DNA from: Haloferula luteola
GTDB taxonomy: Bacteria > Verrucomicrobiota > Verrucomicrobiia > Verrucomicrobiales > Akkermansiaceae
DNA length: 64,000 nucleotides
Assembly (NCBI RefSeq): GCF_014201715.1
Contig: NZ_JACHFD010000020.1
Coordinates: 1-64,000, forward strand
Reading direction: 5' to 3'
The translations under genes were made by a program, and so were the position numbers. Numbering within the stretch: position 1 is the first letter of the stretch; each line of letters opens with the position of its first letter. Shown one piece after another: positions 1 to 64,000 of this stretch. The notes under the pieces are model-generated. The model made no database searches. It saw only the letters and a program-made list of their open reading frames with translations, and was not told the DNA's origin.

Positions 1-3000
1 AGCAGGTTGCCGTCCGCGTCGTAGCTCGGAACCAGCGCCGCTTGGTCAAACCACAGATAACCGGTATTGACGGAGGTTGCACCCATTTTCTTCGTCTTGA
101 CGGTTTGCCATACGGGTGCCGTCGCATTGTCAACACTCACCCCCTGATAATAGATCTCACCATTCCGGTTGGACTCGATACCATCGACCATCACCGTCCA
201 ATTCGTGGGTGCCCGCCCCAGAGCCAGTCTCTCCGAACCGTGGGTGACCTGCGCCCACTGGTTGAGGGAGTTCGGCGTATAGCTCCGATCACCGATCACC
301 TCCGAGCTACTCAAGAGCCGATTTCCAATGCCGTCGTATGCATAGGCACTATCGAGCTGAGGGATCGCTCCTCCAGCACTATCATACCGGCTCACCGAGG
401 TGACTTCCGAATGGTCGTTGTATCCGATCTCGCGGTAGGAGCCATCCAAATAGGTTTCCTTCTCCCTCCGATTCATGGCGTCGTACTGATAGGCATGGGA
501 AGCCACAGGAGTCGCCGTCGTTCCACCAGCTACCGAAGCGCTCCTCACCCCGAGAATCCTCCCTCCTGCATCGCGATAGCGATCCTCCTGGAACCAAAGC
601 CGCGCCGTGTGACGGGTCTGCACTTGAGACACCCAAGGACTGTTCGCGTCGTAGGCATACTGGTGGTTCTGCGCGCCGTCATCCACTTGCTTCAGCAATC
701 CGGTATTGGCATCATAACTGTACTCCACCGTTCTGACGACCGTGAATCCCGAAACCCAGTGATTGCTGGTCTCCTGCACTTCGTTCAGTCGCCCATAAGA
801 ATCTCTCTCGAAAACAAGTCCCCGCTCGGCGAACAACTGGTGGCTTGTAGAGTGATACATCTCTTTGAGCATCCCCTTCATGGTTTGCTCAGAACTGACC
901 GTCGTGTTGCCTTCCACGAATCGGTAATGCTCAGTGCCCCGGCTCGCCTGCGCGACTTGGTAGACCCTTCCCATTCGATCGTAGGTGGGACTTCCCCCAT
1001 AGAACATCGTCAAATCCGGGGTCGTATCCGAATAATTGACTCCAATCAGGTGACCCGACCCATTGACTCCATCGGAATAGGTGTAGGTGGCCGAAACTCC
1101 TCGGGCCCAGGTTCTGACACTCACTTTCCCAGAAGGATAGTAGGAGTAACTCACCCCTTGATTTGCCGCATCCTTCTTTTGCAACAACAATCCCGTTCCG
1201 GCTTGGTACACCCAGGTTGTTTGGTCGGAGGTCGACCCCGAGCGCCAGGTCCACATGCGATCTTTGACGCCAAACTCATCGTATCCGTACGTCACCCGAT
1301 AACCGGCGGTTCCGGTCTCTTCAATCAACTGCCCCAAAGGTGAGTAGCGGTAGATTCTGGTGGTCCCGTCCGGGTATTGAATTTTTGAGGTCAATCCCGA
1401 GGAGGTATGGCTCGGCCCATAGGTTTCGTAGCGCGTCACCTTACCGCGATCGTCCGTGGTGGCCGCAACCGATCCGTCAGCTTGGTAACTGCGGCGCTTG
1501 ACCGCACCACGCGCGGAGATTTCCGTCACGATCCGCCCCAAACCATCATATTCCCAAGTGTCAGGTTGGCTTTGCTCTGGAGTTTGGCGGGACAGCAACA
1601 AGCCATTCCGATTCACCGTCACGACTGCGTTGCTTGCTCCACCTCCGACGGTGGAAACCGTGACTGTCTTGTTGGCCCAATCCACGAGCTCCGTGGACTC
1701 AGTCGTGGCCCCTGTCGGTGCGACTTGCACGTTCCAGGACGCCCAGCCATCCGCAAACTCGTTGAGACAACGCTTGCTTAGGGTCTCCAAGAAGCTGCCA
1801 CTGCTGCCGTCGATCCCATCGTAGACTCGCTGGGCATTCACCTCCCACCAGTCGTCACCTTCCTTGACGTAGTAGCTCAGGCGTGCTGTCAGCGAGTCCC
1901 GCGATAGGATCGCCAATCCTCCGCCATCAAAATCCTCTCCACTGTACTCCACCCCGTTTCCTGAAAGGTCCAAATCCACATTCTGATAAAAATCTCCTTT
2001 CGGGGAGACGCGTCTCTCCAGACGCCGAGTTCCGGGTAAATAAAAGAAGTTTTCGGTCACTTCGCCGGTGCCGGTCGGACTCGGTGTTCTTTCTTCCACC
2101 ACTCGTCCGGCACCATCAGTCTGAGTGAGCACATAGCGCGGCGAATTGGACAAATCATCACCAACCCTGCGCGTCACCACCTGATGCCCGTTGGAGAGAA
2201 GGGCATAGCTGTAGACCTCATCGACCGTCCCGGACCCCGTCCTTGAAACCAGGTCGCCGCTCAAATTTCGGCTAGTCAACTCCGTGATTCCACCTGGGCG
2301 GGTCACCAAAACATCGCGTCCCCCATTCAAATAGCTCGTTCGAATCACCGCGCCGGCAGCATTGACGCTCGCCACTTCCCGGCCAGCGGCATCCTTCACT
2401 ATTTGCTTCCGAGCGACCTGATCGCCCCCTGTCGTGGTCGTGATCGTGGTCAACCCCTGATAATCGTAGCTCGTCACCACATCGGGCTGTACCCCCGACA
2501 CTCCGACCTTGGTTTGGGAGACGAGACGCCCGGATTGGTCGACAACGACGCGTTGCTCCTCGCCGTTCTCACTCCAAAACGCGGTTTCATATCCTGAAAT
2601 GGCCTCTTTCTTAAAAAGGATTCTGCTGGCAAGCAGAGTCACGGTGCCACCCGATCCCTCCGTGAAATCCCAGGTTTTGCCGATGACTTCCCGGGGATGT
2701 TCGTTGCTCCAAAGGACAGGGTATTCGTAGGTCCTCACCGTCGCGATCTTCCAGTCCCCTGATCCATCGACGACATGAAATTCCTCCCGAAGCAATTTGC
2801 CGTAGGCATCGATGATTCTTACTTCCCGAGACCCCCGATGGGGCCGAACGACCGATCCCTGCAGGACTTTCACACGAACTTGGCGCAGGTAGGCACCCAT
2901 CGTCGGAGAGGTTCCCGAAAATGAACTGGGGGTGAAAACCCCGGAAGAAAAGTTCCCTCGTTCATAGCCCACCACGGAGCCATTCCCCTCCTCATCGACG

Positions 3001-4964
3001 GAGCCAGCGAAGCTTCCGACCCACCGTCCGAAAGTCTTTACTCCCGCAGAAATGGAGCCATCGGTATCATTCGAAACGTAGCTGAAAGAAAGTCCGTTCG
3101 AGACCATCTCCGAGAGCTCATTGGAAGCATCTGCCGATTCGCTGGATCTCGTCCAAAAGATGCTTTTTGCTTTTGGGAGCCAAGCGGAATCCACACCCGC
3201 ATCCGCCAACCATCCCCGAAGATCGCTTTCGTTTCCGTCGACCGGCTCATTGTCGGAGGTAAAACTGACCTCTTCGACTTCGAAATTTTGAATATTCGAG
3301 AGGATCCCATTTTTGAAGGTCCTTTCCTGACTCTTCACGATGTTCATTCCCACGCGGCTGTATGCAACCTCCACTAGTTCGTATCCTGCCGTCGAAGTCG
3401 ACACCGTCCACGGTTCGGCCGGCGGGGTTGTCGGTCCGTCCAGCCATGGCCGCACGATGGTCTTCAGTCGATGCTTCCAAAGACGGTTTGAGTTCGTGAG
3501 ATCCGTGTAGTCATCGTAGTAGGAATATGCCTCCCAGCGCCCATCCGGGCGAACCACGGAAAGAACCCTTCCCAAAACATCCGGGTGGGGATTCCACTGC
3601 GTCGTCAGCCAGGTGGAATCGGAGTCGTACACCCACCGTTCGCGGCGAAACTTCGCTCGATCATAAACGACGTTCGAGGCATCTCTCTTGAGTTGGAAAG
3701 AGGTGGTTTCCTGCGTCTTCGAGATCAGCGCACCGTCTCGTCGAGTTTCGTCAACATCAGTGCGCTCCCATTCATGGAGATTCGAATTGTAGGTAAAAAC
3801 ACTCGCAAGCTCCCGAATCAAGGCCCCTCCTTCAGACACGATTTGGCATGAGCTTCCATCATTGGAGGTTCTCAAATAGGTCGTCACCTCCGTTTCACCG
3901 TTGGGGTGATGCCGTGTGATCTGAATCCCTCCATAGTGCACCGACGCTAAAATCGTGATCGGTAAGACCTCCAAAGTGAAATAGGGACTTCCCGTCAGCG
4001 TCGACGGCGACCCCAACGTATAATCCCCCTCCCCATAACACTCGACTTTGAAGCCACCAGTAGGAAATGAAGTAACCACCGCGAGTCGGCGGAAATTGGA
4101 AAGCTCCTTGATCACCGAGCCCACTTTGAAGACATGCAGAGTCCCGCCAATCTCGGAACGGTCCCCCACCGTCAGCTTGGAGACATCCGCTAAAGTCTGC
4201 GAGATTTCCCCATTGAGCTTCAGCCAACCCATATTCATCCCTCCTGAAGCCTCAGTTTCCCCCAATCGCAAAAGCAGGCTAAGCTGGGAAGGAGTGATCG
4301 AGGTCGGCATGCCATTGGCCATCGGGCCTGCATCCTGCGCCGAATTGGGCAGTGACGCGGGCGAAGCATCATCCGTGGTGGAAGAATCTTCGCCGTTCTC
4401 AGCCTCGGGGGAATCGCCAGAGCAGCTCTGACAGGTCGCGGAAGGGTCCTCCACCACCATCACCCTGACATTCATCTTCACATTCCCGGAACCCGAACCG
4501 ACTTCCAAGGTCCCATTCGAACTCGTCTGAAGATCGCTCCAGTCTCCCCACGAACTTCCATTCCACAATTGGTAGTTGGCTTGGATGAGATAGCCACATC
4601 CGACCTCAAATGTGACGGCAGCAAACGCCGAGCAACTCACTTCGCTCGCGGATGCCGTGGATGTCACTTCGGCAACCGCAAAAGTAGGCTTGTCGACCTC
4701 CACTTCAACTTCCCGGATCGGCGTCGAAATCTCGGCAGCCCCCAGGACTGGACCTCCCGCCGACGTCACCCCATTGAAGTTCACGGTAGCACTTGTGGAC
4801 TCGTTCGCGTCCGCCGCTCCCACACTTCCCGCCATCGAGAACCGGACATTTACGGTATTGGAGTCTTCAGCCGCACAGGTCCCACAAGCCGCCATGGCTC
4901 GATCGATCGAGATAGAAAACAAGGCGAGCGCCGAAAGGCCCAACCCGAATCGTTTGAATATCAT
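1..4964 (-). CDS. Secreted RHS/YD-repeat protein, 3' end outside window
   Basis: Reading the minus strand from the ATG at 4964 gives an uninterrupted frame to the window edge, at least 1654 residues. It opens with a signal peptide (MIFKRFGLGLSALALFSISI, cleavage near AMA-ACG), followed by a Ser/Glu/Asp-rich linker near residue 180. From about residue 800 there are many YD-type repeats such as TYGYDEFG, WEYDGLGRIV, YSYDANTG, YQYDAMNRRE, YAYDGIGNRL and YDADGNL, the last at the window edge. RHS proteins form a beta-cocoon that encapsulates a C-terminal effector or variable tip; that end is not in the window, so the cargo is unknown. The small Ca-repeat gene 61 bases upstream on the same strand is probably co-transcribed. 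I confirmed the frame by translating several stretches, including 4964-3900, about 3660-1000 and 50-1. Plus-strand frames here look like shadows. Confidence 0.93.
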   Translation of the reverse strand, partial: MIFKRFGLGLSALALFSISIDRAMAACGTCAAEDSNTVNVRFSMAGSVGAADANESTSATVNFNGVTSAGGPVLGAAEISTPIREVEVEVDKPTFAVAEVTSTASASEVSCSAFAAVTFEVGCGYLIQANYQLWNGSSWGDWSDLQTSSNGTLEVGSGSGNVKMNVRVMVVEDPSATCQSCSGDSPEAENGEDSSTTDDASPASLPNSAQDAGPMANGMPTSITPSQLSLLLRLGETEASGGMNMGWLKLNGEISQTLADVSKLTVGDRSEIGGTLHVFKVGSVIKELSNFRRLAVVTSFPTGGFKVECYGEGDYTLGSPSTLTGSPYFTLEVLPITILASVHYGGIQITRHHPNGETEVTTYLRTSNDGSSCQIVSEGGALIRELASVFTYNSNLHEWERTDVDETRRDGALISKTQETTSFQLKRDASNVVYDRAKFRRERWVYDSDSTWLTTQWNPHPDVLGRVLSVVRPDGRWEAYSYYDDYTDLTNSNRLWKHRLKTIVRPWLDGPTTPPAEPWTVSTSTAGYELVEVAYSRVGMNIVKSQERTFKNGILSNIQNFEVEEVSFTSDNEPVDGNESDLRGWLADAGVDSAWLPKAKSIFWTRSSESADASNELSEMVSNGLSFSYVSNDTDGSISAGVKTFGRWVGSFAGSVDEEGNGSVVGYERGNFSSGVFTPSSFSGTSPTMGAYLRQVRVKVLQGSVVRPHRGSREVRIIDAYGKLLREEFHVVDGSGDWKIATVRTYEYPVLWSNEHPREVIGKTWDFTEGSGGTVTLLASRILFKKEAISGYETAFWSENGEEQRVVVDQSGRLVSQTKVGVSGVQPDVVTSYDYQGLTTITTTTGGDQVARKQIVKDAAGREVASVNAAGAVIRTSYLNGGRDVLVTRPGGITELTSRNLSGDLVSRTGSGTVDEVYSYALLSNGHQVVTRRVGDDLSNSPRYVLTQTDGAGRVVEERTPSPTGTGEVTENFFYLPGTRRLERRVSPKGDFYQNVDLDLSGNGVEYSGEDFDGGGLAILSRDSLTARLSYYVKEGDDWWEVNAQRVYDGIDGSSGSFLETLSKRCLNEFADGWASWNVQVAPTGATTESTELVDWANKTVTVSTVGGGASNAVVTVNRNGLLLSRQTPEQSQPDTWEYDGLGRIVTEISARGAVKRRSYQADGSVAATTDDRGKVTRYETYGPSHTSSGLTSKIQYPDGTTRIYRYSPLGQLIEETGTAGYRVTYGYDEFGVKDRMWTWRSGSTSDQTTWVYQAGTGLLLQKKDAANQGVSYSYYPSGKVSVRTWARGVSATYTYSDGVNGSGHLIGVNYSDTTPDLTMFYGGSPTYDRMGRVYQVAQASRGTEHYRFVEGNTTVSSEQTMKGMLKEMYHSTSHQLFAERGLVFERDSYGRLNEVQETSNHWVSGFTVVRTVEYSYDANTGLLKQVDDGAQNHQYAYDANSPWVSQVQTRHTARLWFQEDRYRDAGGRILGVRSASVAGGTTATPVASHAYQYDAMNRREKETYLDGSYREIGYNDHSEVTSVSRYDSAGGAIPQLDSAYAYDGIGNRLLSSSEVIGDRSYTPNSLNQWAQVTHGSERLALGRAPTNWTVMVDGIESNRNGEIYYQGVSVDNATAPVWQTVKTKKMGATSVNTGYLWFDQAALVPSYDADGNL

Positions 4965-5025
4965 GAGACTATTGAAAATAAAGATACAAAAATGAACCGT
5001 GGGCGGAGAACCCACTGCCCCACGC

Positions 5026-5883
5026 CTAATCCAGCGGACTCCAGATCTGAATGGAGGTCGCCGCGGCAAAAGGGAGGGAATCGGAAACGTTGGGAGTCGC
5101 ATCCACGCCGTCAGGAATGCCATCTCCATCAGAATCAGGATTCCATGGATCAGTCCCATTCAAGATTTCCTGGGCATTGCTCACTCCGTCACCATCCAGG
5201 TCGTCATTTCCGGTGTCGATACCCAGCTGATAAGCTTCCAAGTTGCTCAGCCCGTCTCCGTTGAAGTCACTGGCTCCATCCGTTGAAAGGTTGGGATCCA
5301 GATCATGGAGCGTCTCCCACCAGTCGGGAATGCCGTCCCCATCCGAGTCGAGACTTTCAAAGCGAAGAGAGAAGCATGCCTTGAGCTGGGCAAGATTAGC
5401 GATTCCGTGATTGGAATCGTCGGCCGCATTGGCAGTCCAAGGATAGTAAAACGAAGCATTCGCAGGATCCTGAGTGCCGTTTGCAGCCAGTTCTGCGCTG
5501 AGCCAATCCTCGGCGGCCGCGTGCAGTCCATCGTAGAATGGAGCTGAGATCGCTTTCAACTGGCCCACCAAGAGCGGTGCATACTCCGTTGCCAAAGCCG
5601 GATCGGATGAGGATTTCTCCCAACCCGACAAGGCACGCCCCGGCCCCACCAATTGGTCCTCGATCTCGTAAGCAAGAGCCGGATGGGTGACCATCAACGT
5701 TTCCAACGCCCTTTTGGCCATCCACTTTGCCTGTCCTAGGTTCGCAGGACCCATGGGATTCGCGGTTTCCCCGTTTACCACCGGAGGATCCGTATCCCAC
5801 CACTCTGGAGGATTCGCACTCGCGAGGCTCCAACTCAAACACCCGCCTGCGATAAGCACTCGACCCAATCGGGAGACTTTCAT
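5026..5883 (-). CDS. Exported protein with thrombospondin type-3-like Ca-binding repeats
   Basis: This 285-residue protein starts at the ATG at 5883 ([14 protein letters not shown]), chosen because it gives a compact signal peptide ending near ASA-NPP; a longer frame with 28 more residues is open upstream. After a helical middle (residues about 30-170) the C-terminal third carries acidic repeats: [36 protein letters not shown] and [12 protein letters not shown]. Such DxDxDG units bind calcium in thrombospondin type-3 and related bacterial surface proteins. It lies 61 bases upstream of the RHS gene on the same strand, so the two probably form a transcription unit; a shared role at the cell surface is inference. 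No enzymatic motif is visible. Confidence 0.82.
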
Positions 5884-6130
5884 TTTCAATCTTTTTATGA
5901 AGAAGCCCGAGGAGGGAGGAAACATGCGATTTTCCATTGGAAAGCGACGAGAAGATGAAATCCCCATCGCATCCCCCTCAGACCACGTTGTACCGTTTCA
6001 ACGGAGAGCACCTAGCAGGGATTTACCCCTCCATTCATCAGCCCGTTTTGTGACTTAAACCTCTATTCTGTCCTCGCGCAATGAGCTACCCCCAAATCAA
6101 GGGCGAACCGACCTTACAAAAATCATTTAT

Positions 6131-6637
6131 TTACTCATAGTTTCCCATGGAAATATCGCCCTGGGCTTGATCCAATATCACCGTGCCTTTCAGAAGGGTG
6201 TTTCCATCGACGGTCAAAGAGCCTTGATCGATGGTCACATCCACAGCGGTGAAACTCGCCGAAGAGGTCGCCCCATCGATCTCAAAGAGAGGGGGAGCGA
6301 CATCCAGATCCTCCGCCGCAAAGATGCGAAATTGCCCGTTTTGACTGTCAATCCAATTACCCAAGAAGACCGTAACAGGCTGACCCCAAAGGACCAATCC
6401 GCCATCCCAATAACCTGGCGCGGATTCAGAAGTATCCGAATGAAGATAGAGAGCCCCGTCAAGGGCGGCCACCTCGCCAGTGGTATTACCTGACATGTCG
6501 TGTGACATAAAATAGGTTTTCAGAGAAGAATCCACAAAAACCCCATCAACAAAAGTGGCGGCACTGGATGGCATTGAAGAAACCATGAAAGCTCCAAACA
6601 TCCATCCCAAACTCCCGAAAATTCGATCCTCCTTCAT
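6131..6637 (-). CDS. Small exported protein of unknown function
   Basis: Starting at the ATG at 6637 the product has 168 residues and a signal peptide (MKEDRIFGSLG followed by a hydrophobic stretch ending SSAATF). The body is rich in short beta-prone segments and ends in DISMGNYE, reminiscent of C-termini of tail-fibre-like or beta-solenoid exported proteins, but I do not recognise a family. A longer frame to 6805 exists; the extra 56 residues are charged and would bury the signal peptide. A strong polypurine AAGGAGG sits inside codons 2-4, where it cannot serve this ATG, so the real start may be further in. The gene and its upstream flank look AT-richer than their neighbours, a possible sign of transfer. 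Confidence 0.55.
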   Translation of the reverse strand: MKEDRIFGSLGWMFGAFMVSSMPSSAATFVDGVFVDSSLKTYFMSHDMSGNTTGEVAALDGALYLHSDTSESAPGYWDGGLVLWGQPVTVFLGNWIDSQNGQFRIFAAEDLDVAPPLFEIDGATSSASFTAVDVTIDQGSLTVDGNTLLKGTVILDQAQGDISMGNYE

Positions 6638-7211
6638 CACCCGAATAACGTTGCACCGATGGATTAATTTAACATCCTCCATCAGGTCAACTTGATTCTT
6701 TGTCTTCGATGGAGAACCCTTCAAAATCCATTGATCAATTTTGAATCTATCAAAATTCCCTGCCATCTCATGATGGGGAAAATCGGCACTGACGTTTCGA
6801 TACACTTTCCGGGGATTCGAGATCGATTTCGATAGGGCCTCGACGCCACATGCCGTCCCGATGCTTCACTTTCCATCTGGGATCGTGGCCTTTCGCCCCA
6901 AGCGATAACCTTCCGCGCCAGCATGCAGATGATTTTTGCCGCTCGGCATCTCGTCTTGGTTCCAAAGCCTCCGTCGACCTTTCCTCCCCGCCGGTCTTTT
7001 GGCGTCTTCACGTCCCGACCTCGCCTGCCCCCTGTCGAACGAACTCACACGGACCGTGGTTTTTCTTCCCTCGCGAGGCGCCCATCGCCCCACCCATCCT
7101 CACTGGGAGGGCTTTGCGGGAGCCTCCGCAGACTGCCAGGGCTCTCAACCCCGCATTTCAGCACCGGTTTCCCTTCCCCAATCCCTTCGAGATCGCTAGA
7201 CCGCGCCCCCC
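6638..7211. other. Gene-poor stretch between divergent genes
   Basis: This 574-base region separates the small exported protein (minus) from rapA (plus). The left 170 bases are AT-rich and probably hold the promoter of the minus gene; no clean -35/-10 pair was found. The right part is GC-rich with several overlapping short frames on both strands, none with a signal peptide, recognisable motif or convincing start. I see no gene, RNA or repeat here. Confidence 0.5.
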
Positions 7212-9821
7212 ATGCAGCTTCCCCGCCCCGGACAACGATGGGTTTCGACTTCGGAACCCGCCCTCGGACTTGGCATCGTCCTCACTGCCGGTGACGGCCG
7301 GGTCGAACTCCATTTTCCAGCGGCTGAAGAAACCCGTCTCTATGCTCTCGACAGTGCACCGGTGGTCCGAGTGCACTTCAAGACCGGAGACTCCGTGGCC
7401 GATCACGAAGGGCGCGAATTTCGAATCACCGGCGTTCGTGAAGAGTCCGGTCGACTGGTCTATCTCGACGGCGATACCGAAGTTCCTGAAGCCGCGCTGC
7501 TCGACACGCTGAGTTTTACCGCGCCGGAAGAACGCCTGCTGGCAGGGATGTGCGACGAGCCGGGAGAGTTCGATCTGCGGCGTCGGGTCCTGGACATGGC
7601 ATCCAAGCTACGTCGCTCCCCCGCCCGCGGGTTTCTGGGGGCTCGTATCGACCTGATTCCTCACCAATTTGCGATCGTCGCAGAGGCGTGTCGTCGCCCT
7701 CACCCCCGTTTGTTGCTGGCCGACGAAGTGGGTTTGGGCAAAACCATCGAAGCCTGCCTGATCCTCCAGCACCTTCACCTGACCGGCCGTGCCGAGCGGG
7801 TTCTCATCTTGGTGCCGGAGCCCCTGCTCCATCAGTGGTTCGTAGAACTGCTCCGCCGCTTCAACCTGCTGTTTGCCTTGTTCGATCAGGAGCGCTGTGA
7901 AGCGATTCTCGCCAATGACCCCGAGGCCAATCCATTCCTCGATTCCCAACTGGTGCTCGCTCCCATCGGCTGGCTGGCCGAGGATGACGATTGGCGGAAC
8001 CAGGCCGCCAACGCCGGTTTCGATCTGTTGATCGTCGATGAAGCCCACCATCTCGAATGGTCTCCCGGAGAGTCGTCGCCGGCCTATGCGGCGGTCGAAG
8101 CATTGGGCGCGTGCATTGCGTCTCTCTTGTTGCTCACGGCCACGCCGACCCAACTGGGACCGGAGGGCCATTTCGCCCGTCTTCGGCTCTTGGATCCAGC
8201 TCGCTACGGCGACCTTTCCGCGTTCCTTGCCGAGGCCGAAGGTTACGAGGCGCTCGTAGAGGAAATCGCCGCGCTTCCCGATGGAGCTCCGGAGGCCCGC
8301 GAAAAGATCGATCGTTTCGGCACCGGCCGGGTGCTGTTCCGCAATACTCGGCGCAAGCTCCAGGGCTTCCCAGTGCGCCGACCCCTCTTGCACCCCTTGA
8401 GCGCCGAGTCGTCGCCCTACACCTGGCTAGCCGATTTGCTAAGACTCCTCCCCGAAGAGGAAAAAGTGCTGCTCATCACCAGCAGCCCGGAAGCAGCCGA
8501 AAGCGTACGCGAAAAGCTCCTCCAAGAAATGGAAGTGGAGTGCACGATTTTCACGGAGGATCTCACCCTTCTACAGCGCGATCGCAATGCTGCCTGGTTC
8601 GCCGACCCCGAGGGAGCAAGGCTCTTGATCTGTTCCGAGATCGGCAGCGAGGGGCGGAATTTTCAATTCGCTCGGCATTTGGTGCTGTTTGGGCTGCCGC
8701 GCGATCCAGAGCTCCTGGAACAACGCATCGGCCGACTCGACCGGATTGGCCAAACCGGCGATATCCATATTCACGTTCCCTACGGGGAAGGAAGTGCATC
8801 TGAACGCCACGCGCGCTGGTTGCATGAGGGCGTCGACGCATTTTCCCAACCCTTGCGCGGCGCTTCGACGCTGGCGGCAGAGTTCCTTCCTGAGCTGGAA
8901 GCCCTGACCGACGAGGATGCGGCCCGTTTCAAAAAACTTCTTCGCCGTAGCCGTCAACGGTCTCAGGAGATCGCCCACCAATTGGACTCCGGTCATGATC
9001 GTTTGTTAGAACTCGCCGCCCCTCCCGCGAGCGACGCGAGCGCCCTGATCGAGCACATTGAGGCCCACGACAACGACCCCGCTTTCGAGCGTTTCATCGT
9101 CCGACTCTTTGACCGGCTGGGCCTCGATGTTTCCGATCTTTTCGTCCGCGCCTATCATTTCGCCCGGGGCCAGCGGCTCAGTGAAGCCTTTGCCGATCTA
9201 CCAGAGGAAGGTTTGTCCGCGACTTTCGATCGCGACACGGCCCTGGCACGGGAGGACCTTGCCTTGCTGACAGCCGACCATCCGATGGTGCGAGGAGCCG
9301 TGGAACATTTCCTGGGCTCGGAATTGGGCAATGCGGCCTTCGCCCGTTGGGAAGGCGGCCGTGGCAAAGGCATTTTGCTCGAAGCCTGCTTCGTTTTGGA
9401 AGTCCCCGCGCCGGGACGACTTCACCTCGATCGATTTCTTCCACCGACCGCGATTCGCGTGATGACCGACCACACCGGAAAAGACCTCTCCGATAAAGCG
9501 GCTCCTGGACCGTTGGCCGGGGGACAGGCGCGAAAACTGGTAACGCAACCGGCGTTCCGCGACCGGGTGCTTCCCACCTTGCTCGATCGAGCCAGGGAGC
9601 TTGCCACCGCCCGCCGGGAAGCCCCTGTCGCGGAGGCTCGCAAAGCCGCCGAAGCCGAGTTCACCGGGGAAATTGCCCGCCTTCGGGATCTCGCCACCCG
9701 CAATCCTCAGGTGCGTCCGGACGAAATCACCACCCTCGAAGCCTTACGCGGTGAGACCTTGGAACACCTCGACCAACCCCGGCTGCGGCTGGACAGCCTG
9801 CGGGTGATCTGGTGTTCCTGA
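7212..9821 (+). CDS. rapA: RNA polymerase-associated SNF2-type ATPase RapA
   Basis: This 869-residue protein matches RapA (HepA), the Swi2/Snf2 ATPase that recycles stalled RNA polymerase. The N-terminus has the RapA Tudor-like region (PGQRWVSTSEPALGLGIVLT, then RLYALDSAPVVRVHF). The helicase core shows motif I ADEVGLGKTIEA near residue 172, a VPEPLLHQW block, motif II DEAHH near residue 279, motif III LLTATPTQLG, and the C-terminal helicase lobe with QRIGRLDRIGQ. The C-terminus LDQPRLRLDSLRVIW also matches the RapA end. It is about 100 residues shorter than the 968-residue E. coli enzyme, mostly in the C-terminal half. It is monocistronic and convergent with the next gene, leaving 7 bases between their ends. 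Confidence 0.93.
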   Translation: MQLPRPGQRWVSTSEPALGLGIVLTAGDGRVELHFPAAEETRLYALDSAPVVRVHFKTGDSVADHEGREFRITGVREESGRLVYLDGDTEVPEAALLDTLSFTAPEERLLAGMCDEPGEFDLRRRVLDMASKLRRSPARGFLGARIDLIPHQFAIVAEACRRPHPRLLLADEVGLGKTIEACLILQHLHLTGRAERVLILVPEPLLHQWFVELLRRFNLLFALFDQERCEAILANDPEANPFLDSQLVLAPIGWLAEDDDWRNQAANAGFDLLIVDEAHHLEWSPGESSPAYAAVEALGACIASLLLLTATPTQLGPEGHFARLRLLDPARYGDLSAFLAEAEGYEALVEEIAALPDGAPEAREKIDRFGTGRVLFRNTRRKLQGFPVRRPLLHPLSAESSPYTWLADLLRLLPEEEKVLLITSSPEAAESVREKLLQEMEVECTIFTEDLTLLQRDRNAAWFADPEGARLLICSEIGSEGRNFQFARHLVLFGLPRDPELLEQRIGRLDRIGQTGDIHIHVPYGEGSASERHARWLHEGVDAFSQPLRGASTLAAEFLPELEALTDEDAARFKKLLRRSRQRSQEIAHQLDSGHDRLLELAAPPASDASALIEHIEAHDNDPAFERFIVRLFDRLGLDVSDLFVRAYHFARGQRLSEAFADLPEEGLSATFDRDTALAREDLALLTADHPMVRGAVEHFLGSELGNAAFARWEGGRGKGILLEACFVLEVPAPGRLHLDRFLPPTAIRVMTDHTGKDLSDKAAPGPLAGGQARKLVTQPAFRDRVLPTLLDRARELATARREAPVAEARKAAEAEFTGEIARLRDLATRNPQVRPDEITTLEALRGETLEHLDQPRLRLDSLRVIWCS

Positions 9822-9828
9822 TATCTCG

Positions 9829-11178
9829 TTAGACGCCTGCCATCTGGGCTTCCTCCCGAGAGGGCAAGGGGGTCTTTGACGTCCGCACCGCATAGTGCTC
9901 CGGAGGTTGCGTATCCCACACCAAGTGGCGGGTCGACCAGTTCACCAGTCCACGGCCATAGCGGCTGCGAGTCGTCACTCCAGAGACCATGCGAGTGATG
10001 TTCGCCGTCAGGTGTTTTTCCATCAGCGAGGGGAGCTGCCATTTCCCATAGGCTTCGCGCAATTTGGTCCCCGCCTCATACATTGAGAACATGCGTCCAT
10101 CGTAGAAATATTCGATGATCTCCGCCCAGGACTCATGCCAGTCGAGCATCTCTGCCTTCACCTTCTCCAGACGGGGAGCCAAGCGCGAGGGTTGATCGAG
10201 CACTCTGGGCCCTCCGGCAAACACCAATTCGTCGAGCCTCTCCGCCATGTGCATCGCCATGAACAAGCCCGGTGAAAGCATGGGGTCGACGAATCCAAAA
10301 GCATCCCCAGCAGCCACCCAACCCGGCCCGTGAGAACGTTCCGAGATCAACTGGTAGTTGGTGTAGGTTTTGACGTCGGTCACCCGCTTGCGACCCGCTC
10401 CGGGCCCAGCAAGAATCGATTGGGAGTCAATGATGGATTCCAAGCGTTCTTCGGCGGTGGAGCCGTGTTGCTTGGCAATTTCCTTGTCGATGACCACGCC
10501 GACCGAAAGCCGACCGGGAAGCGGGATCCGCCAGCTCCATCCATGCTCCAGGATCGATATCACCACCTGCCCCTCGGTCATGCTGGTGGCATCGAAGTCT
10601 TCGTAGTGGGCGAAATACGCGACATCGTTGCGAGTTCCCTGAGTGGACGAAAGGCCCAGCACCCGAGCGAAGGTGCGGGCTCGACCCGTGGCGTCCACCA
10701 ACAGGCGCGGCGCTTGACCCTTGAGTTCAGGAACCACCTTCATGGTTTCCTGCGAAAGCACCACTTCGGAGTCGCCCACGCCCTTCTCCACGGAGGCGCG
10801 ATGTTTCACAAACAGCACTCCCAGTTCCTTCGCCCGATCCCGCAGCAGATTGTCGAACTCCGGCCTGGGGATGTTGTAGGAGTAGTTCGGCGTCTTCCCG
10901 AGAACTCCGTGGGGAAACAAAAAGTCGAGCCGCTGACCATCGCGATGAACGAATGCCACGCCCGGTTTGAATTGGGAAAAGGCTTTCACCCGATCTTCAA
11001 TGCCGAGGCGTCGCATCAGATCGACCACTGTGGGCAACAGCGATTCCCCTACCAGCAATTCGGGACGACGCTCATCATCGAAGCAAATCACCTTGAAGCC
11101 CCGCTGTACCAGCAAGGCTCCCAGAGTGCACCCGGCCGGGCCGGCGCCCACGATTCCCACGTCAAATCCGTCGCTCAT
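9829..11178 (-). CDS. Flavin-dependent halogenase-like FAD oxidoreductase
   Basis: The ATG at 11178 has an AAAGGAAG ribosome-binding site 5-6 bases upstream and gives 449 residues starting at the FAD-binding strand (DVGIVGAGPAGCTLG). Features of the tryptophan-halogenase-like superfamily are visible: GESLLPTV after the Rossmann motif, an FKPGVAF segment where halogenases keep their catalytic Lys, the WSWRIP sequence matching the WxWxIP signature, and GDAFGFVDPMLSPG for FAD contact. The same fold includes reductases and monooxygenases, so halogenation is not proven. No polyketide, peptide or flavin-reductase partner gene lies next to it. It is divergent from a site-2 protease, with 124 bases between starts. 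Confidence 0.75.
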   Translation of the reverse strand: MSDGFDVGIVGAGPAGCTLGALLVQRGFKVICFDDERRPELLVGESLLPTVVDLMRRLGIEDRVKAFSQFKPGVAFVHRDGQRLDFLFPHGVLGKTPNYSYNIPRPEFDNLLRDRAKELGVLFVKHRASVEKGVGDSEVVLSQETMKVVPELKGQAPRLLVDATGRARTFARVLGLSSTQGTRNDVAYFAHYEDFDATSMTEGQVVISILEHGWSWRIPLPGRLSVGVVIDKEIAKQHGSTAEERLESIIDSQSILAGPGAGRKRVTDVKTYTNYQLISERSHGPGWVAAGDAFGFVDPMLSPGLFMAMHMAERLDELVFAGGPRVLDQPSRLAPRLEKVKAEMLDWHESWAEIIEYFYDGRMFSMYEAGTKLREAYGKWQLPSLMEKHLTANITRMVSGVTTRSRYGRGLVNWSTRHLVWDTQPPEHYAVRTSKTPLPSREEAQMAGV

Positions 11179-11302
11179 CACGCTTCCTTTAGCGACTCTG
11201 CCCCTCTGAACAAACCGGAAATTGTCCTTCGTTGCCTGCATCCGGCATTCCCGATTGGACACGCGGCCGTCCTCGATTACTGCTCCTCCGCTCTAAGAAC
11301 TC

Positions 11303-11938
11303 ATGCTTCGATTTTCCCTCTTCGGTATCCCCGTCATCGTTCAACCTTGGTTTTGGATCACCATGGGCTTGCTGGGTGCCATGATGAATGGCGACAACAC
11401 GGTCTCTGCCGTGCTGGGCATCGCTCTATTCATCATTGCCGGATTCCTTTCAGTGCTGGTGCACGAGTTGGGACACGGGCTCACCGCCAAGGCATTCGGT
11501 CGACAGCCGATCATCGTCCTCCAGGCATTCGGAGGATACGCCGCTTATCAGGGCGGGAAAACCACCCGAGGACAGGATTTCCTGGTCACCGCCGCCGGTC
11601 CATTCGTGCAGTTGCTTCTGGCGGGGGCATTTTTTGCGGCTTTCACCTTCTTCAGGCCACCCACGGTTCCCGCCGCGAATTTCGTCAAGTGGGTATGGGT
11701 CATCAGCTTCTTCTGGGCGATCCTCAACCTGATTCCGGTGATTCCCCTCGATGGGGGACGTCTCGTGGCCATCTTGCTCGGCCCGAATCGTCAAGTCCTG
11801 GCTCATCAGGTCAGCATTGCGATCGCCATCGTATTCGCCGTGCTCCTTTTCATCTACCTGAAGTCCATCCTCTTCCCGATTTTCCTGGTCGCCATGGCTC
11901 ACCAGAATTGGGAGGCCATCAAACTCCTCCGGCGCTGA
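11303..11938 (+). CDS. Site-2 protease family (M50) membrane metalloprotease
   Basis: This 211-residue integral membrane protein has the zinc-binding HExxH motif (SVLVHELGHGLTA) near residue 55 and the distal NLIPVIPLDGGRL motif near residue 140, the two hallmarks of intramembrane site-2 proteases. Four to six hydrophobic segments cover the protein, with no PDZ or CBS domain, so it belongs to the minimal class. These enzymes cut transmembrane substrates such as anti-sigma factors, but no substrate can be named; the anti-sigma-like protein at 32930-33325 is a speculative candidate only. The gene ends 9 bases from a convergent permease gene. Confidence 0.88.
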   Translation: MLRFSLFGIPVIVQPWFWITMGLLGAMMNGDNTVSAVLGIALFIIAGFLSVLVHELGHGLTAKAFGRQPIIVLQAFGGYAAYQGGKTTRGQDFLVTAAGPFVQLLLAGAFFAAFTFFRPPTVPAANFVKWVWVISFFWAILNLIPVIPLDGGRLVAILLGPNRQVLAHQVSIAIAIVFAVLLFIYLKSILFPIFLVAMAHQNWEAIKLLRR

Positions 11939-11947
11939 CTCCGCGCG

Positions 11948-12688
11948 CTAAGCCACCAGCATTCGGATGGCCGCCACGCTGGCGAAACCAAGGATCATCC
12001 ATTCAAAGGCTTTCTGAGGGACCCGGTGCAACAGTGCTCGCCCGAAGAGGATTCCCGCTACGATTCCCGGAGCCAATTTCAGGTCAGCCAGCAAAGACTC
12101 GGCGGTGAGCGACCCAAGGTTTTGGTTGAGCGGCACCTTGATGAGATTCACCAGCAGAAAAAACCGAGCACCGATCCCGATCAGTTCCATTTTCGGCATT
12201 CGCCGCGAAAGCAGATAGAGCTGGAAAACCGGTCCCGCGGCATTCGCCAGCATGGTCGTTGTTCCTGCTGCCACGCCTGCTGCCGTTCCGAACGCCCGAT
12301 GATCCGCGACCCGCTCCAACAGCCCGGGACGAAGCACCCGCAAGCTTTGCAGGCCCAACAAAAGGAAAATCAGCCCGGCGATTAGATGCTTGGCAAATTG
12401 CTCGTCCACATTTCCTAGCAACCACCACCCGATTCCGAGACCAACCAACGTGGCGGGCAACAACTTCCCCACATCCCGCCAATTGCCGTGTTTTCGAAAT
12501 GCCGGAAACACGCAGACATCGGCCAGGATCAGCAAGGGAAGTGCGAACCCCGCCTGAGCTTTGGCCCCGAACAACTGGGTGAAAATCGCCACGGAGATCA
12601 GCGAAGTCCCGCTGAAACCGGACTTCGCCATCCCGATGCAAAAGGCCGCGAACAACGCCAGCGACCACGCTTCCCATCCCTCGAGCAC
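11948..12688 (-). CDS. TauE/SafE family permease
   Basis: A 246-residue polytopic membrane protein of the TauE/SafE (DUF81) family, which exports sulfite, sulfoacetate or other anions. The N-terminal repeat shows the typical GMAKSGFSGTSLISV stretch and a second conserved element appears as AAGTTTMLANAAGPV in the middle. I chose the GTG at 12688 because translation from there begins with the first membrane helix; the 46 residues of the longer frame are charged, have no family character and would run through the start of the divergent gene at 12776. No sulfur-metabolism gene is adjacent, so the substrate is open. Confidence 0.85.
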   Translation of the reverse strand: MLEGWEAWSLALFAAFCIGMAKSGFSGTSLISVAIFTQLFGAKAQAGFALPLLILADVCVFPAFRKHGNWRDVGKLLPATLVGLGIGWWLLGNVDEQFAKHLIAGLIFLLLGLQSLRVLRPGLLERVADHRAFGTAAGVAAGTTTMLANAAGPVFQLYLLSRRMPKMELIGIGARFFLLVNLIKVPLNQNLGSLTAESLLADLKLAPGIVAGILFGRALLHRVPQKAFEWMILGFASVAAIRMLVA

Positions 12689-12775
12689 CCCGCAGGCATG
12701 ACGCGCCGACCGCTGACTCGCAAGCCCGGGCTCTCCGCTTGTCTTTCTTGCCCTGCTCTGGATTCTGTGGGCTTC

Positions 12776-13282
12776 ATGGAAAATCCCTACTCCTCGACTC
12801 CGGAATCGATCCCCCCTGAGTTCCACTCTCCACCCGGCATCGCCAGTCCCGGCGTCATTGATGCTCTCGCTGGCACCCGCTTTTGGGTCCGACTTTGCTC
12901 CGTCCTCGGCTTCATCGGTTCCGGCTTCATGGTCATCGCTGGCCTATTGATCCTCCTCGGTGGAGCCGCGAGCACCGCGTCACTCCCGGAAGGAAACGGC
13001 TCGATGGTCCCCATCGTCATCGGCCTGGGCGTTTTCTATCTGCTCTTTTCCGGCTTGCTGATCTATCCCTCCATCAAGCTTTGGACCTACGGCAGCCATA
13101 TCGTTCGGCTGTTGGTCTCCCGCAGCGAAACGGACCTGGTCGCCGCCTTGCATGCCCAACGAGTCTTTTGGCGATTCGTGGGATGGATGATCGTCTCTCT
13201 GGTCGTTCTCTACTTCGTAGGAATTCTGGTCATTGGAGGTTTCATCACCTACAGCGCCATCAAAGGCGTGCCGACACCCTGA
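12776..13282 (+). CDS. DUF5362-like small membrane protein
   Basis: The ATG at 12776 (MENPYSSTPESIPPE) gives 168 residues. A short Pro/Ser-rich N-terminal tail of the MENPY type precedes about three hydrophobic segments (VLGFIGSGFMVIAGLLILLG, GLGVFYLLFSGLLIYPSI, VSLVVLYFVGILVIGG). The layout, a tail then LAGTRFWVRLCSVLGF and later FWRFVGWMIV, resembles proteins called DUF5362, whose function is not known. The longer frame overlaps the divergent permease gene and is rejected. Confidence 0.72.
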   Translation: MENPYSSTPESIPPEFHSPPGIASPGVIDALAGTRFWVRLCSVLGFIGSGFMVIAGLLILLGGAASTASLPEGNGSMVPIVIGLGVFYLLFSGLLIYPSIKLWTYGSHIVRLLVSRSETDLVAALHAQRVFWRFVGWMIVSLVVLYFVGILVIGGFITYSAIKGVPTP

Positions 13283-13297
13283 CAACCATCGCCCATT

Positions 13298-16270
13298 TCA
13301 CCGCACCCGTTCGTGGAACTCGATCTCCACGATCCCTAGCCTCCCAGGTGCAACGGGAGGTCCGTCGCTGGCATTTCCGGCATCCTCCACTTCGCGAATT
13401 CCGCCAAAACCCTCTTTCACCTCGCCTTTGCCCACACATTGCACCCGGACCACCCGACCTTCCTGCGGGCGAAGAGGCAGGGTCACATATCCCAAACTCG
13501 TCGATGTCGTTCCGCGGTAGACTTCCCGACCATCCACGAAAATCGCAAGCGGATAGGTGCGACTCCGCCAACCCGGAAACTTCGCCGTGATTTCGTCCAC
13601 CACTGCAGGCCGGGCCAAGGTGAACTCTACCCAAGCAGATCCATCATCCCCGCCATTTTCCCATGCCGTCTCCTCGTTGTCGTCGCATGCCCATGACGCC
13701 TCCTGTTGCCGACCACCTGCACGAATCGATGCCACGGGCACGGAGATTCGGTGGGGCTGAAATGAGGGACCTTTCGGAGTGGGCCCCCGAGTCAGCCAAG
13801 GCCGCGGCACCAAAGCCGCAGCCGCATCCGGTGGGACCTGACTTTCCAACTCGAGCGTCGCCGACGCCAAACCCGGAGCCCGCGCGATGAGTCGGATGCT
13901 TCCCGCCTCGGGATGCGATCTCAACAGCACCCGATTCACCCCACATTCCACCGGCAAAGTTTTTGCCAGAATCGAGTTCTCAGGTCCGACAGCGATCCCT
14001 CCTCGCCATTCTGCAGGACCTGTTAGTTCGAAGGTGATGGGATGCATCGCGGTGGGAACTCGGCGGCCTTGGGCATCGACCACTTCCACGTCCACCAGCG
14101 CCACATCGGCCCCATCGGCCTTGAACCCCACCCCGTCAGGTGACACGTGGGAAGTCAATCGCAGCGCCACCGCAGGTCCCGTGGTTTCCCGCTGGTCACG
14201 GCAAACCTCCCGACCCTCTTCGTCGTAGCCCACCGCGACCAAGCGCCCAGGCCGCCAAGGGATCTCAGGAAACGAAAACAAAAACCGCTTCTCTGGAGTG
14301 CGGCAACGCCCCAACGACTGGCCGTCCAAAAACAACGCTACCTCGCGAGCACTTGAGACCACCACCACCGGCTTCTTGATCCCCTCCTTATAATTCCAAT
14401 GCCCCAACAGATGCGCGCGGGGATGCTCCACATCCACCCAACCATCCCACATCACCTGATGGGCAAAAAATCCATCCTTCGGCAACCGCATCGCATCCAC
14501 TTCGCCACTCGTCCGATAGTTCACCTCCCCACGGTGGTGCGTGTTGGTATCCGAAAAGACGATATTCACCCCGCCTGAACTCACCCGGGAGCCTGTCCCC
14601 GGCCGGCATTCCCAGTAGTCATACCAGCGGCGCACATTCTCCATCGCATGCTGATCTTGATTGTGATGATACGCAGGTGCTGGCTCGCCTTTGTAGGGGC
14701 GACCTTCGCCTTCCGGATGATACGGGGGCGAAAACTCATCCCAGTATCTCCGCAGTCCTTCATCACGCGAATACTCCATCGCCCAAAATGGATTTCGGGC
14801 ACTCTTGTTGATATAGAGCATTTCCCCACCATACTCTGCTGTCCCACTCGCTAGCATGTCACGCGCACCAATGGCCCGCCCTCCATGGGGATCCCACCGG
14901 TCGCGGATCGCCAGCAGCTCCGCCATGTGCGCTTCCGAAATCCCGTGATTTCCCCCTTCATAGAAAACCACCGAGGGATGGTTGCGGTGGGCGATGATTG
15001 ACGCCGTCATCACCTCGACCCGCTGCTCCCAACGCCGCCCCGTCACGTCCTTTTCCGCATCGCCCGCGGGCATCGCTTGTAGCAGCCCCACCCGATCGCA
15101 GGATGCGATGTCTTGCCGCCACGGACACGTGTGCATCCATCGCACCAGATTGGCACCACTTTCCACCATCATCCCATTAGAGAAATCGCTCAGCCATGCC
15201 GGCACCGCACTTCCCAATGCCGGCCACTCATTCGTCGTCCTCTGAGCGTAGCCCTTCAGTTGAATCACCCGGCCATTCAGCGCCACCTGCCCGTCACCGA
15301 AGGTGACCTGTCGAAACCCCGTGCGGGTCACCATCTCGTCGACCACCTCACCCTCTTCCAAGAGGCGAGTTTTGACGTCATAAAGATAGCCATAACCCCA
15401 ACTCCACCACTGCAAACCGTCCACTCCCCCTGATGCCCTCACCATCCCGGATTCTCCTGGCTCAAGGGTGATCGATTCGACACCGGAAAATCGCCCTCGC
15501 TCAGTGCCATCCAACTCGGCCACCACCACCTCATATCTGAAGGAACGCACCCGCTCGGAATCATTCTTCACCTCCGATTCCGCATGCACCCTCGCCCGTC
15601 CATGTTCCAGCTCGAACTCATCGGCATAAATGTAAGTCCCGGACGTGCCCAGCCCGGGAAACACCGGAAGCGTTTGATGGAGCGATCCCATCCGATGAAG
15701 CCACACGTTCTTCGGAATCCCTCCGTAGTTCGCGTTGAAATTCCGATCATTCCATTGATAGCGCTGCCGCGTCCCTTGTTCCCGATAATCCCAGGCATTG
15801 TTGGTCCGCACGGCCAAAACATTCGGCTCCGAAGGAGGATTCAAATGGGGTGTGAGATCAAAGCCGACTTCCGTAATGCCATCTTCGTGAAACCCGAGGG
15901 ATTGGCCGTTGATGTAGAACTCCGCGCCGTGGCGAACTCCTTCAAAAACCACCACCACCCGCTCATCCAGCTTCCGCTCCGGCAAAGCAAATGTCTTCCG
16001 GTACCAAGCCGTCCCGGTCGGGAGGTCGGCAATGTCCACGCGAAAGGCATCATCTTCATTCCAGGCCCGCGGCAAGGTCACCGGCTCCCACTCTCCATCG
16101 GGGAAGCTCGGCAGCTCCGCCCCTTCGCAGATTCCAACATGCAACCTCCAATGTTGATTGAATCGCAGCACCTCCCGCTGCGCATGGGCCGCAGAGGGCA
16201 ACCACCAAACCAAAAGCCAACAGAGCCAGCAAACCCGCCAAAGAAGTCGTGAGATCCAAAACATGGGCAA
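13298..16270 (-). CDS. Exported glycoside hydrolase family 2 protein, beta-galactosidase-like
   Basis: This 990-residue protein has a signal peptide (long Trp/Leu-rich core ending AAHA-QRE). Residues about 80-190 form the GH2 sugar-binding jelly roll (GTAWYRKTFALPE, FEGVRHGAEFYINGQSLGFH), followed by an immunoglobulin-like domain and the TIM barrel (GANLVRWMHTCPW, HRNHPSVVFYEGGNHG). The nucleophile region is recognisable as FWAMEYSRDEG. The acid/base position, normally NE in GNES, reads GNHG, so the usual proton donor is missing. The C-terminal 150 residues resemble a discoidin-type carbohydrate-binding module (DDNEETAWENGGDDGSAWVE). A small membrane protein gene lies upstream on the same strand, 47 bases away. 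The substrate is unknown; pectin side-chain galactan is a guess from the locus content. Confidence 0.85.
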   Translation of the reverse strand: MPMFWISRLLWRVCWLCWLLVWWLPSAAHAQREVLRFNQHWRLHVGICEGAELPSFPDGEWEPVTLPRAWNEDDAFRVDIADLPTGTAWYRKTFALPERKLDERVVVVFEGVRHGAEFYINGQSLGFHEDGITEVGFDLTPHLNPPSEPNVLAVRTNNAWDYREQGTRQRYQWNDRNFNANYGGIPKNVWLHRMGSLHQTLPVFPGLGTSGTYIYADEFELEHGRARVHAESEVKNDSERVRSFRYEVVVAELDGTERGRFSGVESITLEPGESGMVRASGGVDGLQWWSWGYGYLYDVKTRLLEEGEVVDEMVTRTGFRQVTFGDGQVALNGRVIQLKGYAQRTTNEWPALGSAVPAWLSDFSNGMMVESGANLVRWMHTCPWRQDIASCDRVGLLQAMPAGDAEKDVTGRRWEQRVEVMTASIIAHRNHPSVVFYEGGNHGISEAHMAELLAIRDRWDPHGGRAIGARDMLASGTAEYGGEMLYINKSARNPFWAMEYSRDEGLRRYWDEFSPPYHPEGEGRPYKGEPAPAYHHNQDQHAMENVRRWYDYWECRPGTGSRVSSGGVNIVFSDTNTHHRGEVNYRTSGEVDAMRLPKDGFFAHQVMWDGWVDVEHPRAHLLGHWNYKEGIKKPVVVVSSAREVALFLDGQSLGRCRTPEKRFLFSFPEIPWRPGRLVAVGYDEEGREVCRDQRETTGPAVALRLTSHVSPDGVGFKADGADVALVDVEVVDAQGRRVPTAMHPITFELTGPAEWRGGIAVGPENSILAKTLPVECGVNRVLLRSHPEAGSIRLIARAPGLASATLELESQVPPDAAAALVPRPWLTRGPTPKGPSFQPHRISVPVASIRAGGRQQEASWACDDNEETAWENGGDDGSAWVEFTLARPAVVDEITAKFPGWRSRTYPLAIFVDGREVYRGTTSTSLGYVTLPLRPQEGRVVRVQCVGKGEVKEGFGGIREVEDAGNASDGPPVAPGRLGIVEIEFHERVR

Positions 16271-16317
16271 GCCGGTTTTACCGTTCCCAGCCCGAATGCC
16301 TGTCTACCCAAGCTGGG

Positions 16318-16701
16318 TTAGCCCCCAAGCAGGGTCGCGAGTAGTCCCACCACCACACTCCCCAGCAAGCCCAACCAAAAGACCACGATGGCCGTCAGCC
16401 CCAAGGATCTTTCCTCTACCGATAGGGAATGTCCGATCACCCCGAAAAAATGCGAACCGTAGAATGCCGGCAGAAAACTCCATCCTCGCCATTCCTGAAT
16501 CCAGCCGCTGACCGGAGCCACCATCGACGCCACCACCTCTACCATCACCGCAGCCCATAGATTGAACACGCACAGCAATCCCACCAGGCCCAGCCATTGC
16601 CCCAGCCCATGCTGCCGCTGCCGTTTGAGCATCTCCTCAGCAGAAACTCCCCCACTTGGCAGAGTTGCGGAAACCCTCACCGGATGGGGAACCTTCAACA
16701 T
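16318..16701 (-). CDS. Small integral membrane protein of unknown function
   Basis: The ATG at 16701 gives 127 residues: a short cytoplasmic lead, a first hydrophobic region (LGLVGLLCVFNLWAAVMVEV) and a C-terminal pair (GSHFFGVIGHSLSV and IVVFWLGLLGSVVVGLLATL). A longer frame to 16863 adds 54 Pro/Arg-rich residues that look non-coding. No family is recognised. It precedes the GH2 gene on the same strand by 47 bases, so co-transcription is plausible. Confidence 0.55.
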   Translation of the reverse strand: MLKVPHPVRVSATLPSGGVSAEEMLKRQRQHGLGQWLGLVGLLCVFNLWAAVMVEVVASMVAPVSGWIQEWRGWSFLPAFYGSHFFGVIGHSLSVEERSLGLTAIVVFWLGLLGSVVVGLLATLLGG

Positions 16702-16987
16702 CCTCGGGCCTCGCCCCCGTTTCACTTCGCGAAAGGCCAACTTGACCCTCGGTTGGTAACCCGGACGGGGACCCAATGGGGAAATACGCTTCGATCTCCC
16801 ATGGGGAATCGGAGCAGGACCGGGATCGGGAAAAATCCTTTGGCATCCACAGGTCGGTTTCATGACTCCGGCAGCCTATCCGCCCGCCCCCTCCACCCAC
16901 CATGGAAACCTTCGACTCCGATTGTAGCCGACGCCTCGCATTTTGAAGTTTGATTCCCCGCCGTTCCCACCTACGCCTCGGCCCAGC

Positions 16988-18271
16988 ATGAAAATCGTCG
17001 TCGCCTACTCTGGAGGACTCGACACCTCCGTCCTCCTCCTCTGGCTCAAGGAAAAATACAATGCCGAGATCATCGCCTACTGCTCCGATTGCGGACAAGG
17101 TGAAGAACTCGATGGCCTCGAAGCCAAAGCCCTCAGCACCGGGGCCTCGAAGTGCTACATCGATGACCAAAAGGAAGAATTCGCCAGCGATTTCATCTTC
17201 CCGATGTTCCAAGCGAATGCCCTTTACGAAGGCCGCTATTTCCTCGGCACCTCGATTGCCCGCCCCTGCATCACCAAGGGCATGATCGACGTGGCCCTCA
17301 AGGAAGGTGCCGACGCCATCGCCCACGGTGCCACCGGCAAGGGCAATGACCAGGTCCGCTTCGAACTTTCCGCCGCCGCCCTCGCTCCCGACATCAAGGT
17401 CATCGCTCCATGGCGCGATGCGGAATTCCGCAAGCAATTCCCCGGCCGAGCCGAAATGATCGCCTACGCCGAGGCCAACAACATCCCGGTGAAAGCCTCC
17501 ATGAAGAAACCCTACTCCATGGACCGCAACCTCCTTCACATCTCCTTCGAGGCCGGAGCTCTCGAAGACGTTTGGCACGACGCCACCGGCGAGGCCGACA
17601 AGGACATGTATGTTCTCTCCGTTTCCCCGGAGAATGCTCCCGACCAGCCGCAATACCTCCAGTTGCTGTTCGACAAGGGCAACGTCATCGGCCTGCAAAC
17701 CGAAGGACTCGCGGAAACCATCGCCGAACTCGGCGACTTCTCGCCGCTCGGAGAACAGGATGGTTACACCCTGCTCACTCCCTATGGCATCATGCGCGTG
17801 CTCAATGCCCTCGGCGGCAAACATGGCATCGGTCGCATCGACATCGTCGAGAACCGCTTCGTCGGTATGAAGTCCCGTGGCATCTACGAAACGCCCGGTG
17901 GCGCCATCCTCATGGCCGCTCACCGCGATCTCGAAACCCTGGTGATGGACCGCGAACTGCAACTGACCCGCGACACCCTCATTCCCAAATACGCCCAACT
18001 CGTTTACAACGGATTCTGGTTCGCTCCAGAACGCGAAGCCATCCAGGCCCTCGTCACCGAAAGCCAAAAGACTGTCTCCGGGGAGGTCCGGGTCAAGCTC
18101 TACAAAGGCAATGTCATGCAGGCAGGCCGCCGTAGCCCTCACAGCATGTATTCCGAAGCCGTCGCCACCATGGAAGGGGGCCAGGAAGAGGCCTACAACC
18201 AGGACGACGCGACCGGATTCATCGCCCTCAATGCCCTGCGCCTGAAGGCCAACGCCCGCCAAACCAAGTAA
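16988..18271 (+). CDS. argG: Argininosuccinate synthase
   Basis: A 427-residue cytosolic enzyme condensing citrulline and aspartate with ATP in arginine synthesis. The start at 16988 gives [17 protein letters not shown] with the PP-loop AYSGGLDTS directly at the N-terminus, as usual for ArgG; the 15 extra residues of the longer frame are Pro-rich and not part of the family. Further conserved blocks are [41 protein letters not shown] and [11 protein letters not shown]. It stands alone and is followed at once by a strong terminator. No argH or other arginine gene is nearby. Confidence 0.97.
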
Positions 18272-18297
18272 CGGCGCGCCCTCAGACATCGATCTTC

Positions 18298-18333
18298 GCC
18301 CCGCGAGCGCTTGCGCCGCGGGGCGCTTTTTTT
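18298..18333 (+). terminator. Rho-independent terminator of argG
   Basis: An 8-bp GC stem (GCCCCGCG at 18298-18305 pairing with CGCGGGGC at 18317-18324) is followed two bases later by seven T residues (18327-18333). It lies 27 bases after the argG stop. Confidence 0.9.
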
Positions 18334-18466
18334 GGGAGGAGGAAATAGGCGCGCAGATCCCTTCAAACCCCTTCAATTCCCGGAAAAGCCACCACCCCTC
18401 GCCATCCAGCGAATTCGGATCCTCAGTCGCGTGGGTCATTTTACGAAAATCAACTCTTCCTAAGTC

Positions 18467-18505
18467 GATTTCGACGTGCTAGAAGGACCCCTGATTTCGA
18501 CGTGC
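18467..18505. repeat. Tandem 13-bp direct repeat upstream of a small exported protein
   Basis: GATTTCGACGTGC occurs at 18467-18479 and again at 18493-18505, exactly 26 bases apart (about 2.5 helical turns). It lies in the 5' region of the gene starting at 18557, so it may be a double binding site for a regulator; this is inference. Confidence 0.6.
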
Positions 18506-18510
18506 CGATC

Positions 18511-18522
18511 TGCTGATCAGCA
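18511..18522. promoter_or_regulatory. Perfect 12-bp palindrome, candidate operator
   Basis: TGCTGATCAGCA is fully self-complementary and lies 5 bases after the second copy of the 13-bp direct repeat and 35 bases before the ATG at 18557. Its position fits an operator or 5'-UTR element, but no cognate regulator is known from this window. Confidence 0.4.
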
Positions 18523-18556
18523 CCTCTCGAGTTCACCCCACCCCATTCCCCTCTGC

Positions 18557-19111
18557 ATGAAAACTTTGCTTCCAGCGACTATCCTCGCGCTGCTCGCGAC
18601 CGGGCCGATGGCCTTCGGCGAGAACGGTTGCGAGGCGTCGATCGAGCGGATCACCGCTGTAGCGGGCCGCGCCAAGGTCGACCCCATCGAACTCCTTCGC
18701 ATGGTCGATGTCGAGGTAACCGGCAACCCCGGTTGCTGTTGCGAAATCGTCAAAGCTGCCATCCAAGGCACCGAGTGCGATGACGCCATCGTCGGCTACG
18801 TGGTGGAAACCGCCATTCAAGCAGCCCCGGACCAAATGCGCCTCATCGCTCAATGTGCGATCGCCACCGCTCCGGGCTCCTTAGGCCGCGTGCAAGAAGT
18901 CATGGCACGCCTCGATCCCGGAGCAGGAGAATCCGCCGACAGTGCCAAAAGCGCGAAGAGCGCCAAAGACGCCAAGGGCGTGGAAGTCAAACCACAGGCC
19001 GCTCCGGCAGATCCTCTCGATCTTCCGCCGATGCCGCCACCCATCCCGCCTTTGGCCCCGCCGCCCTACCCGCGGCCACCATCGACTCAGACCGATTTCT
19101 ACCGCTTCTGA
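18557..19111 (+). CDS. Small exported protein with Pro-rich C-terminus
   Basis: The ATG at 18557 gives 184 residues with a signal peptide (MKTLLPATILALLATGPMAF, cleavage near GEN). The mature part contains several Cys (ENGCEAS, GCCCEIV, TECDDA, AQCAIA), an Ala/Lys/Ser low-complexity segment near residue 135 (SAKSAKSAKDAK) and a final proline-rich tail (PPMPPPIPPLAPPPYPRPP). The periplasmic or surface location is deduced from the signal peptide; the function is unknown. The longer frame upstream would run over the direct repeat and palindrome and is rejected. Confidence 0.72.
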   Translation: MKTLLPATILALLATGPMAFGENGCEASIERITAVAGRAKVDPIELLRMVDVEVTGNPGCCCEIVKAAIQGTECDDAIVGYVVETAIQAAPDQMRLIAQCAIATAPGSLGRVQEVMARLDPGAGESADSAKSAKSAKDAKGVEVKPQAAPADPLDLPPMPPPIPPLAPPPYPRPPSTQTDFYRF

Positions 19112-19137
19112 TCCTCGCGGTCCCTGATTTTTCAAAG

Positions 19138-19169
19138 CCGACCTTTCCTCTGGGATGGTCGGTTTTTCT
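19138..19169 (+). terminator. Rho-independent terminator
   Basis: CCGACC (19138-19143) pairs with GGTCGG (19157-19162) across a 13-base loop and is followed by TTTTTCTTTT. It follows the small exported protein gene by 27 bases. The minus gene ending at 19264 converges on this point. Confidence 0.75.
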
Positions 19170-19263
19170 TTTCCCTCCTTTCTCAGCCGAACAGCTCGGC
19201 GCCACTCCATGCCTCCGACCGGCCCCCCTATTCAGGGTTTCCCGGTACGGGATGGAGCTCCCC

Positions 19264-21639
19264 TCAGGAGCGGTGGCCACGCAATCCAGGGAGCAAGAAA
19301 ACCGACACCGCCATCGAAATCAGGATGCCCAACAACGCCACCTTCCCAAGACTCGCCAGCGCATCGATCGAAGCAAACGCCAAAGACCCAAAGCCGATCG
19401 CCGTCGAGGCTCCACAGAACAGCACAGCTTTGCCCGTGCCATGCCAGACATGGCGGAGATCGCCATCGCCGCGCTTGAGTGCCAGCAAGATGTGAATCCC
19501 ATAATCGAGCCCTGTGCCCAACAACAATGGAGTCGCTGCGATATTCAGGAAATTCCATTCCAATCCCAGCCACCGCATCGCCGCCAATAACACCAGTCCG
19601 CTGAGAGCCATCGCTCCCACCGAGGCCAGCACATCCCGTAGATTGCGGAAAACCAATGCCAGCATCAACAGCATCAATCCCGCCATCGGCAGGAACACCT
19701 CCATCACATCCTTTTTGACCAGAGGCAAGACCGCCGGCCGGAGCAATGCCCAGCCAGCCAGCATCACCCCATCCCCGCCCGCCTTTCGCAGCCGCGTCAG
19801 ATCCTCCATATCGAGATCCTCCGGCGCCTCCAGCTCCACTGTTCCCAGCAATCGCCCCCCTCCGTTCTGATTTCGCGAAACCACGCCTCTCAGAATTTCC
19901 TCCGCCGCACCGCCCGCCGGCAACTGCCCCACCGGCCAGGTCGCCACCTTCGGCAAAGCCTCCAAGACCAGCTTACCCAGTCCCAAGCCCTCTTCTGAGA
20001 AACCCACCTCATCGGCGGCTTGAAGCAATCGCTCCCGTGCCTCGCCAAGCTGAGCCAAAGCGGCACGATTCGCCTCAATGTGCTCCGGAGCTGGCCACCA
20101 GCCCGCCGGGATATCGACTCGCTTGACCTGCTCCGGCCAGGCACTCTGCAACTTAGCGAAGTCCTCCTCGGCCCGCACCACGTGCCCGCGCACCTCCTCA
20201 TCCGTGGCCCCTTCAACGACCAACTTCAAGGCAGGTGATCCCCATTCCGGAAAGGCCCTTTGAATGTTTTCAAACGTCTCCATCGCCTGACTGTCCCTGG
20301 GCCGCAGCAACGAGCGGTCAAATGCCACCCCTGGCACTCCTCGGAAGATCAGGGTCCCCATCGCCGCCATCACCAATACCGCCAAACCCGTCCAAGCCCC
20401 CCTGCGACCGAAGATCGCACAAGAATCCCCCCCGGCCGTCGTCCGACCCGCACCCACCTTTGCCACCCATGGCACGAATAATATGACCATCAGCACGGCC
20501 CCCGCGACCACCCCACAGGCCACCACAGTTCCCAACTGAGAAATCCCAGGCATCCCACTGAGGTTCAGCGCAAAAAAGACCGCAGCCGTCGTCGCCGCTG
20601 CCCACAAAATCGAAGGGGTCGTCGCCGATCGGATCGCCGCCGTGTCGTGCCCACAAAGCTTCGCTTCCTGACAAATCAACACGCCGTAATCGACCACCAA
20701 CCCCAGCAAAATGGCCGCGAATCCGGCGGCCATGATGCTCAGATCCCCATAGATCCAACCGGCCATCCCGGCCGTCACAAAAAACACCAAGGCCAGCACC
20801 CCCCCCAATCCGAGAAGCAGTCCATGACGACGCTGCATCAGGAGGAATAACAGCCCGATGAGGATCGAGGTCAGCGTCGCCGTCCCACTCATGTCTCCCT
20901 CCATCGCACCTCCGATTTCCGCTTCAAATGCCGGATCTCCCGTGTAGCCCACCTCAAGCCCTTGCTTCTTGGCCCAAGGATCGATCGTCTCATGCAACTT
21001 CTCCAACCAAGCCCCGGCTTCCTTGTATCCCGGAACCGGAGCTGGAGCGTCGATGAATACCAAATGCCAGGTTCCATCCCCGCTCAGGAAACCCTCGCCC
21101 CCATGCTCGGACGCCTCAAAAAACCCACGCATCGCCGGGTGGTTGAGAAATCCAAACGGATCGTGAGCCGAAAGCATGATCTCGCTTCCCTCCAGCGCCG
21201 TCGCCACCCGCTCCAAAGAAGCCTCCAACGTGTCCGACACCTCGTCGGCAGAAAGCGACTCCTGCAACCGTCCCACCTCAGCGGGATCACCATTCAACCA
21301 CAACCAGGCAAACAACTCGCCCAAGCCCGCAGGATCGTCCTGCCACCGCGGGCGATATCGCACCCCCCGGGCCAAACCCGTTTTCATCACCTCGGCCGCC
21401 AACTCCTCCGCCCTCACCGAGAGATCCTGATCGCCCGAGGGATCGTGGAGCAGCAGCACCAATTCTTCATCGCGGGAAAACACTTCCTGAAAGGCCCGCA
21501 ACCCTTTCGCCTCGGGAAGCTCAGAGGGCAGCACCGAGAGCACGTCGGTATCGATCTTAATTCGCCGAATCCCGGCACCGGCCGCCAAGATCACCACCAC
21601 CAGCAGCATCCATTTCCACGCTCCGCGCATGCGCGGCAT
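19264..21639 (-). CDS. RND superfamily (MMPL-type) exporter
   Basis: A 791-residue inner-membrane transporter of the MMPL branch of the RND superfamily (predicted exporter type, COG4258-like). The start at 21639 has AGAGG a few bases upstream and leads straight into the first helix (MLLVVVILAAGAGI). Two homologous halves are visible, each with a periplasmic loop and a bundle holding the conserved Asp motif: LLGLVVDYGVLIC and LLLGTGLDYGIHILLAL. The longer frame to 21867 adds charged residues and overlaps the divergent lolA-like gene. Divergent pairing with a LolA-like carrier resembles lipid or aryl-polyene export loci, though no polyketide genes are in the window. The substrate is probably a lipid. 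Confidence 0.85.
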   Translation of the reverse strand: MPRMRGAWKWMLLVVVILAAGAGIRRIKIDTDVLSVLPSELPEAKGLRAFQEVFSRDEELVLLLHDPSGDQDLSVRAEELAAEVMKTGLARGVRYRPRWQDDPAGLGELFAWLWLNGDPAEVGRLQESLSADEVSDTLEASLERVATALEGSEIMLSAHDPFGFLNHPAMRGFFEASEHGGEGFLSGDGTWHLVFIDAPAPVPGYKEAGAWLEKLHETIDPWAKKQGLEVGYTGDPAFEAEIGGAMEGDMSGTATLTSILIGLLFLLMQRRHGLLLGLGGVLALVFFVTAGMAGWIYGDLSIMAAGFAAILLGLVVDYGVLICQEAKLCGHDTAAIRSATTPSILWAAATTAAVFFALNLSGMPGISQLGTVVACGVVAGAVLMVILFVPWVAKVGAGRTTAGGDSCAIFGRRGAWTGLAVLVMAAMGTLIFRGVPGVAFDRSLLRPRDSQAMETFENIQRAFPEWGSPALKLVVEGATDEEVRGHVVRAEEDFAKLQSAWPEQVKRVDIPAGWWPAPEHIEANRAALAQLGEARERLLQAADEVGFSEEGLGLGKLVLEALPKVATWPVGQLPAGGAAEEILRGVVSRNQNGGGRLLGTVELEAPEDLDMEDLTRLRKAGGDGVMLAGWALLRPAVLPLVKKDVMEVFLPMAGLMLLMLALVFRNLRDVLASVGAMALSGLVLLAAMRWLGLEWNFLNIAATPLLLGTGLDYGIHILLALKRGDGDLRHVWHGTGKAVLFCGASTAIGFGSLAFASIDALASLGKVALLGILISMAVSVFLLPGLRGHRS

Positions 21640-21742
21640 CCCGACCTCTGCCGCCCGGGATTCCAAGCTCCAAATCCCCGGCTCCTCCCCTCTGCCGAAT
21701 TTGGACTTTGATCTTTCGGCGATCCCTTTTCTCTTCCCTGTC

Positions 21743-22378
21743 ATGCGACACTTTCTCCTTTGCCTCGGCCTCACCGTCCTGTCCGCCCATGCGGACCTCG
21801 ACACCGCCCCATTGCGGGCGTGGTTGGAGGCGCAGAAGAAGGTCCAATCCCTTGATGCGGATTTCACTCAGGAACGCACCCTTCCTGCTCTCAAGAAACC
21901 CGTCTCAACACCCGGCCGCCTGACCCTCTCCAAACCTGGCAAACTCCGCTGGGATCTCGGCACCCCCCCCAAGACCATCGCCGTCTCAGACGGCGAAACC
22001 ATCACTCTCATCGACGTGGAGAAAAAACGCGCGATGCGACTGGATGCCGATTCCTCCCGCGCTCGATCGTTCACTCTGCTGGGCGACAAGGCTCTTTCCG
22101 GTGGCTTGGATGGCTTCACCGAAGCCTTCGAGCTGGTGGAGTCCCGTGTGACCGAGGGCATCTACCAACTCACCACCCGTCCAAAGGATCGCCGCATGCG
22201 CGACAAAGTTGACTATGTCTTCTTCGACATCGATCCGAAGACCCAGCAGCTCCGTGCCCTCGAATTGCGCCTCGACGACAAATCGCGCATCCGCACGATT
22301 TTCCGCAACACCCGCCTCAACGCAAAAGTCGAAGCCGACCGATTTGCCGTGGATCTCAGCGGCTTCAAAATCCACTGA
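21743..22378 (+). CDS. LolA-like outer-membrane lipoprotein carrier family protein
   Basis: The ATG at 21743 gives 211 residues with a signal peptide (MRHFLLCLGLTVLSAHA). The mature part has LolA-family features: LRAWLEAQKKVQSLDADFTQ at the N-terminus, GRLTLSKPGKLRWD, then VSDGETITLID and a C-terminal strand TIFRNTRLNAKVEADRF. LolA proteins shuttle lipoproteins or other lipids through the periplasm. Divergent pairing with the RND exporter, rather than with the classic lol genes, suggests the dedicated LolA-like subtype that works with MMPL exporters. It is convergent with GH127, leaving 18 bases between the stops. Confidence 0.82.
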   Translation: MRHFLLCLGLTVLSAHADLDTAPLRAWLEAQKKVQSLDADFTQERTLPALKKPVSTPGRLTLSKPGKLRWDLGTPPKTIAVSDGETITLIDVEKKRAMRLDADSSRARSFTLLGDKALSGGLDGFTEAFELVESRVTEGIYQLTTRPKDRRMRDKVDYVFFDIDPKTQQLRALELRLDDKSRIRTIFRNTRLNAKVEADRFAVDLSGFKIH

Positions 22379-22396
22379 GACCCCTTCACCGACCCG

Positions 22397-24799
22397 TCAT
22401 TCGCCAACCGTGGGCTTCATCAGGCGAAGATCGAAGATCCCGCCAGCTAGCCAGACTTTGGCTTCGAAGCGGACATCGATCTTTCCCTCCTTCGCGCTCG
22501 CCAACACCTCGGCCGGAATCGGGTAGCGTTTCTCGATGAATTGGTCAGGAGCTTCACCTTTGAGCTCCTGCGTCGCCAATCGCGTGCCCCCGACCAGGAT
22601 ATCGAACTGACGCCCTGAATCGCCGCCCCAATAGGTCACCACAAGATCGAGATCCTTCTCACCATGGGTACGGAGCGTGTATTGGATCCACTGGCCATGC
22701 CGCCAGCGTCGCCCATTGTGGAGGCCCGTCTCCATCCCCTCGCCTTTCAGATCGTGCTCCACTTCCGGCTGCTGTTCGCCAGCCGTGACTTGGTCGACGG
22801 TCGCCGCCTCACGGGCGGCTTTCTCCCGCTCCTGAGCTGCCAATTTCGACCGTCGAGCTTCAACCTTCTCACGACTCGTAAGCTCCCAGTACATCTGATA
22901 CCTCGACTCGTGGAGCGTATAAAATGGCTGCAATGAGAGTCCTTCCGATCTAGCCGGATCCACCACTCCACTCAGCCGGAAATGCATCGGACCTGCTTGC
23001 GGATCCGCTTGCACATGCTTCACCAGCGCTTCCTCAGAAGTGAGCAAAACCGGAACCTGATCCAAGGGAACTTCCGGCCCCCAAGCCACATGCCCCATTC
23101 GGGTCCCATCGGCATGCAATCCCTTTAGGTCCTCCTTACCTGAGGGCGAGGCGAGCACGATCGGGCCGTGCAACAAAGCCACCCAGTCCGAGCCATCGGG
23201 CAACCTTTCGACAGAGGTCTCCATCGGCAATCGGAGCTCCACCACATCGCCCCCATGCCACTCACGGCGCACGGCCAGGTAACTTGACGGAGCGGAGCGA
23301 GTCTCCACCACTTCACCATTCACCGTTACCTGGAAGCCCTCTGACGCCACCCACCGCGGGTGCCGAAGATACAGCGTGAAGGTACTCGCTTGCTTCAATT
23401 CCATCTTCAAGCGCGTTGCCTGCTCGTTCGGAAATGCGGTTTCCTGGCGAATCTGCAGGCGGTCTGAGATCTTCAGCTCAGAGGGGATAAAGAGATTCAC
23501 AAACACCCCATCCTTCGCCTTGGCATAGATGAACTCCCCATACTTGCCAGGATTCTCCATGCCCGTCCCCACACAGCACCAAAAACAATGCTCCGGTTCT
23601 GAATACACCCGATAGTGCTCAGGGCGGATCGGCGTGAAGTAGACAAAGCCCGGCTCTTTCGGATGAATCGACGCCAGGATGTGATTGAACAAGGCGCGCT
23701 CGTAGTAGTCGGCCAACCGCGCCTCCGGTCGCCGCTCAAAAAGCTGCTCAGTGAGGCGCAGCATGTTGTAAGTGTTGCACGTTTCCGGACCTTCCCGGTG
23801 CTCCAGCATTCCCCGGAAATCCTTGGGATCATTGAAGTGCTCCGCCACGCTGTTCCCTCCGAATGCCACGTTGCGGTGCTCCGTCACCGTCTCCCAGAAG
23901 AACCGAGCGCCATCCTCCAACTTGCCATCGTTGGTCAGCGCCGCAATTCGCTCCATCCCGATAATCTTTGGAATCTGGGTATTCGCGTGAAGCCCAGTAA
24001 GCCGGTCCTCGTGGCGAAACAGCGGCTCAAACACCCCCCGATCGCCGAATCGTCGCGCCGCCTCCAGGTACTTCGCCTCCCCGGTGATCGCGTAAATATC
24101 CGCGAGGGTTTCATTCATCCCGCCATATTCACTGCGCAGCATCCGCTGCATCCCTTCATCAGAAATCCCCGAAATCAGGTCCACACACCAGTCTCCCAAG
24201 TGAACTAGGAGCTCCCTGGCACGCGGTTCATCCAGCCGCAAGTACACATCTCTCAAGCCCGCAAAGGTCTTGTGCACGTTGTACCAGGGAACCCACTTCG
24301 ACCAAATAGCCTCCACATCCCCCGCCGCGATCTTTCCCCAAAATTCACGACTCCCGGGAACACCTCCTAAATAGCCATTCCCTGCAGCGATCTGACACAG
24401 TTCAAGCTCATCCAACATGTGATCGAGCCGTTTCCGGAGCTCATGGTCGGCATCGTCTCCTGCGGCAATCATGTTGGCCAGTGCTGCCAGATAATGCCCT
24501 GCCGTGTGGCCATCGAGTCCGGTGTTTTCCCAATTCTCGTAGCTCTCGGCCTTCGCAGGCAACCCCGCCTCACGGCGAAAAGGCGCCAGCAAACGATCCG
24601 GATCCAAGGCCAGAAGATAGCGACGATTCACCTCGACTGCCTGCGCAAATGGCCCCTCCAACACCCGCACTGAACTCAACGGGAACAACTCCACGGGAGT
24701 CGACGGATCGACCTTCAACTTTTCGGCGGCAGAGCTTGATGCCGACAGGGCCATCCCCATGCCGCACAGGCAAACGAGGGTCTTCGAACGAAAATGCAT
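22397..24799 (-). CDS. Exported GH127 beta-L-arabinofuranosidase
   Basis: This 800-residue protein has a signal peptide (MHFRSKTLVCLCGMGMALSA, cleavage near SAA-EKL). The alpha/alpha barrel shows the GH127 (DUF1680) hallmarks: NTGLDGHTAGHYLAAL near residue 95, GPETCNTYNMLRLTEQ near residue 345 and FWCCVGTGMEN near residue 410. In the characterised Bifidobacterium enzyme the equivalent Glu and three Cys bind zinc and one Cys is the nucleophile; all four are present here. Beta-sandwich domains follow, and the last about 130 residues (from WRHGQWIQYTLRTHGEKD) look like the extra module found at the end of many GH127 proteins. It should release terminal L-arabinofuranose from arabinan or glycoproteins. 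A Glu/Ala/Arg-rich charged insert precedes the last module. Confidence 0.93.
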   Translation of the reverse strand: MHFRSKTLVCLCGMGMALSASSSAAEKLKVDPSTPVELFPLSSVRVLEGPFAQAVEVNRRYLLALDPDRLLAPFRREAGLPAKAESYENWENTGLDGHTAGHYLAALANMIAAGDDADHELRKRLDHMLDELELCQIAAGNGYLGGVPGSREFWGKIAAGDVEAIWSKWVPWYNVHKTFAGLRDVYLRLDEPRARELLVHLGDWCVDLISGISDEGMQRMLRSEYGGMNETLADIYAITGEAKYLEAARRFGDRGVFEPLFRHEDRLTGLHANTQIPKIIGMERIAALTNDGKLEDGARFFWETVTEHRNVAFGGNSVAEHFNDPKDFRGMLEHREGPETCNTYNMLRLTEQLFERRPEARLADYYERALFNHILASIHPKEPGFVYFTPIRPEHYRVYSEPEHCFWCCVGTGMENPGKYGEFIYAKAKDGVFVNLFIPSELKISDRLQIRQETAFPNEQATRLKMELKQASTFTLYLRHPRWVASEGFQVTVNGEVVETRSAPSSYLAVRREWHGGDVVELRLPMETSVERLPDGSDWVALLHGPIVLASPSGKEDLKGLHADGTRMGHVAWGPEVPLDQVPVLLTSEEALVKHVQADPQAGPMHFRLSGVVDPARSEGLSLQPFYTLHESRYQMYWELTSREKVEARRSKLAAQEREKAAREAATVDQVTAGEQQPEVEHDLKGEGMETGLHNGRRWRHGQWIQYTLRTHGEKDLDLVVTYWGGDSGRQFDILVGGTRLATQELKGEAPDQFIEKRYPIPAEVLASAKEGKIDVRFEAKVWLAGGIFDLRLMKPTVGE

Positions 24800-25069
24800 G
24801 ATGTTTGTAGGGATAGCTCAGCGCCTCGCAAATCGCGAAGGGAAACGATTCACCCCGCAACGCCAGCACAGCAAAACCAGCGGAAAACCTGACCGATTCC
24901 CGCCAAGTTCGTTTCAAATTTCCTTTCTGCCTCTGTCCGCCAACCCGAATTCCCTCGTCAAATCGCCATTTGACAGCTGCTCGCAGCCATGTGGGGGTAG
25001 CCCAGCGAGTTCCGCTCTTTCTTTTTCCTCGAAGCCCGACCTGTCTCGAAACCCAAGTCCCTTGGAACC

Positions 25070-26818
25070 CTGAAATTCCCTGCCACCACTCTCGCCCTCG
25101 GCGCTTGCCTGAGCTCCGCATCGGCCGATTCCGACACGCTTTGTTTTCAACCCGTTCTGGGATTCCCAGAAAATCCTCACACCGCCGAAGGCTTCGCTCT
25201 TTCTGGCGATGGCCAATGGCTTGGCGGCCAGGCTGAATCCAACCTCGGCCCCGAAGCCTTCGTCTGGTCCGCGGAAAGCGGGATTTCCGGGCTCGGTGAC
25301 ATCGACCCCGATCCATTCCGATCCAGCGTCACCGCGCTCTCCGCTGATGGCTCCTACGCCGCAGGCAACGTCGCCTACGGCGCCAGTGGCACGCGCGCCG
25401 GACTCTGGCGCCCCGGCCTGAAGGTTCTGCAATTGGGAACCCTGCGTTCCCTGCCATCGTTTTCATCATCGAACGCCCATGCCATTTCCTCCGATGGTCA
25501 ATGGGTGGTAGGTTCCTCGACTTCCTATGCCGGAATCCGCGCATTTCTTTGGTCACGAGACACCGACATGATCAACCTCGGCGTTCTCCCCTTGCCCCTG
25601 GGAGGCTCCGCATCCGTCGCGTATGGCGTGTCAGGCGACGGGTCGATCGTCGTCGGCTCATGCAGCGGAGAGTCCGGAACCTACGCTTTCCGTTGGACGG
25701 ACGAAAGCGGCATGGTCTCGCTGGGAGATCTGCCAGGGGGAGACCCCCTTTCAACCGCCACGGCCATCTCGGCCGACGGTTCCACCATCGTCGGCTTCGC
25801 ATCCCCATCGGGCGGACTGACGGGAGTGCTGTTTCAGGAAAATGGCACCGACCCGACTTCCGTCGGTGATTTCACCGGTGGTGGGACCTACAGCCGCCTC
25901 ACCGATGTTTGTGCTGATGGCAACATCGCCATTGGGCTGGGCAGCGATGACGACCACTACCAAGCGGCCGTTTGGGATCCCGAACACGGACTGAGAAAAA
26001 TCAAAGACCTCCTCGCCGAGTCCGGCATGCCTCTGGAGGGCTGGGCCATCTACGAGGCCACGGCGATTTCGGACGATGGAGACACGATCGTGGGGAACGC
26101 GCGGGATCCCTCTTCACGATTTCAGCCGTGGATGCTCACGGGGGTCCGCAAACTGATTTCAGGCGAGGACTTCAGCGACATCGTCGCGCCCGTACCGGTC
26201 GTCGTCCGATTCCAACTCGCACCCGACCTCGAGGTCGATCCGCCTCCGACCCTACGGATCACGGCGACGCCCAACGGCCCAATGGCGCCCACGGAAATCG
26301 AGCACGCCTTGAGTTCTGGAGATTCCACCGCGCCCCTCCCGCTTCTTTCCGGAGGAAACTATGAAATCACTGCCTCCGGCAGTGGGCTGATTTCCGTCGA
26401 ATCGATCTCCCTCCACGTCGAAGAAGAAACGACCGTCACCTTGGTGTTGGATTCCGATCGCGACGGCGACGGACTCAGTGATCGGGACGAAGCCACTTGG
26501 GGCACGGACCCCGACTTGGCCGACACCGACGGCGATGGCTTTTCGGATGGCTTTGAAGTGGCCCATGGCTTCGACCCCTTGGATCCTGAAAGCACCCCCG
26601 AATCCCGGCTCAGCGTGATCGCCAGCCCCTCCGAATCCTCTCGGCGCCTGCAATTCTACGCAGCCGCTGGCATCGACTATCGACTCGAGGTGTCCACCGA
26701 CCTTGTTACCTGGGAACCGTGGGGGGAGAGCTTCACTGGCGACGGGGAGGCCCACCTTCGTGAAATTCCCGACGAGGCTCCCGTCACCCAATTCTTCCGC
26801 CTTCTGAGGGAACCTTGA
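25070..26818 (+). CDS. Exported HAF-repeat protein with Ca-binding repeats; non-canonical start
   Basis: The open frame runs from the stop at 24998 to 26818. The first ATG/GTG/TTG codon is the TTG at 25433, but the repeats start well before it: ALSGDGQWLGG with AFVWSAESGISGLG, then ALSADGSYAAG, then AISSDGQWVVGSS with AFLWSRDTDMINLG, and more. Reading from the CTG at 25070 gives LKFPATTLALGACLSSASAD, an excellent signal peptide if CTG is decoded as Met. I therefore propose a 582-residue protein with a CTG start. About six HAF (beta-propeller-like) repeats cover residues 20-350, followed by a strand-rich region, two DxDGDG repeats (DRDGDGLSDRDE, DTDGDGFSDGFE) and a C-terminal module ending FFRLLREP. 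A frameshift near the start is an alternative explanation. Confidence 0.72.
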   Translation: MKFPATTLALGACLSSASADSDTLCFQPVLGFPENPHTAEGFALSGDGQWLGGQAESNLGPEAFVWSAESGISGLGDIDPDPFRSSVTALSADGSYAAGNVAYGASGTRAGLWRPGLKVLQLGTLRSLPSFSSSNAHAISSDGQWVVGSSTSYAGIRAFLWSRDTDMINLGVLPLPLGGSASVAYGVSGDGSIVVGSCSGESGTYAFRWTDESGMVSLGDLPGGDPLSTATAISADGSTIVGFASPSGGLTGVLFQENGTDPTSVGDFTGGGTYSRLTDVCADGNIAIGLGSDDDHYQAAVWDPEHGLRKIKDLLAESGMPLEGWAIYEATAISDDGDTIVGNARDPSSRFQPWMLTGVRKLISGEDFSDIVAPVPVVVRFQLAPDLEVDPPPTLRITATPNGPMAPTEIEHALSSGDSTAPLPLLSGGNYEITASGSGLISVESISLHVEEETTVTLVLDSDRDGDGLSDRDEATWGTDPDLADTDGDGFSDGFEVAHGFDPLDPESTPESRLSVIASPSESSRRLQFYAAAGIDYRLEVSTDLVTWEPWGESFTGDGEAHLREIPDEAPVTQFFRLLREP

Positions 26819-26874
26819 ACTCCATGGATTTGTGGAATAACTTTCCCGAATCCCCACTCCTACCCCTGCCACTT

Positions 26875-27489
26875 ATGAAGCGAGTCCTCGTGATTTTGGC
26901 CGCCGCCGTGCTAGCGTCGTGCCACGCAATGTCAGAAGAAGAGAAAAAGCCCGCCCCTCAACCCGAAGTTCCGGAAAACGCTGAAGTCATCACGCTGGGA
27001 GCCGGGTGCTTCTGGTGTGTCGAAGCCGTGTTTGCGCAGATCGAGGGCGTCCAGTCCGCCACCTCCGGTTACATGGGCGGCACCACCGAAAGCCCCACTT
27101 ACCAACAAGTGTGCACGGGAGAAACCGGCCACGCAGAGGTCGTCCAAATTGTCTTTGATCCCGCAAAAACCAGTGCCGCCCGCATTCTTGACTGGTTCTG
27201 GGAACTTCACGACCCGACCACCCTGAACCGCCAGGGAGCCGATGTCGGAACGCAATACCGCTCGGCGATCTTCTATCACTCCGAAGAACAGAAAAAGGTC
27301 GCCGAAGCCTCCAAGGAAGCGGCCCAAAAAGAGTTCACCGACCCGATCGTGACGGAGATCACCCCGGCTTCCACCTTCTACCCGGCCGAGAACTACCATC
27401 AGGACTTCTACTTCCAAAATAAAACCAAGAATCCGTACTGCCGTGCGGTCATCGAGCCCAAGCTCCGCAAGCTGAAGCTCGAACACTGA
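26875..27489 (+). CDS. msrA: Peptide methionine sulfoxide reductase MsrA, lipoprotein form
   Basis: The ATG at 26875 gives 204 residues. A lipoprotein signal (MKRVLVILAAAVLASC, lipobox LASC) precedes the MsrA domain, which has the catalytic GCFWCVEAVF motif, GYMGG, and TGHAEVVQIVFDP, ending with NYHQDFYFQNK. It reduces methionine-S-sulfoxide in proteins; the lipobox puts it in the periplasm, attached to a membrane, so it probably repairs envelope proteins. No MsrB domain is fused. It follows the HAF-repeat gene by 56 bases. Confidence 0.93.
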   Translation: MKRVLVILAAAVLASCHAMSEEEKKPAPQPEVPENAEVITLGAGCFWCVEAVFAQIEGVQSATSGYMGGTTESPTYQQVCTGETGHAEVVQIVFDPAKTSAARILDWFWELHDPTTLNRQGADVGTQYRSAIFYHSEEQKKVAEASKEAAQKEFTDPIVTEITPASTFYPAENYHQDFYFQNKTKNPYCRAVIEPKLRKLKLEH

Positions 27490-27507
27490 TTCTTCGCCCC
27501 CTTTCCG

Positions 27508-27530
27508 CCCCCCGGTTCATGCCCGGGGGG
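27508..27530. other. GC-rich perfect hairpin between msrA and the next gene
   Basis: CCCCCCGG (27508-27515) pairs with CCGGGGGG (27523-27530) across a 7-base loop. No T-run follows, so it is not a standard intrinsic terminator; it may slow transcription or protect the msrA 3' end. Confidence 0.5.
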
Positions 27531-27575
27531 AGATTGGAACTTGAAAGCTCCCGCCGGAATCTCTGCCTTTCCGGC

Positions 27576-28193
27576 ATGTCGAAATACGCTGGCGAAGAAG
27601 TTCTGGTCGTTCCCCGTTCCGTCCTCGACGAAATCGGCCACTTCGAAGGACTTTGCACGGAGGGTCTTGAGTCCGCGATGCAGGTGCTGCTCGACCCCCA
27701 GCGGCACTTTTTCATGGACCGCGCCACCGCCGAGGACGATCCGACCCACAAGCAGCTCATCCCTTACTGCATCATCCGCTGCGGCGATCGCATCCTCAAC
27801 TACACCCGTGGTAAGGCCGGAGGCGAAGCCCGCCTCCATGCCCAGCGATCTGTCGGGGTAGGTGGCCACATCAATCCCGTCGATACCGGCGAAGGTCGCA
27901 CCGGGCCTGCCGCCTACCAAGCCGCTGTCGAACGCGAACTCGCAGAAGAATTGATCTTCGGATCCCTTCCAGTGTCCCGGGTGTTTGCCTTGCTCAATGA
28001 CGAAAGCAACCCCGTGGGACAGGTTCACCTTGGAGTCGTGCATCTCATCGACGTGGAAAACGACAACGTCCATTCCAATGAAGATGCCCTCGCCGATCTC
28101 ACCTTCACGCCCCTCAGCGAGCTGGCCGGTCCTCTCTTCGACCGCTTGGAGACCTGGTCGCAAATCTGCATCCGCGAACTGGCCGACTCATAA
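27576..28193 (+). CDS. Nudix-like predicted phosphoesterase
   Basis: The ATG at 27576 gives a 205-residue soluble protein (MSKYAGEEVLVVPRSVLDEI). A Nudix-like box is present around residues 100-130: GVGGHINP, then after an insert AAVERELAEELIFG, which keeps the RE-x2-EE core (RELAEEL). The gap between Gly and the Glu core is longer than in canonical Nudix boxes, as in the COG4112 group of predicted phosphoesterases. The substrate is unknown. It is convergent with a GNAT gene only 9 bases away. Confidence 0.7.
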   Translation: MSKYAGEEVLVVPRSVLDEIGHFEGLCTEGLESAMQVLLDPQRHFFMDRATAEDDPTHKQLIPYCIIRCGDRILNYTRGKAGGEARLHAQRSVGVGGHINPVDTGEGRTGPAAYQAAVERELAEELIFGSLPVSRVFALLNDESNPVGQVHLGVVHLIDVENDNVHSNEDALADLTFTPLSELAGPLFDRLETWSQICIRELADS

Positions 28194-28202
28194 CACCTCA
28201 CC

Positions 28203-28637
28203 TCACTCCAGGGATTTCACAAAGCGCACCGACTTTCTCACGTAGCCATTTCCTTCGTAAAAACGATGGGCTTCGTGAGAGCGGTGCTCTCCACTGGTCA
28301 CTTCCACTCGGAGGCAGCCCACTTCCCGGGCGTATTTCTCCATCATCCGGATCAGTTCGCGTCCCGCTCCGCTTCGGCGCCGTGAGCCATCCACACACAT
28401 CGCAGTGATGCGGCCAAGCGTCTCCGTCGCATGAAAGCACGCCTGAGTGTGAAAGCTCAGGAAGCCGATCACCTCACCCCCCGCGCACGCCACCCACACT
28501 CTTCCCCCAGTGGACGCATATTGATCCAAACGTTGGGCCACCTGAGCTGACGCGTTCGGGTAGCCCATTTGCCCCAGCAGCGACACCAGCACTTCGGCAT
28601 CCCCCGCATTCGCTTCCCGCACCTGCACCTCTGCCAT
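28203..28637 (-). CDS. GNAT family N-acetyltransferase
   Basis: This 144-residue protein fits a single GNAT domain: N-terminal VREANAGDAEVLVSLL, central LGRITAMCVDGSRRRSGAGR where the acetyl-CoA pyrophosphate loop (RRxGxG-like, here RRSGAG) lies, and C-terminal HRSHEAHRFYEGNGY. The acceptor substrate cannot be told from sequence. The gene may be co-transcribed with the aldo/keto reductase 59 bases upstream. Confidence 0.85.
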   Translation of the reverse strand: MAEVQVREANAGDAEVLVSLLGQMGYPNASAQVAQRLDQYASTGGRVWVACAGGEVIGFLSFHTQACFHATETLGRITAMCVDGSRRRSGAGRELIRMMEKYAREVGCLRVEVTSGEHRSHEAHRFYEGNGYVRKSVRFVKSLE

Positions 28638-28696
28638 GCGGGAAGCTTGCGCATTCGACCAGCCCGCCGTCGAGCCCGTCGAATCCTCCGCTCATC

Positions 28697-29812
28697 TTAC
28701 CACTCGGTTCCGAGCTCGTAGCGCCCAGCCAGCTCCAACAAATCTTCGCGCATCGGCCATTCGTCCGGGCGTTCGCTGATCGCGTGCCGCTTGCTAGCTC
28801 CCTTCAAAGTCATGCACCCGGTATTGTCGCCAATCGCCTTCACCTCTTCGATCTCCTCCGCAGACAGGCGGACCTCCGGCATCACTGCGAACTCACGGAT
28901 GCGCGCTTCAATCGGCCGTGCTTGTTCCCCAGCCTCTTGAATGAAGGTCGGCACCACACTGCGCACAGGACTTTGGCTTAGGTTCCAGATCGCCGCGAAC
29001 TGGACCATCGACAGTCCATGACGCTCTGCAATCGGCTTCATCTTTTCGATCTTCTCCAACCCGTGTTCCACCCAACCATCGGGGCGGTAGGCCCGGTGAT
29101 CTCCCGGCTTGAAAGCATGCCCGGCCTGCATGTCTCCAAAGAACAATCCCCCGAAATCCACCACGCGGGTCAGCACCTTCACATCGAACTTTTCACACGC
29201 CGGCAACGCCAAACCTACCGGCCACGGCTCCAACGGATTCAAAATCAGCATCGCCCAATCGATCGAATCCCCGAACTTCTCCAAGGCATGGATCAAATCC
29301 AATGTGAAACCATTGGCCGGCCCCGGAGCGATCCCAAGCTGTCGAGTCAGCTCCAATGACCGCAAATTCTCCAAACCTCCCCAAACCGCTTCACTCGTAT
29401 AACCCGCCTCGTCCGGGTTGTGCAGCATCAACATGTCGAAGTGATCCGTCTTGCAACGTTCCAATGACTTCTCACAAGCCATCTTGAGGTAGCCCGCATA
29501 ACCATCCTCACCGCGCAGCTCCGGATCGGTGAAGCGCGGATATCCCCGGTTTCCTTGGCGCTGACCTTCGTAAAAATCGTGCCCCAGCGTTCCGACGAGA
29601 CAATAACTGCTGCGGTCGACGCCCTCCAAGGCTTCCCCCAAAAGCTCGTCCGCCTTACCATTTCCATACACATCCGCCGTCACAAACGTCCGGAAGCCCG
29701 CTTCGTAGGCAATTTGGATACACTCCTTGTAGCGATCTTCGCTCAGCGTTTCACCGAAGTGCATGAAACGTCCGCCGCTCCAGGTTCCGTAGGCCGTCGT
29801 CGTCAAATCCAT
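28697..29812 (-). CDS. Aldo/keto reductase family oxidoreductase
   Basis: This 371-residue protein follows the AKR barrel: ADVYGNGKADELLGEAL near residue 46 with the catalytic Asp-Tyr pair (D and Y), DMLMLHNPDE with the catalytic-loop His near residue 130, and a C-terminal GDNTGCMTLKG. The usual catalytic Lys strand (STK) reads CLVGTLGHD here, so the Lys is not obvious and activity is not assured. Members of this group typically reduce aldehydes or sugars with NADPH. It begins MDLTTTAYGTWSGGR with no signal peptide. Confidence 0.8.
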   Translation of the reverse strand: MDLTTTAYGTWSGGRFMHFGETLSEDRYKECIQIAYEAGFRTFVTADVYGNGKADELLGEALEGVDRSSYCLVGTLGHDFYEGQRQGNRGYPRFTDPELRGEDGYAGYLKMACEKSLERCKTDHFDMLMLHNPDEAGYTSEAVWGGLENLRSLELTRQLGIAPGPANGFTLDLIHALEKFGDSIDWAMLILNPLEPWPVGLALPACEKFDVKVLTRVVDFGGLFFGDMQAGHAFKPGDHRAYRPDGWVEHGLEKIEKMKPIAERHGLSMVQFAAIWNLSQSPVRSVVPTFIQEAGEQARPIEARIREFAVMPEVRLSAEEIEEVKAIGDNTGCMTLKGASKRHAISERPDEWPMREDLLELAGRYELGTEW

Positions 29813-29885
29813 GGCCCGGACATAATGCCACCATCTCCAGCGGTCAACGGCATCAACAGCCGGTCGGGAACAGAATCCCTTCCCC

Positions 29886-30869
29886 TCACTTCAACACCGG
29901 TTGCCACGCCCGGGAACGCGTCAGGCATACCCGACCCTGCATCTGCTTCTTCGCCCCGCCCCGCCGCGACGTCACCGTCTGAATCTGGTCGAAATCCTCA
30001 TACAAAATCACCGGATACAACAGGGACGCCCAGATCTTCCCCGACTGGATCGTCACCTCAATATCATGACGATCCCCCTGAAGATTCGGCCGGTCCTTCA
30101 CCTGATAAGCTCCTTCCACAGAAAACACCCCACATGGATGCCCACCAACCGCCTCTTCTCCCTCAAACACCAAGGTCACCCGCCCTCCCACATTGAACGG
30201 CTCCAGCAAACGAATCGTATTCCCCGTAAGGACAATACGGTCCCCTGCCCGCCACGCTCTCGCCGAGGAAAACCACTGGCTCCGCGGATGAGCACCCGCT
30301 TCCACCATCAAGTTCGGCAAATCATCGCCCAAGGCATCCGCCCAGACGATCACCTCGAAGTCCGTCTCACTGCGTGCCCCTTTGTGGTACCACCCTTTCT
30401 CTCCCAGCACATAGTGCAACGTCTTCCCCTCCGGAGCCCCGGACGAGGCCGGTTTCACGACCTCCCGCACCTCCTCGCTGTCCTTCTCCACAAGATGCCG
30501 CTCCGCTTGGTCCAAGGTCAGCAGAAACTCCCCAGATCGCTTGAAATAACTCACCACGGTTTCGACCTTGCCATCCAGCCATTCGCTTTCACGGCCCACC
30601 GCTGAAGTCCCCATCAGGCGGACTTTTTTGCGGTCCTCCACCACCCGGACTTTGCCACGAATCTCCGTGGGAAACGGCAAATCCCGACGAAACGTGACTC
30701 CATCCGCCGTCCGCATCACCAGGCCCGCCATGGTGGCATCCACATCACCACCAGGCTCGGCGGTGACCAGACCCGGCTCCACGGCGGCGGAGCCCATCAA
30801 CTCCGTGATCTTGTCACAACCCGATACCAGCAGCATCGGGAGTAACATCAGACCACGCGGGAGAACCAT
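29886..30869 (-). CDS. Hypothetical lipoprotein
   Basis: A 327-residue protein with a lipoprotein signal (MVLPRGLMLLPMLLVSGC, lipobox VSGC, acylated Cys at residue 18). The mature region is mostly beta-strand with charged loops and shows no family I recognise; the segment LEPFNVGGRVTLVFEGEEA and the C-terminal basic tail (RRGGAKKQMQGRVCLTRS) stand out. It is on the same strand as the aldo/keto reductase, 73 bases upstream of it. Confidence 0.75.
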   Translation of the reverse strand: MVLPRGLMLLPMLLVSGCDKITELMGSAAVEPGLVTAEPGGDVDATMAGLVMRTADGVTFRRDLPFPTEIRGKVRVVEDRKKVRLMGTSAVGRESEWLDGKVETVVSYFKRSGEFLLTLDQAERHLVEKDSEEVREVVKPASSGAPEGKTLHYVLGEKGWYHKGARSETDFEVIVWADALGDDLPNLMVEAGAHPRSQWFSSARAWRAGDRIVLTGNTIRLLEPFNVGGRVTLVFEGEEAVGGHPCGVFSVEGAYQVKDRPNLQGDRHDIEVTIQSGKIWASLLYPVILYEDFDQIQTVTSRRGGAKKQMQGRVCLTRSRAWQPVLK

Positions 30870-30892
30870 GGCGGCTGAATTATCAGGGATCT

Positions 30893-31729
30893 TTAACCTT
30901 GGCTAGTCTCAGATTGACAAGCGCCTTCCGCCCTGCAGATCAGACGCTGGTCCATATCCAACGCGGGCGACTCTTCAGCACTCCGACCGACCACCACAGC
31001 CGGTACGCCAGCCACCGTCGTATGGGGTGAAACATCGGCGAGCACCACGCTCCCCGCTCCCACCTTCGCGCCCTCTCCAATCTCCACCCTCCCGAGAATC
31101 TTCGCTCCCGCGCCCAGCAGCACGCCGCTGCGCACGACCGGGTGACGATCACCCGTCTCCTTGCCCGTGCCCCCTAGAGTCACTTCATGGAGAATCGAAA
31201 CATCGTCTTCGATGATCGCCGTTTCCCCCACCACAAAGCTGGTCGCGTGATCCAACAAGATGCCGCAACCGATCCGCGCCGCCGGGTGGATATCCACACC
31301 GAACACCTCACTGGCCAAACTCTGAAAGTAGTAGGCCATGGCGCAACGCCCCGAAATCCAGAACTGGTGAGAGATCCGATACGTCGAAATCGCGAGGAAG
31401 CCCTTGAAAAACATCAGGGGATGGAGGGGAGAATCGCAGGCAGGGTCCCGCTCCACAATCGCCGTGAGATCCCGAGCTGCACTCGCAACAATCCATGGAT
31501 GATCTTCCAGAACCTTGAACAACAACGGGCTCAACTCCTCGCGGGTCATGTCCTCGCGGGCCAGTTTCCTCGCCAAACGCACGGCCAAGGCTTCGCCCAA
31601 AGAACTCCGCGATAGAACGACATCATCGAGAAGGCTCTTCAAACCGGGTTCCCGGCTGCGGATCTTGGCCGCTTCCTGCTCCATTTCCTGCCAGACCTTT
31701 TCGACCTGGATTCCACGAGATTCGCACAT
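30893..31729 (-). CDS. cysE: Serine O-acetyltransferase
   Basis: The ATG at 31729 (MCESRGIQVEKVWQEMEQEA) gives 278 residues. The N-terminal helical SATase domain (LAREDMTREELSPLLFKVLE) precedes a left-handed beta-helix of hexapeptide repeats with HPAARIGCGILLDHATSFVV, SILHEVTLGGTG and GDRHPVVRSGVLLGAGAKIL, including the catalytic His residues. The enzyme makes O-acetylserine for cysteine synthesis. A longer frame starts at 31783, where its ATG would overlap the ATG of the divergent regulator on the other strand (CATG), so I prefer the inner start, which leaves 52 bases between the genes. Confidence 0.93.
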   Translation of the reverse strand: MCESRGIQVEKVWQEMEQEAAKIRSREPGLKSLLDDVVLSRSSLGEALAVRLARKLAREDMTREELSPLLFKVLEDHPWIVASAARDLTAIVERDPACDSPLHPLMFFKGFLAISTYRISHQFWISGRCAMAYYFQSLASEVFGVDIHPAARIGCGILLDHATSFVVGETAIIEDDVSILHEVTLGGTGKETGDRHPVVRSGVLLGAGAKILGRVEIGEGAKVGAGSVVLADVSPHTTVAGVPAVVVGRSAEESPALDMDQRLICRAEGACQSETSQG

Positions 31730-31781
31730 ACGAACGTGCTTCACGCTTTCCCCCTGTGATGCTGTGTGTTGCGCTGCCTCC

Positions 31782-32195
31782 ATGCGGATCTCCCAAAAAC
31801 TCGACTATGCTTGCCGGGCGATGGTTCAACTCGCCAAGCGCCATGACGGGAAGACCCTTACACGGCTTGAGGAACTCGCGCAACGGGAAGCCGTCTCGGC
31901 GAACTTTCTTGTGCAAATCCTCAACGATCTCAAGCGCGACGGACTGGTCGACAGTCGCCGCGGCAAGGCGGGAGGCTACCTGCTAGGCCGTCCCCCGGCA
32001 AATATCACCCTCTTGGACATCGTCCACGCCGTTGAGCCTGGAATGCTTGCGGGCATCAGCAGCTCAGAGGGCGAAAGCGCCAACGTGATTCGCGCCGCTT
32101 GGTCAACGGTCCTCGACAGCACCCGCAAAGAATTGGGGAAAATCCACTTACGGACCCTCGCCGAACGCAGTGCGGGACCGATGTACTACATCTAG
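31782..32195 (+). CDS. Rrf2 family transcriptional regulator, probably of cysteine metabolism
   Basis: The ATG at 31782 gives 137 residues with the classic Rrf2 N-terminus (MRISQKLDYACRAMVQLAK), the winged helix (SANFLVQILNDLKRDGLVDS) and the RRGKAGGYLLGRPP wing. Only one Cys is present (residue 11), so it lacks the three-Cys cluster of IscR and NsrR and cannot bind a cluster in that way; it is closer to CymR, which controls cysteine genes with CysK. Divergence from cysE with a 52-base gap supports this role. Its stop overlaps the stop of the convergent GNAT gene (CTAG). Confidence 0.88.
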   Translation: MRISQKLDYACRAMVQLAKRHDGKTLTRLEELAQREAVSANFLVQILNDLKRDGLVDSRRGKAGGYLLGRPPANITLLDIVHAVEPGMLAGISSSEGESANVIRAAWSTVLDSTRKELGKIHLRTLAERSAGPMYYI

Positions 32196-32785
32196 ACTCC
32201 GATTTTGGTCCAAAACGTCAGCCGATGGAGGATTTCCTCCTCCCCCGATTCAACTTCGCGCCAAGCCAGCTCCGCCGCCAAATTCGGCTGCTTCCGAAAA
32301 CCTCGACTCTCCCAAAACCCATCCAAGGTTCGATCGCTTTCCGCCCGCTTGGGATGATCGCTGGGGCGATCCACTGCACAAAAGGCCAGCCGGGAAAAGC
32401 CCAACTCAGCGGCATGAGCTTCCCGCTCTCGAAAAAATTGCTTTCCGATCCCCCGCCCTCGCCACGCTTTTTTCAGCACCGATTCTCCGAAGTAGAACCA
32501 TTCTCGCGGGTCCTCACCCGTAGAACGAAACGGTTGGATAAATTCCTCGTGGGCCTCACTCAGCGGTAATCCCGTCGAGGCGCCCACCAACCTCCCTTCG
32601 TGCACGGCCGCCACTAAAACCGCGCCAGATGCCTCGGAAAACTCCTCAAGATACTCCGCCTCATACTCCTCTGAGCCGTCATAAAGGTAGGGAAACTCCC
32701 GAAAAACCTCGATCCTCAATCGCGCCAAGGACGCGAGGCCACTTCGAATGGCATCTCCCTTCAGAACTTGTATTTCGACCTGCAT
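32192..32785 (-). CDS. GNAT family N-acetyltransferase
   Basis: The ATG at 32785 (MQVEIQVLKGDAIRSGLASL) gives 197 residues. The domain has a REFPYLYDGS segment, VLVAAVHEGRLVGASTG, the acetyl-CoA loop KKAWRGRGIGKQFF (RGRGIG fits RxxGxG) and C-terminal LDGFWESRGFRKQP. The substrate is unknown. It overlaps the stop of the Rrf2 gene by four bases on opposite strands. A longer frame to 32890 is rejected for lack of family character. Confidence 0.83.
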   Translation of the reverse strand: MQVEIQVLKGDAIRSGLASLARLRIEVFREFPYLYDGSEEYEAEYLEEFSEASGAVLVAAVHEGRLVGASTGLPLSEAHEEFIQPFRSTGEDPREWFYFGESVLKKAWRGRGIGKQFFREREAHAAELGFSRLAFCAVDRPSDHPKRAESDRTLDGFWESRGFRKQPNLAAELAWREVESGEEEILHRLTFWTKIGV

Positions 32786-32929
32786 CTGCTGCTCCGACTC
32801 CTGTTTGAACCAAGAAGTGCCGCAGGGCGATCTCGAATCCCATCCTCCACTGAGCTCATCCCATTCCTCGACACCGGCGCGAGAAGCCAAGCCCCTCAGT
32901 GCCAGTCCGGAATTCGCCTGAAAGGAAAA

Positions 32930-33325
32930 TCAAAACTCCTGCTCCGCCTTCTCCTCTTCAGGCTTGCCCTTCTCATCGAGTGCCTCCGGCGCGACCGGCG
33001 CACGCTCAGGAATCGGTGCTACCACCGGATGGCTGATCGCCTCAGGAGCAATCGATTCCGTCGCCTGATGACGTGGCACCACGAGCACGATCGCCACCAT
33101 GGCCGCATAGGCCAATCCGGCCCCATACGCCCAACGTGACATTCCCTGTTCCGAGAACCAACTCGCGAGACGCTTCCACCAAGTGGACCCTTGATCACCA
33201 CGCCCCCCATCCGCCACACGCCGCTGATGGTACTCACGGAGGAAGTCCTCCATGTAGCCCTCAGGAGGACGCTCATGGCGCTTCAGAGCCAGAAGATCAC
33301 TTACCTGTTGCTCGGTCGGTTTCAC
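32930..33325 (-). CDS. Single-pass membrane protein, candidate anti-sigma factor
   Basis: This 131-residue protein has a cytoplasmic N-terminus rich in charged residues (RPPEGYMEDFLREYHQRR), one transmembrane helix near residues 65-85 (YGAGLAYAAMVAIVLVVP) and a Pro/Glu-rich periplasmic tail (KGKPEEEKAEQEF). It starts 59 bases after the ECF sigma gene on the same strand. The order sigma then single-pass membrane protein is the usual layout of an ECF sigma and its anti-sigma factor. No zinc-binding HxxxCxxC motif is present, so the assignment rests on position and topology. Confidence 0.65.
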   Translation of the reverse strand: MKPTEQQVSDLLALKRHERPPEGYMEDFLREYHQRRVADGGRGDQGSTWWKRLASWFSEQGMSRWAYGAGLAYAAMVAIVLVVPRHQATESIAPEAISHPVVAPIPERAPVAPEALDEKGKPEEEKAEQEF

Positions 33326-33384
33326 GGTCGGATTGGATTAACGAGGCCAAATTTTTACCCCAACTCCGAGAACTTCAAGAAATC

Positions 33385-33999
33385 TTAACGATCCCAGAAA
33401 TCCTGGAGGTAGGTTTGCAGTTGCTGATGGGCGTAGTGCAGTCGTGACCGCACCGTGCCCTCGGAAATCTTCAGAATGGCGGCAATTTCTCCATGAGGGA
33501 TTCCCTGAATATCAAAGAGAGTCACCACCGTTCTATGGGAGTCCGACAGCTTTTGCAGCGCTTCGTTCAATCTTTTTTGCAATTCATTCAGATTGCTTTG
33601 CCTTTCAGGATTCGCTTCGGCCGTCCAATCGACCAAAGCCGGATCCTGCTGAACGGAAGAATCGAGATCATTGAGGCTGAGACCGGACCTGCGCTTCCTC
33701 TTTTTCAGGAAGTTGAGAGTACGATTCACTGCAATCTGATAGATCCAGGTGTAAAAGGACGACTTGCCTTTGAATCGCGGCAACGACCGATAGGCGGTCG
33801 AAAAAACCTCCTGCAAGAGGTCGTGCGTGTCCTCCTTGTGAGACGTCATGTTGTAGACCAAGCCATAAAGGCGGTCGCCGTATTTCAAGATCAGCGCATC
33901 GAAGGCACGCGTATCCCCATGCCGCGCGCGGTCGACGAGATCGGCATCCGGATCCGGCTGACGGGGGGCGTCCGGTAATCTGGGATGGGAGGAAAGCAA
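33385..33999 (-). CDS. ECF-type RNA polymerase sigma factor
   Basis: Sigma-70 region 2 (FDALILKYGDRLYGLVYNMT, then DLLQEVFSTAYRSLPRFKG and FYTWIYQIAVNRTLNFLKKR) and region 4 (SDSHRTVVTLFDIQGIPHGE, IAAILKISEGTVRSRLHYA) are both complete. The start is uncertain: the first ATG options lie upstream and overlap the apt start at 34100; I chose the TTG at 33999, giving 204 residues, because region 2 then begins about 20 residues in. A GTG at 34035 or ATG at 34107 is possible. The candidate anti-sigma gene follows directly. Confidence 0.85.
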   Translation of the reverse strand: MLSSHPRLPDAPRQPDPDADLVDRARHGDTRAFDALILKYGDRLYGLVYNMTSHKEDTHDLLQEVFSTAYRSLPRFKGKSSFYTWIYQIAVNRTLNFLKKRKRRSGLSLNDLDSSVQQDPALVDWTAEANPERQSNLNELQKRLNEALQKLSDSHRTVVTLFDIQGIPHGEIAAILKISEGTVRSRLHYAHQQLQTYLQDFWDR

Positions 34000-34099
34000 G
34001 GGGGTGGTGCGGCCCGACGCTACACGCCTCCCCACGCCTGTCAGCAGCAAAGCGCATCCACGCTTGGCCACGGCCAAGGCTTGGGACAATCTGAAGTCG

Positions 34100-34633
34100 A
34101 TGAGCATTGAAGCCCTCCACTCCGCGGTCCGCGATATTCCGGATTTCCCCAAGCCTGGCATCGTCTTCAAAGACATCACGCCGGTCCTCTCCCATCCGAC
34201 GCTCTTTCGCCAAGCGATCACCCTGCTGTGCGAAACGGCTGCCGACTCGCCCATCGACAAGGTCGTCGGGATCGATGCCCGTGGCTTCATTTTTGCTGCC
34301 GCCGTCGCAGATCGCTTGAACGCAGGGTTCATCCCCATCCGCAAAGCGGGCAAGTTGCCATGGAAAACCCGCGGGCTGGCCTATGCCCTCGAATATGGTG
34401 AAGCCACCGTGGAAATTCATGAAGATGCCATCACCCCCGGTGAGCGCGTGCTGCTGGTCGACGACCTGCTTGCGACTGGCGGCACCGCCGCCGCAGCCAT
34501 TCGCCTGATCCAAGGACTCGGTGGAGATCTCGTCGCTGCTTCCTTCCTGATCGAACTCGACTTCCTCCAAGGCCGCCAACAGCTCGGCGACGTTCGCATT
34601 GAGTCGGTTCTCCGATACGGCGCCGAGGGATGA
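34100..34633 (+). CDS. apt: Adenine phosphoribosyltransferase
   Basis: The ATG at 34100 gives 177 residues beginning MSIEALHSAVRDIPDFPKPG, the usual Apt N-terminus. FKDITPVLSHP, DKVVGIDARGFIFAAAVAD and the PRPP loop VLLVDDLLATGGTAAA are all present. It salvages adenine to AMP with PRPP. The upstream 32 residues of the longer frame belong to no family. It is divergent from the ECF sigma gene with at most about 100 bases between starts, and precedes pgi. Confidence 0.95.
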   Translation: MSIEALHSAVRDIPDFPKPGIVFKDITPVLSHPTLFRQAITLLCETAADSPIDKVVGIDARGFIFAAAVADRLNAGFIPIRKAGKLPWKTRGLAYALEYGEATVEIHEDAITPGERVLLVDDLLATGGTAAAAIRLIQGLGGDLVAASFLIELDFLQGRQQLGDVRIESVLRYGAEG

Positions 34634-34740
34634 GCCCTCCTCATCCTCCGACCAAGTGGCTTGCGTGCATTAAGCCATGACCACGGCTTGCCCGCCCCAA
34701 AAGCACCGTTAATCTCGGATCCAACTCCAGAAGGAATCTT

Positions 34741-36291
34741 ATGTCCCTGAGCAACTACTCCGCCTCTCTCATCCGCTACCCTCAACTCGGTTTCTCGCTC
34801 GACACCTCGCTGATGGACCTCGACGCCTCGTGGATCGAAGGCATGGAGTCCAAAGTGGCCCAAGCTTACGCGGATATCGCCAAGCTTGAAGCAGGTGAAA
34901 TTGCCAATCCCGACGAAGGGCGCATGGTCGGCCACTACTGGCTGCGCAACGCAGCCTTGGCTCCTACTCCAGAACTTCGCGCGGCCATCACCGAACCCTT
35001 GCATGCGCTCAAGGAATTCGCCGCGAAGGTACACAGCGGAGAGATTTCCCCGCCCACCGCAGATAGCTTCAAGAACCTGCTGGTGGTGGGAATCGGAGGT
35101 TCCGCCCTTGGCCCCCAGCTGGTCAACGATGCCATCGGACACGATTCCAAGCTCGCCATTCATTTCCTCGACAATACCGACCCGGCCGGAATCGACCGCA
35201 CCCTCGCGGAAATCGGCCAAACCGGGCTCGCCCGCACCCTCGTGCTGGTCATTTCCAAATCGGGTGGCACCCCGGAAACTCGCAATGGCATGGTCGAAAC
35301 CAAAGCCGCCTTCGACGCGGCTGGCCTGCACTTCGGCCAGCACACCGTGGCCATCACCGGCCCGGGATCGAAGCTCGATCAGTTTGCCGAACAGGAAGGC
35401 TTCATCACCCGCTTCCCCATGGAAGACTGGGTCGGCGGCCGGACCTCTGTGATGTCCACCGTCGGGCTCGTCCCAGCCGCCCTCCAAGGCATCGACATCG
35501 ATGCCTTCCTCGCCGGAGCCGCCGCCATGGACGAAGAAACTCGCAAACCCGAGGCCGCCAACGCCGCCATGCGTCTGGCGCTGAGCTGGTATGCCGCTGG
35601 GAATGGCAAAGGCGAAAAAGACATGGTCGTTCTCCCCTACAAGGATTCCCTCGTCCTCTTCTCCAAATACCTGCAGCAACTCGTCATGGAGTCGCTCGGG
35701 AAAGAACTCGATCTCGACGGCAACACGGTCAACCAAGGCATCGCCGTCTACGGGAACAAAGGCTCCACCGACCAACACGCCTACGTCCAACAGCTCCGCG
35801 ATGGCGTCCCGAATTTCTTCGCCACTTTCATTGAAGTCCGCAAAGGACGCGACGGGGACACCATCGAAGTCGAACCCGGCAACACCTCGGCCGACTACCT
35901 CCAGGGCTTCCTCCGCGGCACCCGCAAGGCGCTCTATGATTCCGGCCGCAAGTCGATCACCCTCTCCATTCCGGAAGTGAATCCCTTCCAGCTCGGATTG
36001 CTGATCGCTCTCTTCGAAAGAGCCGTGTCTTTCTACGCTTCACTGGTCCACATCAACGCCTACCACCAACCCGGCGTGGAAGCGGGCAAAAAGGCCGCGG
36101 CCACCTTCCTCGACACCCTCAATGCCGTGCGCGGCCGCCTGACCGCCGACCCGAAGACCGCTTCCGAAGTGGCCTACGAAGTCGATGGCGACGCTGAGGA
36201 CGTGTATCACTGCCTCAATCACCTCGCAGCCAACGGCGAAGTCCAGATCGCGCTCGGAGCCACTCCCGAAGGCGACACCTTCTCTCTGTGA
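34741..36291 (+). CDS. pgi: Glucose-6-phosphate isomerase
   Basis: A 516-residue glycolytic enzyme. Conserved blocks are [66 protein letters not shown] and [16 protein letters not shown]. An AAGGA ribosome-binding site lies 5 bases before the ATG. The last about 50 residues ([20 protein letters not shown]) look like a small winged-helix-type extension after the isomerase core, missing from short forms such as the Bacillus enzyme. It is followed by a strong terminator. Confidence 0.96.
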
Positions 36292-36350
36292 TCGGGAAAA
36301 CCAGCGGAGGAGCGCTTCCTCCCCTGCCAAACCTCCTGATTCGATTTCAA

Positions 36351-36380
36351 AGGCCGCCCCTTCCTGGGCGGCCTTTTTTT
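36351..36380 (+). terminator. Rho-independent terminator of pgi
   Basis: GGCCGCCC (36352-36359) pairs with GGGCGGCC (36366-36373) across a 6-base loop, followed by seven T residues (36374-36380). It lies 60 bases after the pgi stop. Confidence 0.92.
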
Positions 36381-36469
36381 CGCGCTGAATCGAGGCCCCG
36401 CCCCATGACCCAATCCCCCATCCGTGCCATTGCGAAGAAGGAATCGCTTCTCTAGCTTGCCCTTCAAAC

Positions 36470-37222
36470 ATGTCCGTCCCTCTCCAGCGACCTGTCGCCA
36501 ACAAGGTTCTCTTCATGGCCACCTGCCTGTGCGACGCCTTCTATGATGATGCCGCCCGCGCTTCCGTCGAAGTCCTCGAGCACCTTGGAATCGAGGTGAT
36601 TTTCCCCGAGAATCAAACTTGCTGCGGGCAACCGGCCTTCAACTCCGGCGATTGGAAAGCCTCGCGCAAAGTCGCCCGGCATGCTGCCGAAGTCTTTGGT
36701 GGCGATCTCCCAGTGATCGTGCCCAGCGGCTCCTGTGCGGCCATGCATTCCCACGGCAACCGCCTGCAATTCGAAGCCTGTCCGGAACCGGCGATCGAAT
36801 CCCTCGCCAACCGCACCTGGGAAATCCTCGACTACCTCGTGCACGGCCTCGGCATCTCCACTTGGAAAGGTGCCTTTGCAGCACCCACCCGGATCGCCTT
36901 TCACCGCTCCTGTCACACCCGAGGCACGCGCACCGGTGAGGCCGCTCACGCCCTGCTTTCCTCCATCCGCAACGCAGAAGTCGTCGCCTTTGGACAAGAA
37001 GATCAGTGCTGCGGATTTGGGGGGACCTTTTCGGTCACCTTTCCCCACATCTCCGGCCGTATGGGATCGCTGAAACTTGACCACATCCTCGCCCAACAGC
37101 CCGACCTCCTCGTTTCCGCCGACATGTCATGCCTGATGCATCTCACCGGTCTCGCCCGCACTCAGGGCCGCCCCGTCCAACACCAGCACGCCATCCAGGT
37201 CCTCCGCGATACCCTTGCCTGA
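36470..37222 (+). CDS. lutA: L-lactate utilisation Fe-S protein LutA
   Basis: This 250-residue protein has two CCG domains typical of LutA/LldE: NQTCCGQPAFNSGDWK near residue 43 and FGQEDQCCGFGGTFSV near residue 180, with Cys-rich ATCLCDAFYD at the N-terminus and FHRSCHTRGT in the middle. LutABC is an Fe-S, flavin-independent complex that oxidises L-lactate to pyruvate. It heads a three-gene operon and ends 7 bases before lutB. Confidence 0.93.
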   Translation: MSVPLQRPVANKVLFMATCLCDAFYDDAARASVEVLEHLGIEVIFPENQTCCGQPAFNSGDWKASRKVARHAAEVFGGDLPVIVPSGSCAAMHSHGNRLQFEACPEPAIESLANRTWEILDYLVHGLGISTWKGAFAAPTRIAFHRSCHTRGTRTGEAAHALLSSIRNAEVVAFGQEDQCCGFGGTFSVTFPHISGRMGSLKLDHILAQQPDLLVSADMSCLMHLTGLARTQGRPVQHQHAIQVLRDTLA

Positions 37223-37229
37223 TTCTCCG

Positions 37230-38648
37230 ATGATCGACCGTCAACCCATCGATACCTACGCGACTCGGATCAGCGAGGAAAAGCAAACCTCGGTGATCAC
37301 CGGTGCCACTGCCAGCACCGAAAAACGCCAATCCGTCCTGTTTGGCGACTTTCCCAACACCCACGACCTGCGGCGACTTGCCGGGCAAATCAAAGACCAC
37401 ACTCTCCATCACCTCGACCACTACCTCGAACAGGCCGAAGCCGCGCTCTCCCGCAACGGCGTCAAAGTCCACTTCGCCGACACCGACGAAGACGCCCGCC
37501 AAGCCGTCCTCTCGATTCTTCGCGATCACCAGGTCACCCAATTGACCAAATCGAAGTCGATGGCCTCCGAGGAAATTCACCTCAATCCGTTTCTCATCGA
37601 CCAGGGCATCGAGGTTCTCGAAAGCGACCTCGGTGAGTTCATCATCCAGCTCGATGGTGACGAACCCTCCCACATCGTCCGCCCCATCATTCACAAAAAC
37701 CGCCGCGAGATCGCCCGCACTTTCCAACGCGCCGGCATTGCCCGGGATCTCAACGACGATCCAGAGGTGATCACCCGCCGCGCTCGGGCCTTTCTCCGCG
37801 AAAAGTACATGCAGGCCCAAGCCGTCATCACCGGCGGCAACTTCATCTCCTGCGAAAGCGGTCGCGTCGTCCTGGTCACCAACGAAGGCAATTCGCGATT
37901 CGGCATGGCCCCTTCAAAGCTTCATATCGCGTTGATCGGCATCGAAAAACTCGTTCCAAGTGACCGCGACCTCGGAGTTTTTCTCAATCTCCTCGGCCGC
38001 TCCGCCACCGGACAGCAACTCACCGTCTATACCGAATTCATCAGTGGACCCAAGGACCCCACTCAGCCCAGTGGCCCCGAAGAAATGCACGTCGTCCTCA
38101 TGAACAACGGCCGCACCGACGTCCTCGCCTCCGATGGCCGCGAAATCCTCCGCTGCATCCGCTGCTCCGCGTGCCAAAATGTCTGCCCTGTCTACCGGCA
38201 AGCTTCCGGACACGCCTATCGCAGTCCCTACGGAGGCCCGATCGGAGCAGTCCTTTCCCCTCTGCTCTTTGGCGATCGGTTCCCTGAACTCGCGGATCTT
38301 CCCAAAGCCTCATCCCTGTGCGGCGCCTGCAATGAAGTCTGCCCCGTCGACATCCCGATCCCCGACCTCCTATTGCGCCTCCGAGACAAAGCCAAACGTG
38401 CCCACATCTCCCAACCTGGTGACCTCCCCATGGCACCTTTCGCCACGCTAGCCACCTCGCCTTCGCTCTGGCGCACCGCCATGACCATGAGCAAAGCCAT
38501 GAACCACCTTCCCATTGACGTGGCCCCATTCCGCCCCATTCAGGATTGGCTCGGCCAACGCACCCTCCCTGAATCCCACGGCGGCGATTTCAGAAAATGG
38601 CTGAAGAACCGCAGCAAGGAACAAGGCCTCCGGGATACTCCTCAATGA
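37230..38648 (+). CDS. lutB: L-lactate utilisation Fe-S protein LutB
   Basis: The ATG at 37230 gives 472 residues. The N-terminal LUD domain ([38 protein letters not shown]) is followed by a ferredoxin region with two 4Fe-4S motifs: CIRCSACQNVCPVY and SLCGACNEVCPVDIPI. The C-terminal helices (WLGQRTLPESHGGDFRKWLK) match the DUF3390-like tail of LutB. It is the middle gene of the operon; the TTG start 15 bases earlier would overlap lutA and is less likely. Confidence 0.94.
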   Translation: MIDRQPIDTYATRISEEKQTSVITGATASTEKRQSVLFGDFPNTHDLRRLAGQIKDHTLHHLDHYLEQAEAALSRNGVKVHFADTDEDARQAVLSILRDHQVTQLTKSKSMASEEIHLNPFLIDQGIEVLESDLGEFIIQLDGDEPSHIVRPIIHKNRREIARTFQRAGIARDLNDDPEVITRRARAFLREKYMQAQAVITGGNFISCESGRVVLVTNEGNSRFGMAPSKLHIALIGIEKLVPSDRDLGVFLNLLGRSATGQQLTVYTEFISGPKDPTQPSGPEEMHVVLMNNGRTDVLASDGREILRCIRCSACQNVCPVYRQASGHAYRSPYGGPIGAVLSPLLFGDRFPELADLPKASSLCGACNEVCPVDIPIPDLLLRLRDKAKRAHISQPGDLPMAPFATLATSPSLWRTAMTMSKAMNHLPIDVAPFRPIQDWLGQRTLPESHGGDFRKWLKNRSKEQGLRDTPQ

Positions 38649-38711
38649 CCCTCCGCCGCCAAATCTTCCCGTTCCCTTCGAACCCCTCGATTACCGGCCG
38701 AATTTTCCATC

Positions 38712-39320
38712 ATGTCTCGCGAATCCATCTTCTCCAAGATCCGCACCGCCCTTGAGCCGCTTGCCGAAAAAACCTCGCATCCCGGCTTCGACGACGAATC
38801 GATCACTTCTTCATCCCGCCTTCAGGGAAGTCTGCGCGAGGCCTTCCAACGGAACCTGGAAGCCGTCCACGGCAGAATCCTAAACACACCGGACACCCTC
38901 GCCTCCTTTCTCCGCGAAAATGACTGCCTTCACGGCTACTGCGACCCCGACCTCATGGACCCACTGGGGCATGCTCTCTCGGCCGTAGGTCTCATCGTCG
39001 AGACCGAATACGATCGACAGCGCTACGAAGACTACCGCTTCGGCATCACCCAAGCGACAGGAGCCATTGCCGAATCCGGGACGATCATTCTGGATGATAC
39101 CCTCACTCGTGATCGATTGGCGGCGCTCTCCCCCTGGGTGCACATCGCCGTTTTCCCGGAAAGCTCCCTGCATCGCTCCCTCTCGGACGCCCTCACCCAC
39201 CTCGGCCCGAGCCACAATGTCATCTGGGTCACCGGCCCATCGAAAACCGCCGACGTGGAAGGAATCCTGATCGAAGGCGTCCACGGTCCCGGCGAACAAA
39301 TCGCCTACCTCACCCCCTGA
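38712..39320 (+). CDS. lutC: L-lactate utilisation protein LutC
   Basis: This 202-residue protein is a single LUD (YkgG-like) domain: ITQATGAIAESGTIILDD near residue 117, then WVHIAVFPESSL and the C-terminal VTGPSKTADVEGILIEGVHG motif typical of LutC. It completes the lactate oxidation complex. It follows lutB by 63 bases and is followed by a separate ECF sigma gene. No lactate permease gene is nearby. Confidence 0.94.
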   Translation: MSRESIFSKIRTALEPLAEKTSHPGFDDESITSSSRLQGSLREAFQRNLEAVHGRILNTPDTLASFLRENDCLHGYCDPDLMDPLGHALSAVGLIVETEYDRQRYEDYRFGITQATGAIAESGTIILDDTLTRDRLAALSPWVHIAVFPESSLHRSLSDALTHLGPSHNVIWVTGPSKTADVEGILIEGVHGPGEQIAYLTP

Positions 39321-39405
39321 TTTCGCCGCCCGCAACTTCGTTCTCGCACCCGGGTTGTTCCCGTGAAGCATGGACGCAGCTGCCCCATTCCATGGGCTGT
39401 TCGAA

Positions 39406-40005
39406 ATGGCGGAACCCTCCATCCAGTCGACTGATCCCGAAAACGAACGTGACATCGCCCTCATGGCCCGCATTGCCGAGGGAGACGAGGTCGCGTTCCG
39501 CGCCTTGGTCGAGAGACATCAAAACATGGTCGTGGGAATGATCGCCCGCATGCTCAACGACCCCATGGAGGCGGAAGACCTCGCCCAGCGGGTTTTCCTG
39601 CGCATTTGGAAACATGCCAAACGCTGGAAACCCGAGGCCAAGTTCACCACCTACCTCTTCACCATTGCCCGCAATCTCGTCTACAACGAGAGCCGCCGTC
39701 GCTCGCGGAAAAAAGAAGTCTCCTCCGACCAGCGCAGTGACGAATTCGGCGCCGAAATGCCCGCCGATTCACGCATCGAGCCGGACTCCGAGACACTGCG
39801 CAATGAAATGCACGACGAAATCGACCGTGCCATCGCAGAACTCCCCGAAAATCAACGGGCAGCCGTGGTTCTCTACGCCTACGAGTCCCTCCCCTACGAG
39901 GAAATTGCCCAAGTTCTCGGCACCTCGGTTTCATCCGTGAAGAGCCTGATCTTCCGAGGTCGCACCACTTTGCGCGAAAAGCTCGCCCACTTCACCGGCT
40001 ACTAA
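39406..40005 (+). CDS. ECF-type RNA polymerase sigma factor
   Basis: Region 2 (FRALVERHQNMVVGMIARML, AEDLAQRVFLRIWKHAKRW, TTYLFTIARNLVYNES) and region 4 (LPENQRAAVVLYAYESLPYE, IAQVLGTSVSSVKSLIFRG) are both present. I chose the ATG at 39406 (MAEPSIQSTD), giving 199 residues; an ATG at 39370 adds 12 residues and cannot be excluded. No anti-sigma gene follows: the next element is the minus-strand tRNA-Gln. It starts 85 bases after lutC and may have its own promoter. Confidence 0.88.
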   Translation: MAEPSIQSTDPENERDIALMARIAEGDEVAFRALVERHQNMVVGMIARMLNDPMEAEDLAQRVFLRIWKHAKRWKPEAKFTTYLFTIARNLVYNESRRRSRKKEVSSDQRSDEFGAEMPADSRIEPDSETLRNEMHDEIDRAIAELPENQRAAVVLYAYESLPYEEIAQVLGTSVSSVKSLIFRGRTTLREKLAHFTGY

Positions 40006-40181
40006 AGCGGCCTCTTGAGGTAGCTTTTCAGCCACTCGGGCCCGCCTGGCTTGGACGCTCGTCCATCCTCCCCCCTGCTTTCAGACCGGGAATCCGGGCC
40101 ACCAAAAGCGCCCAAAATCATCGAACGCCGTCTGTCGCCTGGCTTGCTCGACCCGCCTCACCTTGAAAAAAGGTGAAAGAG

Positions 40182-40256
40182 TGGCAGCCCCCCCAGGACT
40201 CGAACCTAGAAATACTGAACCAAAATCAGCTGTGTTACCAATTACACCAAGGGGCT
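40182..40256 (-). tRNA. tRNA-Gln(TTG)
   Basis: On the minus strand a full cloverleaf folds: acceptor AGCCCCT with GGGGGCT, anticodon stem GCTGA/TCAGT around the loop TTTTGGT (anticodon TTG, glutamine), T-stem CTAGG/CCTGG with TTCGAGT loop, and an encoded CCA end (40182-40184 on the plus strand reads TGG). A CACCTT/AAGGTG hairpin lies just downstream of the 3' end. Confidence 0.96.
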
Positions 40257-40366
40257 CCGGTGCCGACGGCGGGCGGACGCTAAAAACCAATCCCAGGTTT
40301 TGCAATAGGGAAATTGCGATTCGCTGACAAAAAACTCACCCGCCAATTGCCCTTCTTTCGCCAACG

Positions 40367-40395
40367 AAAAACCCCACCGACCGAGGTCGGTAGGG
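40367..40395 (-). terminator. Rho-independent terminator of metK-ahcY
   Basis: On the minus strand an imperfect CCCTACCGACC stem with a two-base loop pairs with GGTCGGTGGGG and is followed by TTTTT. It lies 38 bases after the ahcY stop. Confidence 0.88.
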
Positions 40396-40432
40396 CTCTG
40401 AAAATCAGGCGACCCAAGGTCACCCGCGGCGA

Positions 40433-41863
40433 TCAATAACGGTAATGGTCCGCCTTGAACGGGCCTTCCACTGGAACGCCGATGTAATCCGCCTGTGCCG
40501 GAGTCAGCTTCGTCAGCTTCGCGCCAATCTTGTCGAGGTGAAGTCGTGCCACTTCTTCATCGAGGTGTTTCGGCAGCACCTTCACTTCACCCGCCTTGTA
40601 CTCGTCCTTGTTCTTCCACAGGTCGATCTGGGCGAGCGTCTGGTTGGTGAAACTGTTCGACATCACGAAACTCGGATGGCCCGTGGCACAACCGAGGTTC
40701 ACCAAGCGACCCTCCGCAAGCATGTAAAGGCTATTGCCTGTCGGGAACGTGTACTTGTCGACCTGCGGCTTGATGTTGGTTTTGATCACACCCGAAGCCG
40801 AAGCCAGCTTGTCGACCTGGATCTCATTGTCGAAGTGACCGATGTTACAAACGATCGCCTGGTCCTTCATCTTCTCCATGTGCTCCAAGCGGATGATGTC
40901 GAAGTTCCCGGTAGTCGTCACGTAGATGTCACCCCAACCGAGGGTGTCTTCCACCGTCAACACGCGGAACCCTTCCATCGCAGCCTGCAGGGCACAGATC
41001 GGATCGACTTCCGTCACCACGACTTGGGCACCTTGGCCACGCAACGCTTGCGCACAACCCTTACCCACATCGCCGTAACCGCAAACCACGGCTACCTTGC
41101 CCGAAATCATCACGTCCGTGGCGCGCTTGATGCCATCCACCAGCGACTCACGGCAGCCGTAAAGGTTGTCGAACTTCGACTTCGTCACCGAGTCGTTCAC
41201 ATTGATCGCCGGCACCAACAACTTGCCCGCTTTCGCCATCTGGTAGAGGCGGTGCACCCCGGTGGTCGTCTCCTCCGAAACGCCCTTCCACTCGGCAATC
41301 ATGCGAGCAAAAATCCCCGGCTGCTCAGCACCGATCTTCTTCAGGAGATCTTTGATCACCTGCTCTTCGTGGCTCCCCGATGGGGAATCGACCCAATCCG
41401 AGCCGTTCTCCATTTCGAAGCCCTTGTGCAACAACAAGGTGGCGTCACCACCGTCGTCCACGATCAACTGGGGACCCCATCCGCCCGGGAATTGGAGAGC
41501 CTTCCAGGTGCACCACCAGTATTCTTCCAGCGTCTCACCCTTCCAGGCAAACACCGGCGTTCCTGCCGCAGCAATCGCCGCAGCAGCGTGGTCCTGAGTC
41601 GAGAAAATGTTGCAGGAGACCCAGCGCACATCGGCACCCAACTCCACCAAGGTCTCAATCAAGACGGCGGTTTGGATCGTCATGTGCAATGAGCCCATGA
41701 CACGCACACCGGCCAGCGGCTTTTCCGGGCCATACTTGGCACGGGTGGCCATCAAACCGGGCATTTCATGCTCAGCGATTTCAATTTCCTTGCGACCGAA
41801 ATCGGCGAGTCCGATATCACGGACCTTGTAATCCTGGACGGGAGTATCAGCTACGGCAGTCAT
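40433..41863 (-). CDS. ahcY: Adenosylhomocysteinase
   Basis: The ATG at 41863 ([20 protein letters not shown]) gives 476 residues. Conserved blocks are [51 protein letters not shown], the NAD site [25 protein letters not shown] and the C-terminal FKADHYRY. It splits S-adenosylhomocysteine to adenosine and homocysteine, using tightly bound NAD. It lies 28 bases after metK on the same strand; together they cover two steps of the SAM cycle. Confidence 0.97.
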
Positions 41864-41891
41864 CGTAAGATCAATTCTGGTTTTCTCAGTG

Positions 41892-43085
41892 TTACTTGGC
41901 GGCTTTCTTGAGAGCAGCAACCTTATTGGTTTCTTCCCACGGCAGCCCGGCATCTTCCTTGCCAAAGTGACCGTAGTTCGTGGAGGCGGAGTAAATCGGG
42001 CGGAGCAACTTGAGCTGCTTCACAATGTCAGCGGGCTTGAAGGAAAATACCTTCAGCACTGCCGAAAGAATCTTTTCGTCCGACACCGTGCCCGTTCCAA
42101 AAGTATCGATGTGAACACTCACCGGAAGCGGATGCCCGATCGCATAAGCAAACTGGATCTCACACTTCCGGGCCAACCCGGCTGCGACAATATTCTTCGC
42201 CACCCAGCGGCCCATGTAAGCGGCCGATCGATCCACCTTCGACGGGTCCTTTCCGGAAAATGCGCCTCCACCATGGCGGCCCATACCCCCGTAGGTATCG
42301 ACGATGATCTTCCGACCAGTAAGGCCCGAATCCCCCTGTGGACCGCCAATCACGAAGTTGCCCGTCGGATTGATCAAAAACTCCGTGTCGGGAGTGATCA
42401 TCGACTTCGGCAGCACCTTCTTGACCACCTTCTCCACGCAGAACTTTTCGATCTCCGCATGCTTGGTTCCCGCTGCGTGCTGGGTCGAGATCACCACATT
42501 CACGATGCGCGTCGGTTTGCCGTCCACATACTCCACCGAAACCTGCGTCTTCGCGTCCGGACGCAGCCAGCTCACCTTGCCTTCCTTGCGGATTTTCGTC
42601 AGCTCGCGTCCCAGACGGTGAGCATACATGACCGGAGCGGGCATCAGCTCTGGCGTTTCATCGCAGGCGTAGCCAAACATGATGCCTTGGTCCCCGGCTC
42701 CTTGCTCATCGGTCTTTTTCCCGTCCGCTGACTTCGCATCCACCCCTTGCGCAATGTCCGGAGACTGCGTCGTCAGGTAGTTGTTGATGAAGACTTTGTC
42801 AGCGTGGAAAACATCATCCTCATTCGTGTAGCCAATCCCGCGGATCGCCTCGCGGATCACCGAATCGATGTTCACCACTTCGCCAATCGACTTCTGACCA
42901 ATCTTCGGAATCGTGATCTCACCGCCGACGACAACAATGTTGGATTTAACAAACGTCTCGCAGGCAACGCGTGAACTGGAATCAATCTTCAGGCAGGCAT
43001 CAAGGATCGCATCGGAAATGGTGTCGCAGACCTTGTCAGGGTGACCTTCACCGACGGATTCGGAGGAGAAAATGTAAGAACTCAT
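41892..43085 (-). CDS. metK: S-adenosylmethionine synthase
   Basis: This 397-residue enzyme makes SAM from methionine and ATP. It has [16 protein letters not shown] at the N-terminus, [12 protein letters not shown], the P-loop-like [19 protein letters not shown] and [10 protein letters not shown] near the end. It is the first gene of the metK-ahcY pair and is divergent from an ArsR-methyltransferase regulator with 55 bases between starts. Confidence 0.97.
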
Positions 43086-43100
43086 ACGCGTAGATTTTTC

Positions 43101-43131
43101 GTATCGTCAAATCGCGATGCGTTGATGTATC
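43101..43131. promoter_or_regulatory. Imperfect dyad between metK and its divergent regulator, candidate operator
   Basis: In the 55-base gap the sequence TCAA (43107-43110) and TTGA (43122-43125) form the inner arms of an imperfect dyad around an 11-base centre holding ATCGCGAT; the flanks GTATC and GATAC-like bases extend partly. Position and size fit an ArsR-type operator controlling both genes, but the assignment is by location only. Confidence 0.45.
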
Positions 43132-43140
43132 CGCTGGGGC

Positions 43141-44064
43141 ATGCCGTCAATGCTGAAATCCTTGAAGCTCCTGGCCGATCCCACGCGCCTCCGGGTCCTC
43201 AACCTATTGGACCGCGAGGAGTTGAGCGTCGCCGATCTTCAGGAACTTCTCGGCATGGGCCAGAGCCGCATCTCCACCCAGCTCTCCCAACTGAAAGCTG
43301 GCGGACTGGTTGAGGACGAACGAAGCGGCAAAAATAACATCTACCGCTCCCGCATGAGCCGGGAGATTGCCCGCCTAGCCCGCGACGCCGCCGACGAACT
43401 TCCCGAAGCGACCAAGGACCTCACCGCACTTCGCCACCTTATGCGAAAACGTCAGGACCGCGCCCGATTGTATTTCGACCAACTCGCAGGGCGCTTCGGG
43501 CGCGACTACGTTCCCGGACGATCCTGGCGAGGCCTCGCGGAAGCCCTCCTCAAAGTCATGACCACCGGCGTCGTCGCCGACCTCGGCGCAGGTGAAGGCA
43601 CTCTGTCCCAACTTCTTGCCCAACGAGCCGAGAAAGTCATCGCCATCGATCTCTCCGAGAAAATGGTCGAATTTGCAACCGGGCTCGCGCGCCAGCACGG
43701 GATCCACAACATCGAATTCCGCGTCGGCGACATCGAAAACCCACCCCTTGAGGCCGGCTCCCTCGACCTCGCCCTTTTCAGTCAGGCCCTGCACCACGCC
43801 GCCCACCCCCAACGCGCCCTCGACTCCGCCATCGCGGCCCTCAAGCCCGGTGGCCGTCTCGTCATCCTCGATCTGCTCGCCCACCAATTCGAACAAGCCC
43901 GCGAACTCTACGCCGATACCTGGCTTGGATTCGGAGAGGGAGAACTGGCCGCCATGCTCGAACGCGCCGGATTTTCCCAAATCGAAACCGCCGTCGTCGA
44001 TCGCGAACCCGAACCTCCCTGCTTTCAGACCCTCCTCGCCGTTGCGAAAAAACCGGCAACCTAA
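43141..44064 (+). CDS. ArsR-type regulator fused to a SAM-dependent methyltransferase domain, SahR-like
   Basis: The 307-residue protein has an N-terminal ArsR/SmtB winged helix (LKLLADPTRLRVLNLLDREE, LLGMGQSRISTQLSQLKAGG) in residues 1-90 and a class I methyltransferase domain after residue 135 with motif I VVADLGAGEGTLSQLL, VIAIDLSEKMVE and LFSQALHHAAHP. This architecture is that of SahR, a repressor of SAM-cycle genes that senses S-adenosylhomocysteine in some bacteria. Its divergence from metK-ahcY supports the same job here. The effector is inferred. An ATG at 43150 is an alternative start. Confidence 0.88.
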   Translation: MPSMLKSLKLLADPTRLRVLNLLDREELSVADLQELLGMGQSRISTQLSQLKAGGLVEDERSGKNNIYRSRMSREIARLARDAADELPEATKDLTALRHLMRKRQDRARLYFDQLAGRFGRDYVPGRSWRGLAEALLKVMTTGVVADLGAGEGTLSQLLAQRAEKVIAIDLSEKMVEFATGLARQHGIHNIEFRVGDIENPPLEAGSLDLALFSQALHHAAHPQRALDSAIAALKPGGRLVILDLLAHQFEQARELYADTWLGFGEGELAAMLERAGFSQIETAVVDREPEPPCFQTLLAVAKKPAT

Positions 44065-44113
44065 AGCGCAATCCCCGTTGGCGCAGCGCCCTCCTTGAGC
44101 TTTAACTTCCTCC

Positions 44114-44956
44114 GTGGCTCGTTTCCTCATCATCGCCCCGGCCTTACTCCTCGCCGCCTGCTCCCCTCTCCGCACCGAGATGGCCGTTCAGGATGTCGCG
44201 ACCACGGGCGAAATTCCCGTCCCTCCCCCTACCGAATCCGCCCTCGCCACCGCCCCCGAGCCGGCGCCCCAATCCCGGCCACCCGCTCCCACCCCCTGGG
44301 AGCCCCACTACTTCGAAACCCGCCTCAACGGCATCGCCATCGAAGCCGTCGCGTTCGATTCCCGTAGCCATCACCTCAAAGTGGCCGACCAACCTCAAGG
44401 CCCCGGCACCCGGTGGCCCGACTCCCGCTCCGCAGGCAAAGGCTCCCTCGCCGCCATCAACGCCTCCTTCTTCACCCCCGAGGGCCAACCCCTCGGCATG
44501 ATCGTCACCGCGGGCCAACCCCACGGCGCCATCAACCGCGCCAGCTCCCTCGGCTCCGGATTCTACGTCGAAGAAAACTCCGGGAAACTCCGCCTCATCC
44601 GCCGTGATCAATTCGATCACGCCAAAGAAGCCATCCAGGCCGGACCCTTCCTCGTCGAAAACCGGCGAGCCGTCCGAGGCCTCAGCCAAGAATCCTCCGC
44701 CGCACGCAGCTTCCTCGCCCACGACAATGCCGGCCACTGGATCCTCGCCCGCACCGGTCCCTGCTCCCTCGCCGAACTCGCTCAAGCCCTCGCCGGCGCT
44801 CGCCTCGGCCCCGTCAAAATCCACCAAGCCCTCAACCTTGATGGCGGCCGCTCCTCTGAAATCTGGGTCTCCTCCGCCATCCAAGGTGGCCCCGCCTTCA
44901 CCCGGCCCTTCTGGAACAAACCCGTTCGAAATTTTCTCACCCTCCAGCCACGCTGA
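44114..44956 (+). CDS. Phosphodiester glycosidase (NAGPA/DUF2233)-like lipoprotein
   Basis: The GTG at 44114 gives 280 residues with a lipoprotein signal (MARFLIIAPALLLAAC). A Pro/Ala-rich linker (residues 25-65) leads to the domain with LAAINASFFTPEGQPLGMIV near residue 115 and the hallmark ALNLDGGRSSEIWV near residue 240. Related proteins cleave N-acetylglucosamine-1-phosphodiesters or other exopolysaccharide bonds in the periplasm. It follows the SahR-like gene by 49 bases but no functional link is apparent. No ATG gives the signal peptide, so GTG is preferred. Confidence 0.85.
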   Translation: MARFLIIAPALLLAACSPLRTEMAVQDVATTGEIPVPPPTESALATAPEPAPQSRPPAPTPWEPHYFETRLNGIAIEAVAFDSRSHHLKVADQPQGPGTRWPDSRSAGKGSLAAINASFFTPEGQPLGMIVTAGQPHGAINRASSLGSGFYVEENSGKLRLIRRDQFDHAKEAIQAGPFLVENRRAVRGLSQESSAARSFLAHDNAGHWILARTGPCSLAELAQALAGARLGPVKIHQALNLDGGRSSEIWVSSAIQGGPAFTRPFWNKPVRNFLTLQPR

Positions 44957-45052
44957 GCGAAAACCTGTCAAAAAAACCTCTCATTGACCCTCGCCTCCCG
45001 CCCCAGTAAACCTCTACGTGTTCACCCGCAAATCCCCAACGCGCCACGAACC

Positions 45053-45433
45053 ATGCGATCTCTCCTCTGGACCCTTCCCCTCATCACCGCTGGCTTTCTG
45101 TGCTCCTGCGGAACCATGAAATCCATGACCGAAGCCACCGGCAGAAGTATGGGAAAAATGGGGCAGGCCTTCGGCGCAGGCGTTGACAAAATGGCTACGG
45201 CCGCCACCTCCCCCTTCAAACCCGGCATCCCCGTCGTCGAGGCGCGACCCGACGATTTTGAAAAAGTCCAATCCGGCCACGAACAAGCCATCGCCTACCA
45301 ACGCGCCCAAAACGAACGACGGAGCGGATTCTGGGCCCTCTTCAGCGGACCTTCCGACTTTGAAGAACCCGCCCTGCCCGAAATGAACGACAGCAACTTC
45401 GAAGGCGGCCTGCTCCCTCCCAAGGCACCCTGA
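45053..45433 (+). CDS. Small hypothetical lipoprotein
   Basis: The ATG at 45053 gives 126 residues with a lipoprotein signal (MRSLLWTLPLITAGFLCSC, lipobox LCSC). A short Met/Gly-rich helix (SMTEATGRSMGKMGQAFG) follows. The C-terminal half is charged and disordered, with a final EGGLLPPKAP. No family recognised. It lies between the phosphodiester glycosidase-like gene and ychF on the same strand. Confidence 0.68.
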   Translation: MRSLLWTLPLITAGFLCSCGTMKSMTEATGRSMGKMGQAFGAGVDKMATAATSPFKPGIPVVEARPDDFEKVQSGHEQAIAYQRAQNERRSGFWALFSGPSDFEEPALPEMNDSNFEGGLLPPKAP

Positions 45434-45493
45434 CCGCTCCCGAGTGGGATTTTTCTCGCGCCCACCCCGGACCTCCCCTAAGGCTCCCGCGCC

Positions 45494-46609
45494 ATGCTCA
45501 AGGCCGGAATCGTCGGAATGCCAAACGTGGGGAAATCCACGCTATTCAATGCAGTCACCCGCACCCGCAATGCGGAGGCCGCCAACTATCCCTTCTGCAC
45601 CATCGATCCCAACGTCGGGGTCGTCACCGTGCCTGATGAGCGACTCGCCGTTCTTTCGAAGCTCTCCGGCTCCAAGAAGCTCGTCCCCACCGCCATCGAA
45701 TTCGTCGACATCGCCGGCCTCGTCGAAGGTGCCTCCGAAGGAGCCGGCCTCGGCAACAAATTCCTCGCCAACATCCGCGAAACCGACGCCATCGTCCAAG
45801 TCGTCCGATGCTTCGAAAACGACGACATCATTCACGAACTCGGCTCCGTGGATCCCGTCCGCGACATCGAAATCATCAATGCCGAATTGATCCTCGCCGA
45901 CATCGCAGCCCTCGATAAGCGCCGCCAGTCCCGCGAGAAAAAGGCCAAATCCGGCGACAAAGAATCCAAGGCCGAGGTCGAACTCATCGACAAACTCCTG
46001 CCCCACCTCAACGAAGGCAAACCCGCCCTCACCCTCGACCTCGAAGAGTCGGAACTCAAGCTCCTCAAGGACTTCTTCCTTCTCTCCTCCAAGCGCACCA
46101 TCTACGCCTGCAACGTCAACGAGGGCGACCTCGCCGATGCCCAAAAGGATCCCGATGCGCATCCGCTGGTCGCCAAAGTCCGCGCCTACGCAGCGGAGGC
46201 CCACGGTGCCGAAGCCGTCGTCATCTCCGCCAATATCGAGGAAGAACTGATCGACCTCGAACCCGAAGAAGCCGCCGAATTCCTCGCCGACATGGGAGTC
46301 ACCGACTCGGGCGTTTCCTCCCTCATCAAGGCCGTCTATCACCTCCTCGGACTTCGGACCTACCTCACCACCGGTGTGCAGGAAACCCGAGCATGGACCA
46401 TCCACGAGGGTGACAAAGCCCCGGCCGCCGCCGGTGTCATCCACACCGACTTCGAACGCGGATTCATCGCCGCCGAAATTGTCCACTACGACGACCTCGT
46501 ATCCCTCGGCTCCAAGGCCGCCGCCCGAGATGCCGGAAAACTCCGCATCGAAGGCAAAGAATACGTCGTCAAGGATGGCGACGTCATCGAATTCCGCTTC
46601 AACGTCTGA
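45494..46609 (+). CDS. ychF: Redox-regulated ATPase YchF (Obg-like)
   Basis: This 371-residue protein has the Obg-family G domain with G1 [14 protein letters not shown], the switch [13 protein letters not shown]3 [12 protein letters not shown] and, in place of the GTP-specific NKx[11 protein letters not shown] (NxxE), which confers ATP preference. A coiled-coil insert near residue 140 ([20 protein letters not shown]) and a C-terminal TGS domain ([19 protein letters not shown]) complete it. YchF binds ribosomes and affects oxidative-stress responses. Confidence 0.97.
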
Positions 46610-46619
46610 TCGACGCCCA

Positions 46620-46642
46620 GCAGAGCCGCACCACGGCTCTGC
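46620..46642. other. 9-bp hairpin after ychF
   Basis: GCAGAGCCG (46620-46628) pairs with CGGCTCTGC (46634-46642) over a 5-base loop, 10 bases after the ychF stop. The following CCTCCTCTCCC is pyrimidine-rich but not a T-run, so termination here is possible but not certain. Confidence 0.5.
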
Positions 46643-46760
46643 CCTCCTCTCCCATTCCGAAGCGGTCGGTCCAGACCCTTCGGTACCCGCAGGCGCTTCA
46701 CCCTCATGGGTTACCATCCCATGATTGACCGAGCTTTCCCCTCGCGCCCTACCCTGCGGG

Positions 46761-47282
46761 ATGCTGCGACTCCTGCCATGCCTCCTCTGGGTACTGCTCT
46801 CCCTAGGCAGCAACGCCCACACCGGCACGGAAACAGAGATCACCGTCCATCTCGCTCCTGGACGCACCCTTCTGGTCGTTCGCTGCGCCCCTGAACTCGC
46901 ATGGAAACTCCTCGGACCCGAGGCGCCGAGCGGCCCGCTTGATTCCGCCGTTTCCTCAGCTCAGCCGCAGCTCGAAAACCTCGCCAGTCAGCTCGTGGAG
47001 TTGCGCATCGAAGAGAAAACCCTCCTTCCCGATCGCATCCGGGTCCTCCTTGAGCCCGATCGACACCTCGCCTTCGCTCTGACCTTCCTCCAAAGCGGAG
47101 CTCCCACTCTCCTCTCCCTCCCGTACCTCGCGAACCTCCACCCCCGCGAACCGGCCATCCTGGAATTCTTCGATCACAGCACCTCCCGCCGTCCCGCGAA
47201 ACCCTTCGCCCGCATCGAAGTCCAAAACCCCGACCGCCTCGTCGAGTTCACCCCGACCTCGGCCCATGCGCTGATCCCGTGA
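46761..47282 (+). CDS. Exported protein of unknown function, overlapping the PL11 gene
   Basis: The ATG at 46761 gives 173 residues with a signal peptide (MLRLLPCLLWVLLSLGSNAH). The mature part is mixed alpha/beta (TEITVHLAPGRTLLVVRCAP near the start, later LPDRIRVLLEPDRHLAFALT) and has no family I recognise. Its stop TGA (47280-47282) overlaps the GTG start of the giant PL11 gene at 47279, so the two are probably translationally coupled and functionally linked. The longer frame from 46725 adds 12 residues before the signal peptide. Confidence 0.7.
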   Translation: MLRLLPCLLWVLLSLGSNAHTGTETEITVHLAPGRTLLVVRCAPELAWKLLGPEAPSGPLDSAVSSAQPQLENLASQLVELRIEEKTLLPDRIRVLLEPDRHLAFALTFLQSGAPTLLSLPYLANLHPREPAILEFFDHSTSRRPAKPFARIEVQNPDRLVEFTPTSAHALIP

Positions 47283-50200
47283 AAACCCAGCTTCTTCTCA
47301 CCGGCTTGGCCTGCTGGCTCCTCGCCTCCAACAGCCCCGCCCAACGCCAAATGGAACCCCTCGGTCGCGGCGTCATTGCCTGCCGCACCGACAGCAACTC
47401 CGTCTACGTCAGCTGGCGCATGCTCGGCAGCGATGACAGCTCCATCACCTTCAATCTCTATCGGACCATCGGCGGTGGCACCCCCGTTCGACTCAACACC
47501 TCGCCCCTCACCGCCACCACCGATTTCCAGGACCAACCAGGTTCCGCCACGCTCAACGCCAACACCGTCGCCTACTTTGTGCGACCCGTCATCGACCTCG
47601 TCGAGCAATCCCCATCCGCCCCATGGTCCCTTCCCGCCGCTTCGCCGGTTTCCCGGGCTTTCGAACTTCCCTTCACATCCGATCCAGGTCCCGAGGGGCC
47701 CTACGACACCAAATTTGCATGGGTCGGTGACTTTGACGGAGATGGCGAATACGACTTCCTCTGCGATCGTCTCTCCACCCTCGGGGCCAACGAGCAATTC
47801 CTCGAAGCATATCTACGCGACGGCACCTTCCTCTGGAGAATGCACATGGGTCCCACCAGTGCCGATCAATCGGACATCTATCGTCCAGGTGCTGCCGCCA
47901 TCTCGACCGGCGATGGTGACAACGTCACCTGTTTCGACCTCGATGGCGACCACCGTGCCGAAGCCATCGTCCGAACCGCCAATGGCGTCACCGTCACCAA
48001 TCCCTCTGGAGAAACCGTCGCGAGCATCACCTCGACATCCCCCAGCCAACAATTCCTCACCGTCATCGATGGGCTGACTGGCCAGGCGATGCACAGTGCT
48101 CCCGTTCCCAATGCTTGGATCGAACACGGCACCCTGCAGTCCAAATGCTTCATCGCCTACCTCGATGGCCAACATCCTTCCGTCATCCTCTACGGCTACA
48201 ATCGGGCTGCAAATGGCCGCTTCTATCGCCAATGGACCGCCTGGGATTGGGTCGACCAACAACTCGTCCAACGTTGGACCTGGGCCCAAGATCCGTCCAC
48301 CCAGCCCGGTGCCGAAGGGCACCAAATCCGCATCGCAGATGTCGACAACGATGGTCGTGATGAACTCATCGACATCGGGCACGTCCTCGATGACGACGGC
48401 ACCCAACTCTACGTCACCGAATTGACTCATGGTGACCGCTTCCATGTCGCCGACATCAACCCCCTGTGGCCCGGTCTCGAAACCTACGCCATCCAACAAA
48501 ACAATCCGAGCTTTCTCGCCACCGCATATCTCGATTCCGCCCACGGTGGATTCTATCAAAAACTCTACACCACCGGCATCATCGATGTCGGTCGCGGACT
48601 CACCGCCGATCTTCTTCCCGATCACCTCGGGCTCGAAATGTTTTCGACCCAACCGAACCTCTATGGCGCCCGCGGCGAAGTCCTCCTCACCCAACATCCC
48701 TTCCCCTATGAAGGACTCTGGTGGGACGGCGATACCGGCCGTGAGTTCATTGCTGGAGCCAATGGCGCCGGCACCAGCCCGATCATCGATAAACTCAACC
48801 CAGCCACCGGCAGCAACTCCCGCCTCCTCTCCATTTACAACGACGGCGTTCACAACGCCTACGGCGGTCGGCCCGCCTTTTGGGGAGACATCCTCGGCGA
48901 CTGGCGCGAAGAACTCGTCCTCGTCAAAAACGACTACTCCGGGCTGCGGATCTACACCACCACCACCCCCGCCGAGGATCGCCGCCGCACCCTCATGCAC
49001 AATGCCCAATACCGTGTCCAGACCACGACCAAAGGCTACGTGCAGGCCTCCTACGTCGACTACTACCTCGGGTTCGAAACCACCGAGGACCCTCCTCCTC
49101 CCATCAACGATACCGATCGTACCTGGAACCTTGAGCCCGTCCTCAATGCCAGCATTTGCCCCGCAGGAAAAAGCCTCCTTTTCGGCCCCTCTCAATCGGC
49201 GACTTTGCCCCTGAGCGAGGACCTTTCGCCCTCTCGCATCAAGGTCTTCTCCCCCGACTCGTTCACCTTCGACGGCAGTCCCGGAAACTTCACCGGTCCC
49301 ATGACCCTTTCGAAATCCGGCCGCGGAAATCTCACGCTCACCGGCAATCCATCGTACACCGGTCAAACCGAAGTTTGGGATGGCGCCCTCATCGTTGATG
49401 GCCACCTCACCCAATCTCCCGTCATCATTCATGGCGGCACTTGGGGTGGCCCCCTTGCTCATGGAGTAACGGGTGGCCGCCTCGGAGGTCGCGGACGCAT
49501 CGAAGCTCCCGTCACTCTGGCTTGGCGTGGCACCCTTTCTCCCGGCGCTGGCAACGGCGATCCCGCCATCCTCCAACTTGCCAACGGCCTGAGCTGTGGC
49601 CCTGACACCGCTTGGTCGATGGATCTCGCGTCCGAGGGGCCTTCCGACCTGATCGCCATCACGGGCGATCTCCTCGTTGAAGGAACCACCACCCTTCTGA
49701 TCCATCCTCTCAGCTCCGACGCGTTGCCTCCCGGAACCTATCCGCTCGCCACCGTGACGGGCACCCTCATCGGCTCTCTCGATAATTTCCAAGTATCTCT
49801 ACCCACCGGCACCCCCTACCAACTTTCTTTCACCGCTGGCACCCTTCAGCTCACCATCCCCAACACCCGCGATCCCGACCAACTGGTCTGGCAAGGGGGG
49901 CTCAATCAAAATGTTTGGGATCTCTTCCAAACCCCCAACTTCCTCCTCAATGAACAGCCGCAAACCTTCGTCGCCGCCGACTCCCTCCTGTTTGACGACC
50001 GCGGGGCTCCGAACCTCACCGTTGCCCTTCACGGCGAACTTCCACCATCCTCCATCACCGTCGAATCGGCGCACAACTACACCTTCATCGGCGATGGCAT
50101 CCTATCAGGTTCCTGCAGCCTGACTCAGAACGGCCCGGGAACGCTTTCCCTTCTGGGAAACCATACCTTCACTGGCGACGTCCGGGTGAACGGCGGGATT

Positions 50201-52681
50201 CTAGCCGTCTCCTCCCTTTCCCAAGCCGGCGAGCCGTCTGCCATCGGGGCTGCCAGCGCAGAACCCGAGCACCTTCAGCTCGACGGTGGAACGCTGCGAC
50301 TTGATGGCCCACCAAGTGCCACTTCCCGAGGGATCCTCTTGGGGCCGGCAGGAGGCACCCTGTCCACTCCCGCTGCCTCTCTCCAAATCTCCGGCACCCT
50401 CGAAGGCCCCGGAGCCCTGACCAAAACCGGCGCTGGGCTCCTCATCCTGGGCCATGCCAACGACTACACGGGCGGAACCATTCTCGAACAGGGCACTCTC
50501 CAATTGGCTTCCGATACCGCCAATGCCTCCGGCCTCGGCAGTGGCTCTGTCACTTTTCGCGGCGGCACCCTGGCCATGACCAATGACACCGGTTCCTACA
50601 ACTCCGCCAGCTATCGACTCATTGTCCCCGAAGGCGAAATCGGCCGACTCTTGGCCGATGGTCGTTGCGACCTCGGAGGCACTCTTACCGGCACCGGGGA
50701 ATTCACCTTCTACACTCCCTTCGTCCGAACCGACCTCGAGGCGAATTGGTCGAACTTCGAAGGACATCTCCGCGTCGAATCCGACGCGGATGGGGGCGAT
50801 TTCCGCATCGACAATCCCTATGGATACGGCGGTGCCCACCTCGACCTCGGCCCTGAAGTTTGGGCCTACTATCTCTCGGGGATGTCATCCAACCTCACCC
50901 TCAACCTCGGTGCCCTCAGTGGAGACGTTTCCTCCCACCTACAGGGAGGCCCCACCAGCGGCCGAACGCTGACCTGGAGAATCGGCAACCGAAACCTCGA
51001 TACCGAATTCGCTGGCAGCATCTCAGACGGCACCTCCACCACCGCTCTCACCAAAATCGGAACCGGCATTCAAACCTTTTCCGGAGAACTCACCTACCAA
51101 GGGGAAACGCTCGTTTCTACGGGAACCTTGCGACTCGATGGGACCTCAACGCAGTCCAGCTTCACCGTCCAATCTGCGGCCGCACTCGGGGGCAGCGGCA
51201 CCCTAACCGGATCGGTTACCCTACAAAATGGCAGCATTCTGGAGCTTTCCACCAGCCCCTTGGCCATCGTCGGAAATCTGATTTCAACCGGCACCCAGAT
51301 CATTCGCCCCCGTTTGGATCCAGGCATCGGCACCCACATCGTCGCCACCTATACCGGCATTTTCTCAGGCACGCCCCATTTCGAATGGGCGGGTCCTCCC
51401 ACCTATGAGGCGAGCTTTTCGGCAAGCAACGGAGAAATCCGTGTCACCCTCGCAGCTGCAAATAGCGACCTCGACGACGACCTCCTCCCCGACAATTGGG
51501 AACTCACCTACTATCCATCCCTCAGTTCGGCCGCCCCCCTCGACGATACTGATGGCGATGGATTCAACACCTGGGAAGAATGGAAATCCGGCACCAACCC
51601 CACCCTCGCCAGCTCCCAGCCCGGCCAGCCTATCCCTGGCGCTCTCGACCTCGAACCCGCCGCAGACACCTTCATCTTCCACGATTTCGGCGGCGGAACC
51701 TCGGACACCACCGCCTACGGCAACTCCCCTGAGCTCGACCTTGTCCAGTGGAACGATCTTCATGCCTTCGCCTACGTCCGCTTTGACCTCTCGGCACTTC
51801 CCGATGGAGCCCAGATGGACGGCGTCACTCTCACCTTCACCAAGGTGACGAATACCAATGAAGGAGTGCCCAGCGTGCGCAATGATAGCCTGACCACTGG
51901 TCGCTTTGGCGTCTGGGGATTGCTCGATGTCGATGGCAATACTCCCCAAACTTGGGATGAGAATGGCTTGACCTCCTCCACCCTCGGCTCCGAGCGCATC
52001 AGCAACACCAACCCTCAACTCGACACCGCTCTGCCTCGAACCTGGTCGTTTGATGACATGGGAGAATCCGTCTCCGGCACCAGCGAAGGCGCCACCGCGA
52101 GCGTCCACGACGCCGGTGGCGGCACTCTCACCTCCTTTCTCCAAGCCCGTCTTCAGGCGGCCAGCGACCCTCACCTCGCCACCTTCATCGTCGACTTTCC
52201 GGAAAACCGCACCAGCGTCCGAGGTTTTGCCTTGGGAAGCAGAGAAGCCACCTCCGAGTCCCGCCCGCTATTGCACCTCGACTATCACTCCTCCGCCCCC
52301 ATCCCTGACCCTGACGAAGATGCCGATACTCTCCCCGACGCATGGGAAGCCCAATATTTCGGCTCCCTCGACCCCCTCCCCGACGACGATGCCGACCATG
52401 ACGGCACCCCGGAATGGCTCGAACGTGGGTTGCATCTCCACCCCAAAGATCCAGCTGAGTTCTTTGCGGCACGGCTCGTTCTCACCACCTCGGGACAAGC
52501 CGATTTGAGCTGGCCCCAAGGAGATGGCATCGCCTTCACCGTCGAAGTCTCCACCCGTCTTACCGGCCCGTGGACTCCTCTGGAAACCCTCCAGGGGGAT
52601 GACTCCGCCAGCCCACTCCGCTATCCCATTTCCCTTTTCGGAGAAGCCCGGTTCTTCCGCATCGTCGCGGAAAGACCCTGA
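47279..52681 (+). CDS. Giant exported PL11-type rhamnogalacturonan lyase with beta-strand repeats and DNRLRE-like module
   Basis: The GTG at 47279 gives 1800 residues with a signal peptide (MKTQLLLTGLACWLLASNSP). Residues about 20-615 are a PL11 rhamnogalacturonan lyase: EPLGRGVIACRTDSNSVYVS, FAWVGDFDGDGEYDFLCDR, IRIADVDNDGRDELIDIG, NAYGGRPAFWGDILGDWREE and the final YVQASYVDYYLGFE. Residues 640-1370 contain autotransporter-type beta-strand repeats such as LTKTGAGLLILGHANDYTGG and LSKSGRGNLTLTGN. A Ca-repeat (DDTDGDGFNTWEEW) leads to a DNRLRE-like module (about 1455-1670; FAYVRFDLSALPDGAQMDG), then a second acidic repeat region and a C-terminal module ending FFRIVAERP. It should cut the rhamnogalacturonan I backbone and stay attached to the cell surface. 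Confidence 0.9.
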   Translation: MKTQLLLTGLACWLLASNSPAQRQMEPLGRGVIACRTDSNSVYVSWRMLGSDDSSITFNLYRTIGGGTPVRLNTSPLTATTDFQDQPGSATLNANTVAYFVRPVIDLVEQSPSAPWSLPAASPVSRAFELPFTSDPGPEGPYDTKFAWVGDFDGDGEYDFLCDRLSTLGANEQFLEAYLRDGTFLWRMHMGPTSADQSDIYRPGAAAISTGDGDNVTCFDLDGDHRAEAIVRTANGVTVTNPSGETVASITSTSPSQQFLTVIDGLTGQAMHSAPVPNAWIEHGTLQSKCFIAYLDGQHPSVILYGYNRAANGRFYRQWTAWDWVDQQLVQRWTWAQDPSTQPGAEGHQIRIADVDNDGRDELIDIGHVLDDDGTQLYVTELTHGDRFHVADINPLWPGLETYAIQQNNPSFLATAYLDSAHGGFYQKLYTTGIIDVGRGLTADLLPDHLGLEMFSTQPNLYGARGEVLLTQHPFPYEGLWWDGDTGREFIAGANGAGTSPIIDKLNPATGSNSRLLSIYNDGVHNAYGGRPAFWGDILGDWREELVLVKNDYSGLRIYTTTTPAEDRRRTLMHNAQYRVQTTTKGYVQASYVDYYLGFETTEDPPPPINDTDRTWNLEPVLNASICPAGKSLLFGPSQSATLPLSEDLSPSRIKVFSPDSFTFDGSPGNFTGPMTLSKSGRGNLTLTGNPSYTGQTEVWDGALIVDGHLTQSPVIIHGGTWGGPLAHGVTGGRLGGRGRIEAPVTLAWRGTLSPGAGNGDPAILQLANGLSCGPDTAWSMDLASEGPSDLIAITGDLLVEGTTTLLIHPLSSDALPPGTYPLATVTGTLIGSLDNFQVSLPTGTPYQLSFTAGTLQLTIPNTRDPDQLVWQGGLNQNVWDLFQTPNFLLNEQPQTFVAADSLLFDDRGAPNLTVALHGELPPSSITVESAHNYTFIGDGILSGSCSLTQNGPGTLSLLGNHTFTGDVRVNGGILAVSSLSQAGEPSAIGAASAEPEHLQLDGGTLRLDGPPSATSRGILLGPAGGTLSTPAASLQISGTLEGPGALTKTGAGLLILGHANDYTGGTILEQGTLQLASDTANASGLGSGSVTFRGGTLAMTNDTGSYNSASYRLIVPEGEIGRLLADGRCDLGGTLTGTGEFTFYTPFVRTDLEANWSNFEGHLRVESDADGGDFRIDNPYGYGGAHLDLGPEVWAYYLSGMSSNLTLNLGALSGDVSSHLQGGPTSGRTLTWRIGNRNLDTEFAGSISDGTSTTALTKIGTGIQTFSGELTYQGETLVSTGTLRLDGTSTQSSFTVQSAAALGGSGTLTGSVTLQNGSILELSTSPLAIVGNLISTGTQIIRPRLDPGIGTHIVATYTGIFSGTPHFEWAGPPTYEASFSASNGEIRVTLAAANSDLDDDLLPDNWELTYYPSLSSAAPLDDTDGDGFNTWEEWKSGTNPTLASSQPGQPIPGALDLEPAADTFIFHDFGGGTSDTTAYGNSPELDLVQWNDLHAFAYVRFDLSALPDGAQMDGVTLTFTKVTNTNEGVPSVRNDSLTTGRFGVWGLLDVDGNTPQTWDENGLTSSTLGSERISNTNPQLDTALPRTWSFDDMGESVSGTSEGATASVHDAGGGTLTSFLQARLQAASDPHLATFIVDFPENRTSVRGFALGSREATSESRPLLHLDYHSSAPIPDPDEDADTLPDAWEAQYFGSLDPLPDDDADHDGTPEWLERGLHLHPKDPAEFFAARLVLTTSGQADLSWPQGDGIAFTVEVSTRLTGPWTPLETLQGDDSASPLRYPISLFGEARFFRIVAERP

Positions 52682-52762
52682 TGGGATTCACCCCTATCGG
52701 GTTATTGCTCAGGAAGTCCCCCAATCACGATCCTTCATCGTCAAATCCAGAAAACCCAGTTC

Positions 52763-53533
52763 ATGAACCTCCGCATCCTCCTCCTTCCACTGATCATCGC
52801 CCCCCTGTCAGCGGCCACCTCCCTGCAGGTCACCGCCGTCGCCGATGCCACCATCTACCACCGTGATGGTACTTACGCCTACAATTCGACCAACTACGGC
52901 ACCGCTACCACGATTGATGCAGCCCAATACGGAGGCGGCATCTGGTCGATGAGCTACATCCGCTTCGATCTCTCGTCCATTCCTGCAGGGGCCACCATCA
53001 CAACGGCTACTTTTCAAATCACCCAAACGGGATCGAACAACGTCGCTGGTTTCCCAGTCTCCCGTAGCGACACCTGGACCACCGGCCGGTTTGGCTCCTA
53101 TGGCCTCCTCGACGTGGCCGGAAACACCAGCCAAACGTGGGGTGAAACCGCCATCACCGGCGACTCAATCGGTTCAGAAGTCGTCAGTGGTCTCAACCCG
53201 CAGTTGGACACCACCACCCGCACGATCGATTTCAATTCTGATACCGAATCCAAGATCGACGCGGTGATTTCTGTCACGGGCACCAACCTCATCTCCTTCC
53301 TGCAAAACCGTGTGGACGCGTCGACGGACACGGGATTCGCAACGCTGATCGTCGATTACATGGAAGATGCCACTTCCAGTGCGCGCGGCTTCACCTTTGT
53401 CTCGAGAGATGACACCAGTTCCGGACTGCTCATTCCTACCCTCACAGTGGAGTATGAGCTTGTTCCCGAACCTTCGGCAGCCCTCCTTGGCGGGCTCGGA
53501 GCCCTCGGCCTCCTGCGCCGCCGGCGTCGTTGA
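52763..53533 (+). CDS. DNRLRE-like module protein with PEP-CTERM tail
   Basis: A 256-residue exported protein with a signal peptide (MNLRILLLPLIIAPLSAATS). Residues 25-230 form one DNRLRE-like module (SMSYIRFDLSSIPAGATITT) closely similar to that in the upstream PL11 protein: both contain TTGRFG, GLLDV-GNT-QTW, a NPQLDT stretch and FATLIVDY or LATFIVDF. The C-terminus VPEPSAALLGGLGALGLL followed by five Arg is a PEP-CTERM sorting signal, so it is expected to be cut and displayed by an exosortase system. It lies 81 bases after the lyase gene and is followed by a terminator. Confidence 0.85.
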   Translation: MNLRILLLPLIIAPLSAATSLQVTAVADATIYHRDGTYAYNSTNYGTATTIDAAQYGGGIWSMSYIRFDLSSIPAGATITTATFQITQTGSNNVAGFPVSRSDTWTTGRFGSYGLLDVAGNTSQTWGETAITGDSIGSEVVSGLNPQLDTTTRTIDFNSDTESKIDAVISVTGTNLISFLQNRVDASTDTGFATLIVDYMEDATSSARGFTFVSRDDTSSGLLIPTLTVEYELVPEPSAALLGGLGALGLLRRRRR

Positions 53534-53553
53534 TCTCATCCACCACCTCCGAT

Positions 53554-53592
53554 GCCGCCGCCACCGGTTTGACCCGGCTGGCGGCGCTTTTT
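53554..53592 (+). terminator. Rho-independent terminator after the PEP-CTERM gene
   Basis: GCCGCC (53554-53559) pairs with GGCGGC (53580-53585), with an inner CCGG/CCGG pairing, and five T residues follow at 53588-53592. It ends the lyase/PEP-CTERM unit 21 bases after the stop and lies before the kinase start at 53662, which also argues against the longer kinase frame. Confidence 0.8.
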
Positions 53593-53661
53593 GTGATCTC
53601 ACACCGATCTCTTCAGACACCTTCTCGCGGACTCGACACCGCCCCCGTCCCTCTTCTATGC

Positions 53662-56445
53662 ATGGCCATCGTGCTTCGAGTTTTTCTGCTTTTTTTCGCC
53701 TGCTTGTCCCTGGTGCATGCGGCGGACGATGAAGTTCTCGATGCCCAGTTTCTCGTCCGCACCTGGCAATCGGAAGAGGGCCTACCAGGCAATGTTGTTC
53801 GGTCCCTAGGCCAAACTCCCGATGGCATCCTGTGGGTCGCTACGGCCGAAGGTCTCGCCCGGTTTGATGGATTCGAATTTCACCTCGTTACAGGAACGGG
53901 CGCTTATCGAGGTCAACGGCTTGGGTTCTTCCGCCTGATCACCCTCGCCGACGGAAGCGTCTGGATTTCCACGTTTCAAGGAGGCCTGCTCAAGGTCGAG
54001 CAAGGTGAGTTGATCCGCTATCTCGAAGATCAGAACGAACCCAGCCCTCCCCTCGTGACTCACATGTTCCATTTCATGGGGTCCGTGTACTACCTCTGCG
54101 GCGAAAAACTCTTCCGCATGGATAGCTTTCAGCCAATTCCCGTAGAAGACGCCTCACCCACCCTGCAGCAAGCAGTCGAACGAACTCTCCGTGAGGAAGA
54201 ACGTCGCGGCCGTACCTTTCTCCCAGTCTCTCTGGGACGACTTCATCACCGCCGCGGAGATTCGTGGGAGGTCGTCGATGGCAGCCTCCGCCATCGCACC
54301 CCCGAACACCCGGAAACTTATGAAACCGTCAAAGCCCTCTCTCGCCGTGTGGTGGTCAATGACATGCTCGAGGACCGGGAGGGCAATCTCTGGCTGGCAA
54401 CCCCTTCGCAAGGACTGATTCGCATCCGCCCCAGCCGCGTTCACCGCCTCGGCGCCGGAACTCCCATCATCGATCTCGCCATCCGCTGTGCCATCCAGAC
54501 CCGCGAGGGAGAGTGGTGGATCGCAGGCCGCGGAACCGGCATGGACCGCATCACTCCCAACGGCTTGGAACACCTCGAGCTCGTCAAAGGGGGATACGAC
54601 CGCCCCGTCACTTGCTTGTTCCAGGATCGCGAGGGCGACCTGTGGCTCGCGTCCACCGATGGCTCCGTCTTTCGCTGGAGAAACGGCCAGTTCGAAATCC
54701 CCTTCTCCGAAGAAACCGGGATCTCGAAAGTTCAGGCCATGGCCCAAGCCTCCAACGGCGACCTCTGGTTCGCAGGAGGACGCGGAGTCGCCCGCTGGGA
54801 TGGGCAAACGGCCCACCGCTACCGCCTCGATCCGCGGCGTTCGATCACCGAATTCTCCACCCTCGCCATCGGCGACCAGGATCAGGTCTTCGCCGGCACT
54901 ACCGATGGCCGAGTCTTGGAACTCCAGGGCGATCATTTTCGCTCTCTGGACCTTCCAAAGAGCGCCGCCGGACGTCGCATCTCCGCCATCTATCCCGCAA
55001 CGCCGGAAGAACTCTGGGTCACCACCATCGGAGCTGGCCTTTTCCTTCGGAAAGATCAGGTCTGGCATCCGTTCGGCGCCTCCTGCGGGCTCCCCGACGA
55101 ACGCCTCACCGCCATGGTCGCGACTCCCGACCAGAGCTTCTGGTTCGGCTCCCTCGGTGGCATTCTCAGCGCCTCTCGCCAATCGCTGCTCCGCCACCTT
55201 GAGCACCCTTCCAGCCAGCCCCGTTGGTTGCGATTGGACCGCTCCGACGGATTGGTCACCCGGGAATGCGTCGGAGGCTCCCAACCCGGAGCGTGGGTAG
55301 AGCCCAGCGGCACCATCTGGTTTCCCACCTCCAGTGGACTCGCCGGAGTCGAACCCGCGCAACTGGGACTCCAGGAGGATCCTCCAAGCCTTCAATTTCG
55401 CAGCGTTGAAATCAATGGCTCTCCTGTTCCCGTCTCTTCCCTCCAGCATGGTGAAATCACCGCAGGACCCGGTCATGTGCGACTCAACTTCTCCTACATC
55501 GGCATCTGCCTTTCCGCTCCGGAAAAAGTCACCTATCGCGTCCGTCTGGTTGGCATTGACGACACCTTCCAACTCCTAGGGAACCGCCGCGAGATCGCCT
55601 ACGAATCGGTGCCTCCCGGGAACTATCGATTCGACGTCATCGCCATCAATGGCGACGGCGTTTCCAGTCAATTTCCCAGCAGCATCCGCCTGAAAGTCCT
55701 GCCCGCATTTTGGCAAACAGTGTGGTTCGGCATCCTCTGCTCCACCGGTCTCGCCGTCGGTGCTGTCTTGGTGGGAGTCTATATCACCCGCCGTCGACTC
55801 CGCCGGAAACTTGAAACCCTTCGCCTCAAGGGAGTTCTCGAACGGGAGCGCTCCCGAATCTCCCGCGATCTCCACGACGACCTCGGCGCCAGCCTTACCG
55901 AGCTCTCCATCCTCTCAGCCCTGATTGCCGAGAACCCACGTGCCTCCGACATCGAACAATCCGTCGATACCCTATCATCCAAGGCCCGCAATGTCGTCGC
56001 CACTCTGGACGAGATTGTCTGGGCCACCACCCCCCACGAAGACAGCTTGCGCTCCCTCATCGACTACCTCGCCGCTTTTGCGCGCGAGTTCCTCGATTCG
56101 GCCCGCATCCACCTCCACACCGATATTGAGTGGAAAATCCCCGAACTCGCCATCGGCCCACGGCGTCGCCACAATATCTTTCTCGCCACCCGAGAAGCCC
56201 TGAACAATGCCGTCAAGCACTCCAAGGCCACGGAAATCACCCTCCGCATCGCCATCGTCGGGCCCGAACTGTGCATCCGCGTCTCCGACAATGGCCAAGG
56301 CATTCCACTTCATCGCCGCGACTCCGGACACGGTCTTGGAAACCTGCGCAAACGCTTGAACGATTGTGGGGGTGATTGCGAATTTGAGTCGGTCCCGGGT
56401 GAAGGCACCTGCGTCTCCATCACCTTGCCTCTGCCCTTCGATTGA
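53662..56445 (+). CDS. Two-component sensor histidine kinase with periplasmic beta-propeller
   Basis: The ATG at 53662 gives 927 residues with a signal peptide ([20 protein letters not shown]). Residues 25-620 carry about ten propeller blades of the two-component regulator type ([59 protein letters not shown]). A Y_Y_Y-like strand domain follows, then one membrane helix ([20 protein letters not shown]), a HisKA_3 phosphoacceptor with [15 protein letters not shown] and a HATPase domain ([37 protein letters not shown]). The propeller probably senses an oligosaccharide. There is no fused receiver, so it pairs with the response regulator 14 bases downstream. Confidence 0.93.
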
Positions 56446-56459
56446 GCCTTCCTTTGATC

Positions 56460-57122
56460 ATGAGTAAAAAGAACCCCATCACCGTCGCCATCGTCGAGGA
56501 CAACTCGGCCTTAGCCAATGGATTAAGAAAAATTGTCGAATCATCGGACGACTTTCTATGTCTCGGAGTCTGGACCAGTGGCGAAGAAGCCCTGCCGAAA
56601 ATCGATGCCTTCCGTCCTCAAGTCGTACTCATGGATATCAATCTTCCAGGCATGTCGGGCATCGAAGCGACAGCACGGCTCAAACAACATCTTCCGGAAA
56701 TCCAGGTCGTCATGGTGACCGTTTATCGCGACCACGATAAAATCTTCGCGGCTCTCAAAGCCGGAGCTTCCGGCTATCTGCTCAAACGCTCCACCCCCGG
56801 TGAGGTTCGTGATGCGATTCGTGACGTGCTCAGCGGTGGTGCCCCGATGAGCGCCGAAATTGCCCGCCGCGTCGTCGAGGCGTTTCACCAGCCGATGAAG
56901 GAACCCGAAGAAGAAATCAATCTCTCCCCCCGAGAAACCGAAGTTCTCGAACTCCTTTGCGAAGGCCTTTCCAACAAAGAAATCGCAGATCGCCTCGGTA
57001 TCTCGACCGAAACCGTTCGGGTTCACCTCAAACATATCTATGAGAAATTGCATGTCCGCTCCCGCACTGAAGCGGCCATGAAATTCCGCGATTCGCGGGA
57101 ACAGGGCCCGTGGAATCCATGA
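56460..57122 (+). CDS. NarL/FixJ-type response regulator
   Basis: The ATG at 56460 gives 220 residues. The receiver domain has [14 protein letters not shown] with the acidic pocket, phospho-acceptor Asp in [25 protein letters not shown] and the [16 protein letters not shown] region. The C-terminus is a LuxR/NarL HTH ([40 protein letters not shown]). It is the partner of the propeller kinase just upstream. Its targets may include the polysaccharide genes around it, but this is inferred. Confidence 0.94.
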
Positions 57123-57178
57123 CTTCCTTTCTACCCCTCTCCAGTTAACCCTCAAAGGGTATTCACGACCAACACATA

Positions 57179-57266
57179 CGGATGTTTCATCAGGCTCGGT
57201 ATGAGATTCTGAAGGCTCGTCACCTTCCGGATAACCCTACCGTCCCAGAAACCCATGAAACATCCG
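57179..57266. promoter_or_regulatory. Perfect 12-bp inverted repeat covering the start codon of the next gene
   Basis: CGGATGTTTCAT at 57179-57190 is the exact reverse complement of ATGAAACATCCG at 57255-57266; the latter is the start codon plus three codons of the gene at 57255. The 64-base loop lies between the arms. In mRNA the arms can pair and hide the start region, a possible translational control. No Shine-Dalgarno sequence is visible in front of this start. Confidence 0.6.
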
Positions 57267-60200
57267 AATTCCACCATGGCGGTGGTTCTCCCCGCCTTGT
57301 ATCTTCTTTCCTGCCCCGGCCATGCCGCGGTATCCGTCCCGACTTCCTACGGGAGTGGCGCCGACACCTACCTCTCGAACGATAGCAACTCCGGGCCCAC
57401 CGTCGTCCACGGAAACGGCACATTGAACCTTCGTTACTGGGAAGCCACTCGTAGCCGCCAAGTACTCCTCCGCTACGATCTCGGTGGCTTGGAAGCGGCA
57501 GCAGATCGCACCAGCGCCACACTCTCCCTCACCTTTACCCGCTCGAACCGCGGTCGCACCGTCAAGATCTACGGTCTCCGGGATGAGTCACTCGACTCCT
57601 GGGACGAAGCGACCACCTCCTATTCCAATGCTCCAGGTGCCCTCACTGCCGCCACCGGGCTCTTCTCCTACGATCTCTACGACGGCACCACCAACCCCAG
57701 CGGAGCTTGGGAACTCCTCGGCACCTTTGTCGTCAGCAATGGGGCCGTCCCTTACAAGGATACCAGCAATGTCGACACCCTTCCTCTCGATAGCTTTCTC
57801 GCCTCAGATACCAACAACCTGATTTCCTTCCTCGTTGTATGGGACGGGGACAATGCCCCGGATTGGGACATCGCTTCCAAAGAGAATGCGACCACCACTT
57901 ACCACCCGCTCATCAACCTCCCCAATGCCACGGCCGGCGACTCCGACGGAGACGGCCTCGCCGACCAATGGGAAATCGACCATTTTGGTGACATCACCAG
58001 CTATTCTGGGACGGATGACCCGGACTCCGATACCTACGACAACGAAGCGGAAGAAACCGCAGCTTCCGACCCGAACGATCCCTTTTCCATCCCTGGCGAC
58101 ATCGATGGCGACGAACTCGCCGACCTCTGGGAAGACCAGTACTTCGGCAATAACGACGGCATCCCCACCGCCATCGAGCTCGCCATCGCGAGCGGAAACG
58201 ATGATCCCGATGGGGACTTCGGCAGCAACGAAGACGAAGAAACGGCCGGAACCGATCCCCACAACTATGGGTACTTTCCCCTCGAAACCATCGAGCCCCC
58301 CTATGCTTTCCTCGACAATGAAAATGGCGATGGCACCGGCGATGGCATGAACGACTGGTGGGAGGACTTCTACTTTGGAGACCTGACCACGGCCACTGAC
58401 CCCTACGGCGACAATGACAACGACGGATTCGATAACATCGCAGAATACGATGCCTTCTCCGACCCTGCAAATCCTGACTCCTTCCCCGGCGACATCGATG
58501 CCGATGGCTTAAACGACCTTTGGGAAGACCGCTACTTCGGCAACAATGATGGCATCGTCACCCTTGATGACGTCTATGTTACCGACGACACCGAGGCTGA
58601 CCTCGACTCCGATGGCTTCACCAACAAGCAGGAAGCCGACGGCACTCCGATCGGCTCCAACCCCAACGATGCCGCGTCCGTTCCTGGAGATGCCGATGCT
58701 GATGGATTGGATGATCAATGGGAAATCGACTTCTTTGGGGCGATCGACACTCAAACCGGCAGCGAAGACTCCGATGGCGACCTCTACACCAACGAAGAAG
58801 AAGAGAATGCCGGCACCGACCCGAATGACATCGAAAGCTTCGTCGACAGCGAACCCGACGGCCTCAATGACCGCTGGGAAGAACAGGTCTTTGGCGATCT
58901 GACCACCGCCAATGATCCCAACGCCGATTCGGACTCCGACACCTACTCGGATTTCGACGAGTACCTCGAGGGATCGAATCCCCTGAACCCAGCTTCCGTT
59001 CCCGGAGACATCGATGGAGATGGCCTCGCCGATGCCTTCGAAATCGCTTACTTCAACTCCATTGACCTCTACGATGGCAATGACGATCCGGACCGCGACT
59101 TTGCGACCAACGAAGAGGAGGAAAGCGCCACCCCGACGGAAACCGATCCTTCTGTGCGAACCAGCTCTCCCGACTCCGATGCCGATCTGCTGGGAGACGC
59201 CTGGGAACTTTACTCCTTCGGGGACCTGACCACCACCGAGCTGGAAACGGACGACAACGATTCCGACGGCTACACCAATGCCCAGGAGTACGCCGCTGCC
59301 TCCAATGGAAACGACCCGCTTTCCACTCCAGACACCGACGGAGATGGCCTTCCAGAGGGTTGGGAACGTTTCTACTTCACCACCGAAACCACCCAGACAG
59401 GCACCACCGATTCGGACTCGGACGGAGTCATCAATCTGATCGAGTACTACGCCGGAACCAATCCCGCCGACGCCGGCTCCGTACCCGACGCTGGTGTTCT
59501 GACCACCGCCGATGGCGTCGGAGCCGATACCTCACTGACCAACGACGTTCAGAATGCCACCACCGGTCCGACCGTCGTTCACGGGCTCGATGAGGTCAAC
59601 GTGATCCGTGACAATCGAGCAAGCCGGCTTCATATCCCCATGCTCCGTTTCGATCGTTCTCTGCTCACCGACGACCTTTCCAACGCCATCCTTAGGATCC
59701 ATATCCCTTGGGTTTCTGGGACCGCAGGAGTCATCAACGTCTATGGCCTCATCGACGGAACCTCAGGAGAAAGCTGGGACGAAGCGACCACCAGCTACTC
59801 CAATGCTCCCGGCATCCTCGATGATCAACGGGCCACCCTCAACACCTGGGCGATGAATCCAAAACAATGGGCGCTGCTTGGGACCATGGCTCCCACCGCC
59901 ACCGGAGTCTTCTACTCGAATCCGGCCAACCTTGATCTGAGCTCCTTCCTTGAAAAAGACAGCGATGGTCAGATCACCTTGGCGTTCCACCCCACCTCGA
60001 ACAACCGCTGGCACGGCATCACGGCCAAGGAACAGGGAACGGATCCAGCACCCGCCCTCATCCTGCCCTTGGGTTCGGTGGTTTCGACCTCCTCCAGTGG
60101 CCCTGTCATCACTCATGCGGTCCTTGATTCGGTAGCCAACCCTCAAACCTTCACAGTCACGGTATCGGGGCTCTCTGTCGGCCAATCCTATCACATCCAA

Positions 60201-60344
60201 AGTTCCAACACCCTTAGTAGCTTCGAGGCGGTTTCCGGTTCCACCTTTGTCGCTGCTTCTGCGACTCAGGACGTTCCGCTCGAAGTCGATACGGCGGCCG
60301 ACTCCCGGAGATTCGTCCGCATCGCAGAGGGCGCGGAGCCCTGA
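57255..60344 (+). CDS. Exported protein with two DNRLRE-like modules flanking nine Ca-binding repeats
   Basis: A 1029-residue protein with a signal peptide (MKHPNSTMAVVLPALYLLSC, cleavage near GHA). Residues 27-225 and 745-940 are two copies of one DNRLRE-like module: both share GPTVVHG, SWDEATTSYSNAPG and W-LLGT segments. Between them (228-743) lie nine acidic units of 50-65 residues with the pattern DxDGLxDxWExxYFG, such as GDIDGDGLADAFEIAYF, predicted to bind calcium. The last about 85 residues form the C-terminal module ending SRRFVRIAEG. It is likely a secreted, Ca-rigidified surface or fibre protein that binds carbohydrate with its end modules. The gene follows the kinase and regulator pair by 132 bases. 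Confidence 0.85.
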   Translation: MKHPNSTMAVVLPALYLLSCPGHAAVSVPTSYGSGADTYLSNDSNSGPTVVHGNGTLNLRYWEATRSRQVLLRYDLGGLEAAADRTSATLSLTFTRSNRGRTVKIYGLRDESLDSWDEATTSYSNAPGALTAATGLFSYDLYDGTTNPSGAWELLGTFVVSNGAVPYKDTSNVDTLPLDSFLASDTNNLISFLVVWDGDNAPDWDIASKENATTTYHPLINLPNATAGDSDGDGLADQWEIDHFGDITSYSGTDDPDSDTYDNEAEETAASDPNDPFSIPGDIDGDELADLWEDQYFGNNDGIPTAIELAIASGNDDPDGDFGSNEDEETAGTDPHNYGYFPLETIEPPYAFLDNENGDGTGDGMNDWWEDFYFGDLTTATDPYGDNDNDGFDNIAEYDAFSDPANPDSFPGDIDADGLNDLWEDRYFGNNDGIVTLDDVYVTDDTEADLDSDGFTNKQEADGTPIGSNPNDAASVPGDADADGLDDQWEIDFFGAIDTQTGSEDSDGDLYTNEEEENAGTDPNDIESFVDSEPDGLNDRWEEQVFGDLTTANDPNADSDSDTYSDFDEYLEGSNPLNPASVPGDIDGDGLADAFEIAYFNSIDLYDGNDDPDRDFATNEEEESATPTETDPSVRTSSPDSDADLLGDAWELYSFGDLTTTELETDDNDSDGYTNAQEYAAASNGNDPLSTPDTDGDGLPEGWERFYFTTETTQTGTTDSDSDGVINLIEYYAGTNPADAGSVPDAGVLTTADGVGADTSLTNDVQNATTGPTVVHGLDEVNVIRDNRASRLHIPMLRFDRSLLTDDLSNAILRIHIPWVSGTAGVINVYGLIDGTSGESWDEATTSYSNAPGILDDQRATLNTWAMNPKQWALLGTMAPTATGVFYSNPANLDLSSFLEKDSDGQITLAFHPTSNNRWHGITAKEQGTDPAPALILPLGSVVSTSSSGPVITHAVLDSVANPQTFTVTVSGLSVGQSYHIQSSNTLSSFEAVSGSTFVAASATQDVPLEVDTAADSRRFVRIAEGAEP

Positions 60345-60380
60345 TCCTCGAACTTCGTCGCATCCAGAGCGGTTTCAGAG

Positions 60381-60410
60381 GCCTGCCGGAAATTCCCGGC
60401 GGGCCTTTTT
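60381..60410 (+). terminator. Rho-independent terminator
   Basis: GCCTGCCGG (60381-60389) pairs with CCGGCGGGC (60396-60404, one G-T pair) over a 6-base loop, followed by CTTTTT. It lies 36 bases after the stop of the 1029-residue protein gene. Confidence 0.88.
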
Positions 60411-60490
60411 GTCGGCCTCTCTTTCTCACGGCGCGCGGCCATTTCCATTTGGCCAGTCGGGATTTCGGCGGCTACTCTCCCTCCGTTTCC

Positions 60491-60916
60491 ATGGACGCCG
60501 AACTTCCATCCCTGATCCAACGCTGCCGCTCATTAGGTCTGCGCCGCACCAAGGCTCTCGAACAGCTGTTCGCCACCCTTCTCGAATCGCCGCGTCCAAT
60601 GACCCTTTCCGAACTCGCGGAATCTCCCCGACTCGCAGACCAGTGCGACAAGGCCACCGTATTTCGGCTCCTGCAACGGCTCGAAAACCATGCCATCATT
60701 CGTCGCCTCGGTCTCCACGAGAGAGCCGCCTACTTCACCTTGTTGCTCCCCGATCGGCACCACGACTACCTGATTTGCACCTCCTGTGGATCCATTGAGG
60801 CAATCAAAGCCCCGTGCCCGGTTCACGCCTTGGAGGAAGAAATCCGAGAGTCCACAGGCTTCCAAAACCTCTACCACGAACTCGAATTTTTCGGCACCTG
60901 CCCGGCTTGCGCATGA
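60491..60916 (+). CDS. Fur family metal-dependent regulator
   Basis: The ATG at 60491 (MDAELPSLIQRCRSLGLRRT) gives 141 residues. The winged helix (LSELAESPRLADQCDKATVF, RLLQRLENHAIIRRLG) is followed by the dimerisation domain with metal ligands HHDYLICTSCGSIEAIK and the C-terminal pair CPAC; the two CxxC motifs form the structural zinc site. Whether it is a Fur, Zur or PerR protein is not decided by these residues. Its stop overlaps the ATG of the next gene (ATGA), and the TTG at 60449 is a less likely start. Confidence 0.88.
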   Translation: MDAELPSLIQRCRSLGLRRTKALEQLFATLLESPRPMTLSELAESPRLADQCDKATVFRLLQRLENHAIIRRLGLHERAAYFTLLLPDRHHDYLICTSCGSIEAIKAPCPVHALEEEIRESTGFQNLYHELEFFGTCPACA

Positions 60917-61152
60917 ACCGACTGACCCGCATCGCCCTCACCCTCTTCGTCTCGGCCACCATTCTCGCCTTTCTCGCCAAAGCTCGCCTTGAGCGAGTTC
61001 AGGATCTCGATCCCCTGAAAGCTGCTGAACGCATCGAGCAGGAAACTCAAATGGGTTGGTTGGCCGTCGGCATTTCCGCCACCATGGCCCTCGGCGGCAT
61101 CGGCTTGCTCGGCTACCAATGGAGAAAGGGCCGGCCTTCCGCCGCGTCATGA
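60913..61152 (+). CDS. Small membrane protein between fur-like and xer genes
   Basis: This 79-residue protein has two hydrophobic segments (IALTLFVSATILAFLAKA, WLAVGISATMALGGIGLLG) separated by a charged stretch (RLERVQDLDPLKAAERIEQE). No family recognised. ATGA overlaps on both sides join it to the Fur-family gene and to the recombinase gene, so the three should be translated from one mRNA. Confidence 0.72.
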   Translation: MNRLTRIALTLFVSATILAFLAKARLERVQDLDPLKAAERIEQETQMGWLAVGISATMALGGIGLLGYQWRKGRPSAAS

Positions 61153-62048
61153 AATCCTCGCTTCAGGACGACTTCATTCATTTCCTCCGTGTCGAGAAAA
61201 ACGCCTCGCCACGAACCATTGCCAACTACACCGCAGCCTTCGCCTCCTTCCAAAAGGACCTCGGCTTGGATGAGGAGCCCGAGTGGGTCCGCCTGGATCC
61301 CGACCCGTTCCGCGATTGGCTGTTTCACATGATGAAGAAGGGCCTTTCTCGGTCCACGGTCCGCTTGCGCTTTTCTGCCCTGCGCTCGTTCTACAAATAC
61401 TTGGTCCTCCGTCGCGGCCTGGCCAACAGCCCGGTGGCCGCCATCGCTTTGCCCAAGGCACCTCGTCCCCTGCCGGTGGTTCTGAGCCTCGCGCAGATCG
61501 ATGAACTTCTCGAACTCCCACTTCGCCTTCCCCTGCCTCGCAACACTCCCGAATGGGTCCCTCGTCGCGATGCCGCCATTCTCGAACTGTTTTACTCCTG
61601 CGGACTTCGGATCTCGGAATTGCGATCCCTGGAAAAACACTCGATCGACTTCGAATCAGGCAGTCTCCGCGTGATCGGCAAAGGCTCCAAAGAACGCCTC
61701 GTTCCCGTAGGAGAACCAGCGCTCAAGGCGATTCAAGCGTACCTTGCCACCGCGCCCGTGCCCAGCGGCCCCCTTTTCATCAGCAAACGCCGGTCCCAGC
61801 TTACCCAACAGGCCATTGACCTGCTGCTGAAAAAATACGTCCGCCAGTCGTCGATTCCCTTCGAAATCTCTCCCCACAAACTACGCCACAGCTTTGCGAC
61901 CCATCTCCTCGATGCGGGGGCCGACCTCCGCTCCGTGCAAGCCATGTTGGGCCACTCCTCCCTTTCCACCACCCAGATCTACACCCACGTCACTCGAGAG
62001 CGGCTGAGGGATGCCTATCAGCAGGCCCATCCACGGGCTTCCGACTGA
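61149..62048 (+). CDS. Tyrosine recombinase of the XerC/XerD type
   Basis: The ATG at 61149 gives 299 residues. The N-terminal SAM-like domain (FLRVEKNASPRTIANYTAAF) is followed by the catalytic domain with RKHRHY residues in GLRISELRSL (Arg), GKGSKERLVP (Lys), SPHKLRHSFATHLLDAGAD (His, Arg), LGHSSLSTTQIYTHV (His, Tyr). Length, the GADLRSVQAMLGHSS block and the lack of an integrase-type extension point to chromosome-dimer resolution, not to a phage. Whether it is XerC or XerD cannot be decided. Its start overlaps the stop of the small membrane protein gene. Confidence 0.93.
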   Translation: MKSSLQDDFIHFLRVEKNASPRTIANYTAAFASFQKDLGLDEEPEWVRLDPDPFRDWLFHMMKKGLSRSTVRLRFSALRSFYKYLVLRRGLANSPVAAIALPKAPRPLPVVLSLAQIDELLELPLRLPLPRNTPEWVPRRDAAILELFYSCGLRISELRSLEKHSIDFESGSLRVIGKGSKERLVPVGEPALKAIQAYLATAPVPSGPLFISKRRSQLTQQAIDLLLKKYVRQSSIPFEISPHKLRHSFATHLLDAGADLRSVQAMLGHSSLSTTQIYTHVTRERLRDAYQQAHPRASD

Positions 62049-62147
62049 TTCTCCGACGGCGCCTCCTGTCCGTTCGGGGGTACCTCAATTCCCAATGGGG
62101 TGGATCGTCAGGAAGACCCTCCCCCAGTAAATCCCTCTCGTTCGGCC

Positions 62148-62183
62148 AAAAAAGAGCGGCCGCCCCCGAGGGAACGGCCGCTC
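62148..62183 (-). terminator. Rho-independent terminator of the outer-membrane protein gene
   Basis: GAGCGGCCG (62154-62162) pairs with CGGCCGCTC (62175-62183) over a 12-base loop. On the minus strand it is followed by six T residues (complement of 62148-62153). It lies 34 bases after the stop at 62217 and is convergent with the recombinase gene. Confidence 0.92.
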
Positions 62184-62216
62184 AAAAATCTCAGAGTTCC
62201 GGAGAACCCATCGAAA

Positions 62217-62981
62217 TTAGAAGCTCACGGCGAGGCTCACGCCACCGATGAGGTATTCTTGACCACCGTTGCCGAGCAGGTCGGTCACGAGATCGCTGTC
62301 ACCGTTGGTGTACTTCACGTAAGGCTTGAGGGTCACGCCGTCGCGGAATTCCCACGGCAGAGCGGCACCCACGTAGTAACCTTGGAAACCATCAGCGGTA
62401 CCCACGGAACCCGGACGAGCCGAAGCTTGGAGGCCTTGGCCATCAGCGAAGGCAACACCAGCGGTCAGCTCAAGCGAAAGGCAATCGTTGAACTCAACGG
62501 TGTAACCAACGTTGTTGTCCCAGTACCAACCGGAAGCGGCGTCGAAGTCATAGTAGAAGGTCGAACCGAAGGTCAGACCGAACGGCAGCTCATAGGAAGC
62601 ACCGAGGTAAACTTCCTGAGTGTCAGCGGAAGCGTCCGGGAAGTAGTAGTAAATGTAACCCAGTTCGAAGGTCACATCACCCACTGCGTAGCTGGCGCTG
62701 GTGTAGAGGTCGAGCTCGTCGTTGTTGAATCCGGCGGCGCCGAAAACAGTCGGGGAATCGAACGAGGCGTACCAGGCACCTGCGCTGAAGCCCAGATCAC
62801 CCATGGACCAGGCCACATCGGCACCGGCTTCCACGAGGTCGTTGCCCAGATCGACGAATCGGAATTCGTACATGTTGGCGTAGCCAACGTGCACTTCACC
62901 TTCAAGTTCCGCCGAAGCGTAGCCAGCCACGAGGGTGGAGGCAGCGGCCAGGGCGCCAACGGTTTTGCTGTAGTTGCGCAT
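62217..62981 (-). CDS. Outer-membrane beta-barrel protein
   Basis: The ATG at 62981 (MRNYSKTVGALAAASTLVAG) gives 254 residues with a signal peptide cleaved near ASA-ELE. The mature protein is a run of amphipathic strands rich in Tyr, Gly, Phe and Asp (FELGYIYYYFPDA, VYLGASYELPFGLTFGSTFY) and ends with GGVSLAVSF, a C-terminal Phe typical of barrel insertion. A longer frame adds 42 basic residues and is rejected. The gene is divergent from amtB and has its own sigma-54 promoter, suggesting that it moves a nitrogen compound through the outer membrane; this is inference. Confidence 0.85.
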   Translation of the reverse strand: MRNYSKTVGALAAASTLVAGYASAELEGEVHVGYANMYEFRFVDLGNDLVEAGADVAWSMGDLGFSAGAWYASFDSPTVFGAAGFNNDELDLYTSASYAVGDVTFELGYIYYYFPDASADTQEVYLGASYELPFGLTFGSTFYYDFDAASGWYWDNNVGYTVEFNDCLSLELTAGVAFADGQGLQASARPGSVGTADGFQGYYVGAALPWEFRDGVTLKPYVKYTNGDSDLVTDLLGNGGQEYLIGGVSLAVSF

Positions 62982-63054
62982 CGTTTTTCGTTTTTCGGTT
63001 GCTGCTAGAACCCCCCGAGCCGGTAAACCCGACGTCGGGAGAATTTGAGCGTTT

Positions 63055-63070
63055 AGCATCCGACGTGCCA
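63055..63070 (-). promoter_or_regulatory. Sigma-54 promoter of the outer-membrane protein gene
   Basis: On the minus strand TGGCACG (63070-63064), four bases, then ATGCT (63059-63055) match the sigma-54 consensus TGGCACG-N4-TTGCW except one base in the -12 box, with the required 12-base step from GG to GC. Transcription would begin near 63046, about 65 bases before the ATG at 62981. Confidence 0.72.
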
Positions 63071-63343
63071 CGAAGGTCCGCCGGACACTGTTTCTCAGCC
63101 GTTTCATTAGGAAAGCTAAAGGATTGTGTCCAGCGAAAAGCGGGGGATCGGATGCGTCTCGCTTGACCGCTAGTTAGTCGCCCGCCTGCGGGCTGGCAAG
63201 GGCATTTCCCCGACTTCTTTCGCGCTTCGTTTCGGCGTTCCCCGCCGCTCCTCGAGCGACCCCGCCGCTGGTGGGAATTTCATGAACCTCAGCCGTTCAC
63301 CCCACCTCGCGCCCACCCCTCAGCAGAGCCCCCTCTATCAATT

Positions 63344-63359
63344 TGGCACGGCAGGTGCT
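63344..63359 (+). promoter_or_regulatory. Sigma-54 promoter of amtB
   Basis: TGGCACG (63344-63350), four bases, then GTGCT (63355-63359) match the sigma-54 consensus with one mismatch in the -12 box and correct spacing. Transcription would start near 63371, about 30 bases before the amtB ATG at 63400. NtrC-type activation of amtB is established in other bacteria. Confidence 0.78.
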
Positions 63360-63399
63360 CTCCCCCCCTGCGTTCATCAAACCAACCACGCCAACCAAC

Positions 63400-64000
63400 A
63401 TGCGAATGCTGACAAAACTGACTTACCTCATCCCCCTACTGCTGACGGCTTCGGCCTTCGGACAGGATGAGCCGCCTGCCGAAGGAACCTACGAAGCCTT
63501 CATGGCGGGTAGCGACGCGGCAATGTTCACCGTCAATAACCTTTGGATTCTCCTGTCGGCGGCCCTGGTGTTCATCATGCACCTCGGATTCTGCTCGGTG
63601 GAATCCGGCCTCTGCCAAAAGAAAAACACGGTCAACATCCTCTTCAAAAACGTGTTCATCGTCTGCATCGGCGCCCTGACCTACATGGCCTGGGGTTTCA
63701 ATGCGATGTATCCCGGCACGATGGGTGAGGACTGGAACGGTTTCTTCGCCATGGGCTCCCCTCTGATGAACGGGTTTGCCGATGAAGCGACCCGCACCGC
63801 CAGCGTCACTGCGGACTACGCCAGCTACACGATTTGGACCGACTTCATTTTCCAAGCCATGTTTGCCGCGACCGCTGCCACCATCGTTTCCGGTGCTGTG
63901 GCCGAGCGCGTGAAACTCGTGAGCTTCATGATCTACGCCACCATCCTGGTGGGCTTCTTCTACCCGATCACGGGTTCCTGGAAGTGGGGCACCGGCTGGC
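63400..64000 (+). CDS. amtB: Ammonium transporter AmtB, 3' end outside window
   Basis: The ATG at 63400 opens a frame that reaches the right edge (200 codons). A signal peptide (MRMLTKLTYLIPLLLTASAF, cleavage near GQD) precedes the Amt core: NNLWILLSAALVFIMHLGF, CSVESGLCQKKNTVNILFKN, the helix VCIGALTYMAWGF, and FIFQAMFAATAATIVSGAVA with ERVKL. The signal peptide and ammonium channel helices are as in other AmtB trimers. A sigma-54 promoter lies just upstream. Whether a glnK gene is linked cannot be seen. Confidence 0.95.
   Translation, partial: MRMLTKLTYLIPLLLTASAFGQDEPPAEGTYEAFMAGSDAAMFTVNNLWILLSAALVFIMHLGFCSVESGLCQKKNTVNILFKNVFIVCIGALTYMAWGFNAMYPGTMGEDWNGFFAMGSPLMNGFADEATRTASVTADYASYTIWTDFIFQAMFAATAATIVSGAVAERVKLVSFMIYATILVGFFYPITGSWKWGTGW

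Follow-up and report, generated by a model that had tools for sequence, protein, structure and literature searches.

The glnK-amtB nitrogen operon stands under sigma-54/NtrC control, and the sigma-54 consensus sets GG and GC 10 bp apart in TGGCACG-N4-TTGCW. Ammonium is usually taken to cross the outer membrane (OM) freely via general porins; TorF, a putative porin, may lie near glnK-amtB in some proteobacteria. PMC5955497 lists the Shewanella torF gene, from which the TorF family probably takes its name, under the label 'TMAO reductase system outer membrane porin', and PMC2621215 describes FeoP of Acidithiobacillus ferrooxidans, a putative porin that shares the feo iron-uptake operon with FeoABC and through which Fe(II) might reach the periplasm. 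With these systems we compare a locus of Haloferula luteola, in which a gene for an OM β-barrel and an amtB gene diverge from a single intergenic region.

The window analysed is the first 64,000 nucleotides of contig 20, in a genome of 4.9 Mb and 84 contigs; Haloferula is placed in the Verrucomicrobiales by NCBI. At its right-hand end lies an amtB-type ammonium transporter gene (63400..64000, + strand) whose 446-aa reading frame runs past the window to contig base 64740, and whose product matches PF00909 at 389.5 bits (cut-off 23.2) and TIGR00836 at 395.7 bits (cut-off 343.3), and the marine subtype TIGR03644 at 430.5 bits, below its cut-off of 514. Divergent from it is the barrel gene (62217..62981, - strand), an ORF of 254 aa with a signal peptide recognisable by eye and a C-terminal Phe. 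The earlier note had pointed to two opposing sigma-54 sites with exact spacing at 62982-63399, which is precisely the interval that separates one start codon from the other; both sequences and both positions are confirmed in the window, and the observation of two divergent sigma-54 promoter sequences is correct. The -24/-12 promoter of amtB (TGGCACGGCAGGTGCT; TGGCACG-GCAG-GTGCT; 63344..63359, + strand) has its last base 41 bp upstream of the amtB ATG (63400), and that of the barrel gene (TGGCACGTCGGATGCT; TGGCACG-TCGG-ATGCT; 63055..63070, - strand) has its last base 74 bp upstream of the barrel ATG (62981). The GG-to-GC distance is 10 bp in both, and each matches 11 of the 12 consensus positions. 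They are the only exact occurrences of TGGCACG-N5-TGCW in the window; with up to two mismatches, the 29 matches stand at chance level (29.6 expected).

Indeed, counts of mismatch-tolerant matches equal chance across the genome as well (143 with up to one mismatch, against 162 for a control pattern), and we rejected them as evidence: weight lies only in position, exactness and conservation. Exact TGGCACG-N5-TGCW occurs seven times genome-wide, the amtB and barrel sites included; two of the seven are inside coding sequence, and five end 27-74 bp before a start codon in the correct orientation. Besides the two described above, these sites precede rpoN (L076:3565-3580, contig 3; last base 61 bp before the ATG), a P-II gene (L079:4675-4690, contig 17; 27 bp before the start) and a CP-ATP-grasp/alpha-E gene (L080:3877-3892, contig 18; 31 bp before a GTG), which diverges from a transglutaminase/DUF2126 amidoligase gene. 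That five of seven exact sites sit at gene starts, amtB, P-II and rpoN amongst them, is the strongest within-genome argument, and the link to nitrogen is strengthened because rpoN and the sole P-II gene found in the genome, which is unlinked to either amt and on a different contig from the window, carry the same exact site. The site upstream of rpoN also raises the possibility of rpoN self-regulation. The looser pattern TGGCAYR-N5-TGCW has 14 genomic matches against six for its control; two of the seven that it adds (L214 and L216) end 34-38 bp before a correctly oriented ORF start, and the other five do not. As further sigma-54 targets, the main glnA and the second amt were rejected, no word of 10 or more being found directly upstream of either: the main glnA has no word of at least 9/12 there, and the second amt has a 9/12 word (TGGCATTCATGCTGCT; L085:5041-5026, - strand, contig 19) just before a likely internal ATG, which is weak because that 9-kb contig stretch holds seven such words on the same strand. 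What emerges is a small candidate sigma-54 nitrogen set in a Verrucomicrobial genome: amtB, the barrel gene, P-II and rpoN.

Which activator could serve these promoters? The earlier note had asked after rpoN in the genome, and it is present (TIGR02395, 391.4 bits, cut-off 277.35). PF00158, which also matches all 14 control genomes, has ten matches here, of which five at 20-34 bits mean little and four are strong (172-250 bits). One of the strong four is RtcR (769.4 bits, cut-off 650), and the other three are response regulators (L081, L082 and L083); a kinase gene adjoins L082, and the gene next to L083 is read as a kinase. L007 is a further response-regulator-like protein with a weak PF00158 domain (61.9 bits). 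The NtrC family TIGR01818 was scanned against L081, L082 and L084, with L083 scanned against Pfam only and L007 outside the set; amongst NCBIfam families it ranks first for L081 alone, and none of the three reaches the equivalog cut-off of 558.6 (L081, 431.8; L082, 403.0; L084, 165.6). The canonical NtrC dyad is GCAC-N8/9-GTGC, and an exact-word search, which weaker sites would escape, found no match to an NtrC-type dyad in the intergenic regions of six genomes. The expectation of an NtrC-type activator is thus borne out as far as response-regulator-type activators go, but not for NtrC itself, given the score of the best candidate and the dyad not found; judged from these sequences, an NtrC-like activator for the amtB and barrel promoters is plausible.

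The barrel itself belongs to a poorly described family. PF09694 (Gcw_chp) matches it at 33.3 bits in the whole-genome profile scan (cut-off 24) and was not reported when the protein was run through hmmscan with filters; TIGR02001 (TorF family putative porin) gave no match to it, and its closest relative reaches 40.4 bits, with a cut-off of 47.15. Amongst 27 barrel relatives, PF09694 is found in nine and TIGR02001 in 13, at E-values up to 1. Homology to TorF is supported despite the sub-cut-off TIGR02001 score, because hhalign of the window barrel family against nine TorF/Gcw_chp proteins returns a probability of 98.6% over residues 27-175. By profile comparison, then, the barrel is related to the Gcw_chp/TorF putative porins, which are uncharacterised, and stands apart from them as a divergent branch; a search of open-licence PMC text found no papers under the names TIGR02001 and Gcw_chp, and no activity study of TorF/Gcw_chp porins was found in the literature search. 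AlphaFold2, run with 12 sequences, predicts 13 strand segments that we read as 12 strands, at a modest pLDDT of 63 and pTM of 0.63. The best solved neighbour of this model is KdgM (Z 19.8, rmsd 1.4 over 160 residues), and NanC scores Z 18.4; since an autotransporter barrel (Z 19.6) scores as high as KdgM, the match is generic, and the model is one of a 12-stranded barrel fold from which a porin function does not follow. The mature protein (first 24 residues removed) carries 33 D+E against 5 K+R, and mature barrels are very acidic across the window's clade.

Barrel relatives are present in 47 of the 57 genomes searched, our own genome counted, with Haloferula rosea and Luteolibacter marinus amongst the relatives compared. 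We scored pairs in the roughly 5 kb that flank each listed match to left and right, contig permitting, and took the best match per genome. Within the genus (18 genomes), barrel and amt are divergent neighbours in 14 of the 16 testable genomes (absent in G003 and G016; G004 and G005, at a contig edge, left out); amongst the 12 genomes with a match from the family's other genera, six of 11 testable carry the pair (G025, G026 and G028-G031; none in G018, G021, G022, G027 and G034; G023 at a contig edge). Other families of the order yield amt-linked barrels, which is what this last count refers to, in 0 of 17 barrel-bearing genomes, and the divergent sigma-54 barrel-amt pairing is seen only in this family of the Verrucomicrobiales. 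The earlier note knew of no description of the pairing. No paper on a porin-amtB link, judged by title or opening abstract in open-licence PMC text, was found, and the main text of PMC3162934 has no occurrence of 'porin', 'ammonium transport', 'amtB' or 'Verrucomicrob'; the novelty is nevertheless qualified, as relatives have the pair too, linkage to amt turns up repeatedly in the phylum, and the family already bears the names TorF and Gcw_chp.

How well are the two promoters kept? Across the 20 pairs, an amt-ward word of at least 10/12 (range 10-12) is found in all 20, against a mean of 0.56 and a maximum of four in 200 shuffles. A barrel-ward word of at least 10/12 occurs in eight pairs (shuffles: mean 0.64, maximum four), and L147 would join them should its translation start downstream of the point where the tblastn match has its 5' end; good words in both directions are present in eight pairs, where shuffles reach at most one. 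In this genome and the five nearest to it, the barrel-side site scores 10-11/12 and lies 74-82 bp from the ATG; in the remaining same-genus genomes it is degraded. The conservation of both sites that had been looked for holds in general on the amt side only; the barrel-side site falls below 10/12 in 12 of 20 pairs, and for this reason co-induction is not general. Sigma-54-like words also precede other barrel relatives: of 37 further upstream regions, 36 from outside the genus and one belonging to a second copy within it, 13 score at least 10 (shuffled mean 0.59, maximum three) and nine at least 11 (shuffled mean 0.09, maximum two). Since ten of these 13 have no amt nearby, sigma-54 control seems, from these upstream sequences, to be a property of the barrel lineage itself.

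The transporter beside the barrel has changed more than the arrangement. The genome's two Amts are only about 30% identical, for which reason we regard Amt1-like and Amt2-like as old types. We traced the Amt type next to the 20 paired barrels (12 Amt1-like, eight Amt2-like) on a tree of 68 barrels, whose deep part is limited because branches are long and the alignment is poor. At least four changes are required when only Amt type is counted within these pairs, or five to six if changes between pair and no pair are counted too. The sister barrels L141 and L142 (support 100/100) adjoin different Amt types, and all eight pairs with a good barrel-ward site carry the Amt1-like type. Pairing and amt-side promoter persist through these changes, which could also have arisen from a tandem amt pair with differential loss; one cluster, in L188, does hold two amt genes.

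Between the two promoters lies a stretch of conserved blocks (63082..63227, no strand assigned) comprising TGTCCAG, AAAA, GCAAG and an anchor, TTARGAAA, in 16 same-genus genomes. These genomes were picked by the anchor TTRRGAAA, so that its invariance is by construction, and the other blocks represent independent conservation; a 17th genome (L138) has a one-base anchor variant and GCAAG, without an exact TGTCCAG. The blocks are also present in L132 and L136, two genomes without an amt at this place. We read them as a candidate enhancer, whose activator sites would serve the barrel and possibly both promoters. An RNA element was considered and set aside in favour of such a DNA element, with little covariation and no Rfam match: consensus folding of the aligned blocks gives -4.0 kcal/mol on one strand (eight pairs, of which three vary at both partners in at least one sequence) and, on the other, -1.4 kcal/mol (four pairs, none varying in this way), and Rfam has no match in the block stretch of the window or of six relatives. 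Elsewhere, in a relative, an Acido-Lenti-1 RNA (RF01687) exceeds its gathering score at L023:27-71. Genome-wide, TTAGGAAA-N10/26-GTGTCCAG has a single exact match, the one at this locus, and therefore defines no regulon; we discarded it as a regulon marker. Directly before the barrel ATG there is, in addition, a conserved 5' leader, GCAGCAACCGAAAAACGAAAAAC (62982..63005, - strand; in this genome GCAGCAACCGAAAAACGAAAAACG), aligned over 17 same-genus upstream regions, where post-transcriptional control is possible.

Beyond the family, Gcw_chp genes keep similar company. In a phylum sample of 194 genomes, 44 have PF09694, with 49 matches listed and 30 loci examined; an amt lies within 1.5 kb of Gcw_chp in eight of the 30, all eight outside the class. 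The order is co-directional amt-glnK-Gcw_chp in seven genomes and amt-glnK-amt-Gcw_chp in L188, with nine Gcw_chp copies over the eight genomes, and the nine form one clade (99/96) on the barrel tree. A locus in another class of the phylum (L193:287-5692) holds two tandem amt-glnK-Gcw_chp sets. A sigma-54-like word of at least 10 precedes the first amt in six of the eight amt-glnK clusters (in L195 it touches the edge of the tblastn match) and two such words lie elsewhere in the stretches compared, these counts being without shuffle control. Amongst proteobacteria we considered plasmids only (28 records with TorF, 24 viewed, several of them close kin; neighbours within 4 kb), and no match was found in plasmid searches with either the window barrel or the amt-linked Gcw_chp L121. 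Kdp, choline/betaine or Amt genes adjoin TorF in 11 of the 24 records. Kdp genes are near it in six (L199, L202 with TorF at 3935-4594, L207, L209, L211 and L212, the last by tblastn to KdpD only), and in one of the six the TorF gene lies inside kdpB-kdpC; in four, all from Pseudoalteromonas (L185, L203, L205 and L208), TorF directly follows a BCCT transporter and choline dehydrogenase; and in one, from Aquabacterium, it precedes an amt and is itself close to the gene of a sigma-54-dependent regulator. The other 13 have none of Kdp, BCCT with choline dehydrogenase, or Amt, although choline dehydrogenase occurs by itself in one of them (L184).

The promoter sequences and the barrel-amt pairing are real and kept in relatives, and a nitrogen role for the module is likely. 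The explanation that we favour, as somewhat probable, is that of a nitrogen-limitation uptake module, in which an OM channel is induced together with Amt; the computed support for it consists of the promoter sequences, their genomic company (P-II and rpoN), the conservation of the pairing and the family of the barrel. Nitrogen would be the signal and ammonium the substrate: under nitrogen limitation, an NtrC-like enhancer-binding protein would activate RNA polymerase-sigma-54 at both divergent promoters, and two proteins would be made simultaneously, the ammonium transporter of the inner membrane and an acidic OM channel of 12 strands. The channel would raise the permeability of the OM to ammonium, perhaps also to other small cations or amines, and the high-affinity Amt would thereby not be limited by the entry of ammonium into the periplasm. 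The earlier proposal of a nitrogen-starvation porin that works with AmtB finds backing in the link to an ammonium transporter kept in relatives, but the two-sided promoter is general on the amt side only.

Could the two genes depend on sigma-54 and yet answer to a signal other than nitrogen, with an AtoC-like or other response regulator acting for envelope or carbon, and the barrel importing another solute? The genome has three strong response-regulator activators, and the two that were compared with NCBIfam fall below the NtrC cut-off; the kinase next to one of them is closer to AtoS than to NtrB (240.8 against 102.8 bits), and in other genomes Kdp or choline/betaine genes are the neighbours of TorF relatives. 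However, the nitrogen genes P-II and amtB share the same exact site and the amt association recurs in the phylum, and we consider a non-nitrogen signal rather unlikely. We also consider it unlikely that the barrel serves general diffusion or structure, like any ordinary OM protein, and that the intergenic region is an inherited neighbourhood without functional coupling. Its generic fold match would fit such a protein, as would the many barrels of the order that stand unlinked to amt, including those of the other families, yet the pair persists through at least four Amt-type changes (a point that a tandem amt with differential loss would weaken) and a second, co-directional amt arrangement exists in other classes.

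More doubtful still is the notion that the amtB promoter alone is used, the barrel-side site being a relic and the barrel driven from another promoter in the conserved blocks. The GG is degraded in several same-genus genomes whose upstream blocks and leader are still conserved, as one would expect of a relic; against this, six genomes, this one and the five most closely related to it, retain a site of 10-11/12 that lies 74-82 bp before the ATG.

Returning to the nitrogen-uptake module, a barrel that keeps its place next to amt while the Amt type changes, and that in several genomes has a sigma-54 promoter to itself, suggests that in these bacteria the OM is part of nitrogen scavenging, and that the barrel may be an outer door for scarce ammonium. 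The pairing also hints at a substrate for a group of porins whose annotation stops at 'putative'. The amt neighbours in the Verrucomicrobiota, the Kdp, BCCT and Amt neighbours on plasmids and the very acidic mature barrels lead us to a broader and quite tentative idea, which we would not yet back: perhaps Gcw_chp/TorF proteins are OM channels selective for small monovalent cations and amines, such as ammonium, potassium or choline-type molecules, each co-controlled with the matching high-affinity importer of the inner membrane. Were this true, ammonium starvation would be met at both membranes, within this clade via two divergent sigma-54 promoters.

Set against the systems with which we began, the barrel is homologous to TorF/Gcw_chp (PF09694, TIGR02001) yet forms a divergent branch below the TIGR02001 cut-off. 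With the 12-stranded monomeric porins KdgM and NanC it shares 12 predicted strands and the Z scores given above; however, identity to the window barrel is 7-9%, an autotransporter barrel ties in Z, and the KdgM/NanC family is absent among the 17 Pfam families matched by the 27 barrel relatives. The glnK-amtB operon finds its counterpart in the sigma-54 sites before amtB and P-II, but here P-II is on another contig, and an OM barrel takes the neighbouring place. FeoP differs in substrate and in its iron regulation, and is likened to the barrel by gene arrangement; by analogy, an outer door beside an inner pump would follow the same logic as barrel and Amt.
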